Of a stretch of DNA of 64,000 nucleotides, positions 1 through 64,000 are shown piece by piece; within the stretch, counting starts at the first letter, position 1, and the number at the start of each line of letters is the position of its first letter. The notes under the pieces were generated by a model. That model did not search any database. It was given only the letters and a program-made list of their open reading frames with translations, and was not told the origin of the DNA. This stretch comes from Cellulomonas taurus (GTDB lineage Bacteria > Actinomycetota > Actinomycetes > Actinomycetales > Cellulomonadaceae): positions 2,852,001 to 2,916,000 of the forward strand of contig NZ_CP051884.1 in NCBI RefSeq assembly GCF_012931845.1, given 5' to 3'. Position numbers and translations under genes: made by a program.

Positions 1-724
1 CGTTCTCCACCAGGCGCCGGAGCACCTGGGTGGCACGGTCGGACGAGAGCTCCCAGTTGGTCGGGTAGCGGCCGGACACCGGGATGGTGTTGGCGTGCCC
101 CTCGACCGCGATCTGTTCGTTCAGGCCCACCAGGGTCGGCGCCGCGTTGTCCAGCACCGCCTGCGCCGTGGGCGTCAGCTGGGCGGAGGCCGGGGCGAAG
201 AACACGTCGTCCGCGACCAGGCCGAGCACCAGGCCCCGCTCGTCGATCCGGAACCGCACGGTCCCGTCCAGGCCCTGGGCGGCCAGTGCGGCGGTGATCT
301 TCGCCTTGACCTCCTCCAGGTGCGCGGCCTCGGCCTGGGCCGCTGCCAGGGTCGCGGCGTCCACCTGGGCGGCCGGATCCGGGTTGGTCGCCGGGTCGGC
401 GGCCTGCATGCCCAGCCCCTCGTCGGCGTCCACCACGCCGGCGGTGCCGACATCGGGGGCGTCCGCCGCGGCGGAGGTGCCGTCCATGATCCCCTCGGAC
501 CCGTCCAGCACCGACTGGTTCACCGACCCGTCGCCGAAGCCCGCCGCCAGCGATGCCTTCAGCTGGACGTACTTCTCCTGGTCGACTTGGGAGATCGCGA
601 ACAACACGATGAACAGCGCCATCAGCACCGTGATCATGTCGGAGTAGGACACCAGCCACCGCTCGTGGTTGACGTGCTCCTCCTCCTCGTGGCCGCGACG
701 GCGACCCTTGGCGGTGGTGCTCAT
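1..724 (-). CDS. motB: MotB, flagellar stator protein (3' end cut by window edge)
   Basis: Peptidoglycan-binding stator subunit that forms the ion channel with MotA. The reading frame opens at the ATG at 724 (MSTTAKGRRRGHEEEEHVNH) and overlaps the motA stop by ATGA (721-724). A short basic/acidic cytoplasmic N-terminus is followed by one membrane helix containing the plug/channel motif SYSDMITVLMALFIVLFA, whose Asp is the family's ion-carrying residue. After an Ala/Asp-rich linker comes an OmpA-like domain (RIDERGLVLGL, then EGHANTIPVSGRYPTNWELSSDRA). The frame is still open at base 1, so the extreme C-terminus lies outside. It is co-transcribed with flbD and motA. Confidence 0.95.
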   Translation of the reverse strand, partial: MSTTAKGRRRGHEEEEHVNHERWLVSYSDMITVLMALFIVLFAISQVDQEKYVQLKASLAAGFGDGSVNQSVLDGSEGIMDGTSAAADAPDVGTAGVVDADEGLGMQAADPATNPDPAAQVDAATLAAAQAEAAHLEEVKAKITAALAAQGLDGTVRFRIDERGLVLGLVADDVFFAPASAQLTPTAQAVLDNAAPTLVGLNEQIAVEGHANTIPVSGRYPTNWELSSDRATQVLRRLVEN

Positions 725-1488
725 GCCGCTTCCTTCGCGGCGGCCTGCTCGGGCAGCAGGCTGCGCAGCCGTTCACCGACCAGGCGCGGGTTCGCCCCGG
801 CCTGCACGGCGAGCAGGCCCTCGAGGGTGACCTCCATCTGCTGGCACTCCAGGTCGGAGAACCGCTTGATCCGGGCGCCGATCGGCAGCCACACCACGTT
901 CGCCGACAGGATGCCCCACAGGGTCGCGACGAAGGCGGCGGCGATCGAGTGGCCCAGGCTGGACGGGTCGGACAGGTTCTCCAGCACGTGCACCAGGGAG
1001 ATGACGGTGCCGATGATGCCGATGGTCGGCGCGTAGCCACCCATGTCGGCGAAGTACTTGGACCAGACCTTCTCCCGGGACCGCTTGGTGGCGATCTTGT
1101 CCTCCAGGATCAGCCGGAGGTCATCGGGGTCGGTGCCGTCGATCGCCGACTGCAGACCGCCGCGCAGGAACGGGTCGTCGATGTCCTTGGCGGCGTCCTC
1201 CAGCGCGAGCAGGCCCTCGCGACGCGCCCGGTCCGCCAGCGAGACCAGGGTGTCCACCGTGGTCGAGGGGTCCGGGATCTTGTTCATGAAGGCGCGCGGC
1301 ACGGCGGCGAAGGACGCGATGACGTCCTTGATCGTGTGCCCGGCGATCCCCACGCCGATCGTGCCCACCCACACCAGCAGCAGCGGTGCGGGCAGGAAGA
1401 TCGACATCGGGTCGGCGCCCTCCATGAGCAGCGCGCCGAAGATCGCGCCGAAGGCGACGACCAGACCGATGAAACCTGCGGGGTCCAT
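721..1488 (-). CDS. motA: MotA, flagellar stator protein
   Basis: MotA/TolQ/ExbB-family proton-channel subunit that exerts torque on FliG. The chosen start is the ATG at 1488 (MDPAGFIGLVVAFGAIFGAL); a TTG three bases upstream is possible but the ATG gives the neat TGATG overlap with the flbD stop. The product is 255 aa, normal for the family. It has four hydrophobic segments: two near the N-terminus, then a long cytoplasmic loop rich in charges (DKIATKRSREKVWSKYF), then YAPTIGIIGTVISLVHVL and a last helix ending in WLPIGARIK. It sits between flbD and motB with translational coupling on both sides. Confidence 0.96.
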   Translation of the reverse strand: MDPAGFIGLVVAFGAIFGALLMEGADPMSIFLPAPLLLVWVGTIGVGIAGHTIKDVIASFAAVPRAFMNKIPDPSTTVDTLVSLADRARREGLLALEDAAKDIDDPFLRGGLQSAIDGTDPDDLRLILEDKIATKRSREKVWSKYFADMGGYAPTIGIIGTVISLVHVLENLSDPSSLGHSIAAAFVATLWGILSANVVWLPIGARIKRFSDLECQQMEVTLEGLLAVQAGANPRLVGERLRSLLPEQAAAKEAA

Positions 1489-1805
1489 CAACGACTCCTG
1501 GGACGGAGGGGAACAGGGTCGGCGAGCGGGGTCGAATCCTCAGCGTCCTGGGCGTGGGCCGGTGCCGGGGTGTCCCGGACCAGCTCGACGGCAGGGGTCG
1601 GATCCGCCTGGATCTCCTGCGCTCGGGCCAGGAGCTGCGCGCGGTGCTCGTTGACCCGCGCGATCACCTCGACCATCGACTCGCGGACGATGTACTTCGT
1701 CCCGTCGATGAGGGTGAGGATGGTGTCCGGCGCGCTGTCGACGCGCTGGAGCAGGTCGGGGTTGACCCCGAACTGGGCCCCATTCAAGCGCGTCACGACG
1801 ATCAC
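1488..1805 (-). CDS. flbD: FlbD family flagellar protein
   Basis: Small flagellar accessory protein, usually found next to motA; its exact role is unclear. The GTG at 1805 gives VIVVTRLNGAQFGVNPDLLQ, which matches the typical family beginning (M-I-x-x-T-R-L-N-G). A longer frame to an ATG at 1883 exists, but that start would fall inside the predicted -10 element (1870-1877), upstream of the expected transcript. The conserved core is about 65 aa (TILTLIDGTKYIVRESMVEV), followed by a Pro/Ala-rich tail, for 105 aa in total. It is the first gene of flbD-motA-motB. Confidence 0.88.
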   Translation of the reverse strand: MIVVTRLNGAQFGVNPDLLQRVDSAPDTILTLIDGTKYIVRESMVEVIARVNEHRAQLLARAQEIQADPTPAVELVRDTPAPAHAQDAEDSTPLADPVPLRPRSR

Positions 1806-1869
1806 GGCCGTATCCCATCCCTGGTCTGTTGCACGAACTCGGCCCATCCGTGGGCCTTCGATACCTCCC

Positions 1870-1889
1870 CCATCGGCCGCCACGACCCA

Positions 1890-1896
<7 letters not shown>
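1870..1896 (-). promoter_or_regulatory. Predicted FliA/WhiG-type promoter of flbD-motA-motB
   Basis: On the minus strand TCAG (1896-1893), a 15-nt spacer, then GCCGATGG (1877-1870). The same architecture lies before the flgB operon, flagellin and flgN. The predicted transcript would begin near 1863, leaving a leader of roughly 58 nt before the GTG of flbD. The -35 lies inside the first unit of the tandem repeat at 1890-2105. Confidence 0.72.
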
Positions 1897-2088
<192 letters not shown>

Positions 2089-2105
<17 letters not shown>

Positions 2106-2155
2106 TATCGACGCGTGCAGCGGGGCTGAGCGTCGGTTTCCGTAGTCTCGGCGGG
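2089..2155. terminator. Long hairpin downstream of flgE
   Basis: A perfect 17-bp inverted repeat (2089-2105, CCCGCCGAGACTACGGA, pairing with 2139-2155) with a 33-nt loop. It begins 18 bp after the flgE stop codon on the transcribed strand. There is no U-tract, so it may be a GC-rich actinobacterial terminator or a 3' stabilising structure. Its arm shares GCCGAGACT with the neighbouring tandem repeat. Confidence 0.6.
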
Positions 2156-2172
2156 AGAGAGGGGGCGCGGGG

Positions 2173-3363
2173 TCAGCGCTTGAGGTTGACGAGCTCCTGG
2201 AGGACCTCGTCGGAGGTGGTGATGACGCGGGAGTTCGCCTGGAAGCCGCGCTGGGCGATGATCAGCGACGTGAACTCGCTGGACAGGTCCACGTTGGACA
2301 TCTCCAGTGCGCCACCGGCCAGCGAGCCGCGGCCACCGGCACCGGCGACGCCGACCTGGGCCTCACCGGAGTTGACCGACGAGCCGAACAGCGAGCCGCC
2401 GGCCTTCTGCAGACCGGCCGGGTTGGTGAAGTTCGCCAGGGCGATCCGGCCGATGGCCTGCTTCAGACCGTTGGAGAACGACCCGGTGATGGTGCCGTCC
2501 GCGCCGAGCTGGAACGACTGCAGCGTCCCGGCGGAGCGACCGTTCTGGGTGCCGGTGGCCACGGTGTCGACCGAGGCGTAGCCGGTGATGGTGGACAGGT
2601 CCACGGTCACGCCGCCCAGGGTGAAGGAGCCGGCGGAGGTCAGCTTGCCGGAGGCGTCGAAGGTCATCGCCTCCGGGGTGCCGGTCGCCGGGTAGGTGGC
2701 GGTGCCGTCCGTCGCCGACATGCTCCAGCCGGTGGCGCCCTTGGTCAGGGTCAGGGTGATGTCCCGCGCGTTGCCCTGGGCGTCGTAGACCTCCAGGTCG
2801 AGCGACTTGGTGGTGCCGGTGGCGGCGTCCGAGGGCAGGTTGCCGAGGAAGGAACCGGTGGTGGTGCCCACCGCGCCCATCACGGTGCCGGCCGGGACCT
2901 TGAGGTCGGTGACCGGGGCGTTGGTGTCGATGACGCCGTTGACGGCCATCCAGCCCTGGACCAGCGCGCCGTCACCCGGCAGGGTCATCTGCCCGGTGGA
3001 GTCGAAGTCGAAGGACCCGGCGCGGGTGTAGAAGGTCTCCGCGCCCTTGCGGACCACGAAGAAGCCGTCGCCCTGGATCATCATGTCGGTGCTGCGGCCG
3101 GTGAGCTGCGAGGCACCCTGGGTGAAGGACGTGGTGATGCCGGCGACCCGGACACCCAGACCGACCTGCGCCGGGTTGGTGCCACCGGTGCCCTGCTGGG
3201 CGGCGCCCGCGCCGGTGACCAGCTGGCTGAGGGTGTCCTGGAACTGGGTCTGCGAGGACTTGAAGCCGGTGGTGTTGACGTTGGCGATGTTGTTGCCGGT
3301 GACGTCGAGCATGGTCTGGTGCGAACGCAGACCGCTGATGCCGGAGAACAGTGAGCGGAGCAT
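2173..3363 (-). CDS. flgE: FlgE, flagellar hook protein
   Basis: Builds the hook that joins rod and filament. The N-terminus MLRSLFSGISGLRSHQTMLD followed by VTGNNIANVNTTGFKSSQTQ is the rod/hook-family signature. A central DGFFVV-type segment and FlgE D2-like domain follow, and the C-terminus (EMSNVDLSSEFTSLIIAQRG, then ANSRVITTSDEVLQELVNL) is the conserved coiled-coil end. It has 396 aa, typical of a compact Gram-positive hook protein. It is the last gene of the flgB operon, 21 nt after flgD, with AAGGGA before the ATG. It is called FlgE rather than FlgG/F because it follows flgD. Confidence 0.94.
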   Translation of the reverse strand: MLRSLFSGISGLRSHQTMLDVTGNNIANVNTTGFKSSQTQFQDTLSQLVTGAGAAQQGTGGTNPAQVGLGVRVAGITTSFTQGASQLTGRSTDMMIQGDGFFVVRKGAETFYTRAGSFDFDSTGQMTLPGDGALVQGWMAVNGVIDTNAPVTDLKVPAGTVMGAVGTTTGSFLGNLPSDAATGTTKSLDLEVYDAQGNARDITLTLTKGATGWSMSATDGTATYPATGTPEAMTFDASGKLTSAGSFTLGGVTVDLSTITGYASVDTVATGTQNGRSAGTLQSFQLGADGTITGSFSNGLKQAIGRIALANFTNPAGLQKAGGSLFGSSVNSGEAQVGVAGAGGRGSLAGGALEMSNVDLSSEFTSLIIAQRGFQANSRVITTSDEVLQELVNLKR

Positions 3364-3384
3364 CTTCGGATCCCTTCGGATGGG

Positions 3385-3843
3385 TCAGGACTGGGTGTCG
3401 TCGGTCGTCTCGGGGAGCTCGGTGGGCCCGCCCGGTGTCGCGACGAAGGAGATGGAGTTCAGGCTGATCTGCTTGTCGCCGATCAGGACGACCGGCACCG
3501 AGCCGGAGTAGGAGACACCGGAGACGGTGCCGTTCTGGGTCTTCTTGTCCTCGTCGACCCAGGACACCTGCTTGCCGACCAGGTCGGCGGCGGACATCCG
3601 CATCTGCAGGGCGAAGGTCTCGCGGGAGGTGGCGGTCATCTCCTCCAGCGACTCCATGGTGGACAGCTGGGTGGTCTGCGCCATCATCGCGGAGGTGTCC
3701 ATCGGGCTGGACGGGTCCTGGTACTTGAGCTGGGCGACGAACAGGTTCAGGAACGCCTGCCGGTCCAGCTCGTTGGAGGCGGTCTTGGGGGTGGCACCGG
3801 TGCTGCCGGTGCCCCCGGTGATGTAGCTGACGTCGACGGACAT
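3385..3843 (-). CDS. flgD: FlgD, hook-capping scaffold protein
   Basis: Caps the growing hook so that FlgE subunits can polymerise. The conserved N-terminal FlgD motif is clear: LDRQAFLNLFVAQLKYQDPS followed by PMDTSAMMAQTTQLSTMESL. The C-terminus carries the short SH3-like segment (DLVGKQVSWVDEDKKTQNGT). At 152 aa it is shorter than enterobacterial FlgD, lacking most of the C-terminal tudor/Fn3 part, as usual for Gram-positive forms. A good AGAGGAG ribosome site precedes the ATG. It lies 12 nt after fliK. Confidence 0.94.
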   Translation of the reverse strand: MSVDVSYITGGTGSTGATPKTASNELDRQAFLNLFVAQLKYQDPSSPMDTSAMMAQTTQLSTMESLEEMTATSRETFALQMRMSAADLVGKQVSWVDEDKKTQNGTVSGVSYSGSVPVVLIGDKQISLNSISFVATPGGPTELPETTDDTQS

Positions 3844-3855
3844 GGGGCTGCTCCT

Positions 3856-5376
3856 CTAGACCAGGAGGTCGAGCCCGCCGGCGGCGGACATCGGGCGGAC
3901 GGTGGGGGTGGACTCGGGCTGTCCGGTCACGGCGGCGGGGACTGCCTGGCCGGAGGTCGGACGGGGCGCACGGGGGTCGGTGCCGCGCTGGTCGGTGCCG
4001 CCGGTCTGCGACTCCCCCAGCTGCACATCGGCGGCCAGACCCGGCTGCTGAGCCAGATCGCGGCGCAGGTCCGGCAGTGCGGCCCGCAGGGCGTCCCGAC
4101 CGGCGTCGGTGGCGCCGACCAGCTCGACCCGCATCGACTCCGGTCCGATGTGCGCCACGACCTGGACCGTGCCGAAGTGCTCCGGCGTGACCGTCATGGT
4201 CAGCACGTGCCGACCGGGACCGGCGGCGCGCAGGCCGGGCAGCTGCTCGGCGAGCTTGCCCGCCAGCTGGTCGGCCAGCGGGGCGGCGGTGTCGCGGGTG
4301 GCGGTCGCCAGGGTGACGGCACCGACCTGCACCGCGGGGGCCGACGCTGCCTGCGGTGCCACGGCGGCGGTGGGCTGACCGGAGGCGGCAGGGGCCGGGG
4401 CAGCGGTGGCGGTGGTCGAGGTGGTCGCCGCGACGGCTGCCTCGGCGGCCCGCGGGCCGACGGCAGCGGCCACCATCTCCGGTGCCAGCCGGGTGTCCGA
4501 CGACGCCGTGGCCGGGGCCGGGGCGGCCGCCGGGACGGCGACGGTCGGTGCGGCGCCGGAGGCCGTGCCGGCCGGGGCGGTCGCCGCGTCGGACGGAACG
4601 GTGACGGCGGGGTCGACCGGGGCGGCGTCGTCAGCCGACTCCTCCGGGTTGGTCGGCTGCGCAGCGGAAGGGGTGGACTCGTCGGACACCGGCTGCGGGG
4701 TGGTCGCGTCCTCGGTCGCCACCGCGGCTGTCGGGGCCGCGAGGATCGGGGCGGTGGGGACCTGCGGCTCTGCCGGCGCCGGGGTGGTCGGCAGCGCCGG
4801 GGCGGCGTCGACGGGGTTCGGCATCGACTCGACCGCGGGCACCGGTGCCGCGCTCGGCCCGGCGGTGGGGTCGGTCGTGGCCGCAGGGTCGGTGGTGGCG
4901 GCCGACCCGGCGGTGGAGTCGGTGGTGGCAGCCGGGTCGGCCGGGGCGGCGTCGGACGCGGTGGTCGCGCCGTCGTGCTGCGCGGCCATCCGGTCGGCGC
5001 GGTCGGCGGCGGTCCGGTCGCGCTGCACCGTGCGGGTGTCGGCGGCGTCCTTGTTCCGGGCGGCGGCGGCCCGGCTGCGGTCGGCTCGGTCGGCGGCGGC
5101 CTGGTCGCGGAGGTCGGCGGCAGCGCGGCTGCGGTCGGCGGCGGCGGCGCGGTCGGTGGTCGCGCGCTGGCGGTCGGCGGCGGCACGGTCGGCGGTGACG
5201 GCGCGGTCGGTCCGGCTGCGGTCCGCCCCGGCCCGGTCGGGGGTGCGGGTGGCGCTCCGGTCGTCGCGGACGGCACCGGCCAGCACGGCGTCGAAGCCGG
5301 TGGACCGGGTGCCGGTGCGGGCGGCCTCGGAGACGGCCCCGGTCCGGTTCAGGACGGTGTTCTGCACGATGGTCAT
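3856..5376 (-). CDS. fliK: FliK, hook-length control protein
   Basis: Molecular ruler of hook length and export-specificity switch. The ATG at 5376 (MTIVQNTVLNRTGAVSEAAR) overlaps the preceding stop by ATGA; a GTG at 5391 is the alternative. The first third is low complexity, with at least ten repeats of an ADR motif (A-D-R-x-A-A-A-D-R, about residues 40-140). The middle is Pro/Ala/Thr-rich and extended. The C-terminus is the conserved FliK domain (LAEQLPGLRAAGPGRHVLTM, TVTPEHFGTVQVVAHIG, RVELVGATDAGRDALRAALP). The product is 506 aa. The basic/acidic ADR repeat is unusual for the family. Assignment rests on the C-terminal domain and position before flgD. Confidence 0.88.
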   Translation of the reverse strand: MTIVQNTVLNRTGAVSEAARTGTRSTGFDAVLAGAVRDDRSATRTPDRAGADRSRTDRAVTADRAAADRQRATTDRAAAADRSRAAADLRDQAAADRADRSRAAAARNKDAADTRTVQRDRTAADRADRMAAQHDGATTASDAAPADPAATTDSTAGSAATTDPAATTDPTAGPSAAPVPAVESMPNPVDAAPALPTTPAPAEPQVPTAPILAAPTAAVATEDATTPQPVSDESTPSAAQPTNPEESADDAAPVDPAVTVPSDAATAPAGTASGAAPTVAVPAAAPAPATASSDTRLAPEMVAAAVGPRAAEAAVAATTSTTATAAPAPAASGQPTAAVAPQAASAPAVQVGAVTLATATRDTAAPLADQLAGKLAEQLPGLRAAGPGRHVLTMTVTPEHFGTVQVVAHIGPESMRVELVGATDAGRDALRAALPDLRRDLAQQPGLAADVQLGESQTGGTDQRGTDPRAPRPTSGQAVPAAVTGQPESTPTVRPMSAAGGLDLLV

Positions 5377-6107
5377 GCGGTCGCTCCCCACAGGGCTGAC
5401 AGGTCGGTGGTGGGCGGGGTGGCGCCGGAGAACAGCCCGGTGGTCGCCCCGTTCCCGGCGAGCAGGGCCAGGGCGGTCTGCCCGGCGGCGGTCGAGGTGT
5501 CCGTGGTGGACGTGGTGGCCGGGCCGGCCGTGGTGGCGGCACCCCAGCTCGCGGTCGCCGGGCCGGCGACCTCGGCGGCCGACGGCAGGATGCGGCGGAT
5601 GGTGGTCGGCTCGGTGTAGACGTCCCGGATCCGGACCTGGTCGCCGGGCTTCGGCGCGTCGATCATCTTGCCGTCGCCGACGTAGATCCCGATGTGCGAG
5701 CCACCGCCGAAGACCACCAGGTCGCCCGGCCGTGCCTGGTCCAGCGACGGCACCTCCTGGCCCAGGGTCATCTGCTGCCGGGCGGTGCGCGGGATGTCGG
5801 TGACCCCGAGGTCGGCGAGGGCACGCTGCACCAGCCCGGAGCAGTCGAGCCCGCCCTCGGCGAGTGACTCACCGCCCCAGACGTACGGAGTGCCCTGGTA
5901 CTTCTTCGCGGATTCGACCAGCGCCTCACCGGTGACGGTGGAGCCGGAGGCCGCGGGCGTGGTGGTGGCCTGGGCCGCGGAGAGCGCCTGGGCGAAGACC
6001 GGCTCGGTGCTCACGGCGGACGTGCTGACGGTCGGGGTGCTGACGGTCGGGGTGAAGGCCGCCTGCAACTCGGCGATCCGGGCCTGCACCGCGGCGATGC
6101 CGGTCAT
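5373..6107 (-). CDS. NlpC/P60 (C40) cell-wall peptidase in the flagellar operon
   Basis: Probable peptidoglycan endopeptidase opening the wall for rod assembly, the job done by FlgJ elsewhere; this role is inferred from position. The ATG at 6107 (MTGIAAVQARIAELQAAFTP) overlaps the fliJ stop by ATGA. A Thr/Ser/Val-rich linker leads to the NlpC/P60 domain: KYQGTPYVWGGESLAEGG, then LDCSGLVQRALADLGV with the catalytic Cys, RPGDLVVFGGGSHIGIYVGD with the catalytic His, and IDAPKPGDQVRIRDVY. No signal peptide is evident, so it may leave through the flagellar export apparatus. It has 244 aa and is coupled to fliK. Confidence 0.9.
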   Translation of the reverse strand: MTGIAAVQARIAELQAAFTPTVSTPTVSTSAVSTEPVFAQALSAAQATTTPAASGSTVTGEALVESAKKYQGTPYVWGGESLAEGGLDCSGLVQRALADLGVTDIPRTARQQMTLGQEVPSLDQARPGDLVVFGGGSHIGIYVGDGKMIDAPKPGDQVRIRDVYTEPTTIRRILPSAAEVAGPATASWGAATTAGPATTSTTDTSTAAGQTALALLAGNGATTGLFSGATPPTTDLSALWGATA

Positions 6108-6544
6108 GCGTCCTCCCCCGGCACGGTGGGCCGCGAGCCACCACGGCGACCGGCGATCTCGTCCAGCACGATCTGCTCGGCGCGCTGGTCGGCCTCGGTC
6201 TCGGCGGTGACGTGCTTCTCTTCCAGCTTCTCCAGCGTGCGGGTCCGGGTGCGGGCGGCCGACCAGTCGTCGGCGCGCTCGTCCATCACCTGCTGGGCGG
6301 CCACGGTCAGCGCCCGCTGCTCGACCAGCAGACCGCTCAGCGCCAGACGGCTGGCGATGATCGCCCGCATCGCAGTCGGGTTGTTGCCGAGCGGGAACTG
6401 CGCCGCGCCCAGGGCCTCCTCGGTGGCGACCCGCCGGGCGACCGCCGCGTCCCGGGACCGGGTGGCACCGGCCAGCTCGACGGCCGCCTGCTCCTCGGCC
6501 AGGGAACGCAGCCGGAGCAGACCTGCCAGACGGAACGCGCTCAT
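6104..6544 (-). CDS. fliJ: FliJ-like flagellar export protein
   Basis: Soluble component of the flagellar export ATPase complex, forming the coiled-coil stalk in the FliI ring. The product is 146 aa and almost entirely predicted helix rich in Ala/Glu/Arg (FRLAGLLRLRSLAEEQAAVE; RTRTRTLEKLEEKHVTAETE). Sequence is poorly conserved in this family, so the call leans on its size, helical composition and position directly after fliI with an ATGA overlap at 6541-6544. Confidence 0.85.
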   Translation of the reverse strand: MSAFRLAGLLRLRSLAEEQAAVELAGATRSRDAAVARRVATEEALGAAQFPLGNNPTAMRAIIASRLALSGLLVEQRALTVAAQQVMDERADDWSAARTRTRTLEKLEEKHVTAETEADQRAEQIVLDEIAGRRGGSRPTVPGEDA

Positions 6545-7935
6545 CGGATCTCCCCCATCGCGTCGACCAGGGCGGCCAGCCGGGACCAGGACTGTGCGGC
6601 GGGTGCCGCCTCGTCCATCCCCTGGCGCAGGAAGTCGTCGATCGCCGCGGCGTGGGTGACGGCGGCGTCGACCAGCGGATTCGAGCCGGACACGTAGGCA
6701 CCCACGTCCAGCAGGTCCTGGGCCTGACGGCGGGCGGCCATCACCCGGCGCAGCTGGGTGGCGAGCTGCTTCTGCCCACCGTCGAGCACCCGGGAGGCGA
6801 CCCGGCTGATCGACCCGAGGGCGTCCACCGACGGGAAGTGCCCGGCCACCGCGAGCTTGCGGTCCAGCACCACGTGACCGTCCAGGATGGAGCGGGCGGC
6901 GTCGGCGATCGGCTCGTTGTGGTCGTCACCGTCGACCAGCACGGTGTACAGCCCGGTGACCGAACCGACCGGACCGGTGCCCGCACGCTCCAGGAGCTGG
7001 GCGAGCAGGGCGAAGGTGCTCGGCGGGTAGCCCCGGGTGGCCGGCGGCTCGCCGACCGACAGGCCGACCTCGCGCTGGGCCATCGCGACCCGGGTGAGCG
7101 AGTCCATCATCAGCACCACGTCGTCGCCGCGGTCCCGGAACCACTCGGAGATCCGGGTCGCGACGAACGCGCTGCGCAGGCGGACCGCGGGCGGCTCGTC
7201 GGAGGTGGCGACCACCACCACGGAGCGGGCCAGTCCCTCGGGGCCGAGGTCGTCCTCCAGGAACTCGCGCACCTCACGGCCACGCTCACCGACCAGCGCG
7301 ATCACCGACACCTGGGCCTCGGTGCCCCGGGCGATCATCGACAGCAGACTCGACTTGCCGACGCCGGACCCGGCGAACAGGCCGAGCCGCTGTCCCCGAC
7401 CGGCGGAGACCAGGGTGTCCAGCACCCGCACGCCGAGCTCCAGCGGCTGGTCGACCCGGGCGCGGGCCAGCGGGTGCGGCGCGTGTCCGGTGACCTCGAC
7501 CTGGTCGACGCCGACCAGCGGTCCCTTGCCGTCGATCGGGCGGCCGAGGCCGTCCAGCACCCGACCGAGCAGCCCGGGGCCGACCGGCGCGGACAGCGCC
7601 CGACGGTGCGGGCGGACCCGCATCCCGGCACGCAGGCCGTGCGTGGGTCCCAGCGGCATGCAGTGCGCGGAACCGGCACCGGTGGCGACCACCTCGGCCA
7701 GGGTCTCGGCGGTGTCGGAGCCGATACCGGTCTCGATGCCGACCAGCTCACCGACAGCGGCGCCGGTGCCGGCGACCTCGACGGTCAGGCCGACCACACC
7801 GCGGACGGTGCCGGTGCGCTCCGGGGCGGCGGCGGTCAGTGCCCGGTGCCAGCGCGGGGCGGCGGCGGGCGAGAACGCGTGGGTGGTCACCGGGGCCGAC
7901 AGCGGCTCGGCGACGCCGCGCTGGGCGGGGATCAC
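6541..7935 (-). CDS. fliI: FliI, flagellum-specific export ATPase
   Basis: Hexameric F1-beta-like ATPase that energises type III export of flagellar subunits. The Walker A motif GLFAGSGVGKSSLLSMIARG lies around residues 185-195, Walker B is DVVLMMDSLTRVAMAQREVG, and the typical GEPPATRGYPPSTFALLAQL motif follows. The product is 464 aa, close to the family norm. A GTG at 7935 overlapping the fliH stop (GTGA) is the chosen start; the N-terminal 15-25 residues are variable, so a slightly later start is possible. Confidence 0.96.
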   Translation of the reverse strand: MIPAQRGVAEPLSAPVTTHAFSPAAAPRWHRALTAAAPERTGTVRGVVGLTVEVAGTGAAVGELVGIETGIGSDTAETLAEVVATGAGSAHCMPLGPTHGLRAGMRVRPHRRALSAPVGPGLLGRVLDGLGRPIDGKGPLVGVDQVEVTGHAPHPLARARVDQPLELGVRVLDTLVSAGRGQRLGLFAGSGVGKSSLLSMIARGTEAQVSVIALVGERGREVREFLEDDLGPEGLARSVVVVATSDEPPAVRLRSAFVATRISEWFRDRGDDVVLMMDSLTRVAMAQREVGLSVGEPPATRGYPPSTFALLAQLLERAGTGPVGSVTGLYTVLVDGDDHNEPIADAARSILDGHVVLDRKLAVAGHFPSVDALGSISRVASRVLDGGQKQLATQLRRVMAARRQAQDLLDVGAYVSGSNPLVDAAVTHAAAIDDFLRQGMDEAAPAAQSWSRLAALVDAMGEIR

Positions 7936-8540
7936 CGGGCTGCCAGTTCGGTGCGGGCGCGGTCGAGGGCAGCGCCGATCCGCGCGTCCAGCACGCCCTC
8001 GGGGAACTCCCCCACCGCATCGCCCGGGGCGAGCGAGGGGTCGGCGACCAGCTGCACGCCGGTCAGCGACGGGTCGACGTCCACCCCGGCGGCCCGCAGC
8101 GTCGCCAGGTCGGCGGGGTGCAGTCGCACGGTGTGCAGCCCGGCGCCGGGGGCGGCCGCGAGCACCCGACCCAACGCCGCGCGGGCGGAGGTGTCGGCGT
8201 CGGACAGTTCCCGGCCCAGCACCGCGGCGGCCAGCTCGACCGCCGCCGCGACCAGCGCCTGCTCCGCGTCGACCAGCACCGGCAGGGCACGGTCGGCGGC
8301 GGCTCGGGCAGCGGCCGCCAGCGTCGCCAGCGCCGCCTGGTGGTCGGCCTCCCGCCGGGACTCGGCGAGCAGCAACTCGGCGCGGACCCGCTCGGCCTCC
8401 AGTTCGGCGGCCCGGGCCGCCTCCCGGGCTCCGGCGGCATAACCGCTGGCGTAGCCCGCGGCGTAGCCGGCGGCCCGCGAGTCGCCGGTCTGCTGCGCCG
8501 GCACGGCACCCGCGAAGGCGGGGGTGAAGGTCTCAGGCAA
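7932..8540 (-). CDS. fliH: FliH-like flagellar export regulator
   Basis: Regulator of FliI that docks the ATPase to the C-ring. The 202-aa frame has an Ala-rich helical N-terminal half (AAGYASGYAAGAREAARAAE, LEAERVRAELLLAESRREAD) and a V-ATPase E-subunit-like C-terminal half (VRLHPADLATLRAAGVDVD). The first usable codon is a TTG at 8540 overlapping the fliG end by 8 nt; a GTG at 8504 is the alternative, so the true start is uncertain. Its place between fliG and fliI supports the call. Confidence 0.85.
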   Translation of the reverse strand: MPETFTPAFAGAVPAQQTGDSRAAGYAAGYASGYAAGAREAARAAELEAERVRAELLLAESRREADHQAALATLAAAARAAADRALPVLVDAEQALVAAAVELAAAVLGRELSDADTSARAALGRVLAAAPGAGLHTVRLHPADLATLRAAGVDVDPSLTGVQLVADPSLAPGDAVGEFPEGVLDARIGAALDRARTELAAR

Positions 8541-9546
8541 CGTACTCGTCCTCGCCCTCGCGGCGGATCACGATCTGCCCGGACTCCTCCAGGCGACGGA
8601 TCACCTGGACGATGCCGGCGCGGGCCTCCTCGACCTGGGACAGGCGCACCGGGCCGAGCAGCTCGATCTCCTCCTCCAGGTTCTCCCGGGCACGCTCGGA
8701 GAGGTTGCGCAGGATCTTCTCCCGCACCTCCGGGGCGGCACCCTTGAGGGCCACGGACAGCTCGTTGGTCTCCACCCCGCGCAGCACCAGCTGCATGGCG
8801 CGGTCCTCGAGCAGGACGATGTCCCCGAACACGAACATCCGGCTGCGCACCTCGTCGGCCAGCGACTCGTCCCGGCTGGTCAGCCCCTCCAGGATCAGCT
8901 TCTCCGTGGTGGGGTCGGCGCGGTTGATGATCTCGACCAGCGGCTGCACGCCACCGATCGCCGCCATCTCGTTCGGGGTGAGCACGGTGGAGGCCTTGCG
9001 CTGCAGGCTCTCCGCGATCACCTGGACCACATCCGGGGATGCCCGCTCCATCAGGGCGATGCGGTGCGCGACCTCGGCCTGACGCTCGCCGGGCAGACCG
9101 GCCAGGATCGCCGAGGCGTGCTCCGGGCGCAGGTGGGCCAGCACCAGGGCGACCGCCTGCGGGTGCTCGCCGTTCAGCAACGAGAGCACCTGACGGGCGT
9201 CGGCGTGCTGCAGGAACTCGAAGGGCTGACCGGCCATCGAGGTCTGCAGCCGCTCGATCATCCCGGCCGCCTCGTCCCGGCCCAGCGCCCCTTCGAGCAG
9301 CTGGGTCGCGGCGCCGAGACCGCCGCCGACCGTGGGGCCGATCGCGGATGCCTGGTAGAACTCCTCGATCACCTCGTCGGCGACCCCCGGGTCGAGCCGC
9401 TCCAACCGCATGATCTCCGCGGTCAGCTCCTCGATCTCGGCGGTGTCGAGCTGGGCCATCACCCGGGCTGCCCGCTCGCGGCCGAGCTGCAGCAGCAGCA
9501 TGGCGGCCTTCTGGGTCCCGCTCAGTCCGATCGTCGTGGTGGACAT
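8533..9546 (-). CDS. fliG: FliG, flagellar motor switch protein
   Basis: C-ring protein that receives torque from MotA and sets rotation direction. The N-terminal domain starts SGTQKAAMLLLQLGRERAAR. The middle domain includes the EHPQ motif (LLNGEHPQAVALVLAHLRPE). The C-terminal domain has the charged torque helix (DEVRSRMFVFGDIVLLEDRA). The product is 337 aa, as usual. The ATG at 9546 overlaps the fliF stop by one base (TGATG). Confidence 0.97.
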   Translation of the reverse strand: MSTTTIGLSGTQKAAMLLLQLGRERAARVMAQLDTAEIEELTAEIMRLERLDPGVADEVIEEFYQASAIGPTVGGGLGAATQLLEGALGRDEAAGMIERLQTSMAGQPFEFLQHADARQVLSLLNGEHPQAVALVLAHLRPEHASAILAGLPGERQAEVAHRIALMERASPDVVQVIAESLQRKASTVLTPNEMAAIGGVQPLVEIINRADPTTEKLILEGLTSRDESLADEVRSRMFVFGDIVLLEDRAMQLVLRGVETNELSVALKGAAPEVREKILRNLSERARENLEEEIELLGPVRLSQVEEARAGIVQVIRRLEESGQIVIRREGEDEYVA

Positions 9547-11150
9547 CAGCGCCGTCCTGCCGGGTTGCTCATCCAGCCGCGGAGCAGGTCGGCGACCTCA
9601 CCGGGCTGTTCGTCGGCCAGGGCGGAGATCTCGGCCCGCTTGACCGCCAGCGACTCGGCGACGGGGTCGACCTCAGCGGGTCCAGGCAGGGCGGGAGGGA
9701 TGTCCGCGGGCTCCTCCAGCTCCGGCAGGTCGGCCGGCGGCTCCATCACGGTGGTCAGCTCGCCGATGTCTAGCGCCTCCCGGCGGGCGCGGCGCGAGCG
9801 ACGGGCCAGCACGATCCCGATGATGATGACCAGCAGGAGCAGCGCCCCGGCGATGGCCGCCTGGCGGATCATCGACTCGCGGGCGGCGGCGGCGCTCTCG
9901 GCGTCCGCGGCGGCCAGTGCCTGGGCGGCGGCGTCGGCACCGGTGGTGTCGAAGGCCATCCGCTGCACCGCGATCGTGTCGCCGCGGGCCGCGTCGATCC
10001 CGGCCGCCGCCGACAGCATCGCGGTCAGCTGCGCCATGTCGACCCCGGCGGACGCCGTGGTGTCCACCGCGACGGCCAGCGACTGGCGGCGCACCGAACC
10101 CGGTGCCTGCTGGGTGACCTCGGTGACCTTGTTGACGGCGTTGTTCACGTCCTCCGAGGTGCTCTTGTACGAGCCGTCCCCGTTGCCGTCACCGTTCGGT
10201 ACCGCGATGTTGTCCGGGCCGAGCACACCGGTGGCGTTGCCGGAACCGGTGCCGGTGTACTCCTCGGTGGTGGTCGAGGAGGCCAACGGCGGCACGTTCT
10301 CCGCGGCGGTGAACTCCTCGGTGGTGCGCTGGGTCTGGTCGTAGTCCAGGTCCGCGGTCATGGTGACCGCCGACTTGCCGGTGCCGAGCACCTGGTCGAG
10401 CAGCGCCTGGACGGCGGTGGTGACCCGGGACTCGTAGTCGGTGGTGGTCTGGTTGCCGGAGGCACCCGCGACACCGGTGCCGACCGCGGACAGCACCTGG
10501 CCGGAGGCGTCGATCACCGCGACGTCGGTGGCCTTCATGCCCTCGATCCCGGCGGAGACCAGGTGCACGATCGCCTCGACCTGATCGGTGGACAGCGTGG
10601 TGCCGGTCTTGGTGCGGATGAACACCGAGGCGGTCGGGTCCTGCTTCTCGGAGACGAACACCGAGTCGGTCGGCAGCGCGAGCTTCACGCTGGCCGAGTC
10701 GACACCGGACATCGCGCCGATGGTCTTGGCCAGCTCGCCCTCGATGGCGCGCTGGTAGGTGGTCTGCTGCTGGAACTCGCTGGACGTCATCGACATGCCG
10801 TCGAGCAGCGAGTAGCCGTCGCCGTCCTCGTTCGCCGGCAGACCGGCGGCGGCCAGCTTGAGCCGCATCGAGTACAGCTGGTCGTTGGGCACCATCACGG
10901 TGGCACCGCCGTCGGTGAGCTGATACTTCACGCCCTCCGAGTTGAGCTGGTCCACCACGGCGGACGCGTCCGACGCCGACAGGCCGGAGAACAGCGGGCT
11001 CATCGTGGGCTTGGCGGCCCAGTTCGCCAGCGCGATCCCGCCGAGGACCAGGGCAGCGACCGCGATCAGCGCGAAGGTGCGCTGCGGGAGGCTGAACTGC
11101 TTGACCGCACCGGTGAGGCGGCCGAACATCGACTTCACCTGGGCGGGCAT
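9546..11150 (-). CDS. fliF: FliF, flagellar MS-ring protein
   Basis: Forms the membrane ring on which the motor is built. An N-terminal membrane segment (FALIAVAALVLGGIALANWA) is followed by the SMxxPLFSGLSASDASAVVDQL ring-building region and YscJ/FliF domain (YSMRLKLAAAGLPANEDGDG, QTTYQRAIEGELAKTIGAMS). A second helix near residues 425-450 (ALLLLVIIIGIVLARRSRR) leads into an acidic cytoplasmic tail that binds FliG. It has 534 aa and is translationally coupled to fliE upstream and fliG downstream. Confidence 0.97.
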   Translation of the reverse strand: MPAQVKSMFGRLTGAVKQFSLPQRTFALIAVAALVLGGIALANWAAKPTMSPLFSGLSASDASAVVDQLNSEGVKYQLTDGGATVMVPNDQLYSMRLKLAAAGLPANEDGDGYSLLDGMSMTSSEFQQQTTYQRAIEGELAKTIGAMSGVDSASVKLALPTDSVFVSEKQDPTASVFIRTKTGTTLSTDQVEAIVHLVSAGIEGMKATDVAVIDASGQVLSAVGTGVAGASGNQTTTDYESRVTTAVQALLDQVLGTGKSAVTMTADLDYDQTQRTTEEFTAAENVPPLASSTTTEEYTGTGSGNATGVLGPDNIAVPNGDGNGDGSYKSTSEDVNNAVNKVTEVTQQAPGSVRRQSLAVAVDTTASAGVDMAQLTAMLSAAAGIDAARGDTIAVQRMAFDTTGADAAAQALAAADAESAAAARESMIRQAAIAGALLLLVIIIGIVLARRSRRARREALDIGELTTVMEPPADLPELEEPADIPPALPGPAEVDPVAESLAVKRAEISALADEQPGEVADLLRGWMSNPAGRR

Positions 11151-11455
11151 CAGGCCTGCATCCTCATGATCTCGGTGAAGGCGTCGACCGCCTTGTTCCG
11201 GACGGCGGCGGTCAGCTCGAGCTGGAGCTTCGCCTCGGCGGCGGCCACCGTGTAGTCGTGCACGTCGTCCAGGTCACCGGAGACGGCCTTGATCGCGAGC
11301 TCGTTGCTGGTCGACTGCGCCTGGGTGACGTTGGTGATCGCGCCGCTCAGGACGTTCGAGAACCCGTTGTCGCCGACCGCGTTCGTCGTCGTGGCGGGGC
11401 TCAGGGCGGGCAGGTAGGAGGTGCCGGTCACGCCGGACACGGGGCTGATGCTCAT
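11150..11455 (-). CDS. fliE: FliE, hook-basal body adaptor
   Basis: Small protein joining the MS ring to the rod. The ATG at 11455 (MSISPVSGVTGTSYLPALSP) overlaps the flgC stop by ATGA and gives 101 aa, the usual size. The C-terminal FliE motif is visible: DDVHDYTVAAAEAKLQLELT followed by AAVRNKAVDAFTEIMRMQA. A longer open frame upstream is the shadow of flgC and is rejected. Confidence 0.95.
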   Translation of the reverse strand: MSISPVSGVTGTSYLPALSPATTTNAVGDNGFSNVLSGAITNVTQAQSTSNELAIKAVSGDLDDVHDYTVAAAEAKLQLELTAAVRNKAVDAFTEIMRMQA

Positions 11456-11856
11456 GCGTTGCGTCCGATCTGGAGAGCTGCCTCGTAGGAGGCCTTGGCC
11501 CGGTCGACCACCGCGGCGTTCGCCTGGTAGCCGCGCTGCGCCATGATGAGCTGCCCCATCTGGCTGGCCATGTCGATGTCGGGGTACTTGACGTAGCCGT
11601 CGGCGTCCGCCAGCGGGTTCGTGGGCTCGTAGACCATCCGGCCCTCGGCGGACCCCAGGGCGATGCCGCTCACCTGGGCGCCGCCGCCGTTCTGGGCGGA
11701 GATCTCCGAGGCGACCACGTACTTCGCCTGGTAGGCGGCCTCGTTGGTGGGCCGCACGGTGTTCAGGTTGGACAGGTTGTCCGACACCGCGTCGATCCAC
11801 TTGCGGTAGACGGTCATGCCGGTGCTGGCGATGCCGATCGCCCCGAAGGTGGTCAT
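11452..11856 (-). CDS. flgC: FlgC, flagellar proximal rod protein
   Basis: Rod subunit. The N-terminal rod motif is IASTGMTVYRKWIDAVSDNL followed by SNLNTVRPTNEAAYQAKYVV. The C-terminus carries the family end: ADGYVKYPDIDMASQMGQLI, MAQRGYQANAAVVDRAK. The product is 134 aa, normal for FlgC. It is coupled on both sides by short overlaps (flgB TGATG, fliE ATGA). Confidence 0.96.
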   Translation of the reverse strand: MTTFGAIGIASTGMTVYRKWIDAVSDNLSNLNTVRPTNEAAYQAKYVVASEISAQNGGGAQVSGIALGSAEGRMVYEPTNPLADADGYVKYPDIDMASQMGQLIMAQRGYQANAAVVDRAKASYEAALQIGRNA

Positions 11857-12203
11857 CAGGAGGTCCTCATCGCGGAGCGGATGGACGAGAAGGTGCCGTC
11901 GATCGCCTGCGTGGCCAGCTGGTAGCGCAGGTTCGTGTCGACGTTGAGCAGGGTCTCGGTGTCGAGGTTGACGTTGTTGCCGTCCTCGCGGGTGGGCTCC
12001 AGGGAGCGCGCCACCGAGGCGGTCGCAGCACCGCTGCCGTTCGAGACGGCGCGGGTCAGGGCGTCCTCGAAGCTGACCCGCTTGGCGTGGTAGCCCGGGG
12101 TCTGGATGTTCGCCACGTTCTCGGCGATGGTGCGCTGGCGCAGCGCCAGACCGTCAAGGGCGCTGGAGAGCGCGACGAAGCTCACGGAGTCGAACATGCC
12201 CAT
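11856..12203 (-). CDS. flgB: FlgB, flagellar proximal rod protein
   Basis: First gene of the large rod/motor/export operon. The ATG at 12203 (MGMFDSVSFVALSSALDGLA) has AGAGGA 11 nt upstream; a second ATG lies two codons later. A longer frame to 12287 is rejected because that codon falls inside the predicted -10 element. The rod motif LRQRTIAENVANIQTPGYHA is clear, and the C-terminus (LNVDTNLRYQLATQAIDGTF) fits FlgB. The product is 115 aa. Confidence 0.94.
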   Translation of the reverse strand: MGMFDSVSFVALSSALDGLALRQRTIAENVANIQTPGYHAKRVSFEDALTRAVSNGSGAATASVARSLEPTREDGNNVNLDTETLLNVDTNLRYQLATQAIDGTFSSIRSAMRTS

Positions 12204-12283
12204 CGGCCAGTGATCCTCTTCGAGGGTGGTTCCTGGTCGGCCGATCCGTGGCCTGCTGCGCGAGCGATCCGTGCTCGCTGTCC

Positions 12284-12310
12284 CCATCGGTCACCGCGTC
12301 GTCACGATGA
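12284..12310 (-). promoter_or_regulatory. Predicted FliA/WhiG-type promoter of the flgB operon
   Basis: On the minus strand TCAT (12310-12307), a 15-nt spacer, and ACCGATGG (12291-12284), with an A-rich AAAAAACC stretch just upstream. The flagellin promoter has a similar CAAAACCC stretch in the same place. The predicted leader before flgB is about 75 nt. Confidence 0.7.
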
Positions 12311-12355
12311 GAGGTTTTTTGCGCCGTCTTCGCAGGTCAGGGCATTCTGTCGGGC

Positions 12356-12367
12356 ATTGTCCGAATT
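12356..12367. promoter_or_regulatory. GTCCGAAT box upstream of the flgB promoter
   Basis: ATTGTCCGAATT lies 46 bp upstream of the flgB -35 element. It resembles the TTGTCCGATT boxes in the fliA/flgN intergenic region (16780-16920), and may bind a shared flagellar regulator. This is inference from sequence similarity only. Confidence 0.4.
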
Positions 12368-12382
12368 GCCGTAAAAGCCGTC

Positions 12383-12703
12383 TCAACCCTCGGCGTCGAG
12401 GTACACCGGCAGGGCGGGTGCCTTGGCGGTGATCTGCTGCACGACGGCGGCCTCGCGGCGACTCATCGCGGCGGCCGCGGCGGTGCGGTGAGCGAGGTCG
12501 AGGTGTCGGGCGAGCAGTGCCTCGGCCCGGTCCTTCAGTTCCAGCGGCAACGGACCCAGTCCGTGCGGCGGCGTCCACCGAGGCACCTCGACCAGGGGCA
12601 GGTGGGCGGCGGCCAGCAGCCGCTCGGCGTCGTCGGCCGCCAGCTCCAGCTCGTCCAGCGCGGACAGCCAGGCGACCTCCCAGTCCAGCAGGTCAGCCGA
12701 CAC
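12383..12703 (-). CDS. Small FliT-like protein following fliS
   Basis: A 106-aa acidic, helix-rich protein (DLLDWEVAWLSALDELELAADD, EVPRWTPPHGLGPLPLELKD, RAEALLARHLDLAHRTAAAA). Its GTG start at 12703 overlaps the fliS stop by 11 nt, so it is coupled to fliS. By size, composition and position after fliD-fliS it is probably a FliT-type export chaperone, but no diagnostic motif proves this. Transcription probably ends before the flgB promoter. Confidence 0.7.
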   Translation of the reverse strand: MSADLLDWEVAWLSALDELELAADDAERLLAAAHLPLVEVPRWTPPHGLGPLPLELKDRAEALLARHLDLAHRTAAAAAMSRREAAVVQQITAKAPALPVYLDAEG

Positions 12704-13133
12704 CGAGCACCCCGGTGGGGGCTCCGAGCACTCCGGCCCGCTGGGTCGGCACGTCGGCGGACATGCTCGCCGCCGCCTCGTGCCAGGTGTCCCGCAGCGG
12801 GGCGATGACGCCGCGCACCCCGGCCACCCGGTCGGCGTCGCCGGTCAGCCCGGCCTCGATCAGCTCGGAGAGCGCGAAGGTGTAGAGCGCGAGCAGCCCT
12901 TCGCCGCCCTCCCAGGCGTCCACGTCCAGGTCGGCGATCAGCTCGGCGACGATCTGCTGGGCGTGGGCCACCTGCTGGACACCCTCCGGTCGGCGACCCT
13001 CCCGCAGTGCTGCCTCGCCCCGGTCGAGGTCGAGGACCAGCCGGTCGTACAGCATGGTGAGCAGCTTCGCCGGGCCGGCGGTGGCGACCGCGTCAGCCAG
13101 GAAGCGCGAGCGATAGGCGTCGATGCCAGCCAT
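12693..13133 (-). CDS. fliS: FliS, flagellin export chaperone
   Basis: Binds the flagellin C-terminus to prevent early polymerisation. From the ATG at 13133 it reads MAGIDAYRSRFLADAVATAG, then the FliS signature PAKLLTMLYDRLVLDLDRGE and AQQIVAELIADLDVDAWEGG. The product is 146 aa with a Gly/Val-rich tail. The longer open frame above it is the shadow of fliD. It lies 14 nt after fliD with a GGGGGA ribosome site. Confidence 0.95.
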   Translation of the reverse strand: MAGIDAYRSRFLADAVATAGPAKLLTMLYDRLVLDLDRGEAALREGRRPEGVQQVAHAQQIVAELIADLDVDAWEGGEGLLALYTFALSELIEAGLTGDADRVAGVRGVIAPLRDTWHEAAASMSADVPTQRAGVLGAPTGVLGVG

Positions 13134-13147
13134 CTTCCGGTCCCCCG

Positions 13148-14500
13148 TCACTTCGAGTTCGAGTTGAGCTGGGCGATCTGGCCGGAGAGCCAGTCGGACT
13201 GCGACTGGAGGTTCGACAACGAGACCTCCAGCGCGGCGTAGGTCTTCACCAGGGCGGCCCGTCGATCGGTCAACCGGGTGTCCCAGCTCGCGATCCGGTC
13301 GGTCAGGTCGTCGACCTCGCCCTGCCAGGTGGTGATCTGGCTGGTCAGCGTGCCCTTGGTGGTGTCGGAGGCGGTGGTCGCGACCTTCTCCACGTTGCCC
13401 GCGAGCGTGGTGATGACCTTCTGCACCTTGGCGGGGTCGGCGGCCATCGCCGTCGCGAAGACGTCCGCGTCGAAGGTGAAGGTGCCGTCCTTGTTCAGCA
13501 CGATGCCGACCTGCGCGGCGGAGCTGTCGCCCACCGCGGCCGACCCTGCCCGGGTGACCTCCTGCTGGAGCAGCCGCACCGTGGTGTTGCCCGACAGCAG
13601 GCCACCCTTGATCAGCTTGCCGCCGTCGGAGGCGGTGCCGGTGGAGCTGGCGGTGCGCGAGGCGATCTCGGACAGCACGGTGTTCAGGTTGTTCACCAGA
13701 CCGGACGCCAGCGAGCTGAGCGCCGCGTCGTTGCGGCTGATCGTCACGGTGACCGGGTCGGTGCTGGTCTTGACCGCATTCACCGTGACGCCGGTGGCGA
13801 GGTCGGTGAAGGTGTTGGTGCTCGAGGTGACCGCGGACTCGGCGTCGGAGCCCGGCCACAGCGTGATCTTCGCGTCCGAGGCGGCGCGGATCGACTGCGT
13901 GGTCAGGCTGGACCCGTCCAGCGGGTTGTCGGCGGTGAGGGTGAAGGCATGTCCGGCACCGGTCTCGGTGGCGGTCAACTGCAGCCGGATCTGCGGGTTG
14001 TCGGCGGTGCCGACGTTCAGGGCGGAGGCCTTCACCCCGGTGCCGTCGGCATTGAAGGCCGCCAGCACGTCGGTGATGTTGCTGCTCACGGGAGTGAGGG
14101 TCTGCGTCGACCCGTCGGCGGCGGTCAGCGTGAAGCTCGGGGACCCGTCGTAGTACGCGGGCAGGGAGTACATCGTCGACTGGGACGCGGCCACGGCGTC
14201 CACCCGGAAGGTCAGGGTGGAGGGGGTGGCGCTCTCACCGATCGAGACGCCGGCGACGGCGGAGTCGGAGGTGGTGGCCTTCACGGCCTGCCAGGAGGTG
14301 GCGGTGGCGGCGGTCTTCGCCGAGGTGGCCAGCGAGGCGACCTTGGTGTTCAGCGCCTGCAGTGCCGCGACCAGGGAACTGGTGGAGGACTTCTTGGACT
14401 TCAGCAGGGTCTGCTGGTTGGCCTCCACGGCCATCAGCTTGTCGATCACGTCACTGGTCTTCAGACCGCTGACGAGTCCGTCGATGCCCATTCCGGCCAT
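13148..14500 (-). CDS. fliD: FliD, flagellar filament cap
   Basis: Caps the filament and folds incoming flagellin. The FliD N-terminus is GIDGLVSGLKTSDVIDKLMA followed by VEANQQTLLKSKKSSTSSLV. The C-terminal domain (NKDGTFTFDADVFATAMAAD, ITTWQGEVDDLTDRIASWDT) ends with the family coiled coil (LSNLQSQSDWLSGQIAQLNS). It has 450 aa. It lies behind a strong hairpin after the flagellin gene, so its expression probably comes by read-through. Confidence 0.95.
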   Translation of the reverse strand: MAGMGIDGLVSGLKTSDVIDKLMAVEANQQTLLKSKKSSTSSLVAALQALNTKVASLATSAKTAATATSWQAVKATTSDSAVAGVSIGESATPSTLTFRVDAVAASQSTMYSLPAYYDGSPSFTLTAADGSTQTLTPVSSNITDVLAAFNADGTGVKASALNVGTADNPQIRLQLTATETGAGHAFTLTADNPLDGSSLTTQSIRAASDAKITLWPGSDAESAVTSSTNTFTDLATGVTVNAVKTSTDPVTVTISRNDAALSSLASGLVNNLNTVLSEIASRTASSTGTASDGGKLIKGGLLSGNTTVRLLQQEVTRAGSAAVGDSSAAQVGIVLNKDGTFTFDADVFATAMAADPAKVQKVITTLAGNVEKVATTASDTTKGTLTSQITTWQGEVDDLTDRIASWDTRLTDRRAALVKTYAALEVSLSNLQSQSDWLSGQIAQLNSNSK

Positions 14501-14527
14501 GGCGGGATGTTCCTCTCCGATGATGCG

Positions 14528-14571
14528 CCACGGGCGGCGAGCCGGATGTGGGTCCGACTCGCCGCCCGTGG
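14528..14571 (-). terminator. Hairpin between flagellin and fliD
   Basis: A perfect 14-bp inverted repeat, CCACGGGCGGCGAG at 14528-14541 pairing with 14558-14571, lies 9 bp after the flagellin stop. There is no U-tract. It may attenuate transcription so that flagellin far exceeds the downstream cap and chaperone genes, or stabilise the flagellin mRNA. Confidence 0.65.
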
Positions 14572-14580
14572 ACTACAGAA

Positions 14581-15762
14581 TCACTGCAGGAGCTGCAGCA
14601 CGCTCTGCGGGATCGACTTGGCCTGCGCGAGCATGGCCGTACCGGCCTGGGACAGGATCTGGGCGCGGGTGAACGAGACCATCTCCTTCGCCATGTCGGT
14701 GTCGCGGATCCGGCTCTCCGAGGCGGTCAGGTTCTCGACCGCGACGTTGAGGTTGTTGATGGTGTGGTCGAAGCGGTTCTGGACCGCACCCAGCTGGGAA
14801 CGGGTCTTCGACACGTCGGTGATCGCGGCGTCGATCAGGTCGATCGCCTCGGTCGCCCCGGACTTCTGGGTGAAGGTCGGGGAAGCGGCGGCCACGGCGG
14901 AGGCGGACGCGTCCGCTGCCGGGGTGGTGCCGGTGATGACCAGGCCGTCGGTGGCGTCGAACGCCGCCGTCACGCCAGCACCGAAGGTCTTGGTGAGGGC
15001 GGTGTTCAGGGTGGCCAGGTCGGCGGTGCCGGCGCCGGTGGCACCGGTGCCCTCGAACTTCACCGAGGCGAGGTCCAGGGACTTGGAGCCGATGGAGATG
15101 GTGCCGTTCAGGCCCTTGAGCGAGGTGTCCGCGTCCAGGCTGGCGATGGCGACCGAACCGGCGGTGCCGGCCACGGCGTTGGTGACGGTGGCAGCGGTGG
15201 CGTCGGAGGCCACGGCGGTCACGTTGATGCCGTTGACACCCAGACCCTCCGAGGACAGCCCGTTGGCACGGGTCAGGTCCACGGTGATCTTGTCCTGCGC
15301 CGAGGTGTTGGCGCCCACCTGGAAGGTGCCGGAGTACTTGCCGTCCAGCAGCTTGGTGCCGTTGAACTGCGTGGTGTCGGAGATCCGGGTCAGCTCGGTC
15401 TTGAGCTGGTCCATCTCGTCCTGGATGTTGCCCTTGGCGGTGTCGGACAGACCACCGTCGTTGGAGGCCTGGACGGACAGGGTCCGCATCCGCTGCAGGA
15501 TGGAGTGGGTCTCGGTCAGGGCGCCTTCAGCGGTCTGCACGACCGAGATGCCGTCCTGAGCGTTACGCACTGCCTGCTGGGTGCCACCGATCTGGGCACG
15601 CAGGCCCTCGGAGATGGCCAGGCCGGCTGCGTCGTCCGCCGCGCGGTTGATCCGCAGGCCGGAGGACAGCTTCTCCAGCGAACGGCTCAGGTCGTTCTGC
15701 GTGTTGGACAGGTTGCGGTACGAGTTCATCGCCGCGAGGTTCTGGTTGATCGACAGACCCAT
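14581..15762 (-). CDS. fliC: Flagellin
   Basis: Filament subunit. The conserved N-terminal D0/D1 region is MGLSINQNLAAMNSYRNLSN, SRSLEKLSSGLRINRAADDA, GLAISEGLRAQIGGTQQAVR. The central variable domain (about residues 150-290) is rich in Ala, Thr, Gly and Ser. The C-terminus is RSQLGAVQNRFDHTINNLNV, ESRIRDTDMAKEMVSFTRAQ, AGTAMLAQAKSIPQSVLQLL. It has 393 aa. A GGAGG ribosome site precedes the ATG, with a FliA-type promoter about 60 bp upstream. It is the only flagellin gene in the window. The nearby glycosyltransferases raise the possibility of glycosylation. Confidence 0.97.
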   Translation of the reverse strand: MGLSINQNLAAMNSYRNLSNTQNDLSRSLEKLSSGLRINRAADDAAGLAISEGLRAQIGGTQQAVRNAQDGISVVQTAEGALTETHSILQRMRTLSVQASNDGGLSDTAKGNIQDEMDQLKTELTRISDTTQFNGTKLLDGKYSGTFQVGANTSAQDKITVDLTRANGLSSEGLGVNGINVTAVASDATAATVTNAVAGTAGSVAIASLDADTSLKGLNGTISIGSKSLDLASVKFEGTGATGAGTADLATLNTALTKTFGAGVTAAFDATDGLVITGTTPAADASASAVAAASPTFTQKSGATEAIDLIDAAITDVSKTRSQLGAVQNRFDHTINNLNVAVENLTASESRIRDTDMAKEMVSFTRAQILSQAGTAMLAQAKSIPQSVLQLLQ

Positions 15763-15818
15763 GATCGTTTCCTCCGTGAGTGGGGTCGTAGGTGGCCCAT
15801 CCGTGGGCTCACCCGGTC

Positions 15819-15845
15819 ACATCGGCCGGGCGGGAACCCGGCTGA
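15819..15845 (-). promoter_or_regulatory. Predicted FliA/WhiG-type promoter of flagellin
   Basis: On the minus strand TCAG (15845-15842), a 15-nt spacer and GCCGATGT (15826-15819), preceded by CAAAACCC. It matches the general FliA -10 GCCGATAA and the other three flagellar promoters here. A small GGTGGCCCA/TGGGCTCACC hairpin follows in the leader. Confidence 0.75.
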
Positions 15846-15866
15846 GGGTTTTGGGGGCGGAAGTTC

Positions 15867-16724
15867 TCAGACCGCGAAGGTCTGGTGCTCCGCGGGGGTG
15901 TGCTGCGTCGGCACCGTGTGCGGTGCGGCGGCGGCGGACATGGCGGCCCGGCTGGCCACCGCGGCGAAGTAGGACCGGCGACGGCGCTCGGCCACGCCGT
16001 CCGGGCGGGCACCGGTCGGCACCAGCTCCGGGTCGAGGCTCGCGTTCAGCCCGTCCTTCATCAGACCGAGGCCCTCGGTGCGCAGCTGGCTGATCCGGGA
16101 CTGGGTGACGCCCAGTTCCTCCGCCAGTTCGGCCACCGACCGGTCCTGCAGGAACAGGCCCTCGATCACTAGGCGCAGTCGCTCGGGCAGCGTCTCGACC
16201 GCCGCCCGCAGGTAGCGCAGCCGCTCCCCCATCAGGACGTTGTCCTCCGGGCCGGGCGCCTCGTCCCGGACCAGGTCGGCGACCGGGTGCACGGTGGCGT
16301 CCATCGACAGCACCCGACGCTCGGCGTCCTGGCGGGCCTGGTCCACCGCTGCCACATCGGTGCCCAGCTCGCTGGCGAGCTCGGTGCGCGACGGGGTGCG
16401 GCCCAGGGTCGCGGTCAGTCGGTCGCTGGCGGCACCCAGTTCACGGGCGCGGTGCCGGGCGCCACGGCTGGCCCAGTCCATCGAACGCAGCTCGTCGATC
16501 AGCGCGCCCCGGATCCGCAGCGCGGCGTACCGGCTGAACGGCACCCCGGTCTCCGGGTCGTAGGCACGGGAGGCCAACACCAGGGCGAGGTGCCCGGCCG
16601 AGACCAGGTCCTCCCGGCTGACGGTGGCGGGCACCCGGGCGAGGACCTCGCTGACGTGGTAGCCCACGAGCGGGAGGTTCGCGACGACCAGGTCGTCGGC
16701 GGCGGGGGCGGCTGCGTTGTTCAC
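15867..16724 (-). CDS. fliA: FliA/WhiG-type flagellar sigma factor
   Basis: Sigma factor for late flagellar promoters. Region 2 is visible in DLVSAGHLALVLASRAYDPE, TGVPFSRYAALRIRGALIDE and LRSMDWASRGARHRARELG, the FliA/WhiG pattern. Region 3 follows (RLTATLGRTPSRTELASELG). Region 4 is LPERLRLVIEGLFLQDRSVA with the helix-turn-helix ELAEELGVTQSRISQLRTEG. It has 285 aa with a Pro/Ala-rich tail. The start is a GTG at 16724 with a weak GAGAA ribosome site. It is divergent from flgN and shares an intergenic region with CRP-like and GTCCGAtT sites. Confidence 0.93.
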   Translation of the reverse strand: MNNAAAPAADDLVVANLPLVGYHVSEVLARVPATVSREDLVSAGHLALVLASRAYDPETGVPFSRYAALRIRGALIDELRSMDWASRGARHRARELGAASDRLTATLGRTPSRTELASELGTDVAAVDQARQDAERRVLSMDATVHPVADLVRDEAPGPEDNVLMGERLRYLRAAVETLPERLRLVIEGLFLQDRSVAELAEELGVTQSRISQLRTEGLGLMKDGLNASLDPELVPTGARPDGVAERRRRSYFAAVASRAAMSAAAAPHTVPTQHTPAEHQTFAV

Positions 16725-16779
16725 GATCCGGTTCTCGGCCCCGCGCTGAATGGCCTTGAGCGTTTCCCAGGAACTTCAT

Positions 16780-16846
16780 CGCTTGTCCGATTCCTCCCCG
16801 AAATACCGGAATTTCGGACCTATCCGGTCGACGAATCGGACAAGCG
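16780..16846. promoter_or_regulatory. Nested inverted repeats upstream of fliA (candidate operator)
   Basis: A perfect 14-bp inverted repeat, CGCTTGTCCGATTC at 16780-16793 and its complement at 16833-16846, encloses a second one, CCGAAAT-N6-ATTTCGG at 16798-16817. Two direct GTCCGAT boxes follow at 16903-16910 and 16912-16920. The interval 16725-17025 (301 bp) contains no gene, only these sites, a CRP-like site and the flgN promoter. Confidence 0.55.
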
Positions 16847-16877
16847 ACCCCATTCCTCCGGGTGACACCCGGTTGGG

Positions 16878-16893
16878 TGTGATGCACGTCACA
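16878..16893. promoter_or_regulatory. crp site: Perfect CRP/GlxR-type binding site between fliA and flgN
   Basis: TGTGATGCACGTCACA, an exact TGTGA-N6-TCACA dyad. Actinobacterial CRP/GlxR proteins recognise this pattern. It lies about 160 bp upstream of the fliA start codon and about 100 bp upstream of the expected flgN transcription start, so cAMP could control both halves of the flagellar regulon. Confidence 0.7.
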
Positions 16894-16953
16894 GTGACAG
16901 TCGTCCGATCCGTCCGATTCACCTGGGAGGACCCTGGGATTCGCCGGGACTGT

Positions 16954-16980
16954 TCACATCCCTCACCGGACGACCGATGA
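16954..16980 (+). promoter_or_regulatory. Predicted FliA/WhiG-type promoter of flgN-flgK-flgL
   Basis: TCAC (16954-16957), a 15-nt spacer and ACCGATGA (16973-16980). The predicted leader is about 40 nt before the flgN ATG. It fits the same consensus as the flbD, flgB and flagellin promoters. Confidence 0.7.
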
Positions 16981-17025
16981 GCAGGGGGTAGCACCCACAC
17001 CACCCCAGCGAAGGAGACCCGCGCG

Positions 17026-17508
17026 ATGGCGCTCAGCGAGCTGTCCGACGTCCTGTGGACCGAGCGACACCTGCTCGAACTCCTGCTCTTCAAGCTGGAG
17101 GAGGAGCAGCTGCTGCTGACCAGCGGCCGCACCCGCTGGCTGGCCCACGCCACCCGCGAGGTGGAGACGGTGCTGGACCAGATCCGCGACGCCGAACTCG
17201 GCCGCTCGGTCGAATCCGATGCCGTCGCCTTCGAGTTGGAGCTGCCCGCCGGCTCCTCGCTGGCCGCCCTGGCGGAGCACGCCCCCGCCCCCTGGGACGA
17301 GCTGCTGCGGGCGCACCGCGACGCCTTCGTCACCCTCACCACGGAGATCGCGCAGCTCGCCGACGGCAACCGCGAGCTGCTCGCGATGAGCCACCGCGCC
17401 ACCCAGGAGACCTTGCTCTCACTGCAGGACTCCGTGCAGACCTACGACGGCCAGGGCAACTCCGCCGCCTCGGACCGCACCGCCCAGCTGATCGACCGGT
17501 CGTTCTGA
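17026..17508 (+). CDS. flgN: FlgN-like chaperone for FlgK/FlgL
   Basis: Export chaperone for the hook-filament junction proteins. It is a 160-aa all-helical protein with the FlgN-like start LSDVLWTERHLLELLLFKLE, EEQLLLTSGRTRWLAHATRE. A GGAG site precedes the ATG. It is the first gene of the rightward operon and sits 24 nt before flgK, the normal location for flgN. Weak sequence conservation makes context part of the evidence. Confidence 0.88.
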   Translation: MALSELSDVLWTERHLLELLLFKLEEEQLLLTSGRTRWLAHATREVETVLDQIRDAELGRSVESDAVAFELELPAGSSLAALAEHAPAPWDELLRAHRDAFVTLTTEIAQLADGNRELLAMSHRATQETLLSLQDSVQTYDGQGNSAASDRTAQLIDRSF

Positions 17509-17532
17509 CCGGCAGATGAGGACTAGTAGACG

Positions 17533-18969
17533 ATGAGCACCTTTTCCGGACTCGGCACCGCGCTCTCCTCGCTGATCGCTCAGCGGCAGGGGCTGGAGGT
17601 CTCCGGCCAGAACGTCGCCAACGCCAACACCGTGGGGTACACCCGCCAGCGGGCCACGATGTCGTCCCTGCCGGCCTCGTCGGTCCCCTCCATGTTCGCC
17701 ACTTCCTCCGGGGTCGGCCAGGGGGTCTTCACCAGCGGCTTCGAGCGGATGGGCGACATCTTCGTCGACGCCCGGCTGCGCACCGAGACCTCCGGCGCCG
17801 CCTACCTCAAGCAGATCAGCGCCTCCTACACCCAGCTGGAGGACGCGGTCGGCGAGCCCGGGAAGACCGGGCTGTCCAGCCAGCTCACCGAGATGTGGAC
17901 CGCGTGGTCCGAGGCCGCCAAGTCCAGCAACACCTCCGCCTCCCGGTCGGTGCTCCTGGAGCGCTCGACCGCGGTCACCAACCGGATCGCCACCCTCTAC
18001 AACGGTGCGCAGACCCAGTGGAACCAGACGCTGACCACGACCCAGTCGCTGGTCACCCAGGTCAACACCACGGCGAACAACCTGGCCGACCTGAACAACC
18101 GCATCCTGTCGATCACCAACGCCGGCGGTTCGGCCAACGAGCTGATGGACGCCCGCGACCAGCTGATCACCCAGCTCTCCGGCCTGGTCGGCGCCTCGGT
18201 CCGGATCCAGGAGAACGGCACCGTCGACGTGATGGTCGCCGGCAACGCCCTGGTGAACGGCGCCAAGGCGAACGCCCTGGAGGTCACCGGGGCGAAGAAC
18301 TTCGACCAGGCGATGGCCGGTGAACAGGTGTCGGTGGTCTGGGCCAAGAACCAGGCGAGCGCCGGACTGGACGGCGGCCGGGTCGCCGGGCTGCTGACCG
18401 TGCTCGCCCCGCCGAACGCCACCGGCACGGGCGGGATGCTCACCGAGGCCGCCACCGGCTACAACGCATTGGCCACCCAGATCGCCACGCAGGTGAACGC
18501 GCTGCACTCCACCGCGTACACCGAGGCCGGTTACGCCACCGCGACCACCGCCGGGGACTTCTTCGCCCTGGAGGCGGGCAAGCCCGCCGCCCTCGGCCTG
18601 AAGGTCGCGATCACCGATCCGAAGGACATCGGACTTGCGGCGGCGGGCGCGGGTGCGCTGGACGGGTCGATCGGCGACAAGCTCGCCGCCCTGGCCACCG
18701 ACACCACCGGCCCGAACGCCACCTGGTCCGCGGCCGTGGTCCAGCTCGGCGTGCGCGCCGCCAGCGCGTCCTCCCGGTCCTCGGTCGCGGAGGCCGCTCG
18801 GGCCACCTCCGAGGCACAGCAGCTGGCCCAGACCTCGGTGGACACCGACGAGGAGAGCATCAACATGCTCGCCTACCAGCGCGCCTACGAAGGCGCCGCC
18901 CGGGTGCTCACCGCCATCGACGAGATGCTCGACACGCTGATCAACCGCACGGGGGTGGTGGGCCGATGA
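17533..18969 (+). CDS. flgK: FlgK, hook-filament junction protein 1
   Basis: Joins hook to filament. The N-terminal motif is FSGLGTALSSLIAQRQGLEV, SGQNVANANTVGYTRQRAT. The C-terminus DEESINMLAYQRAYEGAARV, LTAIDEMLDTLINRTGVVG is the typical FlgK end. It has 478 aa. The middle shows the family's FlgK/FliD-like region (NLADLNNRILSITNAGGSAN). It overlaps flgL by ATGA. Confidence 0.96.
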   Translation: MSTFSGLGTALSSLIAQRQGLEVSGQNVANANTVGYTRQRATMSSLPASSVPSMFATSSGVGQGVFTSGFERMGDIFVDARLRTETSGAAYLKQISASYTQLEDAVGEPGKTGLSSQLTEMWTAWSEAAKSSNTSASRSVLLERSTAVTNRIATLYNGAQTQWNQTLTTTQSLVTQVNTTANNLADLNNRILSITNAGGSANELMDARDQLITQLSGLVGASVRIQENGTVDVMVAGNALVNGAKANALEVTGAKNFDQAMAGEQVSVVWAKNQASAGLDGGRVAGLLTVLAPPNATGTGGMLTEAATGYNALATQIATQVNALHSTAYTEAGYATATTAGDFFALEAGKPAALGLKVAITDPKDIGLAAAGAGALDGSIGDKLAALATDTTGPNATWSAAVVQLGVRAASASSRSSVAEAARATSEAQQLAQTSVDTDEESINMLAYQRAYEGAARVLTAIDEMLDTLINRTGVVGR

Positions 18970-19850
18970 CCGCGATCGGACGGGTGACGCATCTGACGGT
19001 GCGCAACTCGACGCTGAACAACCTGCAGGACAATCTGAAGAAGATGGCGGACCTGCAGTCGCAGGCGTCCTCGGGGAAGACCATCAACCGTCCCTCGGAC
19101 GACCCGGCCGGTGCCTCCGACATGCTCCGCCTGCGCGACGAGCAGCGCATGCTGGACCAGTACGACCGGAACGCCGCCGACGGCAAGGCCTGGCTCACCA
19201 CGGTCGGCGACGCCCTGACCACCTCGCTGGCCGACGCCCGCCGGGTCCGGGTGCTCACCCTCCAGGGCGGTGACGCGGCCCTGGGCCAGACCTCCCGGAT
19301 CGCGCTCGCCGAGGAGATCGACGGACTGAAGGCCGACCTGCTGCGCCAGGCGAACACCAGCTACCTCGGTCGCAGCGTCTTCGCCGGGACCACCGCAGGC
19401 GGCGCGTTCGCCGACGACGGCACCTTCCGCGGCGTCGCCAGCGGCAGCGTCACCCGCACGGTCGGTGACGGCACCACTGTCCGGGTGGACTCCACCGGCA
19501 GCGCCGTCTTCGGCGACGGGCCCGACTCGGTGTTCGCCCTGCTCGACACGATCTCCGCCACGCTGCGCGCCGGAGGCGACCCGACCGACCAGGTCGATGC
19601 CTTGGACGGCCACATCACCGCGATGCTCACCGAGGTCGCCTCGGTGGGTGCGCGCACCAACCAGGTCGAGACGGCGCAGAGCCGGATCGTCGACCAGACG
19701 CTGAACAGCAAGACGCGTCTGTCGGAGATCGAGGACATCGACCTGGCGCAGATCATCCTGGACCTGCAGACCCAGGAGGTCGCCTACAAGGGCGCCCTCG
19801 GGGCCGCCGCCAAGGTCCTCCAGCCGACTCTCCTGGACTACCTGCGATGA
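18966..19850 (+). CDS. flgL: FlgL, hook-filament junction protein 3
   Basis: Second junction protein, flagellin-like. The N-terminus contains VRNSTLNNLQDNLKKMADLQ, SQASSGKTINRPSDDPAGAS, and the C-terminus has the flagellin-like SRIVDQTLNSKTRLSEIEDI, DLAQIILDLQTQEVAYKGAL. It has 294 aa, the usual size. It is coupled to flgK upstream and to fliW downstream by ATGA overlaps. Confidence 0.95.
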   Translation: MTAIGRVTHLTVRNSTLNNLQDNLKKMADLQSQASSGKTINRPSDDPAGASDMLRLRDEQRMLDQYDRNAADGKAWLTTVGDALTTSLADARRVRVLTLQGGDAALGQTSRIALAEEIDGLKADLLRQANTSYLGRSVFAGTTAGGAFADDGTFRGVASGSVTRTVGDGTTVRVDSTGSAVFGDGPDSVFALLDTISATLRAGGDPTDQVDALDGHITAMLTEVASVGARTNQVETAQSRIVDQTLNSKTRLSEIEDIDLAQIILDLQTQEVAYKGALGAAAKVLQPTLLDYLR

Positions 19851-20257
19851 CCATGACGCTTGAGACCACGCCGCTCGTGCTGCCCACCACGCTGCACCTG
19901 ACCACGCCCATGCCGGGCCTGGACGAGCACACCGAGTTCGAGGTGTCCGCCCTGGACGAGTCCGGATCGCTGTACGCCCTGCGCTCGGCCCCCGAGGGCG
20001 CCCGACCGGTGCGGCTGTTCGTCGTCGACCCGGAGCCGTACTTCCCGGACTACACCCCGCGGATCGGCGCCGACGTCCACGCCCAGCTCGGTGCCGACCA
20101 GCTCCGGGTCCTGGTCGTGGTCCGTCCGGCGCAGGGCACGCAGCCGCCCACCGCCAACCTGCTCGCCCCGCTGCTGGTCGACCCGGCCACCGGCGCTGCG
20201 ATGCAGACCGTCCTCACCGACGACTGGCCGCTGCGCGCGCCGCTCGGCCGCCCGTGA
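19847..20257 (+). CDS. fliW: FliW, flagellar assembly factor
   Basis: In other bacteria FliW binds flagellin and antagonises the translational repressor CsrA. The 136-aa product has the FliW pattern: LPTTLHLTTPMPGLDEHTEF, LRSAPEGARPVRLFVVDPEP, YFPDYTPRIGADVHAQLGAD, then a PPTANLLAPLLVDPATGAAM segment equivalent to the family's T-x-N-L-x-A-P-x-x-x-N. The usual neighbour csrA is not found here or elsewhere in the window; an EAL/HDOD gene follows instead. Confidence 0.88.
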   Translation: MTMTLETTPLVLPTTLHLTTPMPGLDEHTEFEVSALDESGSLYALRSAPEGARPVRLFVVDPEPYFPDYTPRIGADVHAQLGADQLRVLVVVRPAQGTQPPTANLLAPLLVDPATGAAMQTVLTDDWPLRAPLGRP

Positions 20258-20274
20258 CCCTCCCTGGAGAAGCG

Positions 20275-21474
20275 ATGACCACCGTCGGAGTCGGCACCGT
20301 CACCGTCCTGCGCCAGCCCGTGGTGCAGCCCGACCGCTCGGTCTACGGCTACGCCGTCCAGGTCCGGGTCACCGGGACCGACGGTCGCCCGCTGCCCGAC
20401 GAGCTCGCCGAGCAGCACGCCGACGCCGAGTACGCGGCCCTCGACCTCTCCGGTCTGGCCGCCGACCGGCTCGTGCTGCTCCGCGGCACCGTCGGTGTGC
20501 TCGCCGGGACCACCTCCATCTGGGGTGACCCGGAACGGCTGATGCTGGAGATCACCCCGACGCTGGCCCGGCACCCCGAGATCGACGCCCTGGTCGCCCT
20601 GGCCCAGCAGCGCGGCTCCCGGCTCGCGCTGGCCGACTACGACGGCTCGGCACCGCAGGACCGCCTGCTCGACCGGGTCGCCCTGGTCAAGATCGACCTG
20701 GCCCGCTACGACGACCAGCTCGCCCTGCTGGTCGACCGTGCCCACCACGCCGGTGCCGCGGTCATCGCCGAGCGCGCCGACACCACCGAGCGGATCGCCC
20801 GGGGCATCGACCTCGGCGCCGACCTGCTCCAGGGCCCGATGTTCCAGCGCGACCAGACACCCGTGCGCCGCGCGTTCAACGCCGGCGAGCTCCAGTGCCT
20901 CGAACTGCTGCGCATCCTGTCCGCCGACCAGGTGGACCAGAACGCCGTCGTCACCACCGTGGCCGCCGACCCCGAGCTGTCCATGCGGGTGCTGCACCTG
21001 GTGAACTCCTCCGCCTTCGGCCTGCGCACCGAGGTCGACTCCGTCCGCCAGGCGGTCGTCCTGGTCGGCCCCCGGCAGCTGCACGCCCTGGCCATCGCCT
21101 CCCTGATCGACGCCCGACCCAACACGGTCGCCGCGCTGTGGACCGTGCTCACCCGCGCCATGACCTGCCGCACCCTCGCCGGTGACGACGCCGGGTACAC
21201 CGTCGGACTGCTGTCGGCGGTCGCCGCGCAGCAGGCCATCGAGCTCACCGACCTGGTCGAGCGCACCGGCATCTCCGACCAGCTGTCCGCCGCCCTGCTG
21301 CGCCACGAGGGTCACCACGGCCACGTGCTCGCCGCGGTGCTCGCCCACGAGGAGAACGACTCCGACGCGGTCGCCGCCACCGGGCTGGAACCGTGGGACG
21401 TGGCGCACGCCTACCTCGCGGCGGTGCCGCAGGCGCTGGCGACGGCGACGTCGTTGGCGTTCGGGGGGAACTGA
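20275..21474 (+). CDS. EAL/HDOD-domain signalling protein in the flgN-flgK operon
   Basis: A 399-aa protein of the YuxH type: a degenerate EAL-like half (YGYAVQVRVTGTDGRPLPDE, LVKIDLARYDDQLALLVDRA, GADLLQGPMFQRDQTPVRRA) followed by an HDOD half (LELLRILSADQVDQNAVVTT, SMRVLHLVNSSAFGLRTEVD, VLVGPRQLHALAIASLIDAR). The E-x-L catalytic motif is replaced by AVQV, so c-di-GMP hydrolysis is unlikely and a regulatory role is inferred. The ATG at 20275 has GGAGAAG; a GTG at 20254 is less likely. It is the last gene of the operon. Confidence 0.85.
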   Translation: MTTVGVGTVTVLRQPVVQPDRSVYGYAVQVRVTGTDGRPLPDELAEQHADAEYAALDLSGLAADRLVLLRGTVGVLAGTTSIWGDPERLMLEITPTLARHPEIDALVALAQQRGSRLALADYDGSAPQDRLLDRVALVKIDLARYDDQLALLVDRAHHAGAAVIAERADTTERIARGIDLGADLLQGPMFQRDQTPVRRAFNAGELQCLELLRILSADQVDQNAVVTTVAADPELSMRVLHLVNSSAFGLRTEVDSVRQAVVLVGPRQLHALAIASLIDARPNTVAALWTVLTRAMTCRTLAGDDAGYTVGLLSAVAAQQAIELTDLVERTGISDQLSAALLRHEGHHGHVLAAVLAHEENDSDAVAATGLEPWDVAHAYLAAVPQALATATSLAFGGN

Positions 21475-21491
21475 GGCCCCGCACCACCCCC

Positions 21492-21497
21492 TAGGCT
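21492..21497 (+). promoter_or_regulatory. -10 box TAGGCT for a leaderless DUF2530 transcript
   Basis: TAGGCT ends 7 nt before the GTG at 21505, the standard actinobacterial leaderless arrangement. No ribosome binding site is visible. Confidence 0.6.
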
Positions 21498-21504
21498 GGC
21501 CTCC

Positions 21505-21747
21505 GTGCCGTCATTCCTGCAGCTCGCGCTGCGCCCCGAACGCCGCCGACCCACCCCCGACCCGGTGCCGGTGAGTCTGCGTCCGGTGTTCCGGTTCGGC
21601 ATCGTCGCGTGGGCGGTCGCCTTTGTGGTGGCGCTGGTGCTGTGGCTGACCGGCCCGATCGGGCCACACGGGCCGGTGACCTGCGCGGTCGGCGGGCTGC
21701 TCGGGGTGGCGGGGCTGTGGTGGGTGCGGCAGCGGCCTGGGCGCTGA
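21505..21747 (+). CDS. DUF2530-type small membrane protein
   Basis: An 80-aa protein with a short basic N-terminus and P-x-P-V-x-V motif (RPTPDPVPVSLRPVFRFGIV), then two hydrophobic helices (AWAVAFVVALVLWLTG and TCAVGGLLGVAGLWWVR) and a basic tail. This matches the actinobacterial DUF2530 layout. Function is unknown. The GTG start is supported by a leaderless -10 box. Confidence 0.75.
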   Translation: MPSFLQLALRPERRRPTPDPVPVSLRPVFRFGIVAWAVAFVVALVLWLTGPIGPHGPVTCAVGGLLGVAGLWWVRQRPGR

Positions 21748-21793
21748 CGGACAGTACGGCTCGCGCTGCCCACGGCCCGTCGGCTGACGACGA

Positions 21794-22471
21794 CTAGGAG
21801 TAGTGCCCGATCGGTGCGTACTCACGCCAGTCGGCGAAGTGCTGCACGGTGGCCGACGAGGGGTCGCAGTCGCCTGTCACAGTCTGGTTGCCACGCACCC
21901 ACAGGGCGGGCGGGTCGAGACCGAGGTCCGTGAGACGAGCGATCTCAGCCTCCGTCAACGGGCTGAGGGTGGTGTCGACCAAGATTCCTTGGCGCTGATC
22001 ATTGTCGTAATCGCGTGATTTACCGGTGTCCTTGCTGACCTCGTCGGTGGTGTACCCACACGAGCGAACGACGATCGAGCCATCAGGATTGTCCGTCACC
22101 GACTGTACGGTCTGCGGCGCGGGGCCGATCGACACCCACCGGTATTGCGGCGGCGCGGGCCTGAGGTCGGGTTCGCGGGCCGGGTCGAAGTACTGGGTGT
22201 ATTGCGCGAACTCCCGGGTGTCGGTGAGTTCGGACCAGGCCCAGATCATGTTGGTGGTGCGCATGATCTGGACGGCCAAATGGTCTTCGAACGGGGCCGT
22301 AGCATCCAGAGCCGGTTCGAGCGGGGCGATGTCCGCGACCGGGTACGGCGGACCCGTGGGCGAAGGCTCAGCTGTCGTGTCATCGGTGCACGCAGCCAGC
22401 ACGAGCGCGGCGATCACGGCCACGACGGCGATCGCTCGTCGCCCGGCGCGCAGTGGCATGGGCCGGGTCAT
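21794..22471 (-). CDS. Lipoprotein, second copy of a tandem pair
   Basis: A 225-aa secreted lipoprotein of unknown function: basic N-terminus, hydrophobic stretch and lipobox LAAC with Cys28, then an acidic segment and a compact domain (IMRTTNMIWAWSELTDTREF, FDPAREPDLRPAPPQYRWVS, VVRSCGYTTDEVSKDTGKSR, NQTVTGDCDPSSATVQHFAD). It is nearly identical to the preceding gene over its C-terminal third, even at the DNA level (about 145 nt from 21801). The pairwise Cys residues suggest a disulfide. It is the last gene of the WXG operon, coupled by ATGA. Confidence 0.85.
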   Translation of the reverse strand: MTRPMPLRAGRRAIAVVAVIAALVLAACTDDTTAEPSPTGPPYPVADIAPLEPALDATAPFEDHLAVQIMRTTNMIWAWSELTDTREFAQYTQYFDPAREPDLRPAPPQYRWVSIGPAPQTVQSVTDNPDGSIVVRSCGYTTDEVSKDTGKSRDYDNDQRQGILVDTTLSPLTEAEIARLTDLGLDPPALWVRGNQTVTGDCDPSSATVQHFADWREYAPIGHYS

Positions 22472-23133
22472 GAGTAGTGGCCGATCGGTGCGTACTCACG
22501 CCAGTCGGCGAAGTGCTGCACGGTGGCCGACGAGGGGTCGCAGTCGCCTGTCACAGTCTGGTTGCCGCGCACCCACAGGGCGGGCGGGTCGAGACCGAGG
22601 TCGGTGAGACGAGCGATCTCCTCGTCAGTGAGCGGGCTGAGGGTGGTATCGACCAGGAGACCTCGCTGCTGGGCACTGACATAGTCGCGTGGTTCACCGG
22701 TGTCCTTGCTGACCTCATCGGTGGTGTACCCGCACGAACGCACCACTGTTGAACCGTCGGCGTTGTCGGTCACCGACACAATCACCCGAGGTTTCGGACC
22801 GATGGCGATCCAACGGTATTGCGGTGGCGCGGGCCTGAGGTCGGGTTCTCGCGCGGGGTCGAAGTACTGGGTGTATTGCGCGAATTCCCTGGTGCCGATC
22901 AGCGTCGACCACGCCCCGATCATGCTGGTCGTGCGCATGATCTGCACCGCCGGGTGGTCCTCGAACGGGGCAGCGGCATCCAGGGCCGGTTCGAGCGGGG
23001 CGATGTCCGCAACCGGGTACGGCGGACCGGTGGGCGATGGCTCAGCGGTCGAGTCATCGGTGCACGCAGCCGATACCAGGGCGGCCGCGAGCATGAGCGC
23101 GGTCAGGATGCGTCGGCGGGTGCGGGCGGTCAT
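22468..23133 (-). CDS. Lipoprotein, first copy of a tandem pair
   Basis: A 221-aa lipoprotein with lipobox SAAC (Cys24), paralogous to the next gene throughout the mature region. Differences cluster in the middle (GAWSTLIGTREF, GPKPRVIVSVTDNADGST, GEPRDYVSAQQRGLLV), while the last 70 residues are almost unchanged. Such tandem accessory copies are common among immunity-type or receptor-type proteins next to secreted effectors, but the role here is not known. It overlaps the 758-aa WXG gene by ATGA. Confidence 0.85.
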   Translation of the reverse strand: MTARTRRRILTALMLAAALVSAACTDDSTAEPSPTGPPYPVADIAPLEPALDAAAPFEDHPAVQIMRTTSMIGAWSTLIGTREFAQYTQYFDPAREPDLRPAPPQYRWIAIGPKPRVIVSVTDNADGSTVVRSCGYTTDEVSKDTGEPRDYVSAQQRGLLVDTTLSPLTDEEIARLTDLGLDPPALWVRGNQTVTGDCDPSSATVQHFADWREYAPIGHYS

Positions 23134-25406
23134 GGCATGTCTCCCCGGTTCACCGAATGGCGGTCGCCGTCCTCGTCGATGGTGGTGACGTCGTACATGT
23201 CGTCGGTGGTGGGGCTGTTGAGCGCGGTGGCTTTGTCTCCGTACTCGGTCATCGCCTCATTGACCAGGGTCTGGGCGGTGGTGGGGTAGGCGGGGTCGAT
23301 CTGCTCCCACGGGCCGACTAGGCCCTGGTCGAGTGCGTTCTGCAGGGTGGCGTGCCCTTGGTCGATCCCGGCCTGCTCGGTGATGTTTCCGGTGGCGGAT
23401 TCGCGGATGGCGGTGATCTCCTCCGGGGAGAGCATGTCGCCCCAGTGGTCTTGGGCCAGCAGGTCGAGGTTCCCGGCGGCGATGTCGATCAGCCAGTCCA
23501 CGGCTGCTGAGCCCGTGCTGACCCCGGGGATGATCCCGATGATTCGCATCATGGTGTCCAGGTCCTGACGGGACTGGGCGTCGAGGGCTTCGGCGTGGTG
23601 GGCTGCCTCGGCGGTACAGGACGCCTGCGTCAGCCCGTACACACCTCCCAACCCGCGCAGCAGCTTCTCAGCCGTCTCCCGATCCGGGTGACCCGCCCCG
23701 GTGACGTGTGCGAACACCTGTTGTCCGTAGTCACCGACGGCAGCACCGATCGTCCCCAGTGCTGCCAGGTCAGTGGTCGCGATCCCCAACACCCGGGACA
23801 GGTTCCCCAACGGCACCCCGAACGCCGGGACCTCCACCAACCGGCCATCGATGAGGACCGTTGCCTTGTCCTGCCCATCTTCCGTTTCGGCCACCGTCAC
23901 CATGCCGCCGAGATCGGCACCGATCTCCGGCACAAAGGTGGCCAGCGCCTGCGCGATGTCGAGTTGCGCGGCACCGGACATGGTCCCGACCTGCAGGTGC
24001 TGGTTCCCGCCGAGCCGTTCGGTGGCCAGGGCAGCGAACTGCACGATCCCGGTCCAGGTCGCGCCCAGCGGGTCGTTGCTGTGCGCCTGGAGCCCTTCGG
24101 AGCTGTTCACGATCGCGTCGATCAGCGCTGCGGGTCCCTCGAACCCGTCATCACCCCAGTCGTAGCGCCCGAACCAGTAGTCGCTGACCCCGTCCGCGCC
24201 CAGCAGGTCCATGGCTTGTGCGGGGATGGCGGTCAGCTGGTCGAAGATCGCGCCCATCAGGGTGGGCACCGACCCGCCGAGGTTCCGGCGCACCTCGGCG
24301 TCGTACTCGGCGCGGGTGTACCCGTAGAAGTCGATGGTCGGCAGTGAGGCCCGGGTGATCAGCGCGAACCGCTCGGGGTCACCGGCCCGGATCTGCTCGA
24401 CCCGGGTGAACGCGCCCACGGCGACCTGGGGGTTCAGTCCGGGGGTCCCCAGCAGGGACGGGACGATCATCGAACGGGCGTAACCGTCCATGGTGTCCAC
24501 CAGGCCGGTGCCCCAGCCCTGCGCGGTCGGGGCGTCCCAGGTGGTCGACGCGGTGGCCAGCCCCACACCGAGCAGCCCGGAGAGCGTCGCGGCACTGACC
24601 CCGCCGCGGAATGCGTGGTGCAGATCGTCGGCGGTGGCGAACTCGGCCATGAAGCCGGTCAGACCCTCGGGTCCCAGCCCGTCGTAGAACCGGGCCATCA
24701 CCTCATCGTCGGCGGAGTACATCATCAGGAACTGCGCGACCAGGTCGTAATCGGCGCCCGTGCGCTTGTCGGAGCCGATCCGCTCCAGCAGGTCCTCGAC
24801 CACGTCGTCGACGTTCCTCGGTGTGCCACCGGACCGGTAGGCGATCTGGGTCCACGCGGTGGCACCCGGTCCCGGAGCTGTCTGCAAGGCGGCGATGATC
24901 CGCGCGTCCAGCGCCCGGCGCCGCTCCCCGAGCTCCTCCAGCAGTCGTTCCTGGAACCGGACGGCGGTCCGCGCCTCAGCTGTCTCTCGCTCCAGGGACG
25001 CCGCCCGGAGGTGACCCGCGGAATCGGCGAGGTCCACCGTCGAGCGAGCCGACGTCAGCTGCGCCTGATACGCGGCCACTTCCTGCTCACCGTTGCTCAA
25101 CCGCCACCGGATCGCATCACCCTCCTCTTGCAGCAGGAACAACCCGTTGGCGTAATCGATCAGCGCCTGCGACACCCGCGCCCACCCCTGCGCCGTGGCC
25201 TCGGCCAGCTGCTCGACCGACACGCACGACGCCACCATCGCCTGCGCGCCCTGCCCGGCCCACACCTGATCGCTCACCCGGCCCCGCGCAGCACCAGCGA
25301 TCTGACGACGCTCCAGCACCTCGGCCGCGACATCCTCGATCTGCCACCCGGCGCTCCGCACCACCGACACATCACCCCGGTCCGGGAACCGGTCAGCCTC
25401 GCTCAC
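23130..25406 (-). CDS. Large WXG-motif protein, probable type VII secretion substrate
   Basis: A 758-aa protein without signal peptide. A helical N-terminal region holds a WXG motif (SDQVWAGQGAQAMVASCVSV, Trp49), an IDYANGLFLLQEEGDAIRWR helix and a long coiled coil (LERETAEARTAVRFQERLLE). The rest is a large alpha-helical body with repeated Asp/Gly-rich turns (GYTRAEYDAEVRRNLGGS, SDYWFGRYDWGDDGFEGPAA) and ends in DMYDVTTIDEDGDRHSVNRG. I recognise no toxin or nuclease motif. The GTG at 25406 overlaps the upstream WXG gene (GTGA), which supports export as a pair. Function is unknown. Confidence 0.8.
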   Translation of the reverse strand: MSEADRFPDRGDVSVVRSAGWQIEDVAAEVLERRQIAGAARGRVSDQVWAGQGAQAMVASCVSVEQLAEATAQGWARVSQALIDYANGLFLLQEEGDAIRWRLSNGEQEVAAYQAQLTSARSTVDLADSAGHLRAASLERETAEARTAVRFQERLLEELGERRRALDARIIAALQTAPGPGATAWTQIAYRSGGTPRNVDDVVEDLLERIGSDKRTGADYDLVAQFLMMYSADDEVMARFYDGLGPEGLTGFMAEFATADDLHHAFRGGVSAATLSGLLGVGLATASTTWDAPTAQGWGTGLVDTMDGYARSMIVPSLLGTPGLNPQVAVGAFTRVEQIRAGDPERFALITRASLPTIDFYGYTRAEYDAEVRRNLGGSVPTLMGAIFDQLTAIPAQAMDLLGADGVSDYWFGRYDWGDDGFEGPAALIDAIVNSSEGLQAHSNDPLGATWTGIVQFAALATERLGGNQHLQVGTMSGAAQLDIAQALATFVPEIGADLGGMVTVAETEDGQDKATVLIDGRLVEVPAFGVPLGNLSRVLGIATTDLAALGTIGAAVGDYGQQVFAHVTGAGHPDRETAEKLLRGLGGVYGLTQASCTAEAAHHAEALDAQSRQDLDTMMRIIGIIPGVSTGSAAVDWLIDIAAGNLDLLAQDHWGDMLSPEEITAIRESATGNITEQAGIDQGHATLQNALDQGLVGPWEQIDPAYPTTAQTLVNEAMTEYGDKATALNSPTTDDMYDVTTIDEDGDRHSVNRGDMP

Positions 25407-25669
25407 GACCCGGCACCCGCCAACGCCGCATCCGCCTGCTGCATCACCGCGACAGCCGCACGCGCCTGAGCACCCAACCCGGTCCAACTCTCAGCCAGGT
25501 TCGACTGCTGGTCGTACACCATCGTGAACGCCTGCCCGAACGCCTCCGCGACACCGGCCGACCCGCACGCACCGATCCCGGGACGCAGCACCGACATCCC
25601 CATCCCGGCCCGGGACAGCTCACCCGCCACCGCTGTCATCTCGCCCGAGTCCAGCACCAGCTCGCCCAC
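25403..25669 (-). CDS. WXG100-like small protein
   Basis: An 88-aa helical protein (VGELVLDSGEMTAVAGELSR, AEAFGQAFTMVYDQQSNLAE, SWTGLGAQARAAVAVMQQAD) with a W-T-G motif at residue 62, the WXG100/ESX helix-turn-helix signature. The GTG at 25669 has GGAGGG 8 nt upstream; the longer open frame to 25705 lacks support. It heads the operon and probably forms a heterodimer with the 758-aa WXG protein for type VII secretion. No ESX ATPase gene is in the window. Confidence 0.75.
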   Translation of the reverse strand: MGELVLDSGEMTAVAGELSRAGMGMSVLRPGIGACGSAGVAEAFGQAFTMVYDQQSNLAESWTGLGAQARAAVAVMQQADAALAGAGS

Positions 25670-25782
25670 GACACACCCTCCTGCCTGCGCACTGAATCGG
25701 CTCAACGCGCGCGAGGAAGCTATCGCCGCACGGTCGGTGATGGGCGCTGAACAGCAGGAATTGAGTGCGGTCTTGTCGGATT

Positions 25783-25798
25783 TGAGTAGTGCTACTCA
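25783..25798. promoter_or_regulatory. TGAGTAG-TG-CTACTCA palindrome upstream of the WXG operon
   Basis: A perfect 7-bp dyad with a 2-nt centre, too tight for a hairpin, lying 114 bp upstream of the WXG start and overlapping the stop codon of the upstream glycosyltransferase. The 10-mer TGAGTAGTGC recurs at 38540 in front of the LAMTG surface protein. It is a candidate operator shared by the two loci. Confidence 0.45.
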
Positions 25799-27019
25799 GC
25801 CCCACCCGCCGAGGTACGCCTCCAGATCCGGCTCCCCGGCCAGCACCCGCACCTGATCGGTGACCACCTCGGCCCGGGGGAACAGATCGGTCCGCCCCCA
25901 CCGGCGTTCCCGGGCTTCGGCGCGGGTGGCGCGCACCCGGAGCAGTCGGCGGCCCTCGGGGTGGAGCAGCGTGAGCTCACCGAGTTGTTCGGCGTCGAGT
26001 CGGCGCACAGCCTCGCGCACCGCGTCCCCGTCGACGCGCAGCGGGTGGTCGAGCTGCACCACGATCCGCACCCGGTCACCGATCCCGCCCGCCACCGCAC
26101 CGGGCAGCGTCGCGAGCACCGAGTCCAGGCTGACGAACCGCTGCGCCGGGCTCACCCCCGGGGGCGGCAGCACGACGGTGTCGGCGTGTGCGCTGGGCAG
26201 CCCACGGCCGCGCGACCCCGGCACCGGGATCAGGTCGGTGAGCAGCAGGGTCTCGGCGTTCTTCGCGGTCAGGCTGGCCGCGTCGCCCCGGTCGGACCAC
26301 TCCGGACCGTCGTGCCAGGCGACGGCGGTGGGCACATGGGCGAGGACCGCCCCCGCCAGCCAGGCGCGATAGGTCCACTCCCAGTCCTCACCGCCGTAGG
26401 AGGTGAACGACTCGTCGAACCCCCCGGCGGCGTCGAACAGGGTGCGGTGGCAGGCGGTGACGGCACCTATCACGTGCCGGTAGGACCGGTCGTCGGCATC
26501 GAGCAGGTTGCGCGAACGACGGTAGGCGTCGATCAGCCAGGCGGGCTCGGGCAGCTCGCGGGCCGGTCCGAGCTGTTCCACCGGGTCGTGGATCGGCGTG
26601 CCGGACAGCTCGGCGTGCCGTCGGCGACCCACGGTGAGGCAGTCGGGGGCCAACGCCGGGAGCCGGGTGAGCTCGCGCAGGTAGGAGGGCTCGGGAGCGG
26701 TGTCGGCGTCCAGGAACACCAGCACGTCACCGGTCGCGGCGGCGGCACCGAGGTTGCGGGCGGCGGCGAGTCGGAAGCCCCGGTCGTCCTGCCGCAGGAG
26801 TCGCACGTGTGCCGGGACCACCGGGGTGGTGGGCGACCCGTCGTCCACCACCAGGATCTCGGTGCGCTCCGCCGGGTGGTCCTGGCGGGACAGCGCGTGC
26901 AGGGTGCGCGCGAGCTGCTCGGGCTGGTCGTAGTGGGCCACGATGACCGAGACGGTGGGCGGTTCGGCGGGCTGCACGCCGTCCAGCAGGTCCCAACGGT
27001 TCCCGGGAAGCGCGGTCAC
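25796..27019 (-). CDS. Family 2 glycosyltransferase
   Basis: GT-A fold glycosyltransferase of 407 aa. The N-terminus shows the GT2 pattern TVSVIVAHYDQPEQLARTLH, with nucleotide-binding EILVVDDGSPTTP and the DxD-type GDVLVFLDADTAPEPSYL. An acceptor-binding region with FDAAGGFDESFTSYGGEDWE (Glyco_transf_7C-like GGEDxE) follows. The C-terminal 130 residues are an additional domain without a recognised match. GTG at 27019 overlaps the preceding stop (GTGA). Donor and acceptor are unknown. Confidence 0.85.
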   Translation of the reverse strand: MTALPGNRWDLLDGVQPAEPPTVSVIVAHYDQPEQLARTLHALSRQDHPAERTEILVVDDGSPTTPVVPAHVRLLRQDDRGFRLAAARNLGAAAATGDVLVFLDADTAPEPSYLRELTRLPALAPDCLTVGRRRHAELSGTPIHDPVEQLGPARELPEPAWLIDAYRRSRNLLDADDRSYRHVIGAVTACHRTLFDAAGGFDESFTSYGGEDWEWTYRAWLAGAVLAHVPTAVAWHDGPEWSDRGDAASLTAKNAETLLLTDLIPVPGSRGRGLPSAHADTVVLPPPGVSPAQRFVSLDSVLATLPGAVAGGIGDRVRIVVQLDHPLRVDGDAVREAVRRLDAEQLGELTLLHPEGRRLLRVRATRAEARERRWGRTDLFPRAEVVTDQVRVLAGEPDLEAYLGGWG

Positions 27020-28023
27020 GACTCCGCCCACCAGCGCAGGTATTCAGCCGCCACGTCGGCGAGGGTCGGCCGCAGCGATGTCCCCGGCGGCAGCACCGTC
27101 GATCCCGGGTCCCGCACCGCCCGCACCAGCGCCTCGACCAGCCCGTCGTCCGGGTAGGTGACCAGGGTGCCCGGCCGCAGTCCTGCCATCTCGGCCGCGT
27201 AGCGCGACTCGGCGACCAGGGGCCGTCGTCCCTGCTCCCCCCAGTCCAGCAGGCTCCGGGACGCCGACAGGTGCCGGTGGGCGGCGACCGGCACGCCGGG
27301 ACCGCGCAGCGCGGCCGCGTAGTCGGCGTCGTCCAGTCCCCCGGTCACCGTGAACGTGACATCGAGGTCGGCGGCCAGCGCGGTCAGCCGGCGGACATCG
27401 TCCTCGTGTCCGGGGGACGGGGCGCCGATCGCCAGCACCGTCCCGGTGGTCGACCCGAGGCGCCGCGCAGCCGCTGCCACCGCCCGCACCACGTCGTCGT
27501 GCCCCTTCCCGGGGTAGATCCAGCCCGCGATCAGCGCGGTCACCCCGGCGCCGCTCGGCGGTGGGAGGACCGGGATCGGCAGCGTGCCCGCGCCGAGCGG
27601 GATCACCCGCACCGGTCGGTCGGCCACGCCGTGCTCGCCCAGCAGCGCCGCCTCGTGTCGGCTGTTCACCGCGACCCCGTCGGCCGCCGCGCACACCCGG
27701 GCGTAGGCGGCACCCCGGCGCACCAGGTTCCGCGCCCCGTCCGACTCCTGGGGCACGTCGTGCAGGGTGACCGTCAGCCGGGTGCGACCGGCGATCGCCT
27801 CGACCAGTTCCGCCGCGCCCTCCGGGGAGGACGCCACGAGTCGGTCGGTGAACTGCAGATGCGCCCGGCGGTGACCGGCCACCGCCGCCACCAGCTCGGC
27901 CGGGTCCTGCGCCGTGACGACGGGCACCCCGGGCATCTGTGCGACCAGATCGCGGGTGTACCGGGCGACCCCGTGCCGGGGCGGTCCGGTGAGCAGATGG
28001 ACGGGAACATCAGGGGTGGTCAC
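27016..28023 (-). CDS. GT4-type glycosyltransferase
   Basis: GT-B fold enzyme of about 335 aa: PVHLLTGPPRHGVARYTRDL at the N-terminus (a glycine-rich loop), LTVTLHDVPQESDG, NSRHEAALLGEHGVADRPVR, VIPLGAGTLPIPVLPPP, then a donor-binding half (ALIAGWIYPGKGHDDVVRAV, LAIGAPSPGHEDDVRRLTAL, RGPGVPVAAHRHLSASRSLL). The GTG at 28023 is chosen because upstream residues do not look coding; no strong ribosome site is seen, so the start is uncertain. The gene is divergent from the next glycosyltransferase. Confidence 0.82.
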   Translation of the reverse strand: MTTPDVPVHLLTGPPRHGVARYTRDLVAQMPGVPVVTAQDPAELVAAVAGHRRAHLQFTDRLVASSPEGAAELVEAIAGRTRLTVTLHDVPQESDGARNLVRRGAAYARVCAAADGVAVNSRHEAALLGEHGVADRPVRVIPLGAGTLPIPVLPPPSGAGVTALIAGWIYPGKGHDDVVRAVAAAARRLGSTTGTVLAIGAPSPGHEDDVRRLTALAADLDVTFTVTGGLDDADYAAALRGPGVPVAAHRHLSASRSLLDWGEQGRRPLVAESRYAAEMAGLRPGTLVTYPDDGLVEALVRAVRDPGSTVLPPGTSLRPTLADVAAEYLRWWAES

Positions 28024-28145
28024 CAGGGTGATCGTCGTGGAGTCGCGGGGGGTCGGCAACCGCGCGAGACTGCGCAGACCGCCACAGCACGGCGCCGCTC
28101 CAGAACCGGGCGGTCCCCGCGGCACGGCACGTTCGAAGGACCCGG

Positions 28146-29270
28146 ATGTCTCTCCTGTCCCAGACCACCAGCGGCGCGATGCGCCCGGTGGTCTCCCCCG
28201 CGACGGCGCAGCCGGTGCGGGTGGTCTCGGTTCCTGCCGGGCACCCCTATGTCGCCCGGGTGACCGCGGACCGTGAGGTCATGGTGCTGCCGGACCCCGC
28301 GCCGGAGGGGGCAGCGCCCGGGCAGTGGTGGCCGCCGGTGGTGCTCGATCCGGAGTGGATCACCGCTCACGCAGCGGACGCCGACCTGCTGCACCTGCAC
28401 TTCGGCACCGAGTCCTTCACCCCGGAGCACCTGGCCGCCTGTGTCGACGCCGCCCACGCGGTCGGCTGGCCGGTGGTGCTCACCGTGCACGATCTGGACC
28501 ACCCGCAGCTGACCGACCAGAGCCGGTACGTCGCCCAGCTGGACCTGCTCGTCCCCCGGGTGGACGCCCTGATCACGCTCACCCCTGGAGCCGCAGCGGA
28601 GATCGCCGCACGCTGGGGACGCCGCGCCCTGGTGCTGCCGCATCCCCGGCTGCTGTCCGGCAGCGCACCCCGGGTGCAGCCGACCGGCGGCTGCCGGGTG
28701 ATCGGCCTGCACCTGAAGGACCTGCGGCCGAACGTCGACCCGATCGGTGCCACCCGCGCCCTGCTGTCGGCGCTGGCCGACCCGGCGCTGGACGGGCTCG
28801 GCACCCGGGCCGAGATCCGGATGCACCGCTCGGTCCGCGACCCCCGCGCCCGGGACGCGATCCGTGCGCTGTGCGCGTCCTCCCCGCTGGTCACCCTGAT
28901 CGAGCACGACCGCCTGGACGACGCCGAGCTGGAGCGCAGCCTGGCCGGGTTGGACGCCTGCGTGCTGCCCTACGCCCACGGCACCCACTCCGGCTGGCTG
29001 GAACTGTGCTGGGACCTCGGCGTGCCTGTGGCGGCGCCCGCGGTGGGTCACTACGGCGATCAGCACCCGGACGGCTCGGTGGCGGTCTTCGGCCCCGGCG
29101 AGCTGGCCGCCGCCCTGCACCGGCTGCTGACGACCGGGACCCGGGCGGGCACCGGCGACCGGGACGCCGTGGTCCGCGAGCGCCGGGAGCTGCGCGTGGT
29201 GGCCGACCTGCGCGTCAGCACCCGGCACCGGGACCTGTACCGCGAGCTGCTCGCCGGATCCGCCCGATGA
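28146..29270 (+). CDS. Glycosyltransferase, GT4-like
   Basis: GT-B fold protein of 374 aa. Visible elements are DLLHLHFGTESFTPEHLAAC, VVLTVHDLDHPQLTDQSRYV, DALITLTPGAAAEIAARWGR, ALVLPHPRLLSGSAPR and a C-terminal CVLPYAHGTHSGWLELCWDL, where an E-x7-E-like donor motif would be. A GAAGGA site precedes the ATG at 28146. It is the first gene of four rightward glycosyltransferases joined by short overlaps. Confidence 0.8.
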   Translation: MSLLSQTTSGAMRPVVSPATAQPVRVVSVPAGHPYVARVTADREVMVLPDPAPEGAAPGQWWPPVVLDPEWITAHAADADLLHLHFGTESFTPEHLAACVDAAHAVGWPVVLTVHDLDHPQLTDQSRYVAQLDLLVPRVDALITLTPGAAAEIAARWGRRALVLPHPRLLSGSAPRVQPTGGCRVIGLHLKDLRPNVDPIGATRALLSALADPALDGLGTRAEIRMHRSVRDPRARDAIRALCASSPLVTLIEHDRLDDAELERSLAGLDACVLPYAHGTHSGWLELCWDLGVPVAAPAVGHYGDQHPDGSVAVFGPGELAAALHRLLTTGTRAGTGDRDAVVRERRELRVVADLRVSTRHRDLYRELLAGSAR

Positions 29271-30361
29271 CCCCGCTGCGGATCTGCGTGATCGCCCCCC
29301 TGCGGTTCCCGATCCGCCGTCCGCACGCCGGGGGGTTGGAGTCGGCGGTGTGGAACGAGGTCCGGGCTCTGCGGGCCCGTGGGCACCAGGTGTCCCTGAT
29401 CGGGGTCGAGGGATCGGACTTCCTGGACGACGGCCCGCCGGAGTTCGTGCTGCCGTCCTTGTCCTGGCCGACCGGCACGCGGCCCACCGACTCGACCTAT
29501 CCGCCCGGGTACCTGACCCGCTCGGTCCCGGCGCTGGACCGTGCGCTGGACCTGGTGCGAGGCCGGTTCGACGTGCTCTCCAACCACTGCCTGCACGGAC
29601 TGCCGTTGCGGCGGTCGGCGGAGCTCGGCGTCCCGATGGTGTCGACCCTGCACACCCCGCTGGACCCGGAGCTGGTGGACGCGCTGCCCGGTGCCGGGTC
29701 GGTGCGGTTCCTGGCGGTCAGCGAGCACACCCGCGAGCAGTGGACCCGGGTCGGGGTGGACGCGACCGTGCTGCCGAACGGGATCGCCGCCGACGACTGG
29801 CCGCTGGGGCCCGGTGGCGACGGGTTGGTGTGGTTCGGCCGGATCGTGCCGGAGAAGGCACCGCACGTCGCGATCGCCGTGGCCCGGGCGCTGGGCATGC
29901 CGCTCACCCTGGCCGGCCGGATCGGGGACCAGGAGTACGCCGACCGGGAGGTGCTGCCGCATGTCGACGGGACGTCGGTGCGGTACGCGGGCCTGCTGGA
30001 CCAGTCGGCGCTGGCCGCGCTGATCGGGTCGAGCGCCTGCGCCCTGGGCACCCCGGCGTGGGCAGAGCCGTTCGGTCTCGTCGGGCCGGAGGCGCTGATG
30101 TGCGGCACCCCGGTCGCCACCTTCGGGGTGGGCGGCATCGTGGAGATCGCCCGCCGCGCCACCGGGATGATCGCCGCCCCGCCCGGTGACCTGGGTGCGC
30201 TGGCCGAGGCCACCCGCCGGTTGACCCGCCGCAGCACTCCGGAGTTCCGGGCCGCGATCCGGGCGACCGCGCGCCGGCACTGGTCGCTGGACGCGCGCAC
30301 CGACACCCTGGAGCGGGTGTTCGGCGAGCTGGCCGGTCGCCCGGTGGAACTCCTCGCATGA
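29267..30361 (+). CDS. Family 4 glycosyltransferase
   Basis: A clear GT4 enzyme of 364 aa: RICVIAPLRFPIRRPHAGGL ESAV loop, VSTLHTPLDPELVDALPGAG, FLAVSEHTREQWTRVGVDAT, VLPNGIAADDWPLGPGGDGL, WFGRIVPEKAPHVAIAVARA, and the donor-binding PAWAEPFGLVGPEALMCGTP with the E-x7-E motif. It overlaps the upstream gene by ATGA and the downstream one likewise. Confidence 0.9.
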   Translation: MTPLRICVIAPLRFPIRRPHAGGLESAVWNEVRALRARGHQVSLIGVEGSDFLDDGPPEFVLPSLSWPTGTRPTDSTYPPGYLTRSVPALDRALDLVRGRFDVLSNHCLHGLPLRRSAELGVPMVSTLHTPLDPELVDALPGAGSVRFLAVSEHTREQWTRVGVDATVLPNGIAADDWPLGPGGDGLVWFGRIVPEKAPHVAIAVARALGMPLTLAGRIGDQEYADREVLPHVDGTSVRYAGLLDQSALAALIGSSACALGTPAWAEPFGLVGPEALMCGTPVATFGVGGIVEIARRATGMIAAPPGDLGALAEATRRLTRRSTPEFRAAIRATARRHWSLDARTDTLERVFGELAGRPVELLA

Positions 30362-31365
30362 GCCGACCCGTGATCGGCTGGTACGTGCACCACCACGGCT
30401 CCGGGCATCTGGGGCGGCTGCGCGCCATCGCCCCGCACCTGGACGCCGACCTGTTCTGCTTCAGCTCGCTGCCAGCGCCCGACGACCTGCCCGCGCACTG
30501 CCGGTGGGTGCCGTTGGACCGCGACGACCAGGGCGAGACCCCCGCGCCCACCGCCGACGGCCTGCTGCACTGGGCACCGCTCGGACACCCCGGCCACCGC
30601 CGCCGCCTCACCACCATCGCCGACGCCGTGGAGCGGCACGGGATCAGCGCGATGGTGGTCGACGTGTCGGTGGAGGTGACGCTCTTCGCCCGGCTGCTCG
30701 GCATCCCCCCGGTGCTGATCGCCCAGCCGGGGCGGCGGGACGACCTGCCGCACACCCTCGGTCTGCGCGCGGCGACCCGGGTGCTCGCCCCGTGGCCCGC
30801 CGATCTGGTCCCGGCCGCTCACCTGGACGCGGTGCGGGAGAAGGTGGTGCATGTCGGCGGGATCAGCCGGTTCGAGGGCCGTGCGGTGCCCACCACCGAA
30901 CGTTCCGGGGTGCTGATGCTCGGCGGCCGGGGTGGCACGACGGTGACCGGCGAGCAGATCGAGTCCGCCGTGGCCGCCACCCCCGACCGCCGCTGGACCC
31001 TGCTCGGCACCCCGGCGGCCTCGGTGACCTGGTCCGCCGACCCGTGGTCCGCGCTCACCGCCGCCGACACCGTGGTCTCCTGGGCCGGGCAGAACGCGAT
31101 CGCCGACCTGGCGGTGGCCCAGGCCCGCGCGGTCGTCGTCCCGCAGCCGCGGCCCTTCGACGAGCAGCACGCCACCGCCGCCGCTCTGGCGGCCGCCGGA
31201 CTGGCCGTGGTCGCCGACGACTGGCCGGAGCCCGCCGCGTGGCCGGAGTTGCTGGACCGGGCGGCGGCGCTGCGCCCCGACTGGTCCCGGTGGCGGACCG
31301 ACGGTGCGGCGGCCCGGGCGGCCGAGGTGATCGATCAGGTCGCCCGAGGCGGTGCCGGATGCTGA
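30358..31365 (+). CDS. GT28/MurG-like glycosyltransferase
   Basis: A 335-aa GT-B protein with the MurG-type start IGWYVHHHGSGHLGRLRAIA (G-x-G-H loop), VVDVSVEVTLFARLLGIPPV, LIAQPGRRDDLP, then LMLGGRGGTTVTGEQIESAV and the C-terminal VSWAGQNAIADLAVAQARAV, VVPQPRPFDEQHATAAALAA, which match the acceptor/donor loops of the family. It is not MurG itself by context. Coupled to its neighbours by ATGA and by a 7-nt overlap. Confidence 0.82.
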   Translation: MSRPVIGWYVHHHGSGHLGRLRAIAPHLDADLFCFSSLPAPDDLPAHCRWVPLDRDDQGETPAPTADGLLHWAPLGHPGHRRRLTTIADAVERHGISAMVVDVSVEVTLFARLLGIPPVLIAQPGRRDDLPHTLGLRAATRVLAPWPADLVPAAHLDAVREKVVHVGGISRFEGRAVPTTERSGVLMLGGRGGTTVTGEQIESAVAATPDRRWTLLGTPAASVTWSADPWSALTAADTVVSWAGQNAIADLAVAQARAVVVPQPRPFDEQHATAAALAAAGLAVVADDWPEPAAWPELLDRAAALRPDWSRWRTDGAAARAAEVIDQVARGGAGC

Positions 31366-32183
31366 CCCGCGCCGTCGTCACCCTGTGCTCCGCCCCTCGG
31401 CTGGACCACCTGCGCCACCAGCTGCACGCCCTGCGCGACGCGCCCCGGACCCGCACCGTGATCGCCTGGGTCGGGGACGACCGACCGCCCGCGCTGGACG
31501 TGGACGCCGTGCTGCGGCTGCCGCCCGGTCCGGACGGCCTGCGCCTGGCGGCCGCCCGCAACGCGGCCGCCGATCGGGCTGTCGACCTCGGTGCCGACCT
31601 GCTGGTCTTCCTGGACGCCGACTGCGTGCCCGGACCCGAGCTGGTGAACCGCTACCAGGCGGCCGCCGTCCGGCATCCGGATGCCGTGCTCTGCGGTCCG
31701 GTGACCTACCTGCCGCCGGGGGTGGACGTGGACGACCCGGCGGTGCTGACCGCCGCCACCCGCCCGCACCCGGCGCGACCCGCGCCGCCGTCCGGGGTGG
31801 TCGTCCCGGCCGCGCCGGACGACTATCCGCTGTTCTGGTCGTTGTCCTTCGCCCTCACCGCCGACCGCTGGGCCACCGGGCCACGGTTCGACGAGCGCTA
31901 CCAGGGCTACGGCGGTGAGGACACCGACTTCGCCTGTGCGCTGCGGGCCGCCGACATCCCGCTCGCCTGGGTCGGCGGGGCGCACGCGTATCACCAGCAC
32001 CACCCGACCAGCAGCCCACCGTGGCAGCACCTGGACGACATCCTGCGCAACGGCCGGTTGTTCGCCCGCCGCTGGGGCTGGTGGCCGATGACCGGGTGGT
32101 TGGAGGCCTTCGCCGAGGCCGGGGCGATCCGCTGGGACGGCACCGACTGGGTGCGGGAGCCGACGGTTCAGCCGAGCAGCTGA
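31359..32183 (+). CDS. Family 2 glycosyltransferase with 7C domain
   Basis: A 274-aa GT-A enzyme beginning at the ATG 31359 that overlaps the previous stop. Key motifs are LRLAAARNAAADRAVDLGAD, LLVFLDADCVPGPELVNRYQ (DxD) and the Glyco_transf_7C element FDERYQGYGGEDTDFACALR, followed by AHAYHQHHPTSSPPW. Its 3' end overlaps the convergent glycosyltransferase by 16 bp (32168-32183). Confidence 0.88.
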   Translation: MLTRAVVTLCSAPRLDHLRHQLHALRDAPRTRTVIAWVGDDRPPALDVDAVLRLPPGPDGLRLAAARNAAADRAVDLGADLLVFLDADCVPGPELVNRYQAAAVRHPDAVLCGPVTYLPPGVDVDDPAVLTAATRPHPARPAPPSGVVVPAAPDDYPLFWSLSFALTADRWATGPRFDERYQGYGGEDTDFACALRAADIPLAWVGGAHAYHQHHPTSSPPWQHLDDILRNGRLFARRWGWWPMTGWLEAFAEAGAIRWDGTDWVREPTVQPSS

Positions 32184-33331
32184 TCGGCTGCCGCCAGCAG
32201 GTCCGCCGCCACCGGGTCGGCGGTGTAGTGATCGGCACCAGCCCGGGCCCGCTCCCCCAGTCGCCGGGCCAGTGCCGGGTCGTCCAGCAGCCGCAGGATC
32301 GCGGCCGCCAGGGCCGGAGCCTCACCCGGGGGCACCAGCAGGCTGTCCTCCCCGTCGGTGCAGAAGTCGTCGTAGCCGCTGCCGCTGGTCAGCACGACCG
32401 GGCTGCCGACGGCCTTGGCCTCCAGCGCCGCATTGCCGAAACCCTCCCAGCGGGACGGGCAGATCGTCACCGTCGCCGCGGCGACCGCCCGGTGCAGGGC
32501 GGGTCCGGCCACGTGACCGAGCCAGGTCACCCGCTCACGGGCCGCCGCTGGCAGCATGCCGAGCAGCGTCGGCCGGTCGGGTTCGAAGCGCCGGTCGCCG
32601 CTCGCCCCGGCCAGCACCAGGCGGGCATCCGGTCGGCGTCGACTCAGCTCCGCGAACGCACCGAAGGCCTCGACGATCCCCTTGCGCCGTTCCAGCCGCC
32701 CCAGGAAGAGCACCACGGGACCGGCGCCGGTCGGCCACCCCTCCGGCAGCGCTGCAGACCCGGCCGCCGCCCGGACCCCCGCCACGTCGATGCAGTTCCG
32801 CACCACCCGGGCCGGAGGCAGGGACCCGAGGGTGCGCCGGTTCCAGGCCAGCATCGCCCGGGAGATCGCGATCAGCCCCGCCGACCGGCGCACCTGCCGG
32901 TCCTCCCGGCGCTGCTGCACCCGGATCGCCGTGCCCTGCCGCACACCGAAGCTGCGCGGGGTGAACCCGGCGATCTCGTTGATCAACCGGGTGCTGGTGG
33001 CCAGATTGGTCAGCAGCGGCGCCTCCGTCGGCAGCCGCACCCCGAGCGCCGCCCACTCCGGCAGGAAGACCCGGTCGTACCGCCCCGCGCTGAACGCCGC
33101 CCGCACCACCCCCGCCCGGTGCCAGGGACCGGTGACCCCCGGTGCCGCCAGCACGCGGACCCCGGCCACCTCCTGCGCGGGCACCGGGTCGCCGCCGAGC
33201 AGCAGCAGATCCACCCGGGCACCGGCGCGGACCAGGGCGGGTGCCAGCGCCGCGTAGTGCCGCCCGATGCCGCCGGTGTAGGGGGTCAGCCCGGCGTACT
33301 CGGTGGTGGCGATCAACCAGTGCGAGGGCAT
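32168..33331 (-). CDS. Family 4 glycosyltransferase
   Basis: A 387-aa GT4 enzyme: MPSHWLIATTEYAGLTPYTG GIGRHYAALAPAL glycine loop, VFLPEWAALGVRLPTEAPLL, AISRAMLAWNRRTLGSLPPA, VRNCIDVAGVRAAAGS, VVLFLGRLERRKGIVEAFGA and the donor site CPSRWEGFGNAALEAKAVGS (E-x7-E). The ATG at 33331 has GGAG close upstream; the much longer open frame above is antisense to the MFS gene. It is transcribed toward the rightward cluster. Confidence 0.9.
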   Translation of the reverse strand: MPSHWLIATTEYAGLTPYTGGIGRHYAALAPALVRAGARVDLLLLGGDPVPAQEVAGVRVLAAPGVTGPWHRAGVVRAAFSAGRYDRVFLPEWAALGVRLPTEAPLLTNLATSTRLINEIAGFTPRSFGVRQGTAIRVQQRREDRQVRRSAGLIAISRAMLAWNRRTLGSLPPARVVRNCIDVAGVRAAAGSAALPEGWPTGAGPVVLFLGRLERRKGIVEAFGAFAELSRRRPDARLVLAGASGDRRFEPDRPTLLGMLPAAARERVTWLGHVAGPALHRAVAAATVTICPSRWEGFGNAALEAKAVGSPVVLTSGSGYDDFCTDGEDSLLVPPGEAPALAAAILRLLDDPALARRLGERARAGADHYTADPVAADLLAAADQLLG

Positions 33332-33375
33332 GCTCCATCGTCGCTGACCTGCGCGGCGATGGCAGGTCGAGCGTC

Positions 33376-34605
33376 TCAGGGCGCCAGTCGCCGCCGGGCC
33401 GCCGCCGCCCGGGTCCGGGCGTTCGCGTGTTCGGACCACCGGGGCACCCACCGGGCCAGCGCCGCAGCGCCGACCAACCCGGCCACCCCCATCGTGACGA
33501 TGCCCCCGGCCAGACCGATCGCGCCTCCGACCAGCGAGACCACCAGCGGCCCGGCCGCGGTGCCGGAGTCCTGGAACACCCGCCACACCCCGAGGAAGGT
33601 GGCCCGTGCCTCCGGCGGCGCCACGTCGGCGCCCAGGGTCATCAACACCCCGGAACTGATCCCGTTGCCGAAGCCCATCGCCATCGCCGCCACCGCCAGG
33701 GTGCCCACCGAGCCGGTGAGCGGCAGCAGCGCGATCGCCCCGCCCAGGATCAGCATGGACGGCACCGCCACCCACAACCGGCCGCGGCGGTCCATCAACC
33801 GCCCGCCCGGGTAGAACAGCAGCACGTCCACGGCACCGGACAGCCCGAAGATCAGGCTGGTGGTCGCCGGGGCCATGCCCAGGTGCTCGGACCAGATCGG
33901 CAGCACCACCTGTCGGGTCGCCCGCACCGCCCCGACCAGCACCACGGCCAGCCCCAGGGTCGCGAACATCCGGCCGTGCCGACGCAGCAGCGCCCACGCC
34001 CCCGGCCCCGCGCCGTGCGCCGCTCGGGTGGCACCGTCACGGTCCACATCCGGGGCCAGGGCGACCACCAGGCCGGCCAGCAGCGACATGCCCGCCGCCA
34101 GCCAGAACACCGAACGCAGCGGCGCCAGGTGCAGCAGACCGGCACCGAGGAACGGCCCGAGGAACGCCCCGATCCTGCCCACCCCGCCCAGCGTGGACAG
34201 CGCCCGGGCGCGCTGGGCCACCGGGATCACCTCGGTGAGGAACGACTGCCTGGCCAGGTGGAAGACCGCGGACACCGCACCCACCACCAGCACGCCGAGC
34301 GCCAGCGTGAGCAGCGACGGGGCCAGCGCGCAGCCGGTCAGCGCCACCCCGGCCACCAGCGCCGCGATCAGCATCGCGCGTCGATCGCCGATCCGGGCGG
34401 CCAGGGCACCGGCCGGGACGTCACCCAGGATCAGTCCGACCCCGAGCAGCGCCACCACCAGCGCACCCTCACCCAGGCCACCGCCGAGCCGCACCGCGAG
34501 CAGCGGGATCACCGGGGTGATCGCCCCCAGCCCGGTCTCGAACAATGCCGCCGGGGCGTAGGCCGAGGCGATCAGCGTCCGGATCGGGGGCGTCGCTGCC
34601 GTCAT
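33376..34605 (-). CDS. MFS transporter
   Basis: A 409-aa major facilitator with about 12 hydrophobic helices. The loop 2-3 motif is visible (DVPAGALAARIGDRRAMLIA) and its repeat in the second half (GGRLMDRRGRLWVAVPSMLI). The substrate cannot be told; the family type resembles drug or sugar efflux carriers. ATG at 34605 overlaps the DUF3027 stop (ATGA), so the two are co-translated with the cold-shock protein. Confidence 0.88.
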   Translation of the reverse strand: MTAATPPIRTLIASAYAPAALFETGLGAITPVIPLLAVRLGGGLGEGALVVALLGVGLILGDVPAGALAARIGDRRAMLIAALVAGVALTGCALAPSLLTLALGVLVVGAVSAVFHLARQSFLTEVIPVAQRARALSTLGGVGRIGAFLGPFLGAGLLHLAPLRSVFWLAAGMSLLAGLVVALAPDVDRDGATRAAHGAGPGAWALLRRHGRMFATLGLAVVLVGAVRATRQVVLPIWSEHLGMAPATTSLIFGLSGAVDVLLFYPGGRLMDRRGRLWVAVPSMLILGGAIALLPLTGSVGTLAVAAMAMGFGNGISSGVLMTLGADVAPPEARATFLGVWRVFQDSGTAAGPLVVSLVGGAIGLAGGIVTMGVAGLVGAAALARWVPRWSEHANARTRAAAARRRLAP

Positions 34606-35363
34606 GCGTCGTTCGGGGTCACCTCGACCACCAGCTCGTCGATGATCGGCGCCGGGGCGGGCCAGTCGGAGGGCCGGTCCGGCACGTCGGTCTCCGAGTG
34701 CGCGCCACAGCCGTGGTCCAGGGCGACCACCTTGCCGTCGTCCGGCGACCACTCGTTCGCGCACACCCCGAAGACCGCACCGAGCGGGCCCTGCAACGGG
34801 ATCAGGAACCCGCAGGTCAGGCAGCCCGCGGCAGCGGCCACGGCTCCGGCACTGGTCGGACCCTGGCTGCCCCGGTACCACCGGTCGGCGGCCTCGTGCA
34901 GCCCGCGGGGCGAGAGCACCCGCTGCCGGGCCAGGGCCAGCTCCTCGATGGCGACCTCGTCCTGCTCCGGGTCGCCGGTCGGCGTCCACCCCGGCTCCAG
35001 GCGCGGGTCGTCCGGCTTGAACGGCAGCACGTCACCGGGCCCGATGTCACCGGGGCGCAGACGCTCGTCCCAGGGCAGCCAGGCGGGCGCCAGGACGGCG
35101 TCGTCACCGGGCAGCAGCACCGACTCGCAGACGGTGGCGACCCGGCCCCGCGGCACCCGGGACAGCGTGACGGTCCACACCCACCCCCGGTAGCCGCGCG
35201 CGGTGCAGGCGAACCGGTGGGAGACCAGCCGGTCCTCCTCGATGGTGGCACCGAGGTGCTCGCCGACGTGGTCGGGCTGCTCGGCGATCTCCACCGCGGC
35301 GGCCCGGGCCAGCTCCACGGCACCGGTCAGCACCGGCTCCTTCACCCGCACGGCGGCTGCCAT
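34602..35363 (-). CDS. DUF3027 family protein
   Basis: A 253-aa actinobacterial protein of unknown function. Typical blocks are GATIEEDRLVSHRFACTARG, YRGWVWTVTLSRVPRGRVAT, DPEQDEVAIEELALARQRVL and a C-terminal Cys/His-rich part (AAGCLTCGFLIPLQGPLGAV, VALDHGCGAHSETDVPDRP) that may bind metal. The ATG at 35363 overlaps the upstream stop by one base; a GTG one codon earlier is equally possible. In actinobacteria this gene often follows a cold-shock-domain gene, as here. Confidence 0.85.
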   Translation of the reverse strand: MAAAVRVKEPVLTGAVELARAAAVEIAEQPDHVGEHLGATIEEDRLVSHRFACTARGYRGWVWTVTLSRVPRGRVATVCESVLLPGDDAVLAPAWLPWDERLRPGDIGPGDVLPFKPDDPRLEPGWTPTGDPEQDEVAIEELALARQRVLSPRGLHEAADRWYRGSQGPTSAGAVAAAAGCLTCGFLIPLQGPLGAVFGVCANEWSPDDGKVVALDHGCGAHSETDVPDRPSDWPAPAPIIDELVVEVTPNDA

Positions 35364-35746
35364 CACGCCTCCAGGTCGTCGGCGACGGCCCGCAGCAGGG
35401 TGGAGACCTGGGTCGCCCGACCCTTCTCCGGGTACCGGCCGCGGCGCAGGTCGTTGCCCACCCGGTCCAGCACCTTGATCAGGTCCTCCACGATCACCGC
35501 CATGTCGTCGGCGGGCTTGCGGGTGGCCCGGACCACCGAGGGCACCGGGTCCAGGATCTTGACAGAGAGCGCCTGCGGACCACGACGTCCGTCGGCGACT
35601 CCGAACTCGACCCGGGTGCCGGGCTTGGGGGTGCCGATCCCCGCGGGCAGCGCGGAGGCGTGCAGGAAGACCTCACTGCCGTCCTCGGCGGCGATGAAGC
35701 CGAACCCGCGGTCGGCGTCGAACCACTTGACCTTGCCGGTGGGCAC
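35363..35746 (-). CDS. Cold-shock-domain protein with C-terminal extension
   Basis: A 127-aa protein: an N-terminal CSD of about 65 aa (VPTGKVKWFDADRGFGFIAA with RNP1, EVFLHASAL with RNP2) and a 60-aa extension (RKPADDMAVIVEDLIKVLDR, RRGRYPEKGRATQVSTLLRA) not found in short CspA. The GTG at 35746 has AGGGGA 6 nt upstream; the longer frame to 35797 is unsupported. It is probably a nucleic-acid-binding regulator rather than a simple cold-shock chaperone. Confidence 0.9.
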   Translation of the reverse strand: MPTGKVKWFDADRGFGFIAAEDGSEVFLHASALPAGIGTPKPGTRVEFGVADGRRGPQALSVKILDPVPSVVRATRKPADDMAVIVEDLIKVLDRVGNDLRRGRYPEKGRATQVSTLLRAVADDLEA

Positions 35747-35810
35747 GAAGTTCCCCTGGGTGTTCGTCGGGGCCGCACCGGATCGCCCGGGCGGCACGTA
35801 CCGTCCCAGG

Positions 35811-37124
35811 TTACCGGTCGGTCGCCGCCTGGGGGACCTCGGTGGGCAGCTGAACCCCCTGGGTGGGCAGCGCGGGCCCCGACCGGCGTCCGACGGCGGG
35901 CTGGTAGACGGTGGCGAGCAGTGCCCGGGCCTCCCGCAGCGCCGTCAGGTAGACCATCGACACCTGCAGTCCGGTGAAGGGTTCCGGGATCACCGGCGAC
36001 CGCTCGGACCCCATCGCGTCCAGGTAGTCGTCCAGTACGTCGCAGGCCTCGACCACCGCCACGCTCGGCGCGCGCCGGCGCAGCTGCGGGTCCAGTTCGG
36101 TCATCGGCACGGACAGCAGGTCGCTCATCATGCGCACCAGTGCCTCGGTGGAGGCTTCCAGGGCGTCGTGCGGGGCCAGGATCTCGGCCGCCCGGGTGCG
36201 CGCCAGCGCCGCGAGCGGGATCTCGTCGTCGTGGTGACCGGCGGTGGCCAGCACCTCCAGCACCAGCATGGCGCGCAGTCGCTCCCGGCCGAGCAGCACC
36301 AGCGCCTGGTGCAGGTGCCGCACCGTCCGCCCGGCACCGGAGACCGAGTTCACGATCCGGAACACCTTGAGCGCGATCGCCGGGTCGGCGGCGGTGAGCC
36401 GCGCCAGCCGGCGGTAGGACACCTGCGGGTCGCCGAGCTGGACCAGCAGCCGCCCGGCCACCACGGCGTGGTGGGCCAGGGCCGGGCGGGTGAAGATCGT
36501 CGGGCGGCGGAAGAAGTAGCCCTGGAACAGCGGGAACCCGGCGTCCTGGGCTGCTTGCAGGTCCTCCTCCGTCTCCACCCGTTCGGCCACCAGGGCCGCC
36601 GTGGGTGCCGCCTCGCGGAGCGTGGCGGCGAAGGATGCCAGGTCGTCGCCGAGGTCCGACATGTCGACCTTCACGTAGTCGGCGAAGCGCAGCAGCGGCC
36701 AGCGCGGGTCGTCCGGGACCATGTCGTCCAGCGCGATCCCGAAGCCGCGCTCGCGCAGGGAGGCGATGCCCGCCTGCACCTGCTCGTCCGGCGGCACGTG
36801 CTCCAGGACCTCCAGCACCACCCGGTGCGGATCCAGCGCGACCGGCAATTCGTCCACCAGGAACGAGCGCGGCACGTTGACGAACAGGTCGCCGTGTCCG
36901 GCCAGGTCGTCCACCCCGAAGGCGGTCAGGGTGGCGGCGATCACCGAGGCGGTGGCCCGGTTGTCGTCGATGCTCTCCACCCCGCCGAGGCCGGAGCTCT
37001 CCGCGGTGGCCGACGGGCGGAACAGCAGTTCGTGCCCGATCGTGCGACCCAGGACGTCGTGGATGCCCTGGCGCGCGACACAGACCTGGTGGGCCGGGCC
37101 TACGGCAAGGCGGCGGTGGGGCAT
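35811..37124 (-). CDS. EAL/HDOD-domain signalling protein
   Basis: A 437-aa YuxH-like protein. The EAL half reads GRTIGHELLFRPSA (E-x-L present as ELL), RVVLEVLEHVPPDEQV, FGIALDDMVPDDPRWPLLRF, DYVKVDMSD, VAERVETEEDLQAAQDAGFP, LFQGYFFRRPTIFTRP. The HDOD half follows (RLARLTAADPAIALKVFRIV, HLHQALVLLGRERLRAMLVL). Several catalytic residues appear kept, so c-di-GMP binding or hydrolysis is possible. ATG 37124 (MPHRRLAVGPAHQVCVARQG) is preferred to the upstream ATG at 37169, which lies in a predicted promoter. Confidence 0.87.
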   Translation of the reverse strand: MPHRRLAVGPAHQVCVARQGIHDVLGRTIGHELLFRPSATAESSGLGGVESIDDNRATASVIAATLTAFGVDDLAGHGDLFVNVPRSFLVDELPVALDPHRVVLEVLEHVPPDEQVQAGIASLRERGFGIALDDMVPDDPRWPLLRFADYVKVDMSDLGDDLASFAATLREAAPTAALVAERVETEEDLQAAQDAGFPLFQGYFFRRPTIFTRPALAHHAVVAGRLLVQLGDPQVSYRRLARLTAADPAIALKVFRIVNSVSGAGRTVRHLHQALVLLGRERLRAMLVLEVLATAGHHDDEIPLAALARTRAAEILAPHDALEASTEALVRMMSDLLSVPMTELDPQLRRRAPSVAVVEACDVLDDYLDAMGSERSPVIPEPFTGLQVSMVYLTALREARALLATVYQPAVGRRSGPALPTQGVQLPTEVPQAATDR

Positions 37125-37165
37125 CGAGCTGCGGTCCCTCCGGGCGGGGAATGGTACGACCCCTT

Positions 37166-37193
37166 CCATCGGCAGCCGACCCCGGTGAGCTGA
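37166..37193 (-). promoter_or_regulatory. Possible FliA-type promoter of the EAL/HDOD gene
   Basis: On the minus strand TCAG, a 16-nt spacer and GCCGATGG (37173-37166). The -10 is identical to that of flbD, but the spacer is one base longer than in the four flagellar promoters, so the call is weaker. Confidence 0.45.
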
Positions 37194-37242
37194 GCCTCAC
37201 CCGGCACTTCACCCCCGACCGCCACGGACATCCGCCCTGTTC

Positions 37243-38460
37243 TCAGCCCTGGGCCAACCGGTCCAGGGCGAGCGCCGCCAGCACCGCGGGACCCACGGCG
37301 AGCGCCTCGTCGTCGAACCGGGCCCGCGGCGAGTGGTTGTACGCGGCGGTCGCCGGATCGGTGCCGGCCGGCACCGCGCCCAGCCCCAGGTACGCGCCGG
37401 GCACCTGCTGCAGCACGTAGGAGAAGTCCTCCGCTCCGGCGATCGGCTGCGGTGCGTCGTGCCAGGCGTCCTCGCCGAACAGCGAGACGGTCAGCTCCCG
37501 TGCCCGGTCGTTCTCCTCCTCCCGGTTCACCGTCACCGGGTACCCGCGCTGGTAGTCGACGGTGACGCTCAGTCCGTGCGCCGACGCCACGCCCTCGCAC
37601 ACCCGGCGCAGCCGCTCCGGCACCCGACCGTGGGTGTCCTCGGAGAACGTGCGGATCGTCGCCTCGATCAGCGCGCTGTCCCCGATCACGTTGTTCACGG
37701 TGCCCGCCGAGATCCGCCCGACCGTCACCACCACCGGGTCGAAGACGTCGAACTGGCGGGTCACCATCGCCTGCAGCGCCAGCACGATCTCGGCCGCCAC
37801 CGGCACCGGGTCCAGCGCCAGGTGCGGGGCGGAGCCGTGACCGCCCCGACCGTGCACCGTCACCCGCACCGAGTCGGCAGCGGCCAGCATCGGCCCCGAA
37901 CGGCCCATCACCAGGCCGGAGGGCAGCACCGACGACAGCACATGCAGTCCGTAGGCGGCGACCACCCGCTCCCCGGCGGCGTCCAGCACCCCGGCGTCGA
38001 TCATCGGCTGCGCGCCGCCCGGTCCCTCCTCCCCGGGCTGGAACATGAAGACCACCGACCCGGCGATCTGCTCGCGTCGGGATGCCAGCAGCCGGGCGGC
38101 ACCCACCAGCCCGGCGGTGTGCAGGTCGTGACCGCAGGCGTGCATCACCCCGGGGTGTTCGCTGGCGAAGGGCTCCGCGGTCTCCTCGGTGACCGGCAGG
38201 GCGTCCATGTCCCCGCGCAGCAGCACCGCGGGGCCGGGTCGGTCGCCGCGCAGCACCGCGGTCACCGAGGACATCGACTCCCCCGGTGTCACCTCCAGCC
38301 CGAGCGGGGCCAGGGCGTCCAGCACCAGGGCCTGGGTCCGTGGCAGGTCGAGCCCGAGTTCGGGCACCCGGTGCAGGGCGTGCCGCAGGTCGGCGATCTC
38401 CGGGAGTTGTGCCTGCGCCTCGGTGCGCAGCTGGGTGAGAACGGCGGGGTCGAGGTGCAT
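37243..38460 (-). CDS. M20-family amidohydrolase (hippurate/amino-acid-amide hydrolase type)
   Basis: A 405-aa zinc-dependent hydrolase of N-acyl amino acids. Visible are AVLLRGDMDALPVTEETAEP, the metal site HPGVMHACGHDLHTAGLVGA, the catalytic FQPGEEGPGGAQPMIDAGVL, the dimerisation HGRGGHGSAPHLALDPVPVA and the C-terminal PIAGAEDFSYVLQQVPGAYL. The ATG at 38460 has GGAGAG 7 nt upstream; further in-frame ATGs at 38478 and 38526 are less likely. The substrate is not determinable. It is divergent from the large surface protein. Confidence 0.93.
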   Translation of the reverse strand: MHLDPAVLTQLRTEAQAQLPEIADLRHALHRVPELGLDLPRTQALVLDALAPLGLEVTPGESMSSVTAVLRGDRPGPAVLLRGDMDALPVTEETAEPFASEHPGVMHACGHDLHTAGLVGAARLLASRREQIAGSVVFMFQPGEEGPGGAQPMIDAGVLDAAGERVVAAYGLHVLSSVLPSGLVMGRSGPMLAAADSVRVTVHGRGGHGSAPHLALDPVPVAAEIVLALQAMVTRQFDVFDPVVVTVGRISAGTVNNVIGDSALIEATIRTFSEDTHGRVPERLRRVCEGVASAHGLSVTVDYQRGYPVTVNREEENDRARELTVSLFGEDAWHDAPQPIAGAEDFSYVLQQVPGAYLGLGAVPAGTDPATAAYNHSPRARFDDEALAVGPAVLAALALDRLAQG

Positions 38461-38491
38461 GGCGACTCTCCGGGGCATCGACGGCGCGGAC

Positions 38492-38632
38492 CTACTCACC
38501 GTAGACAGCAGCAACCCGCACTGCACCTAGGTCGATCCCTGAGTAGTGCGGAGCTCTTCCACCCCCTAGACCCCCATGAATCGCCCTAGACAGCGGCGAC
38601 TACCACTACGTGACCTCCGGGCGCACCTAGGT
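38492..38632. promoter_or_regulatory. CTAG-rich divergent regulatory region of the LAMTG surface protein
   Basis: Between the amidohydrolase and the surface protein: two ACCTAGGT palindromes exactly 100 bp apart (GCACCTAGGT at 38523-38532 and 38623-38632), two CCCTAGAC boxes 20 bp apart (38564-38571 and 38584-38591), TAGACAGC at 38502 and 38587, and TGAGTAG/CTACTCA at 38540-38546 and 38492-38498. The clustering of the usually rare CTAG tetramer is striking and suggests operators. Confidence 0.5.
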
Positions 38633-38726
38633 GGTGTCGCCGTGCCGCGACGCTGGCAGTCGACGCCGCTGCGCTCCCTCGATCAGGGACCCGACGGCAC
38701 GACCCCACCCTGGTCCTGGAGATTCG

Positions 38727-41700
38727 ATGCCCGCGCACTGGAAGCCCACCGCCCGCACCCGCCGCACCGGCCGCGCCCGCCCGGCGTGGGCGGTGGTCAC
38801 CGTCCTCACTCTGCTCGTCGCCCCGTTCCTCGGGCTGATGGCCGCCTCGGCCGCACCCACCGGCACACTCACCGAGCTGGGCATCACCGTCACCGACGAC
38901 GGATCCGCCTCGCCGACCCTGGACCCGGCAGGCACCAACGGCCTGGTCGCCACCAACTCGGCGGTGACGATGAGCTGGGCGCTGCGGGCCGACAACCTGA
39001 GTGACGGGGTGGTCACCCAGACTTTGCCGGAGGGGTGGTCGTGGGTCACGTCCTCACTCGGGAAGCTCAGCTCCGATTCCTCGCTCTACCAGTCGGCCTA
39101 CGCGGTCAGCGCCGACGGCCGCACCCTCACCGCGACGATCAGCGTGCCCAGTGCGAGCCTGGTGTCGATCAGCGGGTTGCAGGCGATTCCCGGCCCGACA
39201 GCGGCCTCCGGCAGCGTCTACACCCCGGAACTGACCGCAACCGACGCCACCCAGACCCTCACCGCGACCGGCACCGCCCTCGCGGTCGTCAGCGTCCCGC
39301 AGGTCAAGCTCGGCGTGCTGGCGATCTACCGCTACTCGTACTTCACCTACGACTTCGGTGCCGGTGCCGAGCCGGCCATCCAGATGCAGATGCGGTTGAG
39401 CTACCGAGCAGACACGACACTGGTCGGACAGGTCCAGCCGCTGGAGCTGACCCTCCCGCAGCGCCTCTCGGTGGCATACACCGGAGCCGAACCGGACGCC
39501 GTGACTGTCTGCGGCACCGACAACGCCTTGACCCTGGTGTCGGCCGCCGACGGCACCGCCGTGGTGGATCTGGGTGCCCAGCCGACCACCCGGGACAGCA
39601 ATCCCACGCTGTGCTTCTGGTACCGCACCGCCGACCTGCCCGTGGGTGCCGCTCAGGGCGAGACCCTCAGCACGACGCTGACGGTTCCCGAGCTGACCAC
39701 CACCGACGGGTCGGTCGTGCAGCGATCCGGGAACGACACGGCGTCGACCACCGTGTACGCCGATGACCCGGTCAAGCCGGTCGTGCCGCCGCGTGCGGCG
39801 ACACTCGCTGCCCAGGCCTACGGCTACAACTGGAGCTCGTCCAAGACCGATCCGACCTATCCGACGTACATCCGGTACGGGCCGTGGCGCGAGGTGGCCG
39901 AGTCGGGCAACCCCCTGCTGTCCGAGTCCGCCTATACCCCGTCATACGACTCCGCGAGCGGCACCTCGGTCGGGACCACGGACCTGGTCGGCTACCAGTT
40001 CTGGGACCCGAGCACAGCGACCATCCTCGACGACGCCTCGGCGATCTTCGTCGGGCAGTACCGGACGACGATCGACCCGTCGACGTACCGCCTCGAGTTC
40101 ACCAACACCCGGGTGACCTCCTCACCCGGCACGAGCAACACCTGGTTCGCCTCGATCGCGGAGGCCGGTGGGCCGGGTGCTGTCAGTGGTGTCCGGGTGG
40201 TCTACACCGGCGGGGTGTGGGCGCAGGGATCGGCCTCCGGCACCGGCAGTCAGCTCACGCTCTCCGTGCCGCTGACGGCGCGCGCCGACGGCATCCCCAC
40301 CCAGTTCTCCGCGACCCACGTCTGGACGGCGGCCGAGGAGGCGACTCTGATCCGCTCCGCACAGATCAAGATCACCCCGTTCTCGGTGAGTGCGACCATC
40401 ACCGGCAGCCCGAGCTCCGTGGTCGGCGGCAGCCCGCTCACCTACACCGTCTATCCCGCTGCCGCGCACTCCGTGGTCGGCTCCCCGACGGCACCTGACT
40501 ACGCGATCACTGCCCTGACCACCATCACGCTCCCGCCCACCATCACCACGGTGGACGTGTCGGCGGCCGTCGCCGCCGGGTGGACCCTGGTCAGTGAGAC
40601 TCCGGCGGATCTGGGTCCGGACGGGGTGCCGGGGACCTCGGACGACCGCTCCGGGATCGTCCTGGTGTTCAGCCGGGACGGGGTGGTCCCCGCCCTGGGC
40701 AAGGCCGACCTACCGTCATTCACCCTGCCCGTGGTCACGTCGGCGCACGCGCCGACGAGCCAACGGATCACCGCGCAGTCGCTCACGCAGGTCCAGATCA
40801 CCTCCCCGACCCCGACCTCGCTCAGTGCGAACGATTCGGTCAACACCACCGTGCTGCAGGGCGAGACGCTCTCGATGGAGGGCGACACCACGACCCCCCG
40901 GATCGCCGCCACCGACCACACGGCGTCCTGGACCACCCGCTGGTACAACTACGCCACCAGCGGTCACGACGCACCGACCTATGTGATGGACGTCCTGCCC
41001 TACGACGGCGACGCCCGCGGCACGCGGACCACCGGCAAGGTCACGCTGACCGGGGTGTCGTTGCTCGGCGGCGCTGAGCCTGCCGGGGCCGTCGTCGAGG
41101 TCACCACCGCCGCACCGGACACCATCGGTGCCGCCCCCGGCACCGGCGTCGCCTGGACGACCCTGACCGACGCCACCGACCTCAGTGCCGTCACCGCCGT
41201 CAGGATCGCGCTGTCCGGGCTGGCCACCGGGTCGGCCGGCGGCTTCACCCTCGCCACCGACGTCACCGGGCACTCGCTGGACGACGTCCTGGTCAACTCC
41301 GCGACCTCGGCCTCCACCGGCAGCACCCTGACCATGGACACCGGCAACGTGTCGGTCACCGTGGTCGGGGCGGCGCTGTCCGGCCGGGTCGTGATCGACA
41401 CCGACCGGGACGGCCTGGCGACGTCGTCCGGCGACCCGGCAGTCGGCGCGCGGGTGCAGCTGCTGGACGGCGAGTCCGGCACCGAGATGCTCACCACCGT
41501 GACCGACGCCGACGGCGGGTACACCTTCCGCGGTGTCGGGGCGGGGTCCTACCGGGTGGCGGTGGTGCCGACCAGCATCGCCGGGGCCTTCGTGACCCCG
41601 ACCGTCGACCCGGACGACACCGTCGACGGGGCGACCGACCTCACGGTCGGCGTGCTGGACACGATCGATGACCTGGACTTCGCCTTCGCTGTGCGCAACC

Positions 41701-44282
41701 CCGCGGTGACCGTCAGCACTGTCGGTCGGGCACCGTCCGGGTCGTTGACCCTCGAGGACGCGCTCACCTTCACCTCCACGGTGACCAACGCCGGTGATGC
41801 TCCGCTGACCGGGCTGGCGATCACCGACACCCTGCCTGCCACCGGCACCTGGACCTGGCCGGGTGACGACGGTGCGCTGGCACCCGGCGAGGCCGCCACC
41901 TACACCGTGAGCTACCCGCTGACCCAGCAGGACCTGGATGCCGGGACCGTCAGCTCCACCGTGCAGGTCACCGGTACCGACGACGCCGCGCACCCGGTCG
42001 ACGCCACCGGCACCGCGCAGGTCGACGTGGCCGCGGGCGCCGCCCTGTCGATCACCGGCACCGGCACCGCCCCGACCGCGATCGCCGCCGACGGCACCGT
42101 GCGCTGGACCATGACGATCGAGAACACCGGTGCCACCACGCTCACCGGCGTGCAGGTCACCGATGCTCTGGCCGGCATCTCCGCCTACACGATTACCTGG
42201 CCCGGCACCGAGGGCCGGTTGTCCCCGGGGGAACGGGCGACTGCGACCGCGACCTCCGCCCTGACCCAGGCGCAGGTCGACGCCGGCACCGTCACCTCGA
42301 CGGCCACCGCCACCGCCCGCACCGTCTCGGACACCGACATCACCGCGACCACCAGCACACCGGTCACCTTCCCGGTGCTCGGCACGGTGGCGCTCCGGGT
42401 CGAAGCCGACGGCAGCCACGTCACCGAGGCACCCGGGACGCAGGTCACCGACGGCGACGACGTCGGTTGGACCTACACCGTCACCAACAACGGCCCGACC
42501 ACCCTGCACGGGGTGACAGTCAGCGACGACCGCGACCCGGCAACGGCGATCACGGCACCGGAGGGCTTCACCGGGGTGCTCGCGCCGGGCGACTCCGTGG
42601 TGTTCACCGCCACCTCGGTCGCGGTGCTCGGCGAGCTGTCGGTCACCGGCACCGTGCTGGCCACCGTGGGCGACGGTGACACCGCGGCGACCGCCACCGA
42701 CACCGTCTGGTACACCGCCGTCGAGGCACGGCTGGGCAGCATCACCGGGCGGGTGCTGATCGACACCGCCCGGGACGGACTCGCCACCACCGACGGCACC
42801 CCGGCCACCGGCGTGGGCGTGCGGCTGGTCGACACCAGCGACGACACCACCCTGACCACCGTCACCGACGACCAGGGCGAGTACCGGTTCACCGGGCTGC
42901 CGGGCCGCACCTACCGGGTGGAGGTCGACCTGGAGACCGTCACCGGCGACTCGGTGCTGGTCACCGTCGACCCGGACCAGGAACTGGACGGGACCACCCT
43001 GGTCACGATCGGCGGTCGGCAGGAGCTCACCGGCGTCGACTTCGCGCTGGCGGTCCGCAACCCGGCGCTCACGCTGTCGGCCGCCGGGCAGTCGCCCAGT
43101 GCTGCCCTCGCGGCCGGTGACCAGGTGACCTTCACCTACACCCTGACGAACACCGGGGACGTCACCCTGTCGAACCTCAGCACGCCGGACACCCTGGACC
43201 CGACCCGGTCCACCGTCACCGCCGCCTGGCCAGAGGAGGAGGTCAGCCTGGCTCCGGGACAGCAGGTGACGTTCACCGTCGCCCACACCCTGGATCAGGC
43301 GGAGGTCGACGCCGGGGTGGTCAGCACCGAGGTGCACGGCGAGGCGACCGACGACCTCGGCACCGCCGTCAGCACCGACCCGGTGACCGTGCAGATCCTG
43401 ATCCCCAGCGGTGCGGCACTCGGCGTCACCGGTGCCGGGACGCTGCCCGAGCAGATCGTCGCCGGGCAGGACATCACCTGGTCGGTGACCGTGCAGAACA
43501 CCGGCACCGTCACCCTGGACACCGTCACCCTGGATGACGCCCTCGACGGTGTCTCCGACTACGCGCTGACCTGGCCCGGCGATCCGGGGGTGCTCACACC
43601 GGGTGAGTCGGCGACGGCCACCGCGACCTCCACCCTGACCCAGGCGCAGATCGATGCCGGAACCGTCACCGCCCAGCCCGCGGCGACGGGAACCGCTCCG
43701 GACGGCGCGCAGGTCACCGGCACCGGATCGGTCCCGGTCGGCTTCCACGTGCCGGGGCGGGTGCGGATCGAGGTGACGCTGAACGGGTCGCACCCCGATG
43801 CCGCGCCCGGCACCGAGCTGGCTGTCGGCGACGCCCTCACCTGGAGCTACCTCGTCACCAACACCGGCGCCGCGACCCTGCACGAGGTCACCGTCACCGA
43901 TGACCTCGGCACCACGGTCACCGCGCCGAAGGGCTTCATCGGTGACCTGGCACCCGGCGAGTCGGTGACCTTGACCGGCAGCGGGTCGGCAGCCGAGGGC
44001 ACCTGGTCCCCGACCGCCAGCGTCCGCGCCACCATGGGCGACACCGATCAGGTCGCCATCGACTCCGACCGGGTGTGGTTCACCGCGACGGCAGCCTCCA
44101 CCGTGACCGGCGACCCCGGCACCCCGGACGCCCCGAGCCCGGACCCCACCGACCCGCCGCGATCCACCGGGCAGAAGCTGGCGATGACCGGTGCCGGGAT
44201 CGCCGGGGTGCTGACCCTGGCGCTGGTCGCTGTCGGCGTCGGCACCGGCTTCCTCACCACCACCCGCCGGACGAAGGACTGA
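38727..44282 (+). CDS. Large cell-wall-anchored repeat protein with LAMTG sorting signal
   Basis: An 1851-aa surface protein. The ATG at 38727 has GGAG 6 nt upstream; the frame above it is rejected. A Sec signal (ARPAWAVVTVLTLLVAPFLG, cleavage near ASA-AP) leads to an 840-aa Thr/Ser-rich beta-type region with no recognised catalytic site. Then come two copies of a roughly 450-aa module (about 886-1330 and 1337-1790), each an SdrD_B/prealbumin-like domain (SGRVVIDTDRDGLATSSGDP; SITGRVLIDTARDGLATTDG) and three DUF11-like domains. The end is GQKLAMTGAGIAGVL, hydrophobic helix and TTRRTKD: an LAxTG motif at 1818-1822, as used by class E sortases. It is probably an adhesin. Confidence 0.9.
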   Translation: MPAHWKPTARTRRTGRARPAWAVVTVLTLLVAPFLGLMAASAAPTGTLTELGITVTDDGSASPTLDPAGTNGLVATNSAVTMSWALRADNLSDGVVTQTLPEGWSWVTSSLGKLSSDSSLYQSAYAVSADGRTLTATISVPSASLVSISGLQAIPGPTAASGSVYTPELTATDATQTLTATGTALAVVSVPQVKLGVLAIYRYSYFTYDFGAGAEPAIQMQMRLSYRADTTLVGQVQPLELTLPQRLSVAYTGAEPDAVTVCGTDNALTLVSAADGTAVVDLGAQPTTRDSNPTLCFWYRTADLPVGAAQGETLSTTLTVPELTTTDGSVVQRSGNDTASTTVYADDPVKPVVPPRAATLAAQAYGYNWSSSKTDPTYPTYIRYGPWREVAESGNPLLSESAYTPSYDSASGTSVGTTDLVGYQFWDPSTATILDDASAIFVGQYRTTIDPSTYRLEFTNTRVTSSPGTSNTWFASIAEAGGPGAVSGVRVVYTGGVWAQGSASGTGSQLTLSVPLTARADGIPTQFSATHVWTAAEEATLIRSAQIKITPFSVSATITGSPSSVVGGSPLTYTVYPAAAHSVVGSPTAPDYAITALTTITLPPTITTVDVSAAVAAGWTLVSETPADLGPDGVPGTSDDRSGIVLVFSRDGVVPALGKADLPSFTLPVVTSAHAPTSQRITAQSLTQVQITSPTPTSLSANDSVNTTVLQGETLSMEGDTTTPRIAATDHTASWTTRWYNYATSGHDAPTYVMDVLPYDGDARGTRTTGKVTLTGVSLLGGAEPAGAVVEVTTAAPDTIGAAPGTGVAWTTLTDATDLSAVTAVRIALSGLATGSAGGFTLATDVTGHSLDDVLVNSATSASTGSTLTMDTGNVSVTVVGAALSGRVVIDTDRDGLATSSGDPAVGARVQLLDGESGTEMLTTVTDADGGYTFRGVGAGSYRVAVVPTSIAGAFVTPTVDPDDTVDGATDLTVGVLDTIDDLDFAFAVRNPAVTVSTVGRAPSGSLTLEDALTFTSTVTNAGDAPLTGLAITDTLPATGTWTWPGDDGALAPGEAATYTVSYPLTQQDLDAGTVSSTVQVTGTDDAAHPVDATGTAQVDVAAGAALSITGTGTAPTAIAADGTVRWTMTIENTGATTLTGVQVTDALAGISAYTITWPGTEGRLSPGERATATATSALTQAQVDAGTVTSTATATARTVSDTDITATTSTPVTFPVLGTVALRVEADGSHVTEAPGTQVTDGDDVGWTYTVTNNGPTTLHGVTVSDDRDPATAITAPEGFTGVLAPGDSVVFTATSVAVLGELSVTGTVLATVGDGDTAATATDTVWYTAVEARLGSITGRVLIDTARDGLATTDGTPATGVGVRLVDTSDDTTLTTVTDDQGEYRFTGLPGRTYRVEVDLETVTGDSVLVTVDPDQELDGTTLVTIGGRQELTGVDFALAVRNPALTLSAAGQSPSAALAAGDQVTFTYTLTNTGDVTLSNLSTPDTLDPTRSTVTAAWPEEEVSLAPGQQVTFTVAHTLDQAEVDAGVVSTEVHGEATDDLGTAVSTDPVTVQILIPSGAALGVTGAGTLPEQIVAGQDITWSVTVQNTGTVTLDTVTLDDALDGVSDYALTWPGDPGVLTPGESATATATSTLTQAQIDAGTVTAQPAATGTAPDGAQVTGTGSVPVGFHVPGRVRIEVTLNGSHPDAAPGTELAVGDALTWSYLVTNTGAATLHEVTVTDDLGTTVTAPKGFIGDLAPGESVTLTGSGSAAEGTWSPTASVRATMGDTDQVAIDSDRVWFTATAASTVTGDPGTPDAPSPDPTDPPRSTGQKLAMTGAGIAGVLTLALVAVGVGTGFLTTTRRTKD

Positions 44283-44289
44283 CAGCAGC

Positions 44290-44334
44290 GCGGCATGGAG
44301 GTCGGCCTGCGCCGTCAGCTGACCTCCATGCCGC
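44290..44334 (+). terminator. Hairpin after the surface-protein gene
   Basis: A perfect 14-bp stem (GCGGCATGGAGGTC at 44290-44303 with 44321-44334) and a 17-nt loop, 7 bp after the stop. There is no U-tract, common for high-GC actinobacterial terminators. Confidence 0.7.
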
Positions 44335-44343
44335 CGCTCGACG

Positions 44344-44349
44344 TATCGT
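44344..44349 (+). promoter_or_regulatory. -10 box TATCGT for a leaderless helicase-associated gene
   Basis: TATCGT ends 7 nt before the ATG at 44357 and there is no ribosome site, which supports both a leaderless transcript and this start. Confidence 0.55.
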
Positions 44350-44356
44350 GGTGCGG

Positions 44357-46591
44357 ATGTCCACCTTCAGCGAGCACCTGCGCGCCCGGTCGGACGAGCA
44401 GCTGGTGGACCTGCTGCTGCGCCGGCCCGATCTGGCGCACCCGTCCCCCGCCACCCTGTCGTCCCTGGCCGCCCGCGCCACCAGCCGGCCCAGCCTCGAC
44501 CGCGCCCTGTCCCAGGTGGACGCCGGGGTGCTGCAGGTGATCGAGGCGGTGGTGGTGCTGGCGGACGACGACGGTGTCCGCGCCCGGGCCGTGGTGACGG
44601 CGGTGGGCGGTGGCCGCGGCGATGGTCCGCTGGTCCCCGAGCGCCTGCGCACGGCGACCGAGCTGGCCCTGCTGTACCCGGTCTCCGGCGGGGTGAGCGA
44701 CCCCGCGCTGCGCCCGGCCCCCGGGGTCGCCGAGGCCCTCGGCCAGGTCGCTGGGTTGTCCGGTCTGACCTCCGGCGCCGACCCCGTCGGGGTCTCCGCT
44801 GCGGCGCAGGCGATCCTGGACGCGCTGACCTGGGGTCCGCCGATGGGACAGCGGCCGACCGACGGTGCGGGCGCCGCGGCCGCCGACGAGCTGGTCGCCG
44901 CCGGACTGCTGATCGCGGTGGACGGTGGCCGGGTGGTGCTGCCCCGGGACGTGGCCCTGCGGCTGCGCGACGGCCGGACCCATCGGGAGCTGAGCCGTCT
45001 CCCGGCGCCCCAGGACCTGCCCCGTCGTCGGCCGGAGGTGGTGACCGCGGAGTCCGCCGCCGCCGCCGAGCGGGCCGTCCGGTTGATCGCCGCGGTGGTG
45101 GACCTGTGGGCGGCCACACCGCCACCGGTGCTGCGGGCGGGCGGGGTCGGGGTGCGGGACCTGCGGCGCACCGCCCAGCAGCTCGACGTCACTGAGCCCG
45201 AGGCCGCCCTGCTGATCGAACTGGCGGCGGTCGGCGGTCTGATCCGGGACGACGGCGAGGAGCGCCCGCACTACCGCCCGACCGCCACCGCCGACGAGTG
45301 GGCGGCCGCGGACCTGCCCGACCGGTGGGCGGCGCTGGTGTCCTGGTGGGCGCGCACCACGCGGTGGCCCGCCCTGGTCGGCACCCGGGACGACCGCACC
45401 CAGGTGCGCCCGGCCCTCGGCCCGGAGCTGGCCCGGCCCTGGGCGCCCCGCCTGCGGCACCAGGTGCTCGACGCCCTGGTCGCGTTGGCCGAGGACGCCG
45501 CGCCGGACGCCGAGACGGTCCGGGCGGCCCTCGCCTGGCACACTCCGCGCGCGGTGCCGCCGATCGAGGCCGTGCGGGCGGTGCTCGCCGAGGCCGGGAC
45601 GCTGGGTCTGCTCGGAGCCGGAGCACTGGCGGGCACCGGTCACGCGCTGGCGGCCGACCCCGAGGCTCCGCTGGCCCCCGCCCTGGCCGCCGCCCTGCCG
45701 CCCGCGGTGGACGACCTGCTGTTGCAGGGCGATCTGACCGGCATCGTGCCGGGCCGTCCCTCCGCCGAGCTGGACCGACTGATCGACGCCGCCGCGGTGG
45801 TGGAATCCCGTGGCGGTGCCGTCACCATCCGCTTCACGCCGGAGTCGGTGCGTCGGGCGCTGGACGCGGGGACCACCGCCGACGACCTGCTGGCGGAGCT
45901 GGCCCGGCACACCCGGGGCGGGGTACCGCAGCCCTTGGAGTACCTGGTCCGGGACGCCGCGCGTCGGCACGGACTGCTGCGCGGCGGCTCGGCGATGTCC
46001 TATGTGCGCACCGAGGATCCGGCGCTGCTGGCAGGTCTGGCCGAGGACCCGAAGCTGTCCCACCTCGGGCTGATCCGGCTGGCCCCCACCGTCCTCGCCG
46101 CGCAGGTGCCGCTGTCCGAGCTGTTGGCGGCGCTGCGTTCCCGGGGCCTGGCACCTGTGGCCGAGACACCGGACGGCCAGGTGCTGCACGCCGCCCCCAC
46201 GGTGGCGCGCATCCCCGCTGCCCGGCAGCGTCCGCAGGACCGGGTGGACACCGTCGACCCGCGGGTGCGCGCCAGCACGCTGGTCCAGGTGCTGCGCCGC
46301 GGTGAGTCGGCGGCGTCGACCGGGCTGCGCCCCGGCCCCCGGCAACCGGGAACAGACGACCCCGGAACGGTGTTGGCCACCCTGCGCGAGGCGGCCGCCG
46401 ACCACGCCGAGGTGTGGCTGGAGATGGTCGGCCCGCGTGGCGCGCTGGAACGTCGCCGGGTGCGGCCGTTGCGGGTGGACGGTGGCCGGGTCCGGGTGAC
46501 CGACACCGCCCGGGACGCCGAGATCGTGGTCGCCGCACACCGGGTTGCCGGGGTGACCAGGATCGCCTCGTCGGCACCGACCGACACCTGA
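44357..46591 (+). CDS. Helicase-associated (Helicase_C_3) protein paired with XPB
   Basis: A 744-aa protein of the actinobacterial helicase-associated family that lies before the XPB-like helicase. It begins STFSEHLRARSDEQLVDLLL, RRPDLAHPSPATLSSLAARA, a winged-helix-like region, and has a C-terminal domain (LDAGTTADDLLAELARHTRG, VPQPLEYLVRDAARRHGLLR, LRSRGLAPVAETPDGQVLHA) plus a WYL-like end (DHAEVWLEMVGPRGALERRR). No Walker motifs are present, so it is not itself a helicase. It is presumably an accessory or regulator of XPB. Confidence 0.82.
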   Translation: MSTFSEHLRARSDEQLVDLLLRRPDLAHPSPATLSSLAARATSRPSLDRALSQVDAGVLQVIEAVVVLADDDGVRARAVVTAVGGGRGDGPLVPERLRTATELALLYPVSGGVSDPALRPAPGVAEALGQVAGLSGLTSGADPVGVSAAAQAILDALTWGPPMGQRPTDGAGAAAADELVAAGLLIAVDGGRVVLPRDVALRLRDGRTHRELSRLPAPQDLPRRRPEVVTAESAAAAERAVRLIAAVVDLWAATPPPVLRAGGVGVRDLRRTAQQLDVTEPEAALLIELAAVGGLIRDDGEERPHYRPTATADEWAAADLPDRWAALVSWWARTTRWPALVGTRDDRTQVRPALGPELARPWAPRLRHQVLDALVALAEDAAPDAETVRAALAWHTPRAVPPIEAVRAVLAEAGTLGLLGAGALAGTGHALAADPEAPLAPALAAALPPAVDDLLLQGDLTGIVPGRPSAELDRLIDAAAVVESRGGAVTIRFTPESVRRALDAGTTADDLLAELARHTRGGVPQPLEYLVRDAARRHGLLRGGSAMSYVRTEDPALLAGLAEDPKLSHLGLIRLAPTVLAAQVPLSELLAALRSRGLAPVAETPDGQVLHAAPTVARIPAARQRPQDRVDTVDPRVRASTLVQVLRRGESAASTGLRPGPRQPGTDDPGTVLATLREAAADHAEVWLEMVGPRGALERRRVRPLRVDGGRVRVTDTARDAEIVVAAHRVAGVTRIASSAPTDT

Positions 46592-46684
46592 CCCGGCGCC
46601 ACCTGACCGCCCACCGCGAGCACCACCACCAGCCACCAGCCAGCCCAGCCCAGCACGTACCGAGCACCGAGAACCAGGAGCCAC

Positions 46685-48373
46685 GTGACCGACGGACCGT
46701 TGATCGTCCAGAGCGACAAGACCCTCCTCCTCGAGGTCGACCACGACCAGGCCGAGGCGTGCCGTCGTGCCATCGCCCCGTTCGCCGAGCTGGAGCGCGC
46801 ACCGGAGCACGTGCACACCTACCGGCTGACCCCGCTCGGTCTGTGGAACGCACGCGCCGCCGGGCACGACGCCGAGCAGGTGGTGGATGTGCTGCTGGAG
46901 TACAGCCGCTACCCGGTGCCGCATGCCCTGCTGGTCGACGTGGCGGAGACAATGTCCCGCTACGGCCGCCTGCAGCTGGTGCAGGACCCGGTGCACGGCC
47001 TGGTGCTGCACGCCCTGGACGCGGCGGTGCTGGCCGAGGTGCTGCGCTCTAAGCGCACCGCCGGGCTGGTCGGTCAGCGGATCGACGACACCGACGTGGT
47101 GGTCCACCCCTCCGAGCGCGGCACCCTCAAGCAGGCGCTGCTCAAGCTGGGCTGGCCCGCCGAGGACCTGGCCGGGTACGTCGACGGCGAGGCGCACGCC
47201 ATCGACCTGGACGAGTCCGGGGTGAGCAACCCGGGCAAGGACGGCGAGCCGCGCCCCTGGCAGTTGCGGCCCTACCAGCGCGAGGCGGCGGAGGGCTTCT
47301 GGCACGGCGGCTCCGGCGTCGTCGTGCTGCCCTGTGGTGCCGGGAAGACCCTGGTGGGTGCGGCGGCGATGGCCAAGTCGCAGACCACCACCCTGATCCT
47401 GGTGACCAACACGGTCTCGGCCCGGCAGTGGCGGGACGAACTGATCCGGCGCACCAGCCTGACCGAGGACGAGATCGGCGAATACTCCGGCGCCCGCAAG
47501 GAGATCCGGCCGGTCACCATCGCCACCTACCAGGTGCTGACCCTGCGCCGGAAGGGCAGCTACCCGCACCTGGAGCTGCTCGACGCCCGCGACTGGGGCC
47601 TGATCCTCTACGACGAGGTGCACCTGCTCCCGGCGCCGATCTTCCGGATGACCGCCGACCTGCAGGCCCGGCGGCGGCTGGGGCTGACGGCGACCCTGGT
47701 CCGTGAGGACGGTCGCGAGGACGAGGTCTTCAGCCTGATCGGCCCCAAGCGGTACGACGCGCCGTGGAAGGACATCGAGGCACAGGGCTACATCGCGCCC
47801 GCCGACTGCGTCGAGGTCCGGCTCACCCTGCCCGACCGGGACCGGATGACCTACGCCACCGCCGAGCCGGAGGACAAGTACCGGCTGGCCGCCAGCGCCC
47901 CGGGCAAGATCCGGGTGGTCGAGCACCTGGTCCGCCAGCACGCCGGGGAACCGACGCTGGTGATCGGGCAGTACATCGACCAGCTGGAGGAGTTGGCCGA
48001 GGACATCGGCGCGCCGGTGATCACGGGCGCCACCTCGGTGACCGAGCGGCAGCGGTTGTTCGACGCCTTCCGCTCCGGCGAGCTCAGCACGCTGGTGGTG
48101 TCCAAGGTGGCGAACTTCTCGATCGACCTGCCGGAGGCGTCGGTGGCGATCCAGGTCTCCGGCTCCTTCGGCTCCCGGCAGGAGGAGGCGCAGCGGTTGG
48201 GTCGACTGCTGCGGCCCAAGGGCGACGGTCGCACGGCGCACTTCTACGCCGTGGTCGCCCGGGACACCGTGGACCAGGAGTTCGCCGCACACCGGCAGCG
48301 CTTCCTCGCCGAGCAGGGCTACGCCTACCGGATCGTGGACGCGGAGGATCTGGACCAGGCGACGGCGGAGTGA
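46685..48373 (+). CDS. XPB/Ssl2-like superfamily 2 DNA helicase
   Basis: A 562-aa 3'-5' DNA helicase related to eukaryotic/archaeal XPB. An N-terminal damage-recognition-like domain (FAELERAPEHVHTYRLTPLG) is followed by LRPYQREAAEGFWHGGSGVV, Walker A PCGAGKTLVGAAAMAKSQTT (about residue 218), the DEVH box (ILYDEVHLLPAPIFRMTADL, residues 310-313), GLTATLVREDGREDEVFSLI, and helicase C motifs (SKVANFSIDLPEASVAIQVS, GSRQEEAQRLGRLLRPKG). GTG start at 46685 with GGAGCCAC before it. The 93-bp gap upstream is an AC-rich leader. Confidence 0.94.
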   Translation: MTDGPLIVQSDKTLLLEVDHDQAEACRRAIAPFAELERAPEHVHTYRLTPLGLWNARAAGHDAEQVVDVLLEYSRYPVPHALLVDVAETMSRYGRLQLVQDPVHGLVLHALDAAVLAEVLRSKRTAGLVGQRIDDTDVVVHPSERGTLKQALLKLGWPAEDLAGYVDGEAHAIDLDESGVSNPGKDGEPRPWQLRPYQREAAEGFWHGGSGVVVLPCGAGKTLVGAAAMAKSQTTTLILVTNTVSARQWRDELIRRTSLTEDEIGEYSGARKEIRPVTIATYQVLTLRRKGSYPHLELLDARDWGLILYDEVHLLPAPIFRMTADLQARRRLGLTATLVREDGREDEVFSLIGPKRYDAPWKDIEAQGYIAPADCVEVRLTLPDRDRMTYATAEPEDKYRLAASAPGKIRVVEHLVRQHAGEPTLVIGQYIDQLEELAEDIGAPVITGATSVTERQRLFDAFRSGELSTLVVSKVANFSIDLPEASVAIQVSGSFGSRQEEAQRLGRLLRPKGDGRTAHFYAVVARDTVDQEFAAHRQRFLAEQGYAYRIVDAEDLDQATAE

Positions 48374-48381
48374 GGGACCGC

Positions 48382-48387
48382 TAGATT
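48382..48387 (+). promoter_or_regulatory. -10 box TAGATT before the TPM-domain gene
   Basis: TAGATT lies about 70 bp upstream of the GTG of the TPM gene, giving a leader of roughly 60 nt with an AAGGGA ribosome site. No convincing -35 is seen. Confidence 0.4.
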
Positions 48388-48455
48388 CGCTCGGGAACCC
48401 ATGCGGTGGATCTGCACGTTGAGCAGGTGCATCGTCGGCAGAAGGGAACCCTGGC

Positions 48456-50453
48456 GTGCCCGTCCTCTCCTCCGTCCTCGGTCTCACCGTCGCGGCCTCG
48501 GCGTTCTTCGGCGGGACGGTGCTGCCCGCCGCCGATCCGGTGAGCCTGTCCGGTGAGATCACCGACAGCGCCGGGGTGCTCAGCCCGGCCCAGACCGCCG
48601 AGGTGCAGGACGCCCTGGACCAGCTCGCCCGGGACACCGACTACCAGCTCTACGTGGTCTACGTCGACGACTTCGGCTCGGTGTCCCGGGACGACTGGGC
48701 GCAGCAGACCGCCGACCTGACCGGCCTCGGCCCGCAGGACCTGATGCTCGCCGTCGCCACCGACGCGCGGGTCTACACCCTGGCGCCGCAGAGCGTGGCC
48801 GGGCTGTCCTCCTCCGCGCTGGACTCGGTGGCAGCCGACGTCGAGGACGACCTGCGTGGCGACGACTGGTCCGGCGCGGCGATCACCGCCGCCGACGGCA
48901 TCCGGTCGGCCGCCACGGGTGGGTCGGCCGGGTCGTCCGGGTCGTCGCTGGGCTGGCTCTTCATCGGTGGCCTGCTGGTGATCGGTGTCATCACTCTCGT
49001 CGCCTATCTGGCATCCCGACGCCGGGCGGGACAGCGACCGGTGGGTGTGGGCGGTCGAGGCCACCAGCAGATCCCGACCGCCGAGCTGAACCGCCGATCG
49101 GCCTCGGCCCTGGTCGGGATCGATGACGCGCTGCGCACCGCCGACCAGGAGTTGGGCTTCGCGCAGGCGCAGTTCGGGCCGGAGGCCACCGGCGAGTTCG
49201 AACGGGTGCTGGCCCAGGCGAAGCAGCAGGTCAACGAGGCGTTCCGCCTGCGCCAGACCCTGGACGACGATGTGCCGGACACCGAGCCGCAGATCCGGGA
49301 GACCGCCACCCGCATCCTGCAGATCGTCGAGCAGGTCGGTACCGCCCTGGACGCCCAGGAGCAGGCGTTCAGCAAGCTCCGCGAGGTCGAGGAGCGCGCC
49401 GCCACCGCCTTGCAGGAGCACAGCCGCTCGGCGGCCGACCAGCGCGCCCGGATCGCCACCGCCCGCACCACCCTGGACACCCTGGCGGCGCGCTACCCCG
49501 CCGACGCGCTCGCCTCGGTGCGACAGAACCCGGACCAGGCCGGCGCGCTGCTGGACGAGGTGGACACCGCCCTCGCGCAGGGCACCCAAGCGGTCGAGGG
49601 TGGTGACCGCCGCACCGCGAGCCGCTACGCCCGCGCCGCCCAGGAGGCCCTCGGCCAGGTCCGCACCCTGCTGGACGCCGTCGACCACGCCGGGGCGGAG
49701 CTCGCCACCATCGGTGCCCGGCTGGACGCCGGGATCGCGTCGATCTCCGCCGACCTGGACGATGCGGCTCGGATGGCCCCGCAGGACCCCACCGTGCAGG
49801 CCCGCGCCGCCGACGCCCGGAGCCGGATCGAGGCCGCCCGCACCGCCCGCGCCGGCACCGGCGATCCGCTGGCCGCCCTGCGGGACCTGACCGCCGCCGA
49901 GGCGGCCCTGGACAACGCGCTGGCCCCGATGCGCGAGGCGGCGGACCGGGCACGGCGGGCCCAGGGCCTGCTGGACCAGGTGCTCGGCCGGGTCGCCGCC
50001 GGCCTGCGCGGCACCGGTGACTACATCGAGACCCGACGCGGCGCGGTGGGCCCCCAGGCCCGCACCCGCCTGGCCGAGGCCGACCGGCTCTACCGGGCGG
50101 CCGCCGACCAGCGCGACTCGGACCCGGAGCGGGCGCTGGCCGCCGCCCAGCAGGCCGAGCAGCGGATCGCCGAGGCTCAGCGGCTGGCGCAGCAGGACGT
50201 CCAGCAGGCCGAGCGGGACCGCTGGGACGACCGTGGCCCCGGTGGTGGCGGTGGGCTGAACGGTGTCGGCGGCATGGTGCTCGGCGGCATCCTGATCGAT
50301 TCCATCCTGCGCGGTGGCGGCGGTGGCTTCGGCGGTGGCGGCTTCGGCGGCGGGTCCCGTGGCGGCGGTGGCTTCGGCGGCGGTGGTCGCGGTGGTGGCT
50401 TCGGCGGCGGGGGCGGCGGCTTCGGCGGCGGCTCTCGTGGCGGCGGATTCTGA
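48456..50453 (+). CDS. TPM-domain membrane protein with glycine-rich tail
   Basis: A 665-aa protein: signal-like N-terminus, TPM domain (SLSGEITDSAGVLSPAQTAE, YVVYVDDFGSVSRDDWAQQT, GLGPQDLMLAVATDARVYTL), one membrane helix (LGWLFIGGLLVIGVITLVAY), a long Ala/Arg/Glu/Gln coiled-coil region (about residues 200-600) and a C-terminal tail of GGGGFGGG/GGSRGGG repeats. In actinobacteria such TPM proteins commonly precede pspA, as here (30-bp gap). The role in membrane stress is inferred. The GTG start follows AAGGGAACCCTGGC. Confidence 0.86.
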   Translation: MPVLSSVLGLTVAASAFFGGTVLPAADPVSLSGEITDSAGVLSPAQTAEVQDALDQLARDTDYQLYVVYVDDFGSVSRDDWAQQTADLTGLGPQDLMLAVATDARVYTLAPQSVAGLSSSALDSVAADVEDDLRGDDWSGAAITAADGIRSAATGGSAGSSGSSLGWLFIGGLLVIGVITLVAYLASRRRAGQRPVGVGGRGHQQIPTAELNRRSASALVGIDDALRTADQELGFAQAQFGPEATGEFERVLAQAKQQVNEAFRLRQTLDDDVPDTEPQIRETATRILQIVEQVGTALDAQEQAFSKLREVEERAATALQEHSRSAADQRARIATARTTLDTLAARYPADALASVRQNPDQAGALLDEVDTALAQGTQAVEGGDRRTASRYARAAQEALGQVRTLLDAVDHAGAELATIGARLDAGIASISADLDDAARMAPQDPTVQARAADARSRIEAARTARAGTGDPLAALRDLTAAEAALDNALAPMREAADRARRAQGLLDQVLGRVAAGLRGTGDYIETRRGAVGPQARTRLAEADRLYRAAADQRDSDPERALAAAQQAEQRIAEAQRLAQQDVQQAERDRWDDRGPGGGGGLNGVGGMVLGGILIDSILRGGGGGFGGGGFGGGSRGGGGFGGGGRGGGFGGGGGGFGGGSRGGGF

Positions 50454-50483
50454 CCCTCAGTTCTCCCGACAGGAAGGCATGAC

Positions 50484-51221
50484 ATGAGCGAGAAGCAGAG
50501 CATCTTCGGCCGGATCACCCAGTTGGCGCGGGCGAACATCAACGCGCTGATCGACCAGGCCGAGGACCCGCAGAAGATGCTGGACCAGCTGGTGCGCGAC
50601 TACACCGGGTCGATCCAGGACGCGGAGCAGGCCATCGCCCAGACCATCGGGAATCTGCGGTTGGCCGAGCAGGACTACGCGGAGGACGTCGCCGCCGCCC
50701 GGGAGTGGGGCAACAAGGCGCTGGCCGCCTCCGCCCGGGCCGACCAGTACCGCTCGTCGGGCGACGCCGCGAACGCCGACAAGTTCGACAACCTGGCCAA
50801 GGTCGCGATCAGCAAGCAGATCGCCGCCGAGCAGGAGGTCAAAACCGCCGAGCCGATGATCGCCCAGCAGCGCGAGACGGCGGAGAAGCTCAAGACCGGC
50901 CTGGCCCAGATGAAGGACAAGCTCACCGACCTGAAGTCGCGGCGCGACTCCCTGATCGCCCGGCAGAAGTCGGCGCAGGCCCAGCAGCAGGTGCAGCAGG
51001 CGATCGGATCGATCAACGTCCTGGACCCCACCAGCGAGATCGCCCGCTTCGAGGAGAAGGTCCGGCGCGAGGAGGCGCTGGCCATGGGTCAGGCCGAGAT
51101 CGCCGCGTCCTCGCTGGACTCCCAGTTCGCCGAGCTGGAGTCGGCCGGCACCGAGATCGAGGTCGAGGCCCGGCTGGCAGCGCTCAAGGCCGGTCGCCCG
51201 GCCCCGCAGATCGAGGGCTGA
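50484..51221 (+). CDS. pspA: PspA/IM30-family envelope-stress protein
   Basis: A 245-aa coiled-coil protein of the ESCRT-III-like PspA family, which coats and repairs stressed membrane. The N-terminal amphipathic segment and conserved start SIFGRITQLARANINALIDQ, AEDPQKMLDQLVRDYTGSIQ are clear, followed by helices (EQEVKTAEPMIAQQRETAEK, DLKSRRDSLIARQKSAQAQQ) and the C-terminal EIARFEEKVRREEALAMGQA. A GGAAGGCATGAC site precedes the ATG. It is co-transcribed with the TPM gene. Confidence 0.93.
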   Translation: MSEKQSIFGRITQLARANINALIDQAEDPQKMLDQLVRDYTGSIQDAEQAIAQTIGNLRLAEQDYAEDVAAAREWGNKALAASARADQYRSSGDAANADKFDNLAKVAISKQIAAEQEVKTAEPMIAQQRETAEKLKTGLAQMKDKLTDLKSRRDSLIARQKSAQAQQQVQQAIGSINVLDPTSEIARFEEKVRREEALAMGQAEIAASSLDSQFAELESAGTEIEVEARLAALKAGRPAPQIEG

Positions 51222-51231
51222 GCACGACCGC

Positions 51232-51270
51232 GCGACGGCCCGTCACCTCCCCGGGGTGGCGGGCCGTCGC
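51232..51270. terminator. Bidirectional hairpin between pspA and the amidotransferase gene
   Basis: An 11-bp stem (GCGACGGCCCG at 51232-51242 pairing with 51260-51270) whose loop contains a further CACC/GGTG pairing. It lies 11 bp after the pspA stop and 57 bp after the convergent gene's stop. Confidence 0.65.
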
Positions 51271-51326
51271 CGAGTTCGGCGGCTCCGCTCACGACCTCGC
51301 GGCGGATGTGCCGACCTGGGTGCCGC

Positions 51327-52049
51327 TCATCGGTGCCGGACGTGGTCCCGCACCCGGGCCGCGAATGCCTCGGCCAGCGTCCGACCGTCGCGGGCCACCC
51401 GCTCGTCGGCCTCCCGTGCGGCGGTCACCATCGCGTCGGCCTCATCGGCGGGCAGCTGGTCGGCCACCGCCCAGCGTCGCAGCAGCTCCGGCGACGCCTC
51501 CGGGTGGAACTGCACACCCCAGGCGTTGCCGACCCGGAACGCCTGGTACGGATACATCGGCGATGACGCCAGCCAGGTCCCGGTGCGCGGCAGGTCCACG
51601 ACCGCATCGGAGTGCATGGTCGGCATCACCACGGTCGGGTCCGCTGCCAGCGCCCCGAGCAGGGGGTCGGACTGCGCCTCCGGCCGCCAGCGCAGCGCGA
51701 CGGTCCCGGCCTCACGTCCGGGCGGCGCATCGACGTGCACCCGGCCACCGGTGGCGACAGCGAGCAGCTGCGCGCCCAGGCAGATGCCGAGCGTGGGCAC
51801 CCCGGCGGCGACCGCCTCGGTCAGCGCTGTCCGGGCGGCCGGGATCTGCGGCAGCTGATCGTCGTGCGCGGACATGTTCCCACCGAGCACGATCAGGCCG
51901 TCCACGGCGTCGACGGGGCCGATGTCCTCGCCCTGGTCGGCACGCACCAGGCGGAGGGTCACCCCGTCCAGCCACTCGGCGAAGCGATCCAGGGGCACCT
52001 CGTCATCCAGCTGGACGACGGTCAACACAGGGGGGAGGCTGACGGTCAC
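51327..52049 (-). CDS. Class I glutamine amidotransferase-like protein
   Basis: A 240-aa single-domain GATase1: VVQLDDEVPLDRFAEWLDGV, VDGLIVLGGNMSAHDDQLPQ, the nucleophile elbow GVPTLGICLGAQLLAVATGG (Cys90) and the His-Glu pair in WGVQFHPEASPELLRRW. It resembles stand-alone GMP-synthase-like or gamma-glutamyl amide hydrolases rather than a named enzyme. The GTG at 52049 follows a TAGCCT box by 8 nt, a leaderless arrangement; the longer frame above it is antisense to the response regulator. Confidence 0.88.
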   Translation of the reverse strand: MTVSLPPVLTVVQLDDEVPLDRFAEWLDGVTLRLVRADQGEDIGPVDAVDGLIVLGGNMSAHDDQLPQIPAARTALTEAVAAGVPTLGICLGAQLLAVATGGRVHVDAPPGREAGTVALRWRPEAQSDPLLGALAADPTVVMPTMHSDAVVDLPRTGTWLASSPMYPYQAFRVGNAWGVQFHPEASPELLRRWAVADQLPADEADAMVTAAREADERVARDGRTLAEAFAARVRDHVRHR

Positions 52050-52057
52050 GGTGCAGC

Positions 52058-52063
52058 AGGCTA
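52058..52063 (-). promoter_or_regulatory. -10 box TAGCCT of the amidotransferase gene
   Basis: TAGCCT on the minus strand, 8 nt before the GTG at 52049. This decides the start codon and implies leaderless translation. Confidence 0.6.
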
Positions 52064-52140
52064 GTCCCTGACCCGTCGATCCCGGCAATCCGCAGCCGCT
52101 TCCCAGGAAACCCTCAGAGATCGGCTGCACACTGAATGGC

Positions 52141-52869
52141 GTGACCGCCACCACCGGAACCGAAGCCACCCTGCTGGTCGTCGACGACGAGCCGAACATC
52201 CGCGAACTGCTGGCGACCTCGCTGCGGTTCGCCGGCTTCGACGTGCACGCCGCCGCCGACGGTGGCACCGCGCTCCGCCTGGCCAAGCAGGTCCAGCCCG
52301 ACCTGCTGGTGCTGGACGTGATGCTGCCCGACATGGACGGCTTCACCGTGACCCGGCGGCTGCGGGAGAAGGGCCAGCACGTCCCGGTGCTCTTCCTGAC
52401 CGCCCGGGACGACACCCAGGACAAGATCACCGGCCTGACGGTGGGCGGCGACGACTACGTCACCAAGCCGTTCAGCCTGGAGGAGGTGGTGGCCCGGATC
52501 CGCGCCATCCTGCGCCGCACCACCGGGGTCGAGGCCGAGTCCACCAGCGTGCTCAGCTACGAGGACCTGGAGCTGGACGAGGACTCGCACGAGGTGCGCC
52601 GGGCCGGACAGGTGATCGACCTGTCCCCCACCGAGTTCAAGCTGCTGCGCTACCTGATGCTGAACCCCGGCCGCGTGCTGTCCAAGGCGCAGATCCTGGA
52701 CCACGTCTGGCAGTACGACTGGGGCGGCGACGCGAACATCGTCGAGTCCTACATCTCCTACCTGCGCCGCAAGGTCGACCACATCGAGGGCGCCGCGGGG
52801 CCGGTCGCACCGCTGATCCAGACCAAGCGCGGTGTCGGGTACATGCTGCGCAAGCCGAGCGGGTCGTGA
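52141..52869 (+). CDS. OmpR/PhoB-type response regulator
   Basis: A 242-aa two-component regulator. The receiver domain has TLLVVDDEPNIRELLATSLR, the phospho-acceptor Asp59 in LLVLDVMLPDMDGFTVTRRL, the switch Thr in VLFLTARDDTQDK and Lys in DDYVTKPFSLEEVVARIRAI. The C-terminal winged helix is DLSPTEFKLLRYLMLNPGRV, LSKAQILDHVWQYDWGGDAN, TKRGVGYMLRKP. The GTG at 52141 has a weak CACACT box 7 nt upstream and no ribosome site. It overlaps the kinase gene by GTGA. Target genes are unknown. Confidence 0.94.
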   Translation: MTATTGTEATLLVVDDEPNIRELLATSLRFAGFDVHAAADGGTALRLAKQVQPDLLVLDVMLPDMDGFTVTRRLREKGQHVPVLFLTARDDTQDKITGLTVGGDDYVTKPFSLEEVVARIRAILRRTTGVEAESTSVLSYEDLELDEDSHEVRRAGQVIDLSPTEFKLLRYLMLNPGRVLSKAQILDHVWQYDWGGDANIVESYISYLRRKVDHIEGAAGPVAPLIQTKRGVGYMLRKPSGS

Positions 52870-54374
52870 TCGAGCGCGCTCGCACGCTCTGGCGGCGCAC
52901 CCCGCTCAGCGCCCGACTGGTCGGCATCACCACCGTGCTGCTGGCGATCGGCCTGACCATCGCGGGCACCGCCACCACCACGCTGCTGCGCAGTTACCTG
53001 ATCGGGCAGGTGGACGAGCAACTGGCCGCCCAGACCCAGTACTACTCCGAGCGGATGGCGGCGATCTACTCGGTCGAACAAAGCCTGGAGTCGGTCAGCC
53101 GGGACAGCTGGACCCAGTTCGACTACGCCCTGGACGTGCAGATCCTGGACGAGAGCGTGCAGATCCCGCCCTCTGCTGCCACCGCCTCCGCGTACGGCGC
53201 ACCGGTGATGCCGGACCTGACCCTGGACACCGTCGCGGACTACACCGGCCATGCCTTCACCGTGCGGTCGTCCAAGGCGGCCTCCGGCTGGCGGGTGATC
53301 GTCACGCCGGTCACCACCCGCGGCACCGACACGGTGGTCGGCTGGGTGACGATGGCCAAGCCGATGGGCGAGGCCGGGGACATCGTCCGGTCGGCTGCGG
53401 TGGCGATGTGGACCTCCGCCGCGGCGATCATGATCATCGGCGCGGTCGCCGGGACCTGGGCGGTGCGCCGCTCGCTGCGGCCGCTGCGCGAGATCGAGGA
53501 CACCGCCGCCACCATCGCCGCCGGTGACCTGTCGCGCCGCGTCCCGGAGGCCCCGGAGACCACCGAGGTCGGTCGGCTGTCCGCCTCGCTGAACGGGATG
53601 TTGACCCAGATCGAGGCGGCCTTCGACGCGCGCACCGCCTCGGAGGAGCGGATGCGCCGGTTCGTCGCCGACGCCTCCCACGAGCTGCGCACTCCGCTGG
53701 CGGCGATCCGCGGCTACGGCGAGCTGTACCGGATGGGTGCCCTGACCGAGAAGGAGCAGGTGGACGACACCATGCGCCGGATCGAGCAGTCGGCGACCCG
53801 GATGGGCGGTCTGGTCGAAGACCTGCTCGCCCTGGCCCGGCTGGACGCCGACCGACCCGGCCGCACCGACCCGGTCGACCTGGCGGTGCTGGCCACCGAC
53901 GCCGCCCACGACCTGCGTGCCCTCGACCCCGGCCGGGAGGTGCGGGTCCGTTCCCTGACCCCGGGCGCGGACGACGAGCTGCCCACCACCGTGGTGCTCG
54001 GCGACGAGCCGCGGCTGCGTCAGGTCCTGGCGAACCTGATCGGCAACATCGCCCGGCACACCCCCGCCGGATCACCCGCCGAACTGCTGGTCGGCCGGAT
54101 CGGGGACCGGGTGGTGCTGGAGGTGCGCGACCACGGACCCGGCATCCCGCCGGAACACGCGGGCCGGGTGTTCGAGCGGTTCTACCGGATCGACGCCAGC
54201 CGCACCCGGGAACCCGCAGGCACCGGCGGCGGGGCGGGGCTGGGCATGGCGATCGTCGCCGCGATCATCGACACCCACCTGGGCAGCGTCGCCATCGACC
54301 GGACGCCCGGCGGCGGCACCACCGTCCGGGTCGAGCTCCCGGCGCTCGACCGCCCCGACCAGCCCGGGGACTGA
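52866..54374 (+). CDS. HAMP-domain sensor histidine kinase
   Basis: Membrane sensor partner of the preceding regulator, 502 aa. TM1 is about residues 18-42 (VGITTVLLAIGLTIAGTATT), an extracytoplasmic domain of 135 aa follows, TM2 is about 178-204, then HAMP (RRSLRPLREIEDTAATIAAG), the H-box DASHELRTPLAAIRGYGELY (His272), N-box VLANLIGNIARHTPAG, G1 DHGPGIPPEHAGRVFERFYR and G2 GGGAGLGMAIVAAIIDTHLG. The layout is that of TrcS/PrrB-like actinobacterial kinases. The signal is unknown. Confidence 0.94.
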   Translation: MIERARTLWRRTPLSARLVGITTVLLAIGLTIAGTATTTLLRSYLIGQVDEQLAAQTQYYSERMAAIYSVEQSLESVSRDSWTQFDYALDVQILDESVQIPPSAATASAYGAPVMPDLTLDTVADYTGHAFTVRSSKAASGWRVIVTPVTTRGTDTVVGWVTMAKPMGEAGDIVRSAAVAMWTSAAAIMIIGAVAGTWAVRRSLRPLREIEDTAATIAAGDLSRRVPEAPETTEVGRLSASLNGMLTQIEAAFDARTASEERMRRFVADASHELRTPLAAIRGYGELYRMGALTEKEQVDDTMRRIEQSATRMGGLVEDLLALARLDADRPGRTDPVDLAVLATDAAHDLRALDPGREVRVRSLTPGADDELPTTVVLGDEPRLRQVLANLIGNIARHTPAGSPAELLVGRIGDRVVLEVRDHGPGIPPEHAGRVFERFYRIDASRTREPAGTGGGAGLGMAIVAAIIDTHLGSVAIDRTPGGGTTVRVELPALDRPDQPGD

Positions 54375-54414
54375 CCGCCCGCCGGCCGAGGTCACTGTCC
54401 CTCCGGGTCCGGGC

Positions 54415-54420
54415 TACGAT
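54415..54420 (+). promoter_or_regulatory. -10 box TACGAT before the HD-domain gene
   Basis: TACGAT with a possible GTCACT -35 18 bp upstream (54391-54396). The predicted leader before the ATG at 54462 is about 35 nt. Confidence 0.5.
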
Positions 54421-54461
54421 GGCGCGCCGTCAGGGTTTCCCGTCTCCGTGAGGCTTGTTCC

Positions 54462-55175
54462 ATGGGCGTCTACGACGCACCGCAGTGGCTGTTGTCCGCC
54501 TTCGTCCGCAGCACCCTCGGTGCCGGGGCGACCGCACCGGAGGACGAGATCCGTCGGGTCGGGACCGAGCTGGTGGAGCGGTGGACCGGACCCGGCCGGA
54601 CCTACCACAACCTGCGGCACCTGACCGATGTCCTGGCCCGGGTGGACGAGCTGGCCGAGGAGACCCACGAGCCGCACCTGGTCCGGCTGGCCGCCTGGTA
54701 CCACGGTGCGATCTTCGACGCCGACAAGCTGGCCACCTACGCCAACCGCGGCGGTGAGGACGAGGTCGCCTCCGCCGCCCTGGCCCGCGAGCAGCTGACC
54801 GCCCTCGGTCTGCCGGAGGCCGCCGTCGCCCGGGTGCACCAGATGGTGATCGCCCTGGTCCGGCACCAGGCCGACCCGACCGACTTCGACTGCGCGGTGC
54901 TCTGCGACGCCGACCTGGCGATGCTGGCCGCCGAGCCGCAGCGCTACAAGGCGTACCTGCACGACGTGCGGGAGGAGTACGCGGACATCCCGATGCAGGA
55001 CTACCTGCGCGCCCGGGTGAAGATCGTGCGCAAGCTGCTGGGCCGGCCCAGCCTGTTCGTCAGCCCGCTCGGTGCCGCCTGGGAGGAACCCGCCCGGCAG
55101 AACCTCGCCGCCGAGTTGCACAAGCTGGAGAAGGTCCTGGCCGAGGTCGACGCCCCGGCCCAGCCCCAGCCCTGA
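54462..55175 (+). CDS. HD-domain family phosphohydrolase-like protein
   Basis: A 237-aa protein of the family annotated as predicted metal-dependent HD phosphohydrolase. The helical metal-site motifs are RTYHNLRHLTDVLARVDELA, LVRLAAWYHGAIFDADKLAT, VHQMVIALVRHQADPTDFDC and AVLCDADLAMLAAEPQRYKA, giving H...H-x-x..D and D-x-D/L residues. YADIPMQDYLRARVKIVRKL follows. The substrate is unknown. ATG at 54462 preceded by GTGAGGC. Confidence 0.87.
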   Translation: MGVYDAPQWLLSAFVRSTLGAGATAPEDEIRRVGTELVERWTGPGRTYHNLRHLTDVLARVDELAEETHEPHLVRLAAWYHGAIFDADKLATYANRGGEDEVASAALAREQLTALGLPEAAVARVHQMVIALVRHQADPTDFDCAVLCDADLAMLAAEPQRYKAYLHDVREEYADIPMQDYLRARVKIVRKLLGRPSLFVSPLGAAWEEPARQNLAAELHKLEKVLAEVDAPAQPQP

Positions 55176-55233
55176 CGCCGCCCGGCGGACACCCCGCCGT
55201 TGCCCCACCCCGGAGTCGTCAGCCCGGGTCCTG

Positions 55234-55304
55234 CCGAGTTCGTGGGTTCGGCCCCGAGTTCGGCACCCGCGCTGCCGAACTCGGGGCGGAAGTGCCGAAC
55301 TCGA
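55234..55304. repeat. TGCCGAACTCG inverted-repeat cluster
   Basis: Copies of TGCCGA(A/G)(C/T)TCG in both orientations at about 55234, 55257, 55274 and 55294. The middle two form the 14-bp hairpin at 55253-55287. This looks like a small REP-type palindromic element; 55176-55417 contains no gene. Confidence 0.55.
55253..55287. terminator. Bidirectional terminator hairpin between the HD gene and groEL
   Basis: A perfect 14-bp stem (CCCCGAGTTCGGCA with its complement at 55274-55287) and a 7-nt loop, between two convergent genes. Confidence 0.75.
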
Positions 55305-55417
55305 CGCACGGAGCCCGCCGCACTCTCTGCTCGCCGGATCGGCGCGTGGGCGGTGCAACGGAACGGCCGGCCACCCCCGAGGGGGTGACCGACCGCTGCG
55401 CTGTCAGTGGGCGGGAC

Positions 55418-57058
<1,641 letters not shown>

Positions 57059-57167
57059 TCACTGGTGGCTTGGGCGGCCGGCTGATGCCCGCGACGGACG
57101 GTCCGCCGCCCACCGGTCAGGTCCCGGTGCGCGGCTGACCTCATCGGTCGGCCTGATGTTCTCGATT

Positions 57168-57194
57168 CTGTCACTCTCCACCGGAGAGTGCTAA
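57168..57194. promoter_or_regulatory. CIRCE element 1 upstream of groEL (degenerate left arm)
   Basis: CTGTCACTC-N9-GAGTGCTAA. The right arm is a perfect CIRCE half (consensus TTAGCACTC-N9-GAGTGCTAA) and the left arm matches 6 of 9. HrcA is the known CIRCE repressor. Confidence 0.75.
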
Positions 57195-57202
57195 GTCAAT
57201 GG

Positions 57203-57229
57203 TTAGCACTCGACCCCTGCGAGTGCAAG
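57203..57229. promoter_or_regulatory. CIRCE element 2 upstream of groEL
   Basis: TTAGCACTC-N9-GAGTGCAAG, left arm perfect and right arm 7 of 9. It begins 8 bp after the first element, so the two perfect halves face each other across GTCAATGG. Heat-inducible HrcA control of groEL is expected. Confidence 0.8.
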
Positions 57230-57270
57230 GTCCGGTCCCGGAATCGTCTGAGCGCGAACGACCGGTGGTT

Positions 57271-57276
57271 TACGGT
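57271..57276 (+). promoter_or_regulatory. -10 box TACGGT of the GH15-like gene
   Basis: TACGGT lies 8 nt before the ATG at 57285, with no ribosome site: a leaderless arrangement. Confidence 0.5.
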
Positions 57277-57284
57277 GTCTGTCC

Positions 57285-58565
57285 ATGTCAGCCGCGCGCG
57301 CCGCCACCGCCGTCGTCGCGCTGTCCGCCCTCGCCGTCGGGCTGGTCACCTGGGGGGCGAGCGGCCCGCGCAGCGCCCGGATCGCGCTGTACTCCGAGGG
57401 GGTCGTCCTGGAGGCGGACGGCAGCCGCACCCTGGTCCCCGAGGGCGCGGAACCGCTGCTGCACGACGGCACCCGCGTGCTGGACGACCCCACCACCGAC
57501 ACCGACGACGCCCTGGCCGCCGAGCAACGCGCCTGGCTGGCGGCCGGTGACTTGCCCGGCGCCGAGGGCCCCTACGCGGATCTGGTCACCGACGCCCTGC
57601 TGGACCTGCACACCCTGGTGCTGGACGACGGTGCCGCGGTGGCCGCCTGGTCGCCGTACTGGCGCTACGTCTGGCCCCGGGACTCGTCCTTCGTGGCGGT
57701 CGCCCTGGCTCGCACCGGCCACGTCGAGGACGCGCTGGCGATCCTGGACTTCCTCGCCGGCGTCCAGGAGCCCGACGGGTCGTTCCAAGCCCGCTACCTG
57801 CCCGACGGCACCGGCGACACCCCGGACGACCGCGGCGAGCAGACCGACGGCACCGGATGGGTGCTGTGGGCCGCGCACGAGGTGGCGATCGCCGCCGACG
57901 ACCCGGTGGCCACCGCCACCACGCTGCGCCCGCTGGTGGACATCACGGCACGCCATGCCGAACGCCTGGTCGCCGGGGACGGCCTGCCGGAGGCGTCACC
58001 CGACTACTGGGAGGTGCACGAGAGCGAGCTCACCCTGGGCACCGTGGCGCCGGTGCTGGCCGGGCTGGAGGGCGCCTCGGCGTTCTACACCCTGCTCGGC
58101 GACGCGACGGCGGCGGCGGCGGCCCGCTCGGCCGCCGACCTGACCCGGACCGCGATCCAGGAGGACTTCGACGAGTTCGGGCGCTACGCGGACGGCGACC
58201 TGGCGGATGCGGCGAGCGCCTTCACCCTGCCGCCGTTCCAGCCGACCGCCCTGGACGGCGCGCTGTCCGCCTGGCAGGAGTCGGCCGCCGACATGGCACG
58301 TCCGGCCGGTGGACTGGCACCGGGCGCCGGCTGGCGGCAGGACGGCATCTCCTGGACGCCTCAGACCTCGCTGTACGCGCTCACCGCGGCGAGCAACGGC
58401 GACCGCGACCAGGCGGTCGCCTGGCTGGACTGGCTGGACGCGCACCGGACCGATCTGGGGGCACTGCCGGAGAAGGTGCTGGACGACGGCTCACCGGCCG
58501 CCGTGGCACCCCTCGCCTGGACCGCCGCGTGTGTGGTGCTGGCGGTCGACGCCCTGGACGACTGA
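57285..58565 (+). CDS. GH15-like glycoside hydrolase family protein
   Basis: A 426-aa exported or membrane-anchored protein with an N-terminal hydrophobic segment (TAVVALSALAVGLVTWG) and an (alpha/alpha)6-type catalytic region: SPYWRYVWPRDSSFVAVALA is the GH15 W-x-W-P-R-D signature, then LAILDFLAGVQEPDGSFQAR, QTDGTGWVLWAAHEVAIAAD, PDYWEVHESELTLGTVAPVL and ISWTPQTSLYALTAASNGDR. Similar enzymes hydrolyse alpha-glucans, but the substrate is unproven and the length is below classic glucoamylases. Confidence 0.85.
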   Translation: MSAARAATAVVALSALAVGLVTWGASGPRSARIALYSEGVVLEADGSRTLVPEGAEPLLHDGTRVLDDPTTDTDDALAAEQRAWLAAGDLPGAEGPYADLVTDALLDLHTLVLDDGAAVAAWSPYWRYVWPRDSSFVAVALARTGHVEDALAILDFLAGVQEPDGSFQARYLPDGTGDTPDDRGEQTDGTGWVLWAAHEVAIAADDPVATATTLRPLVDITARHAERLVAGDGLPEASPDYWEVHESELTLGTVAPVLAGLEGASAFYTLLGDATAAAAARSAADLTRTAIQEDFDEFGRYADGDLADAASAFTLPPFQPTALDGALSAWQESAADMARPAGGLAPGAGWRQDGISWTPQTSLYALTAASNGDRDQAVAWLDWLDAHRTDLGALPEKVLDDGSPAAVAPLAWTAACVVLAVDALDD

Positions 58566-58601
58566 CGGGGCCGAGCGCACCGGGGCGCGCCTCGACCCCG
58601 T
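58565..58601. terminator. Hairpin between the GH15-like gene and cspA
   Basis: ACGGGGCCGAG (58565-58575) pairs with CTCGACCCCGT (58591-58601) with one mismatch and a 15-nt loop, between convergent genes. Confidence 0.6.
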
Positions 58602-58612
58602 CGGTCGTGGTC

Positions 58613-58816
58613 TCAGAGCGGTCGAACCTGCTCGGCCTGGGGACCCTTGGTGCCCTGACCGACCTCGAACTCGACGTTCTGGCCCTCCTCGAGGCTGCGG
58701 TAGCCCTCGGTCTGGATCGCGCTGAAGTGCACGAACAGATCCTGAGTGCCGTCGGCCGGGGTGATGAACCCGTAGCCCTTCTCGGCGTTGAACCACTTGA
58801 CGGTGCCCTGCGACAT
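58613..58816 (-). CDS. cspA: CspA-type cold-shock protein
   Basis: A 67-aa single cold-shock domain that binds RNA/ss[23 protein letters not shown] contains RNP1 (KGYGFI) and [20 protein letters not shown] contains RNP2 (VHFSAI). It ends [11 protein letters not shown]. An excellent AGGAG lies 6 nt before the ATG. Very probably a major actinobacterial Csp. Confidence 0.97.
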
Positions 58817-58959
58817 GCGGTGCTCCTGCGACTGGGTGTTCGGCTGACACCGCCACAGCGGCCCCGAGCGGGACTGTCTGCGGCGTGGCGCTGAGCGTAG
58901 CCGCGCCCGAGTGAGGGCGAAAGGGGTGATTCCGGCGGATCAGCCGTGGCGGTCGCGGC

Positions 58960-59601
58960 TCAGTTGGCGAAGTCGCGGCGCAGCAGCACCGTCACGCCGC
59001 TCCCGGCGTTGTCCGCGGACTCGGTGACCGTCGTGATCCCCAGGCTGTCGGCCACCGCCTGCGCGGTCGGCTGCAGCTCCGGCGAGGCGTAGAACACCGT
59101 CGTCACGTCCGCGATCGAGGCGCTGCCGTTGCCGGCGGTGACCGAGGTGAACCCGGCGGTGCCGAGCCGGTCGGCGACGTCCGCCGCCAGGCCCTGGCGG
59201 TTCGCCGCGTTGAGCACGTCGATCGCCTGGGCGTAGTCGACGGTGGCCGCCGGGGGCTCCTCGGTGGCCGGGGCCTCCGGCGCCTGCTCACCGTCGGTGC
59301 TGCCGTCGGTGGCAGCCGGGTCGCCCGGCTGCTCGGCGTCCGCGGCACCGTCGGTGGGGGTGTCCACCGGGTCATCGGTCAGCTCGACGTTCGCCTGGTC
59401 GTTCTTGTTCCCCAGGCCGTCCCAGGACGAGGCCCAGAGCACGGCGCCGATGGTGACGGCGGGCACCAGCACGATCACCGCCACGAAGGGCCACCAGCGC
59501 GACCACCAGGTCCGGGGTGCGCGGTGCACACCGACCGGCGTGTCCACGCCCGGTTCGGCGTCGAACTCGTCCTCGGGATACGGGTAGTTGCCCTTCGTCA
59601 C
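58960..59601 (-). CDS. LytR C-terminal-domain membrane protein
   Basis: A 213-aa protein: cytoplasmic N-terminus, one membrane helix (WWPFVAVIVLVPAVTIGAVL), a Pro/Asp/Glu/Thr-rich linker and a LytR_C domain (AQAIDVLNAANRQGLAADVA, DRLGTAGFTSVTAGNGSASI, VFYASPELQPTAQAVADSLG). The LCP catalytic domain is absent; such stand-alone LytR_C proteins are common in actinobacteria and probably act at the wall. GTG at 59601 follows a TAGCCT box, i.e. leaderless. Confidence 0.87.
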   Translation of the reverse strand: MTKGNYPYPEDEFDAEPGVDTPVGVHRAPRTWWSRWWPFVAVIVLVPAVTIGAVLWASSWDGLGNKNDQANVELTDDPVDTPTDGAADAEQPGDPAATDGSTDGEQAPEAPATEEPPAATVDYAQAIDVLNAANRQGLAADVADRLGTAGFTSVTAGNGSASIADVTTVFYASPELQPTAQAVADSLGITTVTESADNAGSGVTVLLRRDFAN

Positions 59602-59608
59602 GCCGGAC

Positions 59609-59614
59609 AGGCTA
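59609..59614 (-). promoter_or_regulatory. -10 box TAGCCT of the LytR_C gene
   Basis: TAGCCT on the minus strand, 7 nt before the GTG at 59601, with no ribosome site. Confidence 0.6.
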
Positions 59615-59683
59615 GCGGCTCAGCTCCGGGGCCAGGGAACCGGCGCGGGCGCACGGCGTGGAGAAGGTGTGCAGGTCGGCGCG

Positions 59684-59968
59684 TCAGGCGTCGGAGCCGA
59701 GACGCCGGGCCGTGCGCTGCCGCTGCCGGGTCGAGCGCATCCGCCGCAGCCGCTTGACCAGCATCGGGTCGTGCGCGAGGGCAGCCGGGTCGTCGATCAG
59801 CGCGTTGAGCACCTGGTAGTACCGGGTCGCCGACATGTCGAAGAGCTCGCGGATCGCCTGCTCCTTGGCACCGGCGTACTTCCACCACTGCCGCTCGAAG
59901 GCCAGCACCTGCTGATCGCGCTCGGAGAGGCCGCCGTCGACCTGGAACGTCTCGGCCGTCGCGCTCAT
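59684..59968 (-). CDS. DUF3263 family protein
   Basis: A 94-aa protein with the DUF3263 pattern [60 protein letters not shown] and a basic tail. The core looks like a small helix-turn-helix, so DNA binding is likely but unproven. It often stands next to the LytR_C gene in actinobacteria, as here. Confidence 0.9.
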
Positions 59969-60087
59969 CCGTGCCTCCCTCGTCCTGCGTGCCCTGCTGG
60001 GATCAACCGCGTCATCGTACGACCCGAATCACACGGGTGTCATTCGTGCCGGTCAGCGTTCCGGCCCCACGGCGGGCCGCTGCTGGC

Positions 60088-60093
60088 TACCCT
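60088..60093 (+). promoter_or_regulatory. -10 box TACCCT of ung
   Basis: TACCCT ends 6 nt before the GTG at 60100. It decides the ung start against a longer open frame from 59971. Confidence 0.6.
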
Positions 60094-60099
60094 CGCCGG

Positions 60100-60786
60100 G
60101 TGACCACGCACGCCCCCGCACCCCTGTCCGATCTGATCGCCGCCGACTGGGCGGCGGCCCTGGCGCCGGTGGAGCAGCAGATCCACGCGATGGGGGACTT
60201 CCTGCGGTCCGAGGTCGCGGCCGGTCACGGGTATCTGCCGGCCGGGGACGCGATCCTGAACGCCTTCCGCCGACCGCTGGCCGAGGTCCGGGTGCTGGTC
60301 GTCGGGCAGGACCCCTATCCGACGCCTGGTCACCCGATGGGCCTGTCGTTCTCCGTGCAGCCGACGGTGCGCCCGCTCCCCCGGTCCCTGACCAACATCT
60401 TCACGGAGCTGGAGGCCGACCTCGGCATCCCGCCGCACGGGAACGGGGACCTGTCGACCTGGGCGGACCGTGGGGTCATGCTGCTCAACCGGGTGCTGAC
60501 GGTGCGCCCCGGCGCGGCGGCCTCGCACCGGGGCAAGGGATGGGAGCAGGTCACCGACCGGGCGATCGAGGCCCTGGTGGAGCGCGGCGGGCCGCTGGTC
60601 GCGATCCTCTGGGGCCGGGACGCCCAGTCGCTGCGGCCCCGGCTCGCCGGTGTGCCCACGGTGGAGAGCGCGCACCCGAGTCCGCTGTCGGCCAGCCGGG
60701 GGTTCTTCGGCTCCCGACCCTTCTCCCGGGTGAACCAGCTGTTGACCGAACAGGGTGCCGAGCCGATCGACTGGGCGTTGGCCTGA
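60100..60786 (+). CDS. ung: Uracil-DNA glycosylase (family 1)
   Basis: Removes uracil from DNA in base-excision repair. The 228-aa product has the water-activating motif [20 protein letters not shown] (Asp71), [54 protein letters not shown] and the DNA-intercalating loop [20 protein letters not shown]. Length and motifs are standard. The GTG start is leaderless. Confidence 0.96.
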
Positions 60787-60803
60787 GGGGGAGAATGGCT
60801 GCC

Positions 60804-61598
60804 ATGACCACGGATCTGCCGCGCTGGGAGCGCTACGTCGCCGTCGGGGACTCGTTCAGCGAGGGACTCTGGGACGCGCCCCACGGTCAGGACGCGCCGA
60901 TGCGCGGCTGGGCCGATGTGCTGGCCGGGCACCTGTCCGTCCGTCGGCGCGCGGCCGGGCTCGCCCCGCTGCGGTACGCGAACCTCGCGGTGCGCGGCAA
61001 GCTGCTCCGGCCGATCGTGACCGAGCAGGTCCCGGCGGCGCTGCGGATGGAGCCCGACCTGGTCAGCCTGGTCGGCGGCGGCAACGACATCCTGCGCCCG
61101 GCGGCCGATGTCGACCGGCTCGCGCGCAACCTGGAGGCGGCGGTGGAGCGGATCCGGGCCACCGGTGCCGATGTCCTGCTGGCCACCGGGATGGACGTGG
61201 CCGGTGCCGGGCTGATGACCGCCACCCGGCCGCGGGTCGCGATCTTCAACGCGCACCTGTGGTCGATCGCCCGGCGGCACGGTGCCTACGTGGTCGACCT
61301 GTGGGGGATGCGCCACCTCAAGGACCTGCGGATGTGGGCGCCCGACCGGATCCACCTGACCACCGAATCGCACGCCCGGGTCGCCCAGGGCGCCCTGGTC
61401 GCCCTCGGTCTCACGCCGGACGACGCCGCCTGGGACGAGCCGCTCGCCCCGGCTCCCCCGGTCTCCCGCGCCGCCCAGGCCCGCGCCGACGCCGAGTGGC
61501 TGCGCAGCCACGTCTACCCGTGGGCCACCCACCGACTGCACGGCACCAGCTCCGGTGACGGCCGCCGGGCCAAGCGACCCGAGCTGACCGAGGTCTGA
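60804..61598 (+). CDS. SGNH/GDSL-family hydrolase
   Basis: A 264-aa cytoplasmic esterase/lipase-like protein. Block I is RYVAVGDSFSEGLWDAPHGQ with the catalytic Ser, block II NLAVRGKLLRPIVTEQVPAA, block III LVSLVGGGNDILRPAADVDR, and block V WAPDRIHLTTESHARVAQGA with the catalytic Asp-His. The substrate is unknown. ATG 60804 lies 7 nt after GAGAAT, suggesting a leaderless start; an ATG at 60795 is the alternative. Confidence 0.9.
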   Translation: MTTDLPRWERYVAVGDSFSEGLWDAPHGQDAPMRGWADVLAGHLSVRRRAAGLAPLRYANLAVRGKLLRPIVTEQVPAALRMEPDLVSLVGGGNDILRPAADVDRLARNLEAAVERIRATGADVLLATGMDVAGAGLMTATRPRVAIFNAHLWSIARRHGAYVVDLWGMRHLKDLRMWAPDRIHLTTESHARVAQGALVALGLTPDDAAWDEPLAPAPPVSRAAQARADAEWLRSHVYPWATHRLHGTSSGDGRRAKRPELTEV

Positions 61599-61599
61599 C

Positions 61600-61989
61600 T
61601 CAGTCGCCGACCACCGCCACCGAGGCCCCCGCGACCTGCTCGGCGGGCACCGATCCGGTGAGGGACACCGTGGTGGTCGGCGCGGTCACGGCCGTCCGCG
61701 ACTCGGACAATGCCCGGTCGGCGGTGTCCCGGAGCGTGAGCGCCAGCTCCCGGCCGGAACAGCCCTCGGGCACCCCGGTCAGCTGGGCGGTGGTCACCGC
61801 ATAGCCGCCGACCGACTGGTCGTAGTCGACGTCGTAGCCGATCCGGATCGAGTCCACCACGCAGGTCCCGGCGGACACCGGCCCGAGCTGCTCCCAGGTC
61901 ATCGCGCGGGCGGCCGACACCGCCAGTCCCGCGCCGCCGAGCAGCGCCAACGTGACACCCGCAGTCCGGCGGGCACGAGTGAGCCCCAT
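61600..61989 (-). CDS. Small secreted protein of the SipW-type locus
   Basis: A 129-aa protein with an N-terminal signal (RTAGVTLALLGGAGLAVSAA, then RAMTWEQLGPVSAGTCVVDS) and a small beta-type domain with two Cys (GTCVV and PEGCSGRELALTLRDTADRA). It ends TVSLTGSVPAEQVAGASVAV, which resembles the C-terminus of the partial gene at 63883. AAGGGA precedes the ATG at 61989. Unknown function; likely a surface or fibre component processed by the adjacent signal peptidase. Confidence 0.75.
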   Translation of the reverse strand: MGLTRARRTAGVTLALLGGAGLAVSAARAMTWEQLGPVSAGTCVVDSIRIGYDVDYDQSVGGYAVTTAQLTGVPEGCSGRELALTLRDTADRALSESRTAVTAPTTTVSLTGSVPAEQVAGASVAVVGD

Positions 61990-62214
61990 CGGTGTCCCTT
62001 CCGTGGACAACAACCCGGCCGATCCATCGTCCGGTATCGCCCCATCGTCCGCCCGCGGTGCCCGGTGAGCATCCTGGGCCGAAGTTCACTCCGGCGGGGG
62101 ACGTCGCACCGGCCCCGGGCACCCCGTCGCGCCAGCCGGGGCCGGGGCTGGGCTCGGAGCCGGCGGCGCTGTCCGGGGCACCCCGGCGTCGCTGCCCGGG
62201 GCACCCCGGTCGAC

Positions 62215-63297
62215 TCAGGGCTGGGCGCAGACCTGGACGCTCTGCGGGGATCCGTCGCGTACGCCCCAGGTGTCCCAGGCGGTGGGCGTGACCCGGTACA
62301 CGGTGCCGCTCTGCTGGACCAGCGTGTAGTTCCCCGGGGCGGTGAACCGTGGCGCGGTGGTGCCACTGCCCTGGGCGCGCAGGTAGTCGACCAGCGGCCG
62401 CAGGTCGATGTCGGCGCGCCACCCGGCGTAGAACTGCGGGGTGCCGGTGACCGCGACGCTGGTGGTCATGCAGGCGTAGTTCGCATCGCCGGTGACGGCT
62501 GCCGAGCTCTGGCTGTAGCTGAGCGCCGGGTCGTACTGCGGGGCGGGCAGGTTGTAGTGGCAGACGGTCACGGTGATCGACTGCCCGGCCGCCAGGGTGC
62601 TGTTCCCGGCGCGACCGCCGATGGACAGCACGTTGTTGGCCGGAGCGCCGAGCACCTGGCCGTACCAGGGACTGTGCACCTGGAAGCCGTCGGCCGAGGC
62701 TACCCCGTTGAACGGTCGCTGATCCAGGTGCAGGTCCACCCGCCAGGTGGTGCCGGCCGCACCGGAGACCTGCACCGAGAAGCAGGCCTGGGTGCCGGAG
62801 CTGGCGATCTGGGACCAGGTCAGGTTGGTGAAGGTGCTGCCCGGTCCCGGGGTGACCGGGCCGCCGTCGAAGGCGAGCGGAGCCGTCCAGGTGACCGGCA
62901 CCGACCAGCCGTTCACCAGCAGGGCGACGCCGGAGACCTGGCCCGCGGTGTAGCTCGGGACGGTGAGGGTCACGGTGCCGGTCGCCGCGGTGCCGGTGCT
63001 GTCGGCGGTGGCGGTGGGGGTGCCGTCGGCGGCATAGAGCCGCAGGGCGAGCGCCGCGCCGGAGCAGGCGGCGGGGACGTTGCTCAGCACGACGGTGCTG
63101 GATCGTCCGGCGCTGACGGTGCCGGGGGTGGCGGCGAGCGCCGCCCGGGTGCACGGGGTCGCGGAGGTCAGCAGGTGGGCGGCACCGCGCAGGGTCAGCT
63201 GCGCGGCGCTGGCGGTGTGCAGACCGAAGACCGCGATCACCACCAGCAGGGCGGTGATCGCGGTGGCGGCGATCCGGCGGCTCATCGAACGGCTCAT
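62215..63297 (-). CDS. Secreted protein of unknown function
   Basis: A 360-aa exported protein from the ATG at 63297 (signal: AATAITALLVVIAVFGLHTA, SAAQLT). The mature part is Thr/Ser/Val-rich beta protein with paired cysteines (SATPCTRAALAATPGTVSAG, VPAACSGAALALRLYAADG, TQACFSVQVSGAAG, CHYNLPAPQYDP). The C-terminal domain (GTPQFYAGWRADIDLRPLVD, YTLVQQSGTVYRVTPTAWDT) has no recognised family. It is coupled to the signal peptidase by ATGA. Domain order resembles surface or pilin-like proteins, but I cannot name it. Confidence 0.75.
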   Translation of the reverse strand: MSRSMSRRIAATAITALLVVIAVFGLHTASAAQLTLRGAAHLLTSATPCTRAALAATPGTVSAGRSSTVVLSNVPAACSGAALALRLYAADGTPTATADSTGTAATGTVTLTVPSYTAGQVSGVALLVNGWSVPVTWTAPLAFDGGPVTPGPGSTFTNLTWSQIASSGTQACFSVQVSGAAGTTWRVDLHLDQRPFNGVASADGFQVHSPWYGQVLGAPANNVLSIGGRAGNSTLAAGQSITVTVCHYNLPAPQYDPALSYSQSSAAVTGDANYACMTTSVAVTGTPQFYAGWRADIDLRPLVDYLRAQGSGTTAPRFTAPGNYTLVQQSGTVYRVTPTAWDTWGVRDGSPQSVQVCAQP

Positions 63298-63875
63298 GCC
63301 ACCGGCTCCGGCAGCGGCCGCTCGGCGCCGGTGTCGGTCGGGGGCGCGGTGTCCGGCCCGGGCTTCGACGGCCAGAGCAGGACGCCGCCCGCGATCACCA
63401 GCAGCGATGCCCAGGCCCACGGGTCGAGCAGGATCGACGCCACCCGGCCCAGGCCCGGGACGTGCAGCACCGCGATGCCGAGCACGTCCTCCTGGGTGGG
63501 CCGCCACGGGTCGTAGAAGTCGTTGTTGTCACCACGGATCGCCCACCCGTGGGCGGCATCGCCACCGACCACGCGGTGAATCACCCGGCCGTGGTCCACA
63601 CCGGGCGGGGTGTAGACCACCACGTCGCCGGTCGCGGGCACGCCGCAGCGGGACACCACCAGGTCACCGGTGTAGTACGTCGGTTCCATGGAGTGGCCGG
63701 AGACGATGGTCAGCGTGGTGCAGCCGCCCAGCGTGCTCGGCCAGCCGAACCAGACCAGCACCCCGACCAGCGCCCCGGTCAGCACCCACCCGGCGGCCGA
63801 CCGGAGGCGCGCCGAACGGGGGTGACGCGTGGGCGTCACCCCCGTCGATGCGGCCGGGCGGCCGTGCCGGGTCAT
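63294..63875 (-). CDS. SipW/Sec11-type signal peptidase I
   Basis: A 193-aa integral membrane protease. TM1 is VLTGALVGVLVWFGW; the catalytic Ser62 is in TIVSGHSMEPTYYTGDLVVS; His100 in GRVIHRVVGGDAAHGWAIRG replaces the Lys of the ordinary bacterial enzyme, the hallmark of the SipW/Sec11 (ER-type) branch. GDNNDFYDPWRPTQEDVLGI follows, and a C-terminal TM (ASLLVIAGGVLLWPS). Such peptidases typically process a few surface-fibre proteins encoded beside them. Confidence 0.92.
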   Translation of the reverse strand: MTRHGRPAASTGVTPTRHPRSARLRSAAGWVLTGALVGVLVWFGWPSTLGGCTTLTIVSGHSMEPTYYTGDLVVSRCGVPATGDVVVYTPPGVDHGRVIHRVVGGDAAHGWAIRGDNNDFYDPWRPTQEDVLGIAVLHVPGLGRVASILLDPWAWASLLVIAGGVLLWPSKPGPDTAPPTDTGAERPLPEPVA

Positions 63876-63882
63876 GCCTGGG

Positions 63883-64000
63883 TCAGCTGGCGATGACGAC
63901 CGCGACGCCCTTGACGTCGGAGGCCTTGACCGCGCTGGTCACCGGGATGGTGACGGTGCCGCCGCCGGCCGGGACCACGCCGGTCAGGGTGCCGATCGAG
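63883..64000 (-). CDS. Partial secreted protein of the SipW-type locus (5' part outside window)
   Basis: The last 38 codons of a leftward gene: SIGTLTGVVPAGGGTVTIPV, TSAVKASDVKGVAVVIAS, stop at 63883-63885. The ending resembles the last residues of the 129-aa secreted protein at 61600 (SLTGSVPAEQVAGASVAVVG), so it is probably a related substrate of the signal peptidase. It ends 7 bp before the signal-peptidase start. Confidence 0.65.
   Translation of the reverse strand, partial: SIGTLTGVVPAGGGTVTIPVTSAVKASDVKGVAVVIAS

Follow-up and report, generated by a model that had tools for sequence, protein, structure and literature searches.

Control of motility by cAMP is classic in enterobacteria. 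In E. coli and Salmonella, cAMP-CRP activates flhDC, at the top of the flagellar hierarchy, via a TGTGA-N6-TCACA site. Among actinobacterial counterparts with described regulons are GlxR of Corynebacterium glutamicum and Crp (Rv3676) of Mycobacterium tuberculosis, and to our knowledge neither organism has flagella. GlxR recognizes the consensus TGTGA-N6-TCACA, and shifting a natural site towards this consensus led to stronger binding and activation (PMC7999487). GlxR acts as a repressor at some genes and as an activator at others (PMC7026483, PMC7999487), with ptsI-ptsG among the repressed targets (PMC7026483).

Flagellar switch-on in actinobacteria is little studied outside zoospore-forming Actinoplanes. 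A study of the flagellar cluster of Actinoplanes missouriensis reportedly found sigma-28-type promoter words similar to those that we see in Cellulomonas. A 2023 survey of actinobacterial flagella does not mention Crp (PMC10746217), and among open-licence papers we found no published report linking GlxR, Crp or cAMP to flagella in Cellulomonas or in actinobacteria.

The Cellulomonas locus described here resembles each of these systems in part. As at flhDC, cAMP-Crp is predicted to act at the top of the hierarchy through TGTGA-N6-TCACA; however, the site lies at fliA itself, divergent from flgN, with no FlhDC step implied, the organism is Gram-positive, and activation is a prediction. The locus shares with the GlxR and Rv3676 regulons an orthologous regulator with an identical recognition helix, the operator consensus (PMC7999487), and citrate synthase among the sites of this genome, but in Cellulomonas the target for which we saw the strongest conservation is a flagellar sigma gene. 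Like the A. missouriensis cluster, it is actinobacterial and has a FliA-type sigma factor, whereas the loci of the Actinoplanes group that were examined have no Crp dyad upstream of fliA, and control there is developmental, for zoospores.

A Crp-type dyad between fliA and flgN

The window, meaning the whole 64-kb stretch of Cellulomonas taurus DNA that was analysed, contains the exact dyad TGTGATGCACGTCACA in the gap between two divergent flagellar transcription units. An exact TGTGA-N6-TCACA dyad, placed between the flagellar sigma gene and a divergent hook-junction operon, had been claimed by the sequence-only reading. Its sequence and coordinates were confirmed, and so was its placement, with fliA carrying sigma-70 regions 2-4 and flgN (PF05130) being followed by flgK, flgL and fliW. 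The features of the region, in window coordinates, are as follows.

16878 to 16893, no strand: predicted Crp/GlxR operator TGTGATGCACGTCACA, an exact TGTGA-N6-TCACA dyad
16860 to 16870, no strand: second dyad GGGTGACACCC on the fliA side of the Crp site, a possible repressor operator (from its sequence, with a related dyad in other lineages)
15867 to 16724, minus strand: fliA, flagellar sigma factor of the sigma-28 type and proposed main target (Pfam Sigma70 r2/r3/r4)
17026 to 17508, plus strand: flgN, first gene of the divergent flgN-flgK-flgL-fliW operon (PF05130; conserved beside fliA)
17533 to 18969, plus strand: flgK, hook-filament junction protein (PF22638)
18966 to 19850, plus strand: flgL, hook-filament junction protein (Flagellin_N/C, and its position after flgK)
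19847 to 20257, plus strand: fliW, flagellin regulator (PF02623)
14581 to 15762, minus strand: fliC, flagellin, downstream of fliA (Flagellin_N/C)
16732 to 16760, minus strand: predicted sigma-28-type promoter of fliA, CTCA-N17-GCCGAGAA (spacing to the start kept in relatives)
16953 to 16981, plus strand: predicted sigma-28-type promoter of flgN, TTCA-N16-ACCGATGAG (CCGATAGG word enriched in relatives)
15821 to 15846, minus strand: predicted sigma-28-type promoter of fliC, CTCA-N16-GCCGAT (sequence match)

The dyad is separated by 161 bp from the start of fliA and by 140 bp from that of flgN. It is the sole exact dyad in the window, and only one further match, at position 60018, is found at two or fewer mismatches. 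The whole genome (3,437,431 bp) holds nine exact dyads compared to approximately 0.4 expected from base composition, and 34 sites at one or fewer mismatches compared to 12 for a reversed control pattern. For the 301-bp fliA-flgN gap, base composition predicts approximately 3e-5 exact dyads by chance.

Elements resembling CTCA-N15-17-GCCGAT, which we take to be the actinobacterial sigma-28 consensus, precede fliA, flgN and fliC. Within the genus set, CTCAAG shows the highest enrichment of any 6-mer in the fliA upstream region, and CCGATAGG also ranks near the top. The GTG start of fliA follows 7 nt after the end of its sigma-28-type promoter, a spacing conserved in relatives; therefore, the autoregulated, sigma-28-driven fliA transcript is probably nearly leaderless.

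Two neighboring arrangements were also observed. The flgN operon continues after fliW, with overlapping ends, into a gene for an EAL-HDOD protein (20254 to 21474; weak EAL match), possibly a c-di-GMP-related or scaffold protein. Further on, a tandem pair of closely similar genes for putative lipoproteins adjoins genes for a 785-amino-acid DUF6571 protein and a small, 100-amino-acid protein (21794 to 23133, minus strand, with 23130 to 25487 and 25403 to 25705), a layout that recalls a cassette of secreted effector and immunity protein.

Conservation among flagellated relatives

The fliA upstream regions that we read came from 80 named loci and from three samples of genomes: 61 from the genus, 396 from the order and 394 from the class. 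fliA was found in 45 of the 61 genomes of the genus. The dyad was exact in 39 of these, had one mismatch in four and was absent from two, which belong to a clade of gut-type MAGs; in shuffled sequence, an exact site arose in 0.02% of cases and a site with one or fewer mismatches in 0.7%. Loss of the dyad from close relatives had been named beforehand as an observation that would count against a Crp site, and 43 of the 45 flagellated congeners keep it. These 43 dyads are centred 161 to 217 bp before the matched fliA start. The N6 spacer takes 28 distinct versions among the 45 best matches, and, position by position, the half-sites hardly vary and the flanks are near background, which argues for a protein-binding site and not general similarity. 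The nearest named locus is that of C. denverensis, whose FliA is 92% identical.

Outside the genus, the dyad occurs in Actinotalea and in Jonesia- and Timonella-type genera of the same family. Demequina-type genomes carry it in 8 of 11 cases at one or fewer mismatches and in all 11 at two or fewer, and it is present in all four flagellated members of a further family. Other flagellated families in the order and class samples have no dyad at one or fewer mismatches, except for an exact one in a single Pseudonocardiales MAG (L069); none was found upstream of fliA in the Actinoplanes or Microbacterium loci examined. Xylanimonas and most Sanguibacter likewise have a fliA upstream region with no dyad at this threshold. 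On the FliA tree, dyad presence requires 8 changes compared to 29 with shuffled labels, and its distribution suggests losses in Sanguibacter, in Xylanimonas/Puerhibacterium and in the clade of gut-type MAGs. Loss of Crp was rejected as the cause of the missing sites, since all 20 genomes examined for it, some having the site and some lacking it, encode an orthologue; thus, it is the wiring that changes and not the regulator.

Two Cellulomonas genomes have a second fliA (G312:C1:2403258-2404076 and G283:C1:1463259-1464077; loci L185 and L186) that is 58% identical to the query and has no Crp site upstream. This suggests a second flagellar system or a sigma factor under other control.

The regulator, its signal and other predicted sites

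The genome encodes a single PF00027 (Crp/Fnr family) protein. It aligns end to end with M. tuberculosis Crp (275 bits) and C. glutamicum GlxR (265 bits) and scores 91 bits against E. coli CRP. The recognition helix is identical to that of GlxR and M. tuberculosis Crp, and the stretch QLVGASRETVNKALADFA is identical to that of the latter. By these comparisons, the protein is the predicted GlxR/M. tuberculosis Crp orthologue. The site brings together an exact dyad, above-chance frequency and conservation, and a Crp/GlxR protein, encoded by this genome, whose recognition helix matches. Judged from sequence, TGTGATGCACGTCACA is almost certainly a functional Crp operator.

A search for class III adenylate cyclases detected one enzyme, closest to Rv1264 of M. 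tuberculosis, which is pH responsive. For comparison, C. glutamicum likewise has just one cyclase and contains cAMP while growing on glucose (PMC7026483). Given these two points, “carbon status” is a guess about the input, and the earlier proposal that cAMP acts here as a carbon-status signal was not supported. What holds of that proposal is a Crp/GlxR-type site under selection in the flagellar control region, together with one GlxR orthologue and one cyclase.

The predicted regulon was read from individual loci of this genome. Exact dyads precede a citrate synthase gene and a menaquinone-pathway-type reductase gene, which would fit a GlxR regulon. One-mismatch dyads precede genes for a cellulose-type LPMO and a glucuronate isomerase. 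Together, the citrate synthase, LPMO and glucuronate isomerase sites lend modest support to a carbon-status input.

A further exact dyad (G000:C1:41126-41141; locus L003) lies upstream of a 4HB-MCP chemoreceptor gene, at 82 bp from the matched start of that gene. None of the genus homologues found of this gene has a site at one or fewer mismatches; therefore, this site is species specific or accidental, and a wider motility regulon through the chemoreceptor was rejected. A malic-enzyme gene was dropped as a candidate target because it lies more than 1 kb from its site.

Target gene and mode of control

Across relatives, the dyad keeps a distance of 183 ± 19 bp to fliA (range, 158 to 226 bp) compared to 230 ± 80 bp to flgN (range, 80 to 452 bp). 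We consider fliA to be the likely main target. In the model that we favor, to which we give a probability of roughly 60%, cAMP-loaded Crp would bind the TGTGATGCACGTCACA dyad and most likely activate a vegetative-sigma promoter of fliA located between the dyad and the sigma-28 promoter of fliA. FliA from this initial transcription would then amplify its own nearly leaderless sigma-28 promoter and switch on flgN-flgK-flgL, fliC and the rest of the flagellar genes. In this way, cAMP would govern entry into the flagellar cascade, at the position that flhDC occupies in enterobacteria.

The weakest step in this model is the vegetative promoter. The sole recognizable fliA promoter is the sigma-28 one, and the dyad lies about 160 bp upstream of it. 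Because this is too far for the usual direct contact, and because the distance to fliA is steadier than that to flgN, we infer a vegetative promoter in between, as we infer the sign of control and the input signal. We found no consensus sigma-70 hexamers for a vegetative -10 or -35 and no -10 recurring at a fixed distance from the dyad. A fixed -10, as in a class I or class II Crp promoter with the operator centred near -41 or at -61 to -93, was not supported, since TANNNT shows no positional enrichment to the left or right of the dyad; a TATG approximately 22 bp after the dyad occurs in the nearest clade only. We also count against this model that Sanguibacter, Xylanimonas and more distant flagellated actinobacteria swim without the dyad.

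Since GlxR represses many targets, the sign of control could be the opposite. A true Crp/GlxR operator would then act in repression, with cAMP-Crp blocking fliA, flgN or both and motility rising as cAMP falls. The precedent of ptsI-ptsG (PMC7026483), the lack of a recurring -10 at activator spacing and the position between divergent genes, where a single bound dimer could interfere with both of them, are all in keeping with repression, but the dyad lies 140 to 160 bp from both start codons and overlaps neither recognizable sigma-28 promoter. We regard repression as improbable, though a serious competitor. It is rather unlikely that the operator serves mainly the flgN-flgK-flgL-fliW side and leaves fliA unaffected. 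The dyad is slightly closer to flgN in this genome, and flgN is divergent from fliA wherever the dyad occurs and flgN could be checked; however, the wide range of distances to flgN among relatives stands against the narrow one to fliA. Finally, short dyads do arise randomly in 3.4 Mb, and the exact site before the chemoreceptor gene is not conserved, but a chance dyad, or a site for another dyad-binding protein with no motility role, is very hard to reconcile with the approximately 3e-5 expected in the gap, with retention at the same place in 43 of 45 congeners with differing spacers, and with the single Crp/Fnr-family protein of this genome.

Other signals accompany the Crp site. Towards fliA, a GGGTG-N4-CACCC dyad starts 12 to 13 nt after it in about a third of lineages (L229, L101, L108, L245, L247 and L236), taking the form GGGTGACACCC in this window, and the exact GGGTG/CACCC dyad is found in 6 of 30 lineages compared to 0.05 in shuffles. 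If Crp sits at -41.5, the -10 region would fall within this dyad, where a repressor might naturally bind, and it is a possible repressor operator. TCCGATT and GTCCGA words recur on both strands around the Crp site (16781 to 16846 and 16908 to 16921), as in CGCTTGTCCGATTC, which reappears in inverted form as GAATCGGACAAGCG; 12 of 30 lineages have GTCCGA between the dyad and fliA, compared to 3.1 expected.

On the flgN side, the fliA-flgN region of several other Cellulomonas shares a resemblance with Streptomyces CebR, a cellobiose-responsive LacI-family regulator whose operator consensus was used for comparison (PMC4898821). AAGCGCTT dyads of the LacI-family type occur in 8 of 32 cases compared to 0.0 expected, and TGGGAGCG-type, LacI/CebR-like half-operators in 9 of 32 compared to 0.5 expected. 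Unlike the Streptomyces operators, most of the Cellulomonas matches are partial, and neither type is present in this window. The LacI/CebR-type operators lie 220 to 255 bp before fliA (L228, L229, L236, L238, L240, L102, L147 and others).

These observations invite a broader and decidedly speculative proposal. In the Cellulomonas-Demequina lineage, the GlxR regulon would directly include flagellation, by way of fliA. In some species, LacI/CebR-type operators in this intergenic region would act alongside the Crp site, and whether cells swim would then depend jointly on cAMP and on free cello-oligosaccharides. The proposed connection with polymer use draws on the other predicted targets in one genome and on the LacI-type operators of those other species. 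If true, control by cAMP and cello-oligosaccharides would be a polymer-foraging switch of a kind not described for Gram-positive bacteria.

The site itself appears to give a known regulator a new target, with wiring that is restricted by lineage. It predicts that cAMP helps to decide when Cellulomonas and its close relatives build flagella. A deeply conserved Crp operator at a flagellar sigma gene offers a concrete and cheaply testable entry point into that decision. If confirmed, the enterobacterial link between cAMP and motility would also be wired in Gram-positive cellulose degraders, via a different target gene, and its clear gains and losses could be compared across genera.
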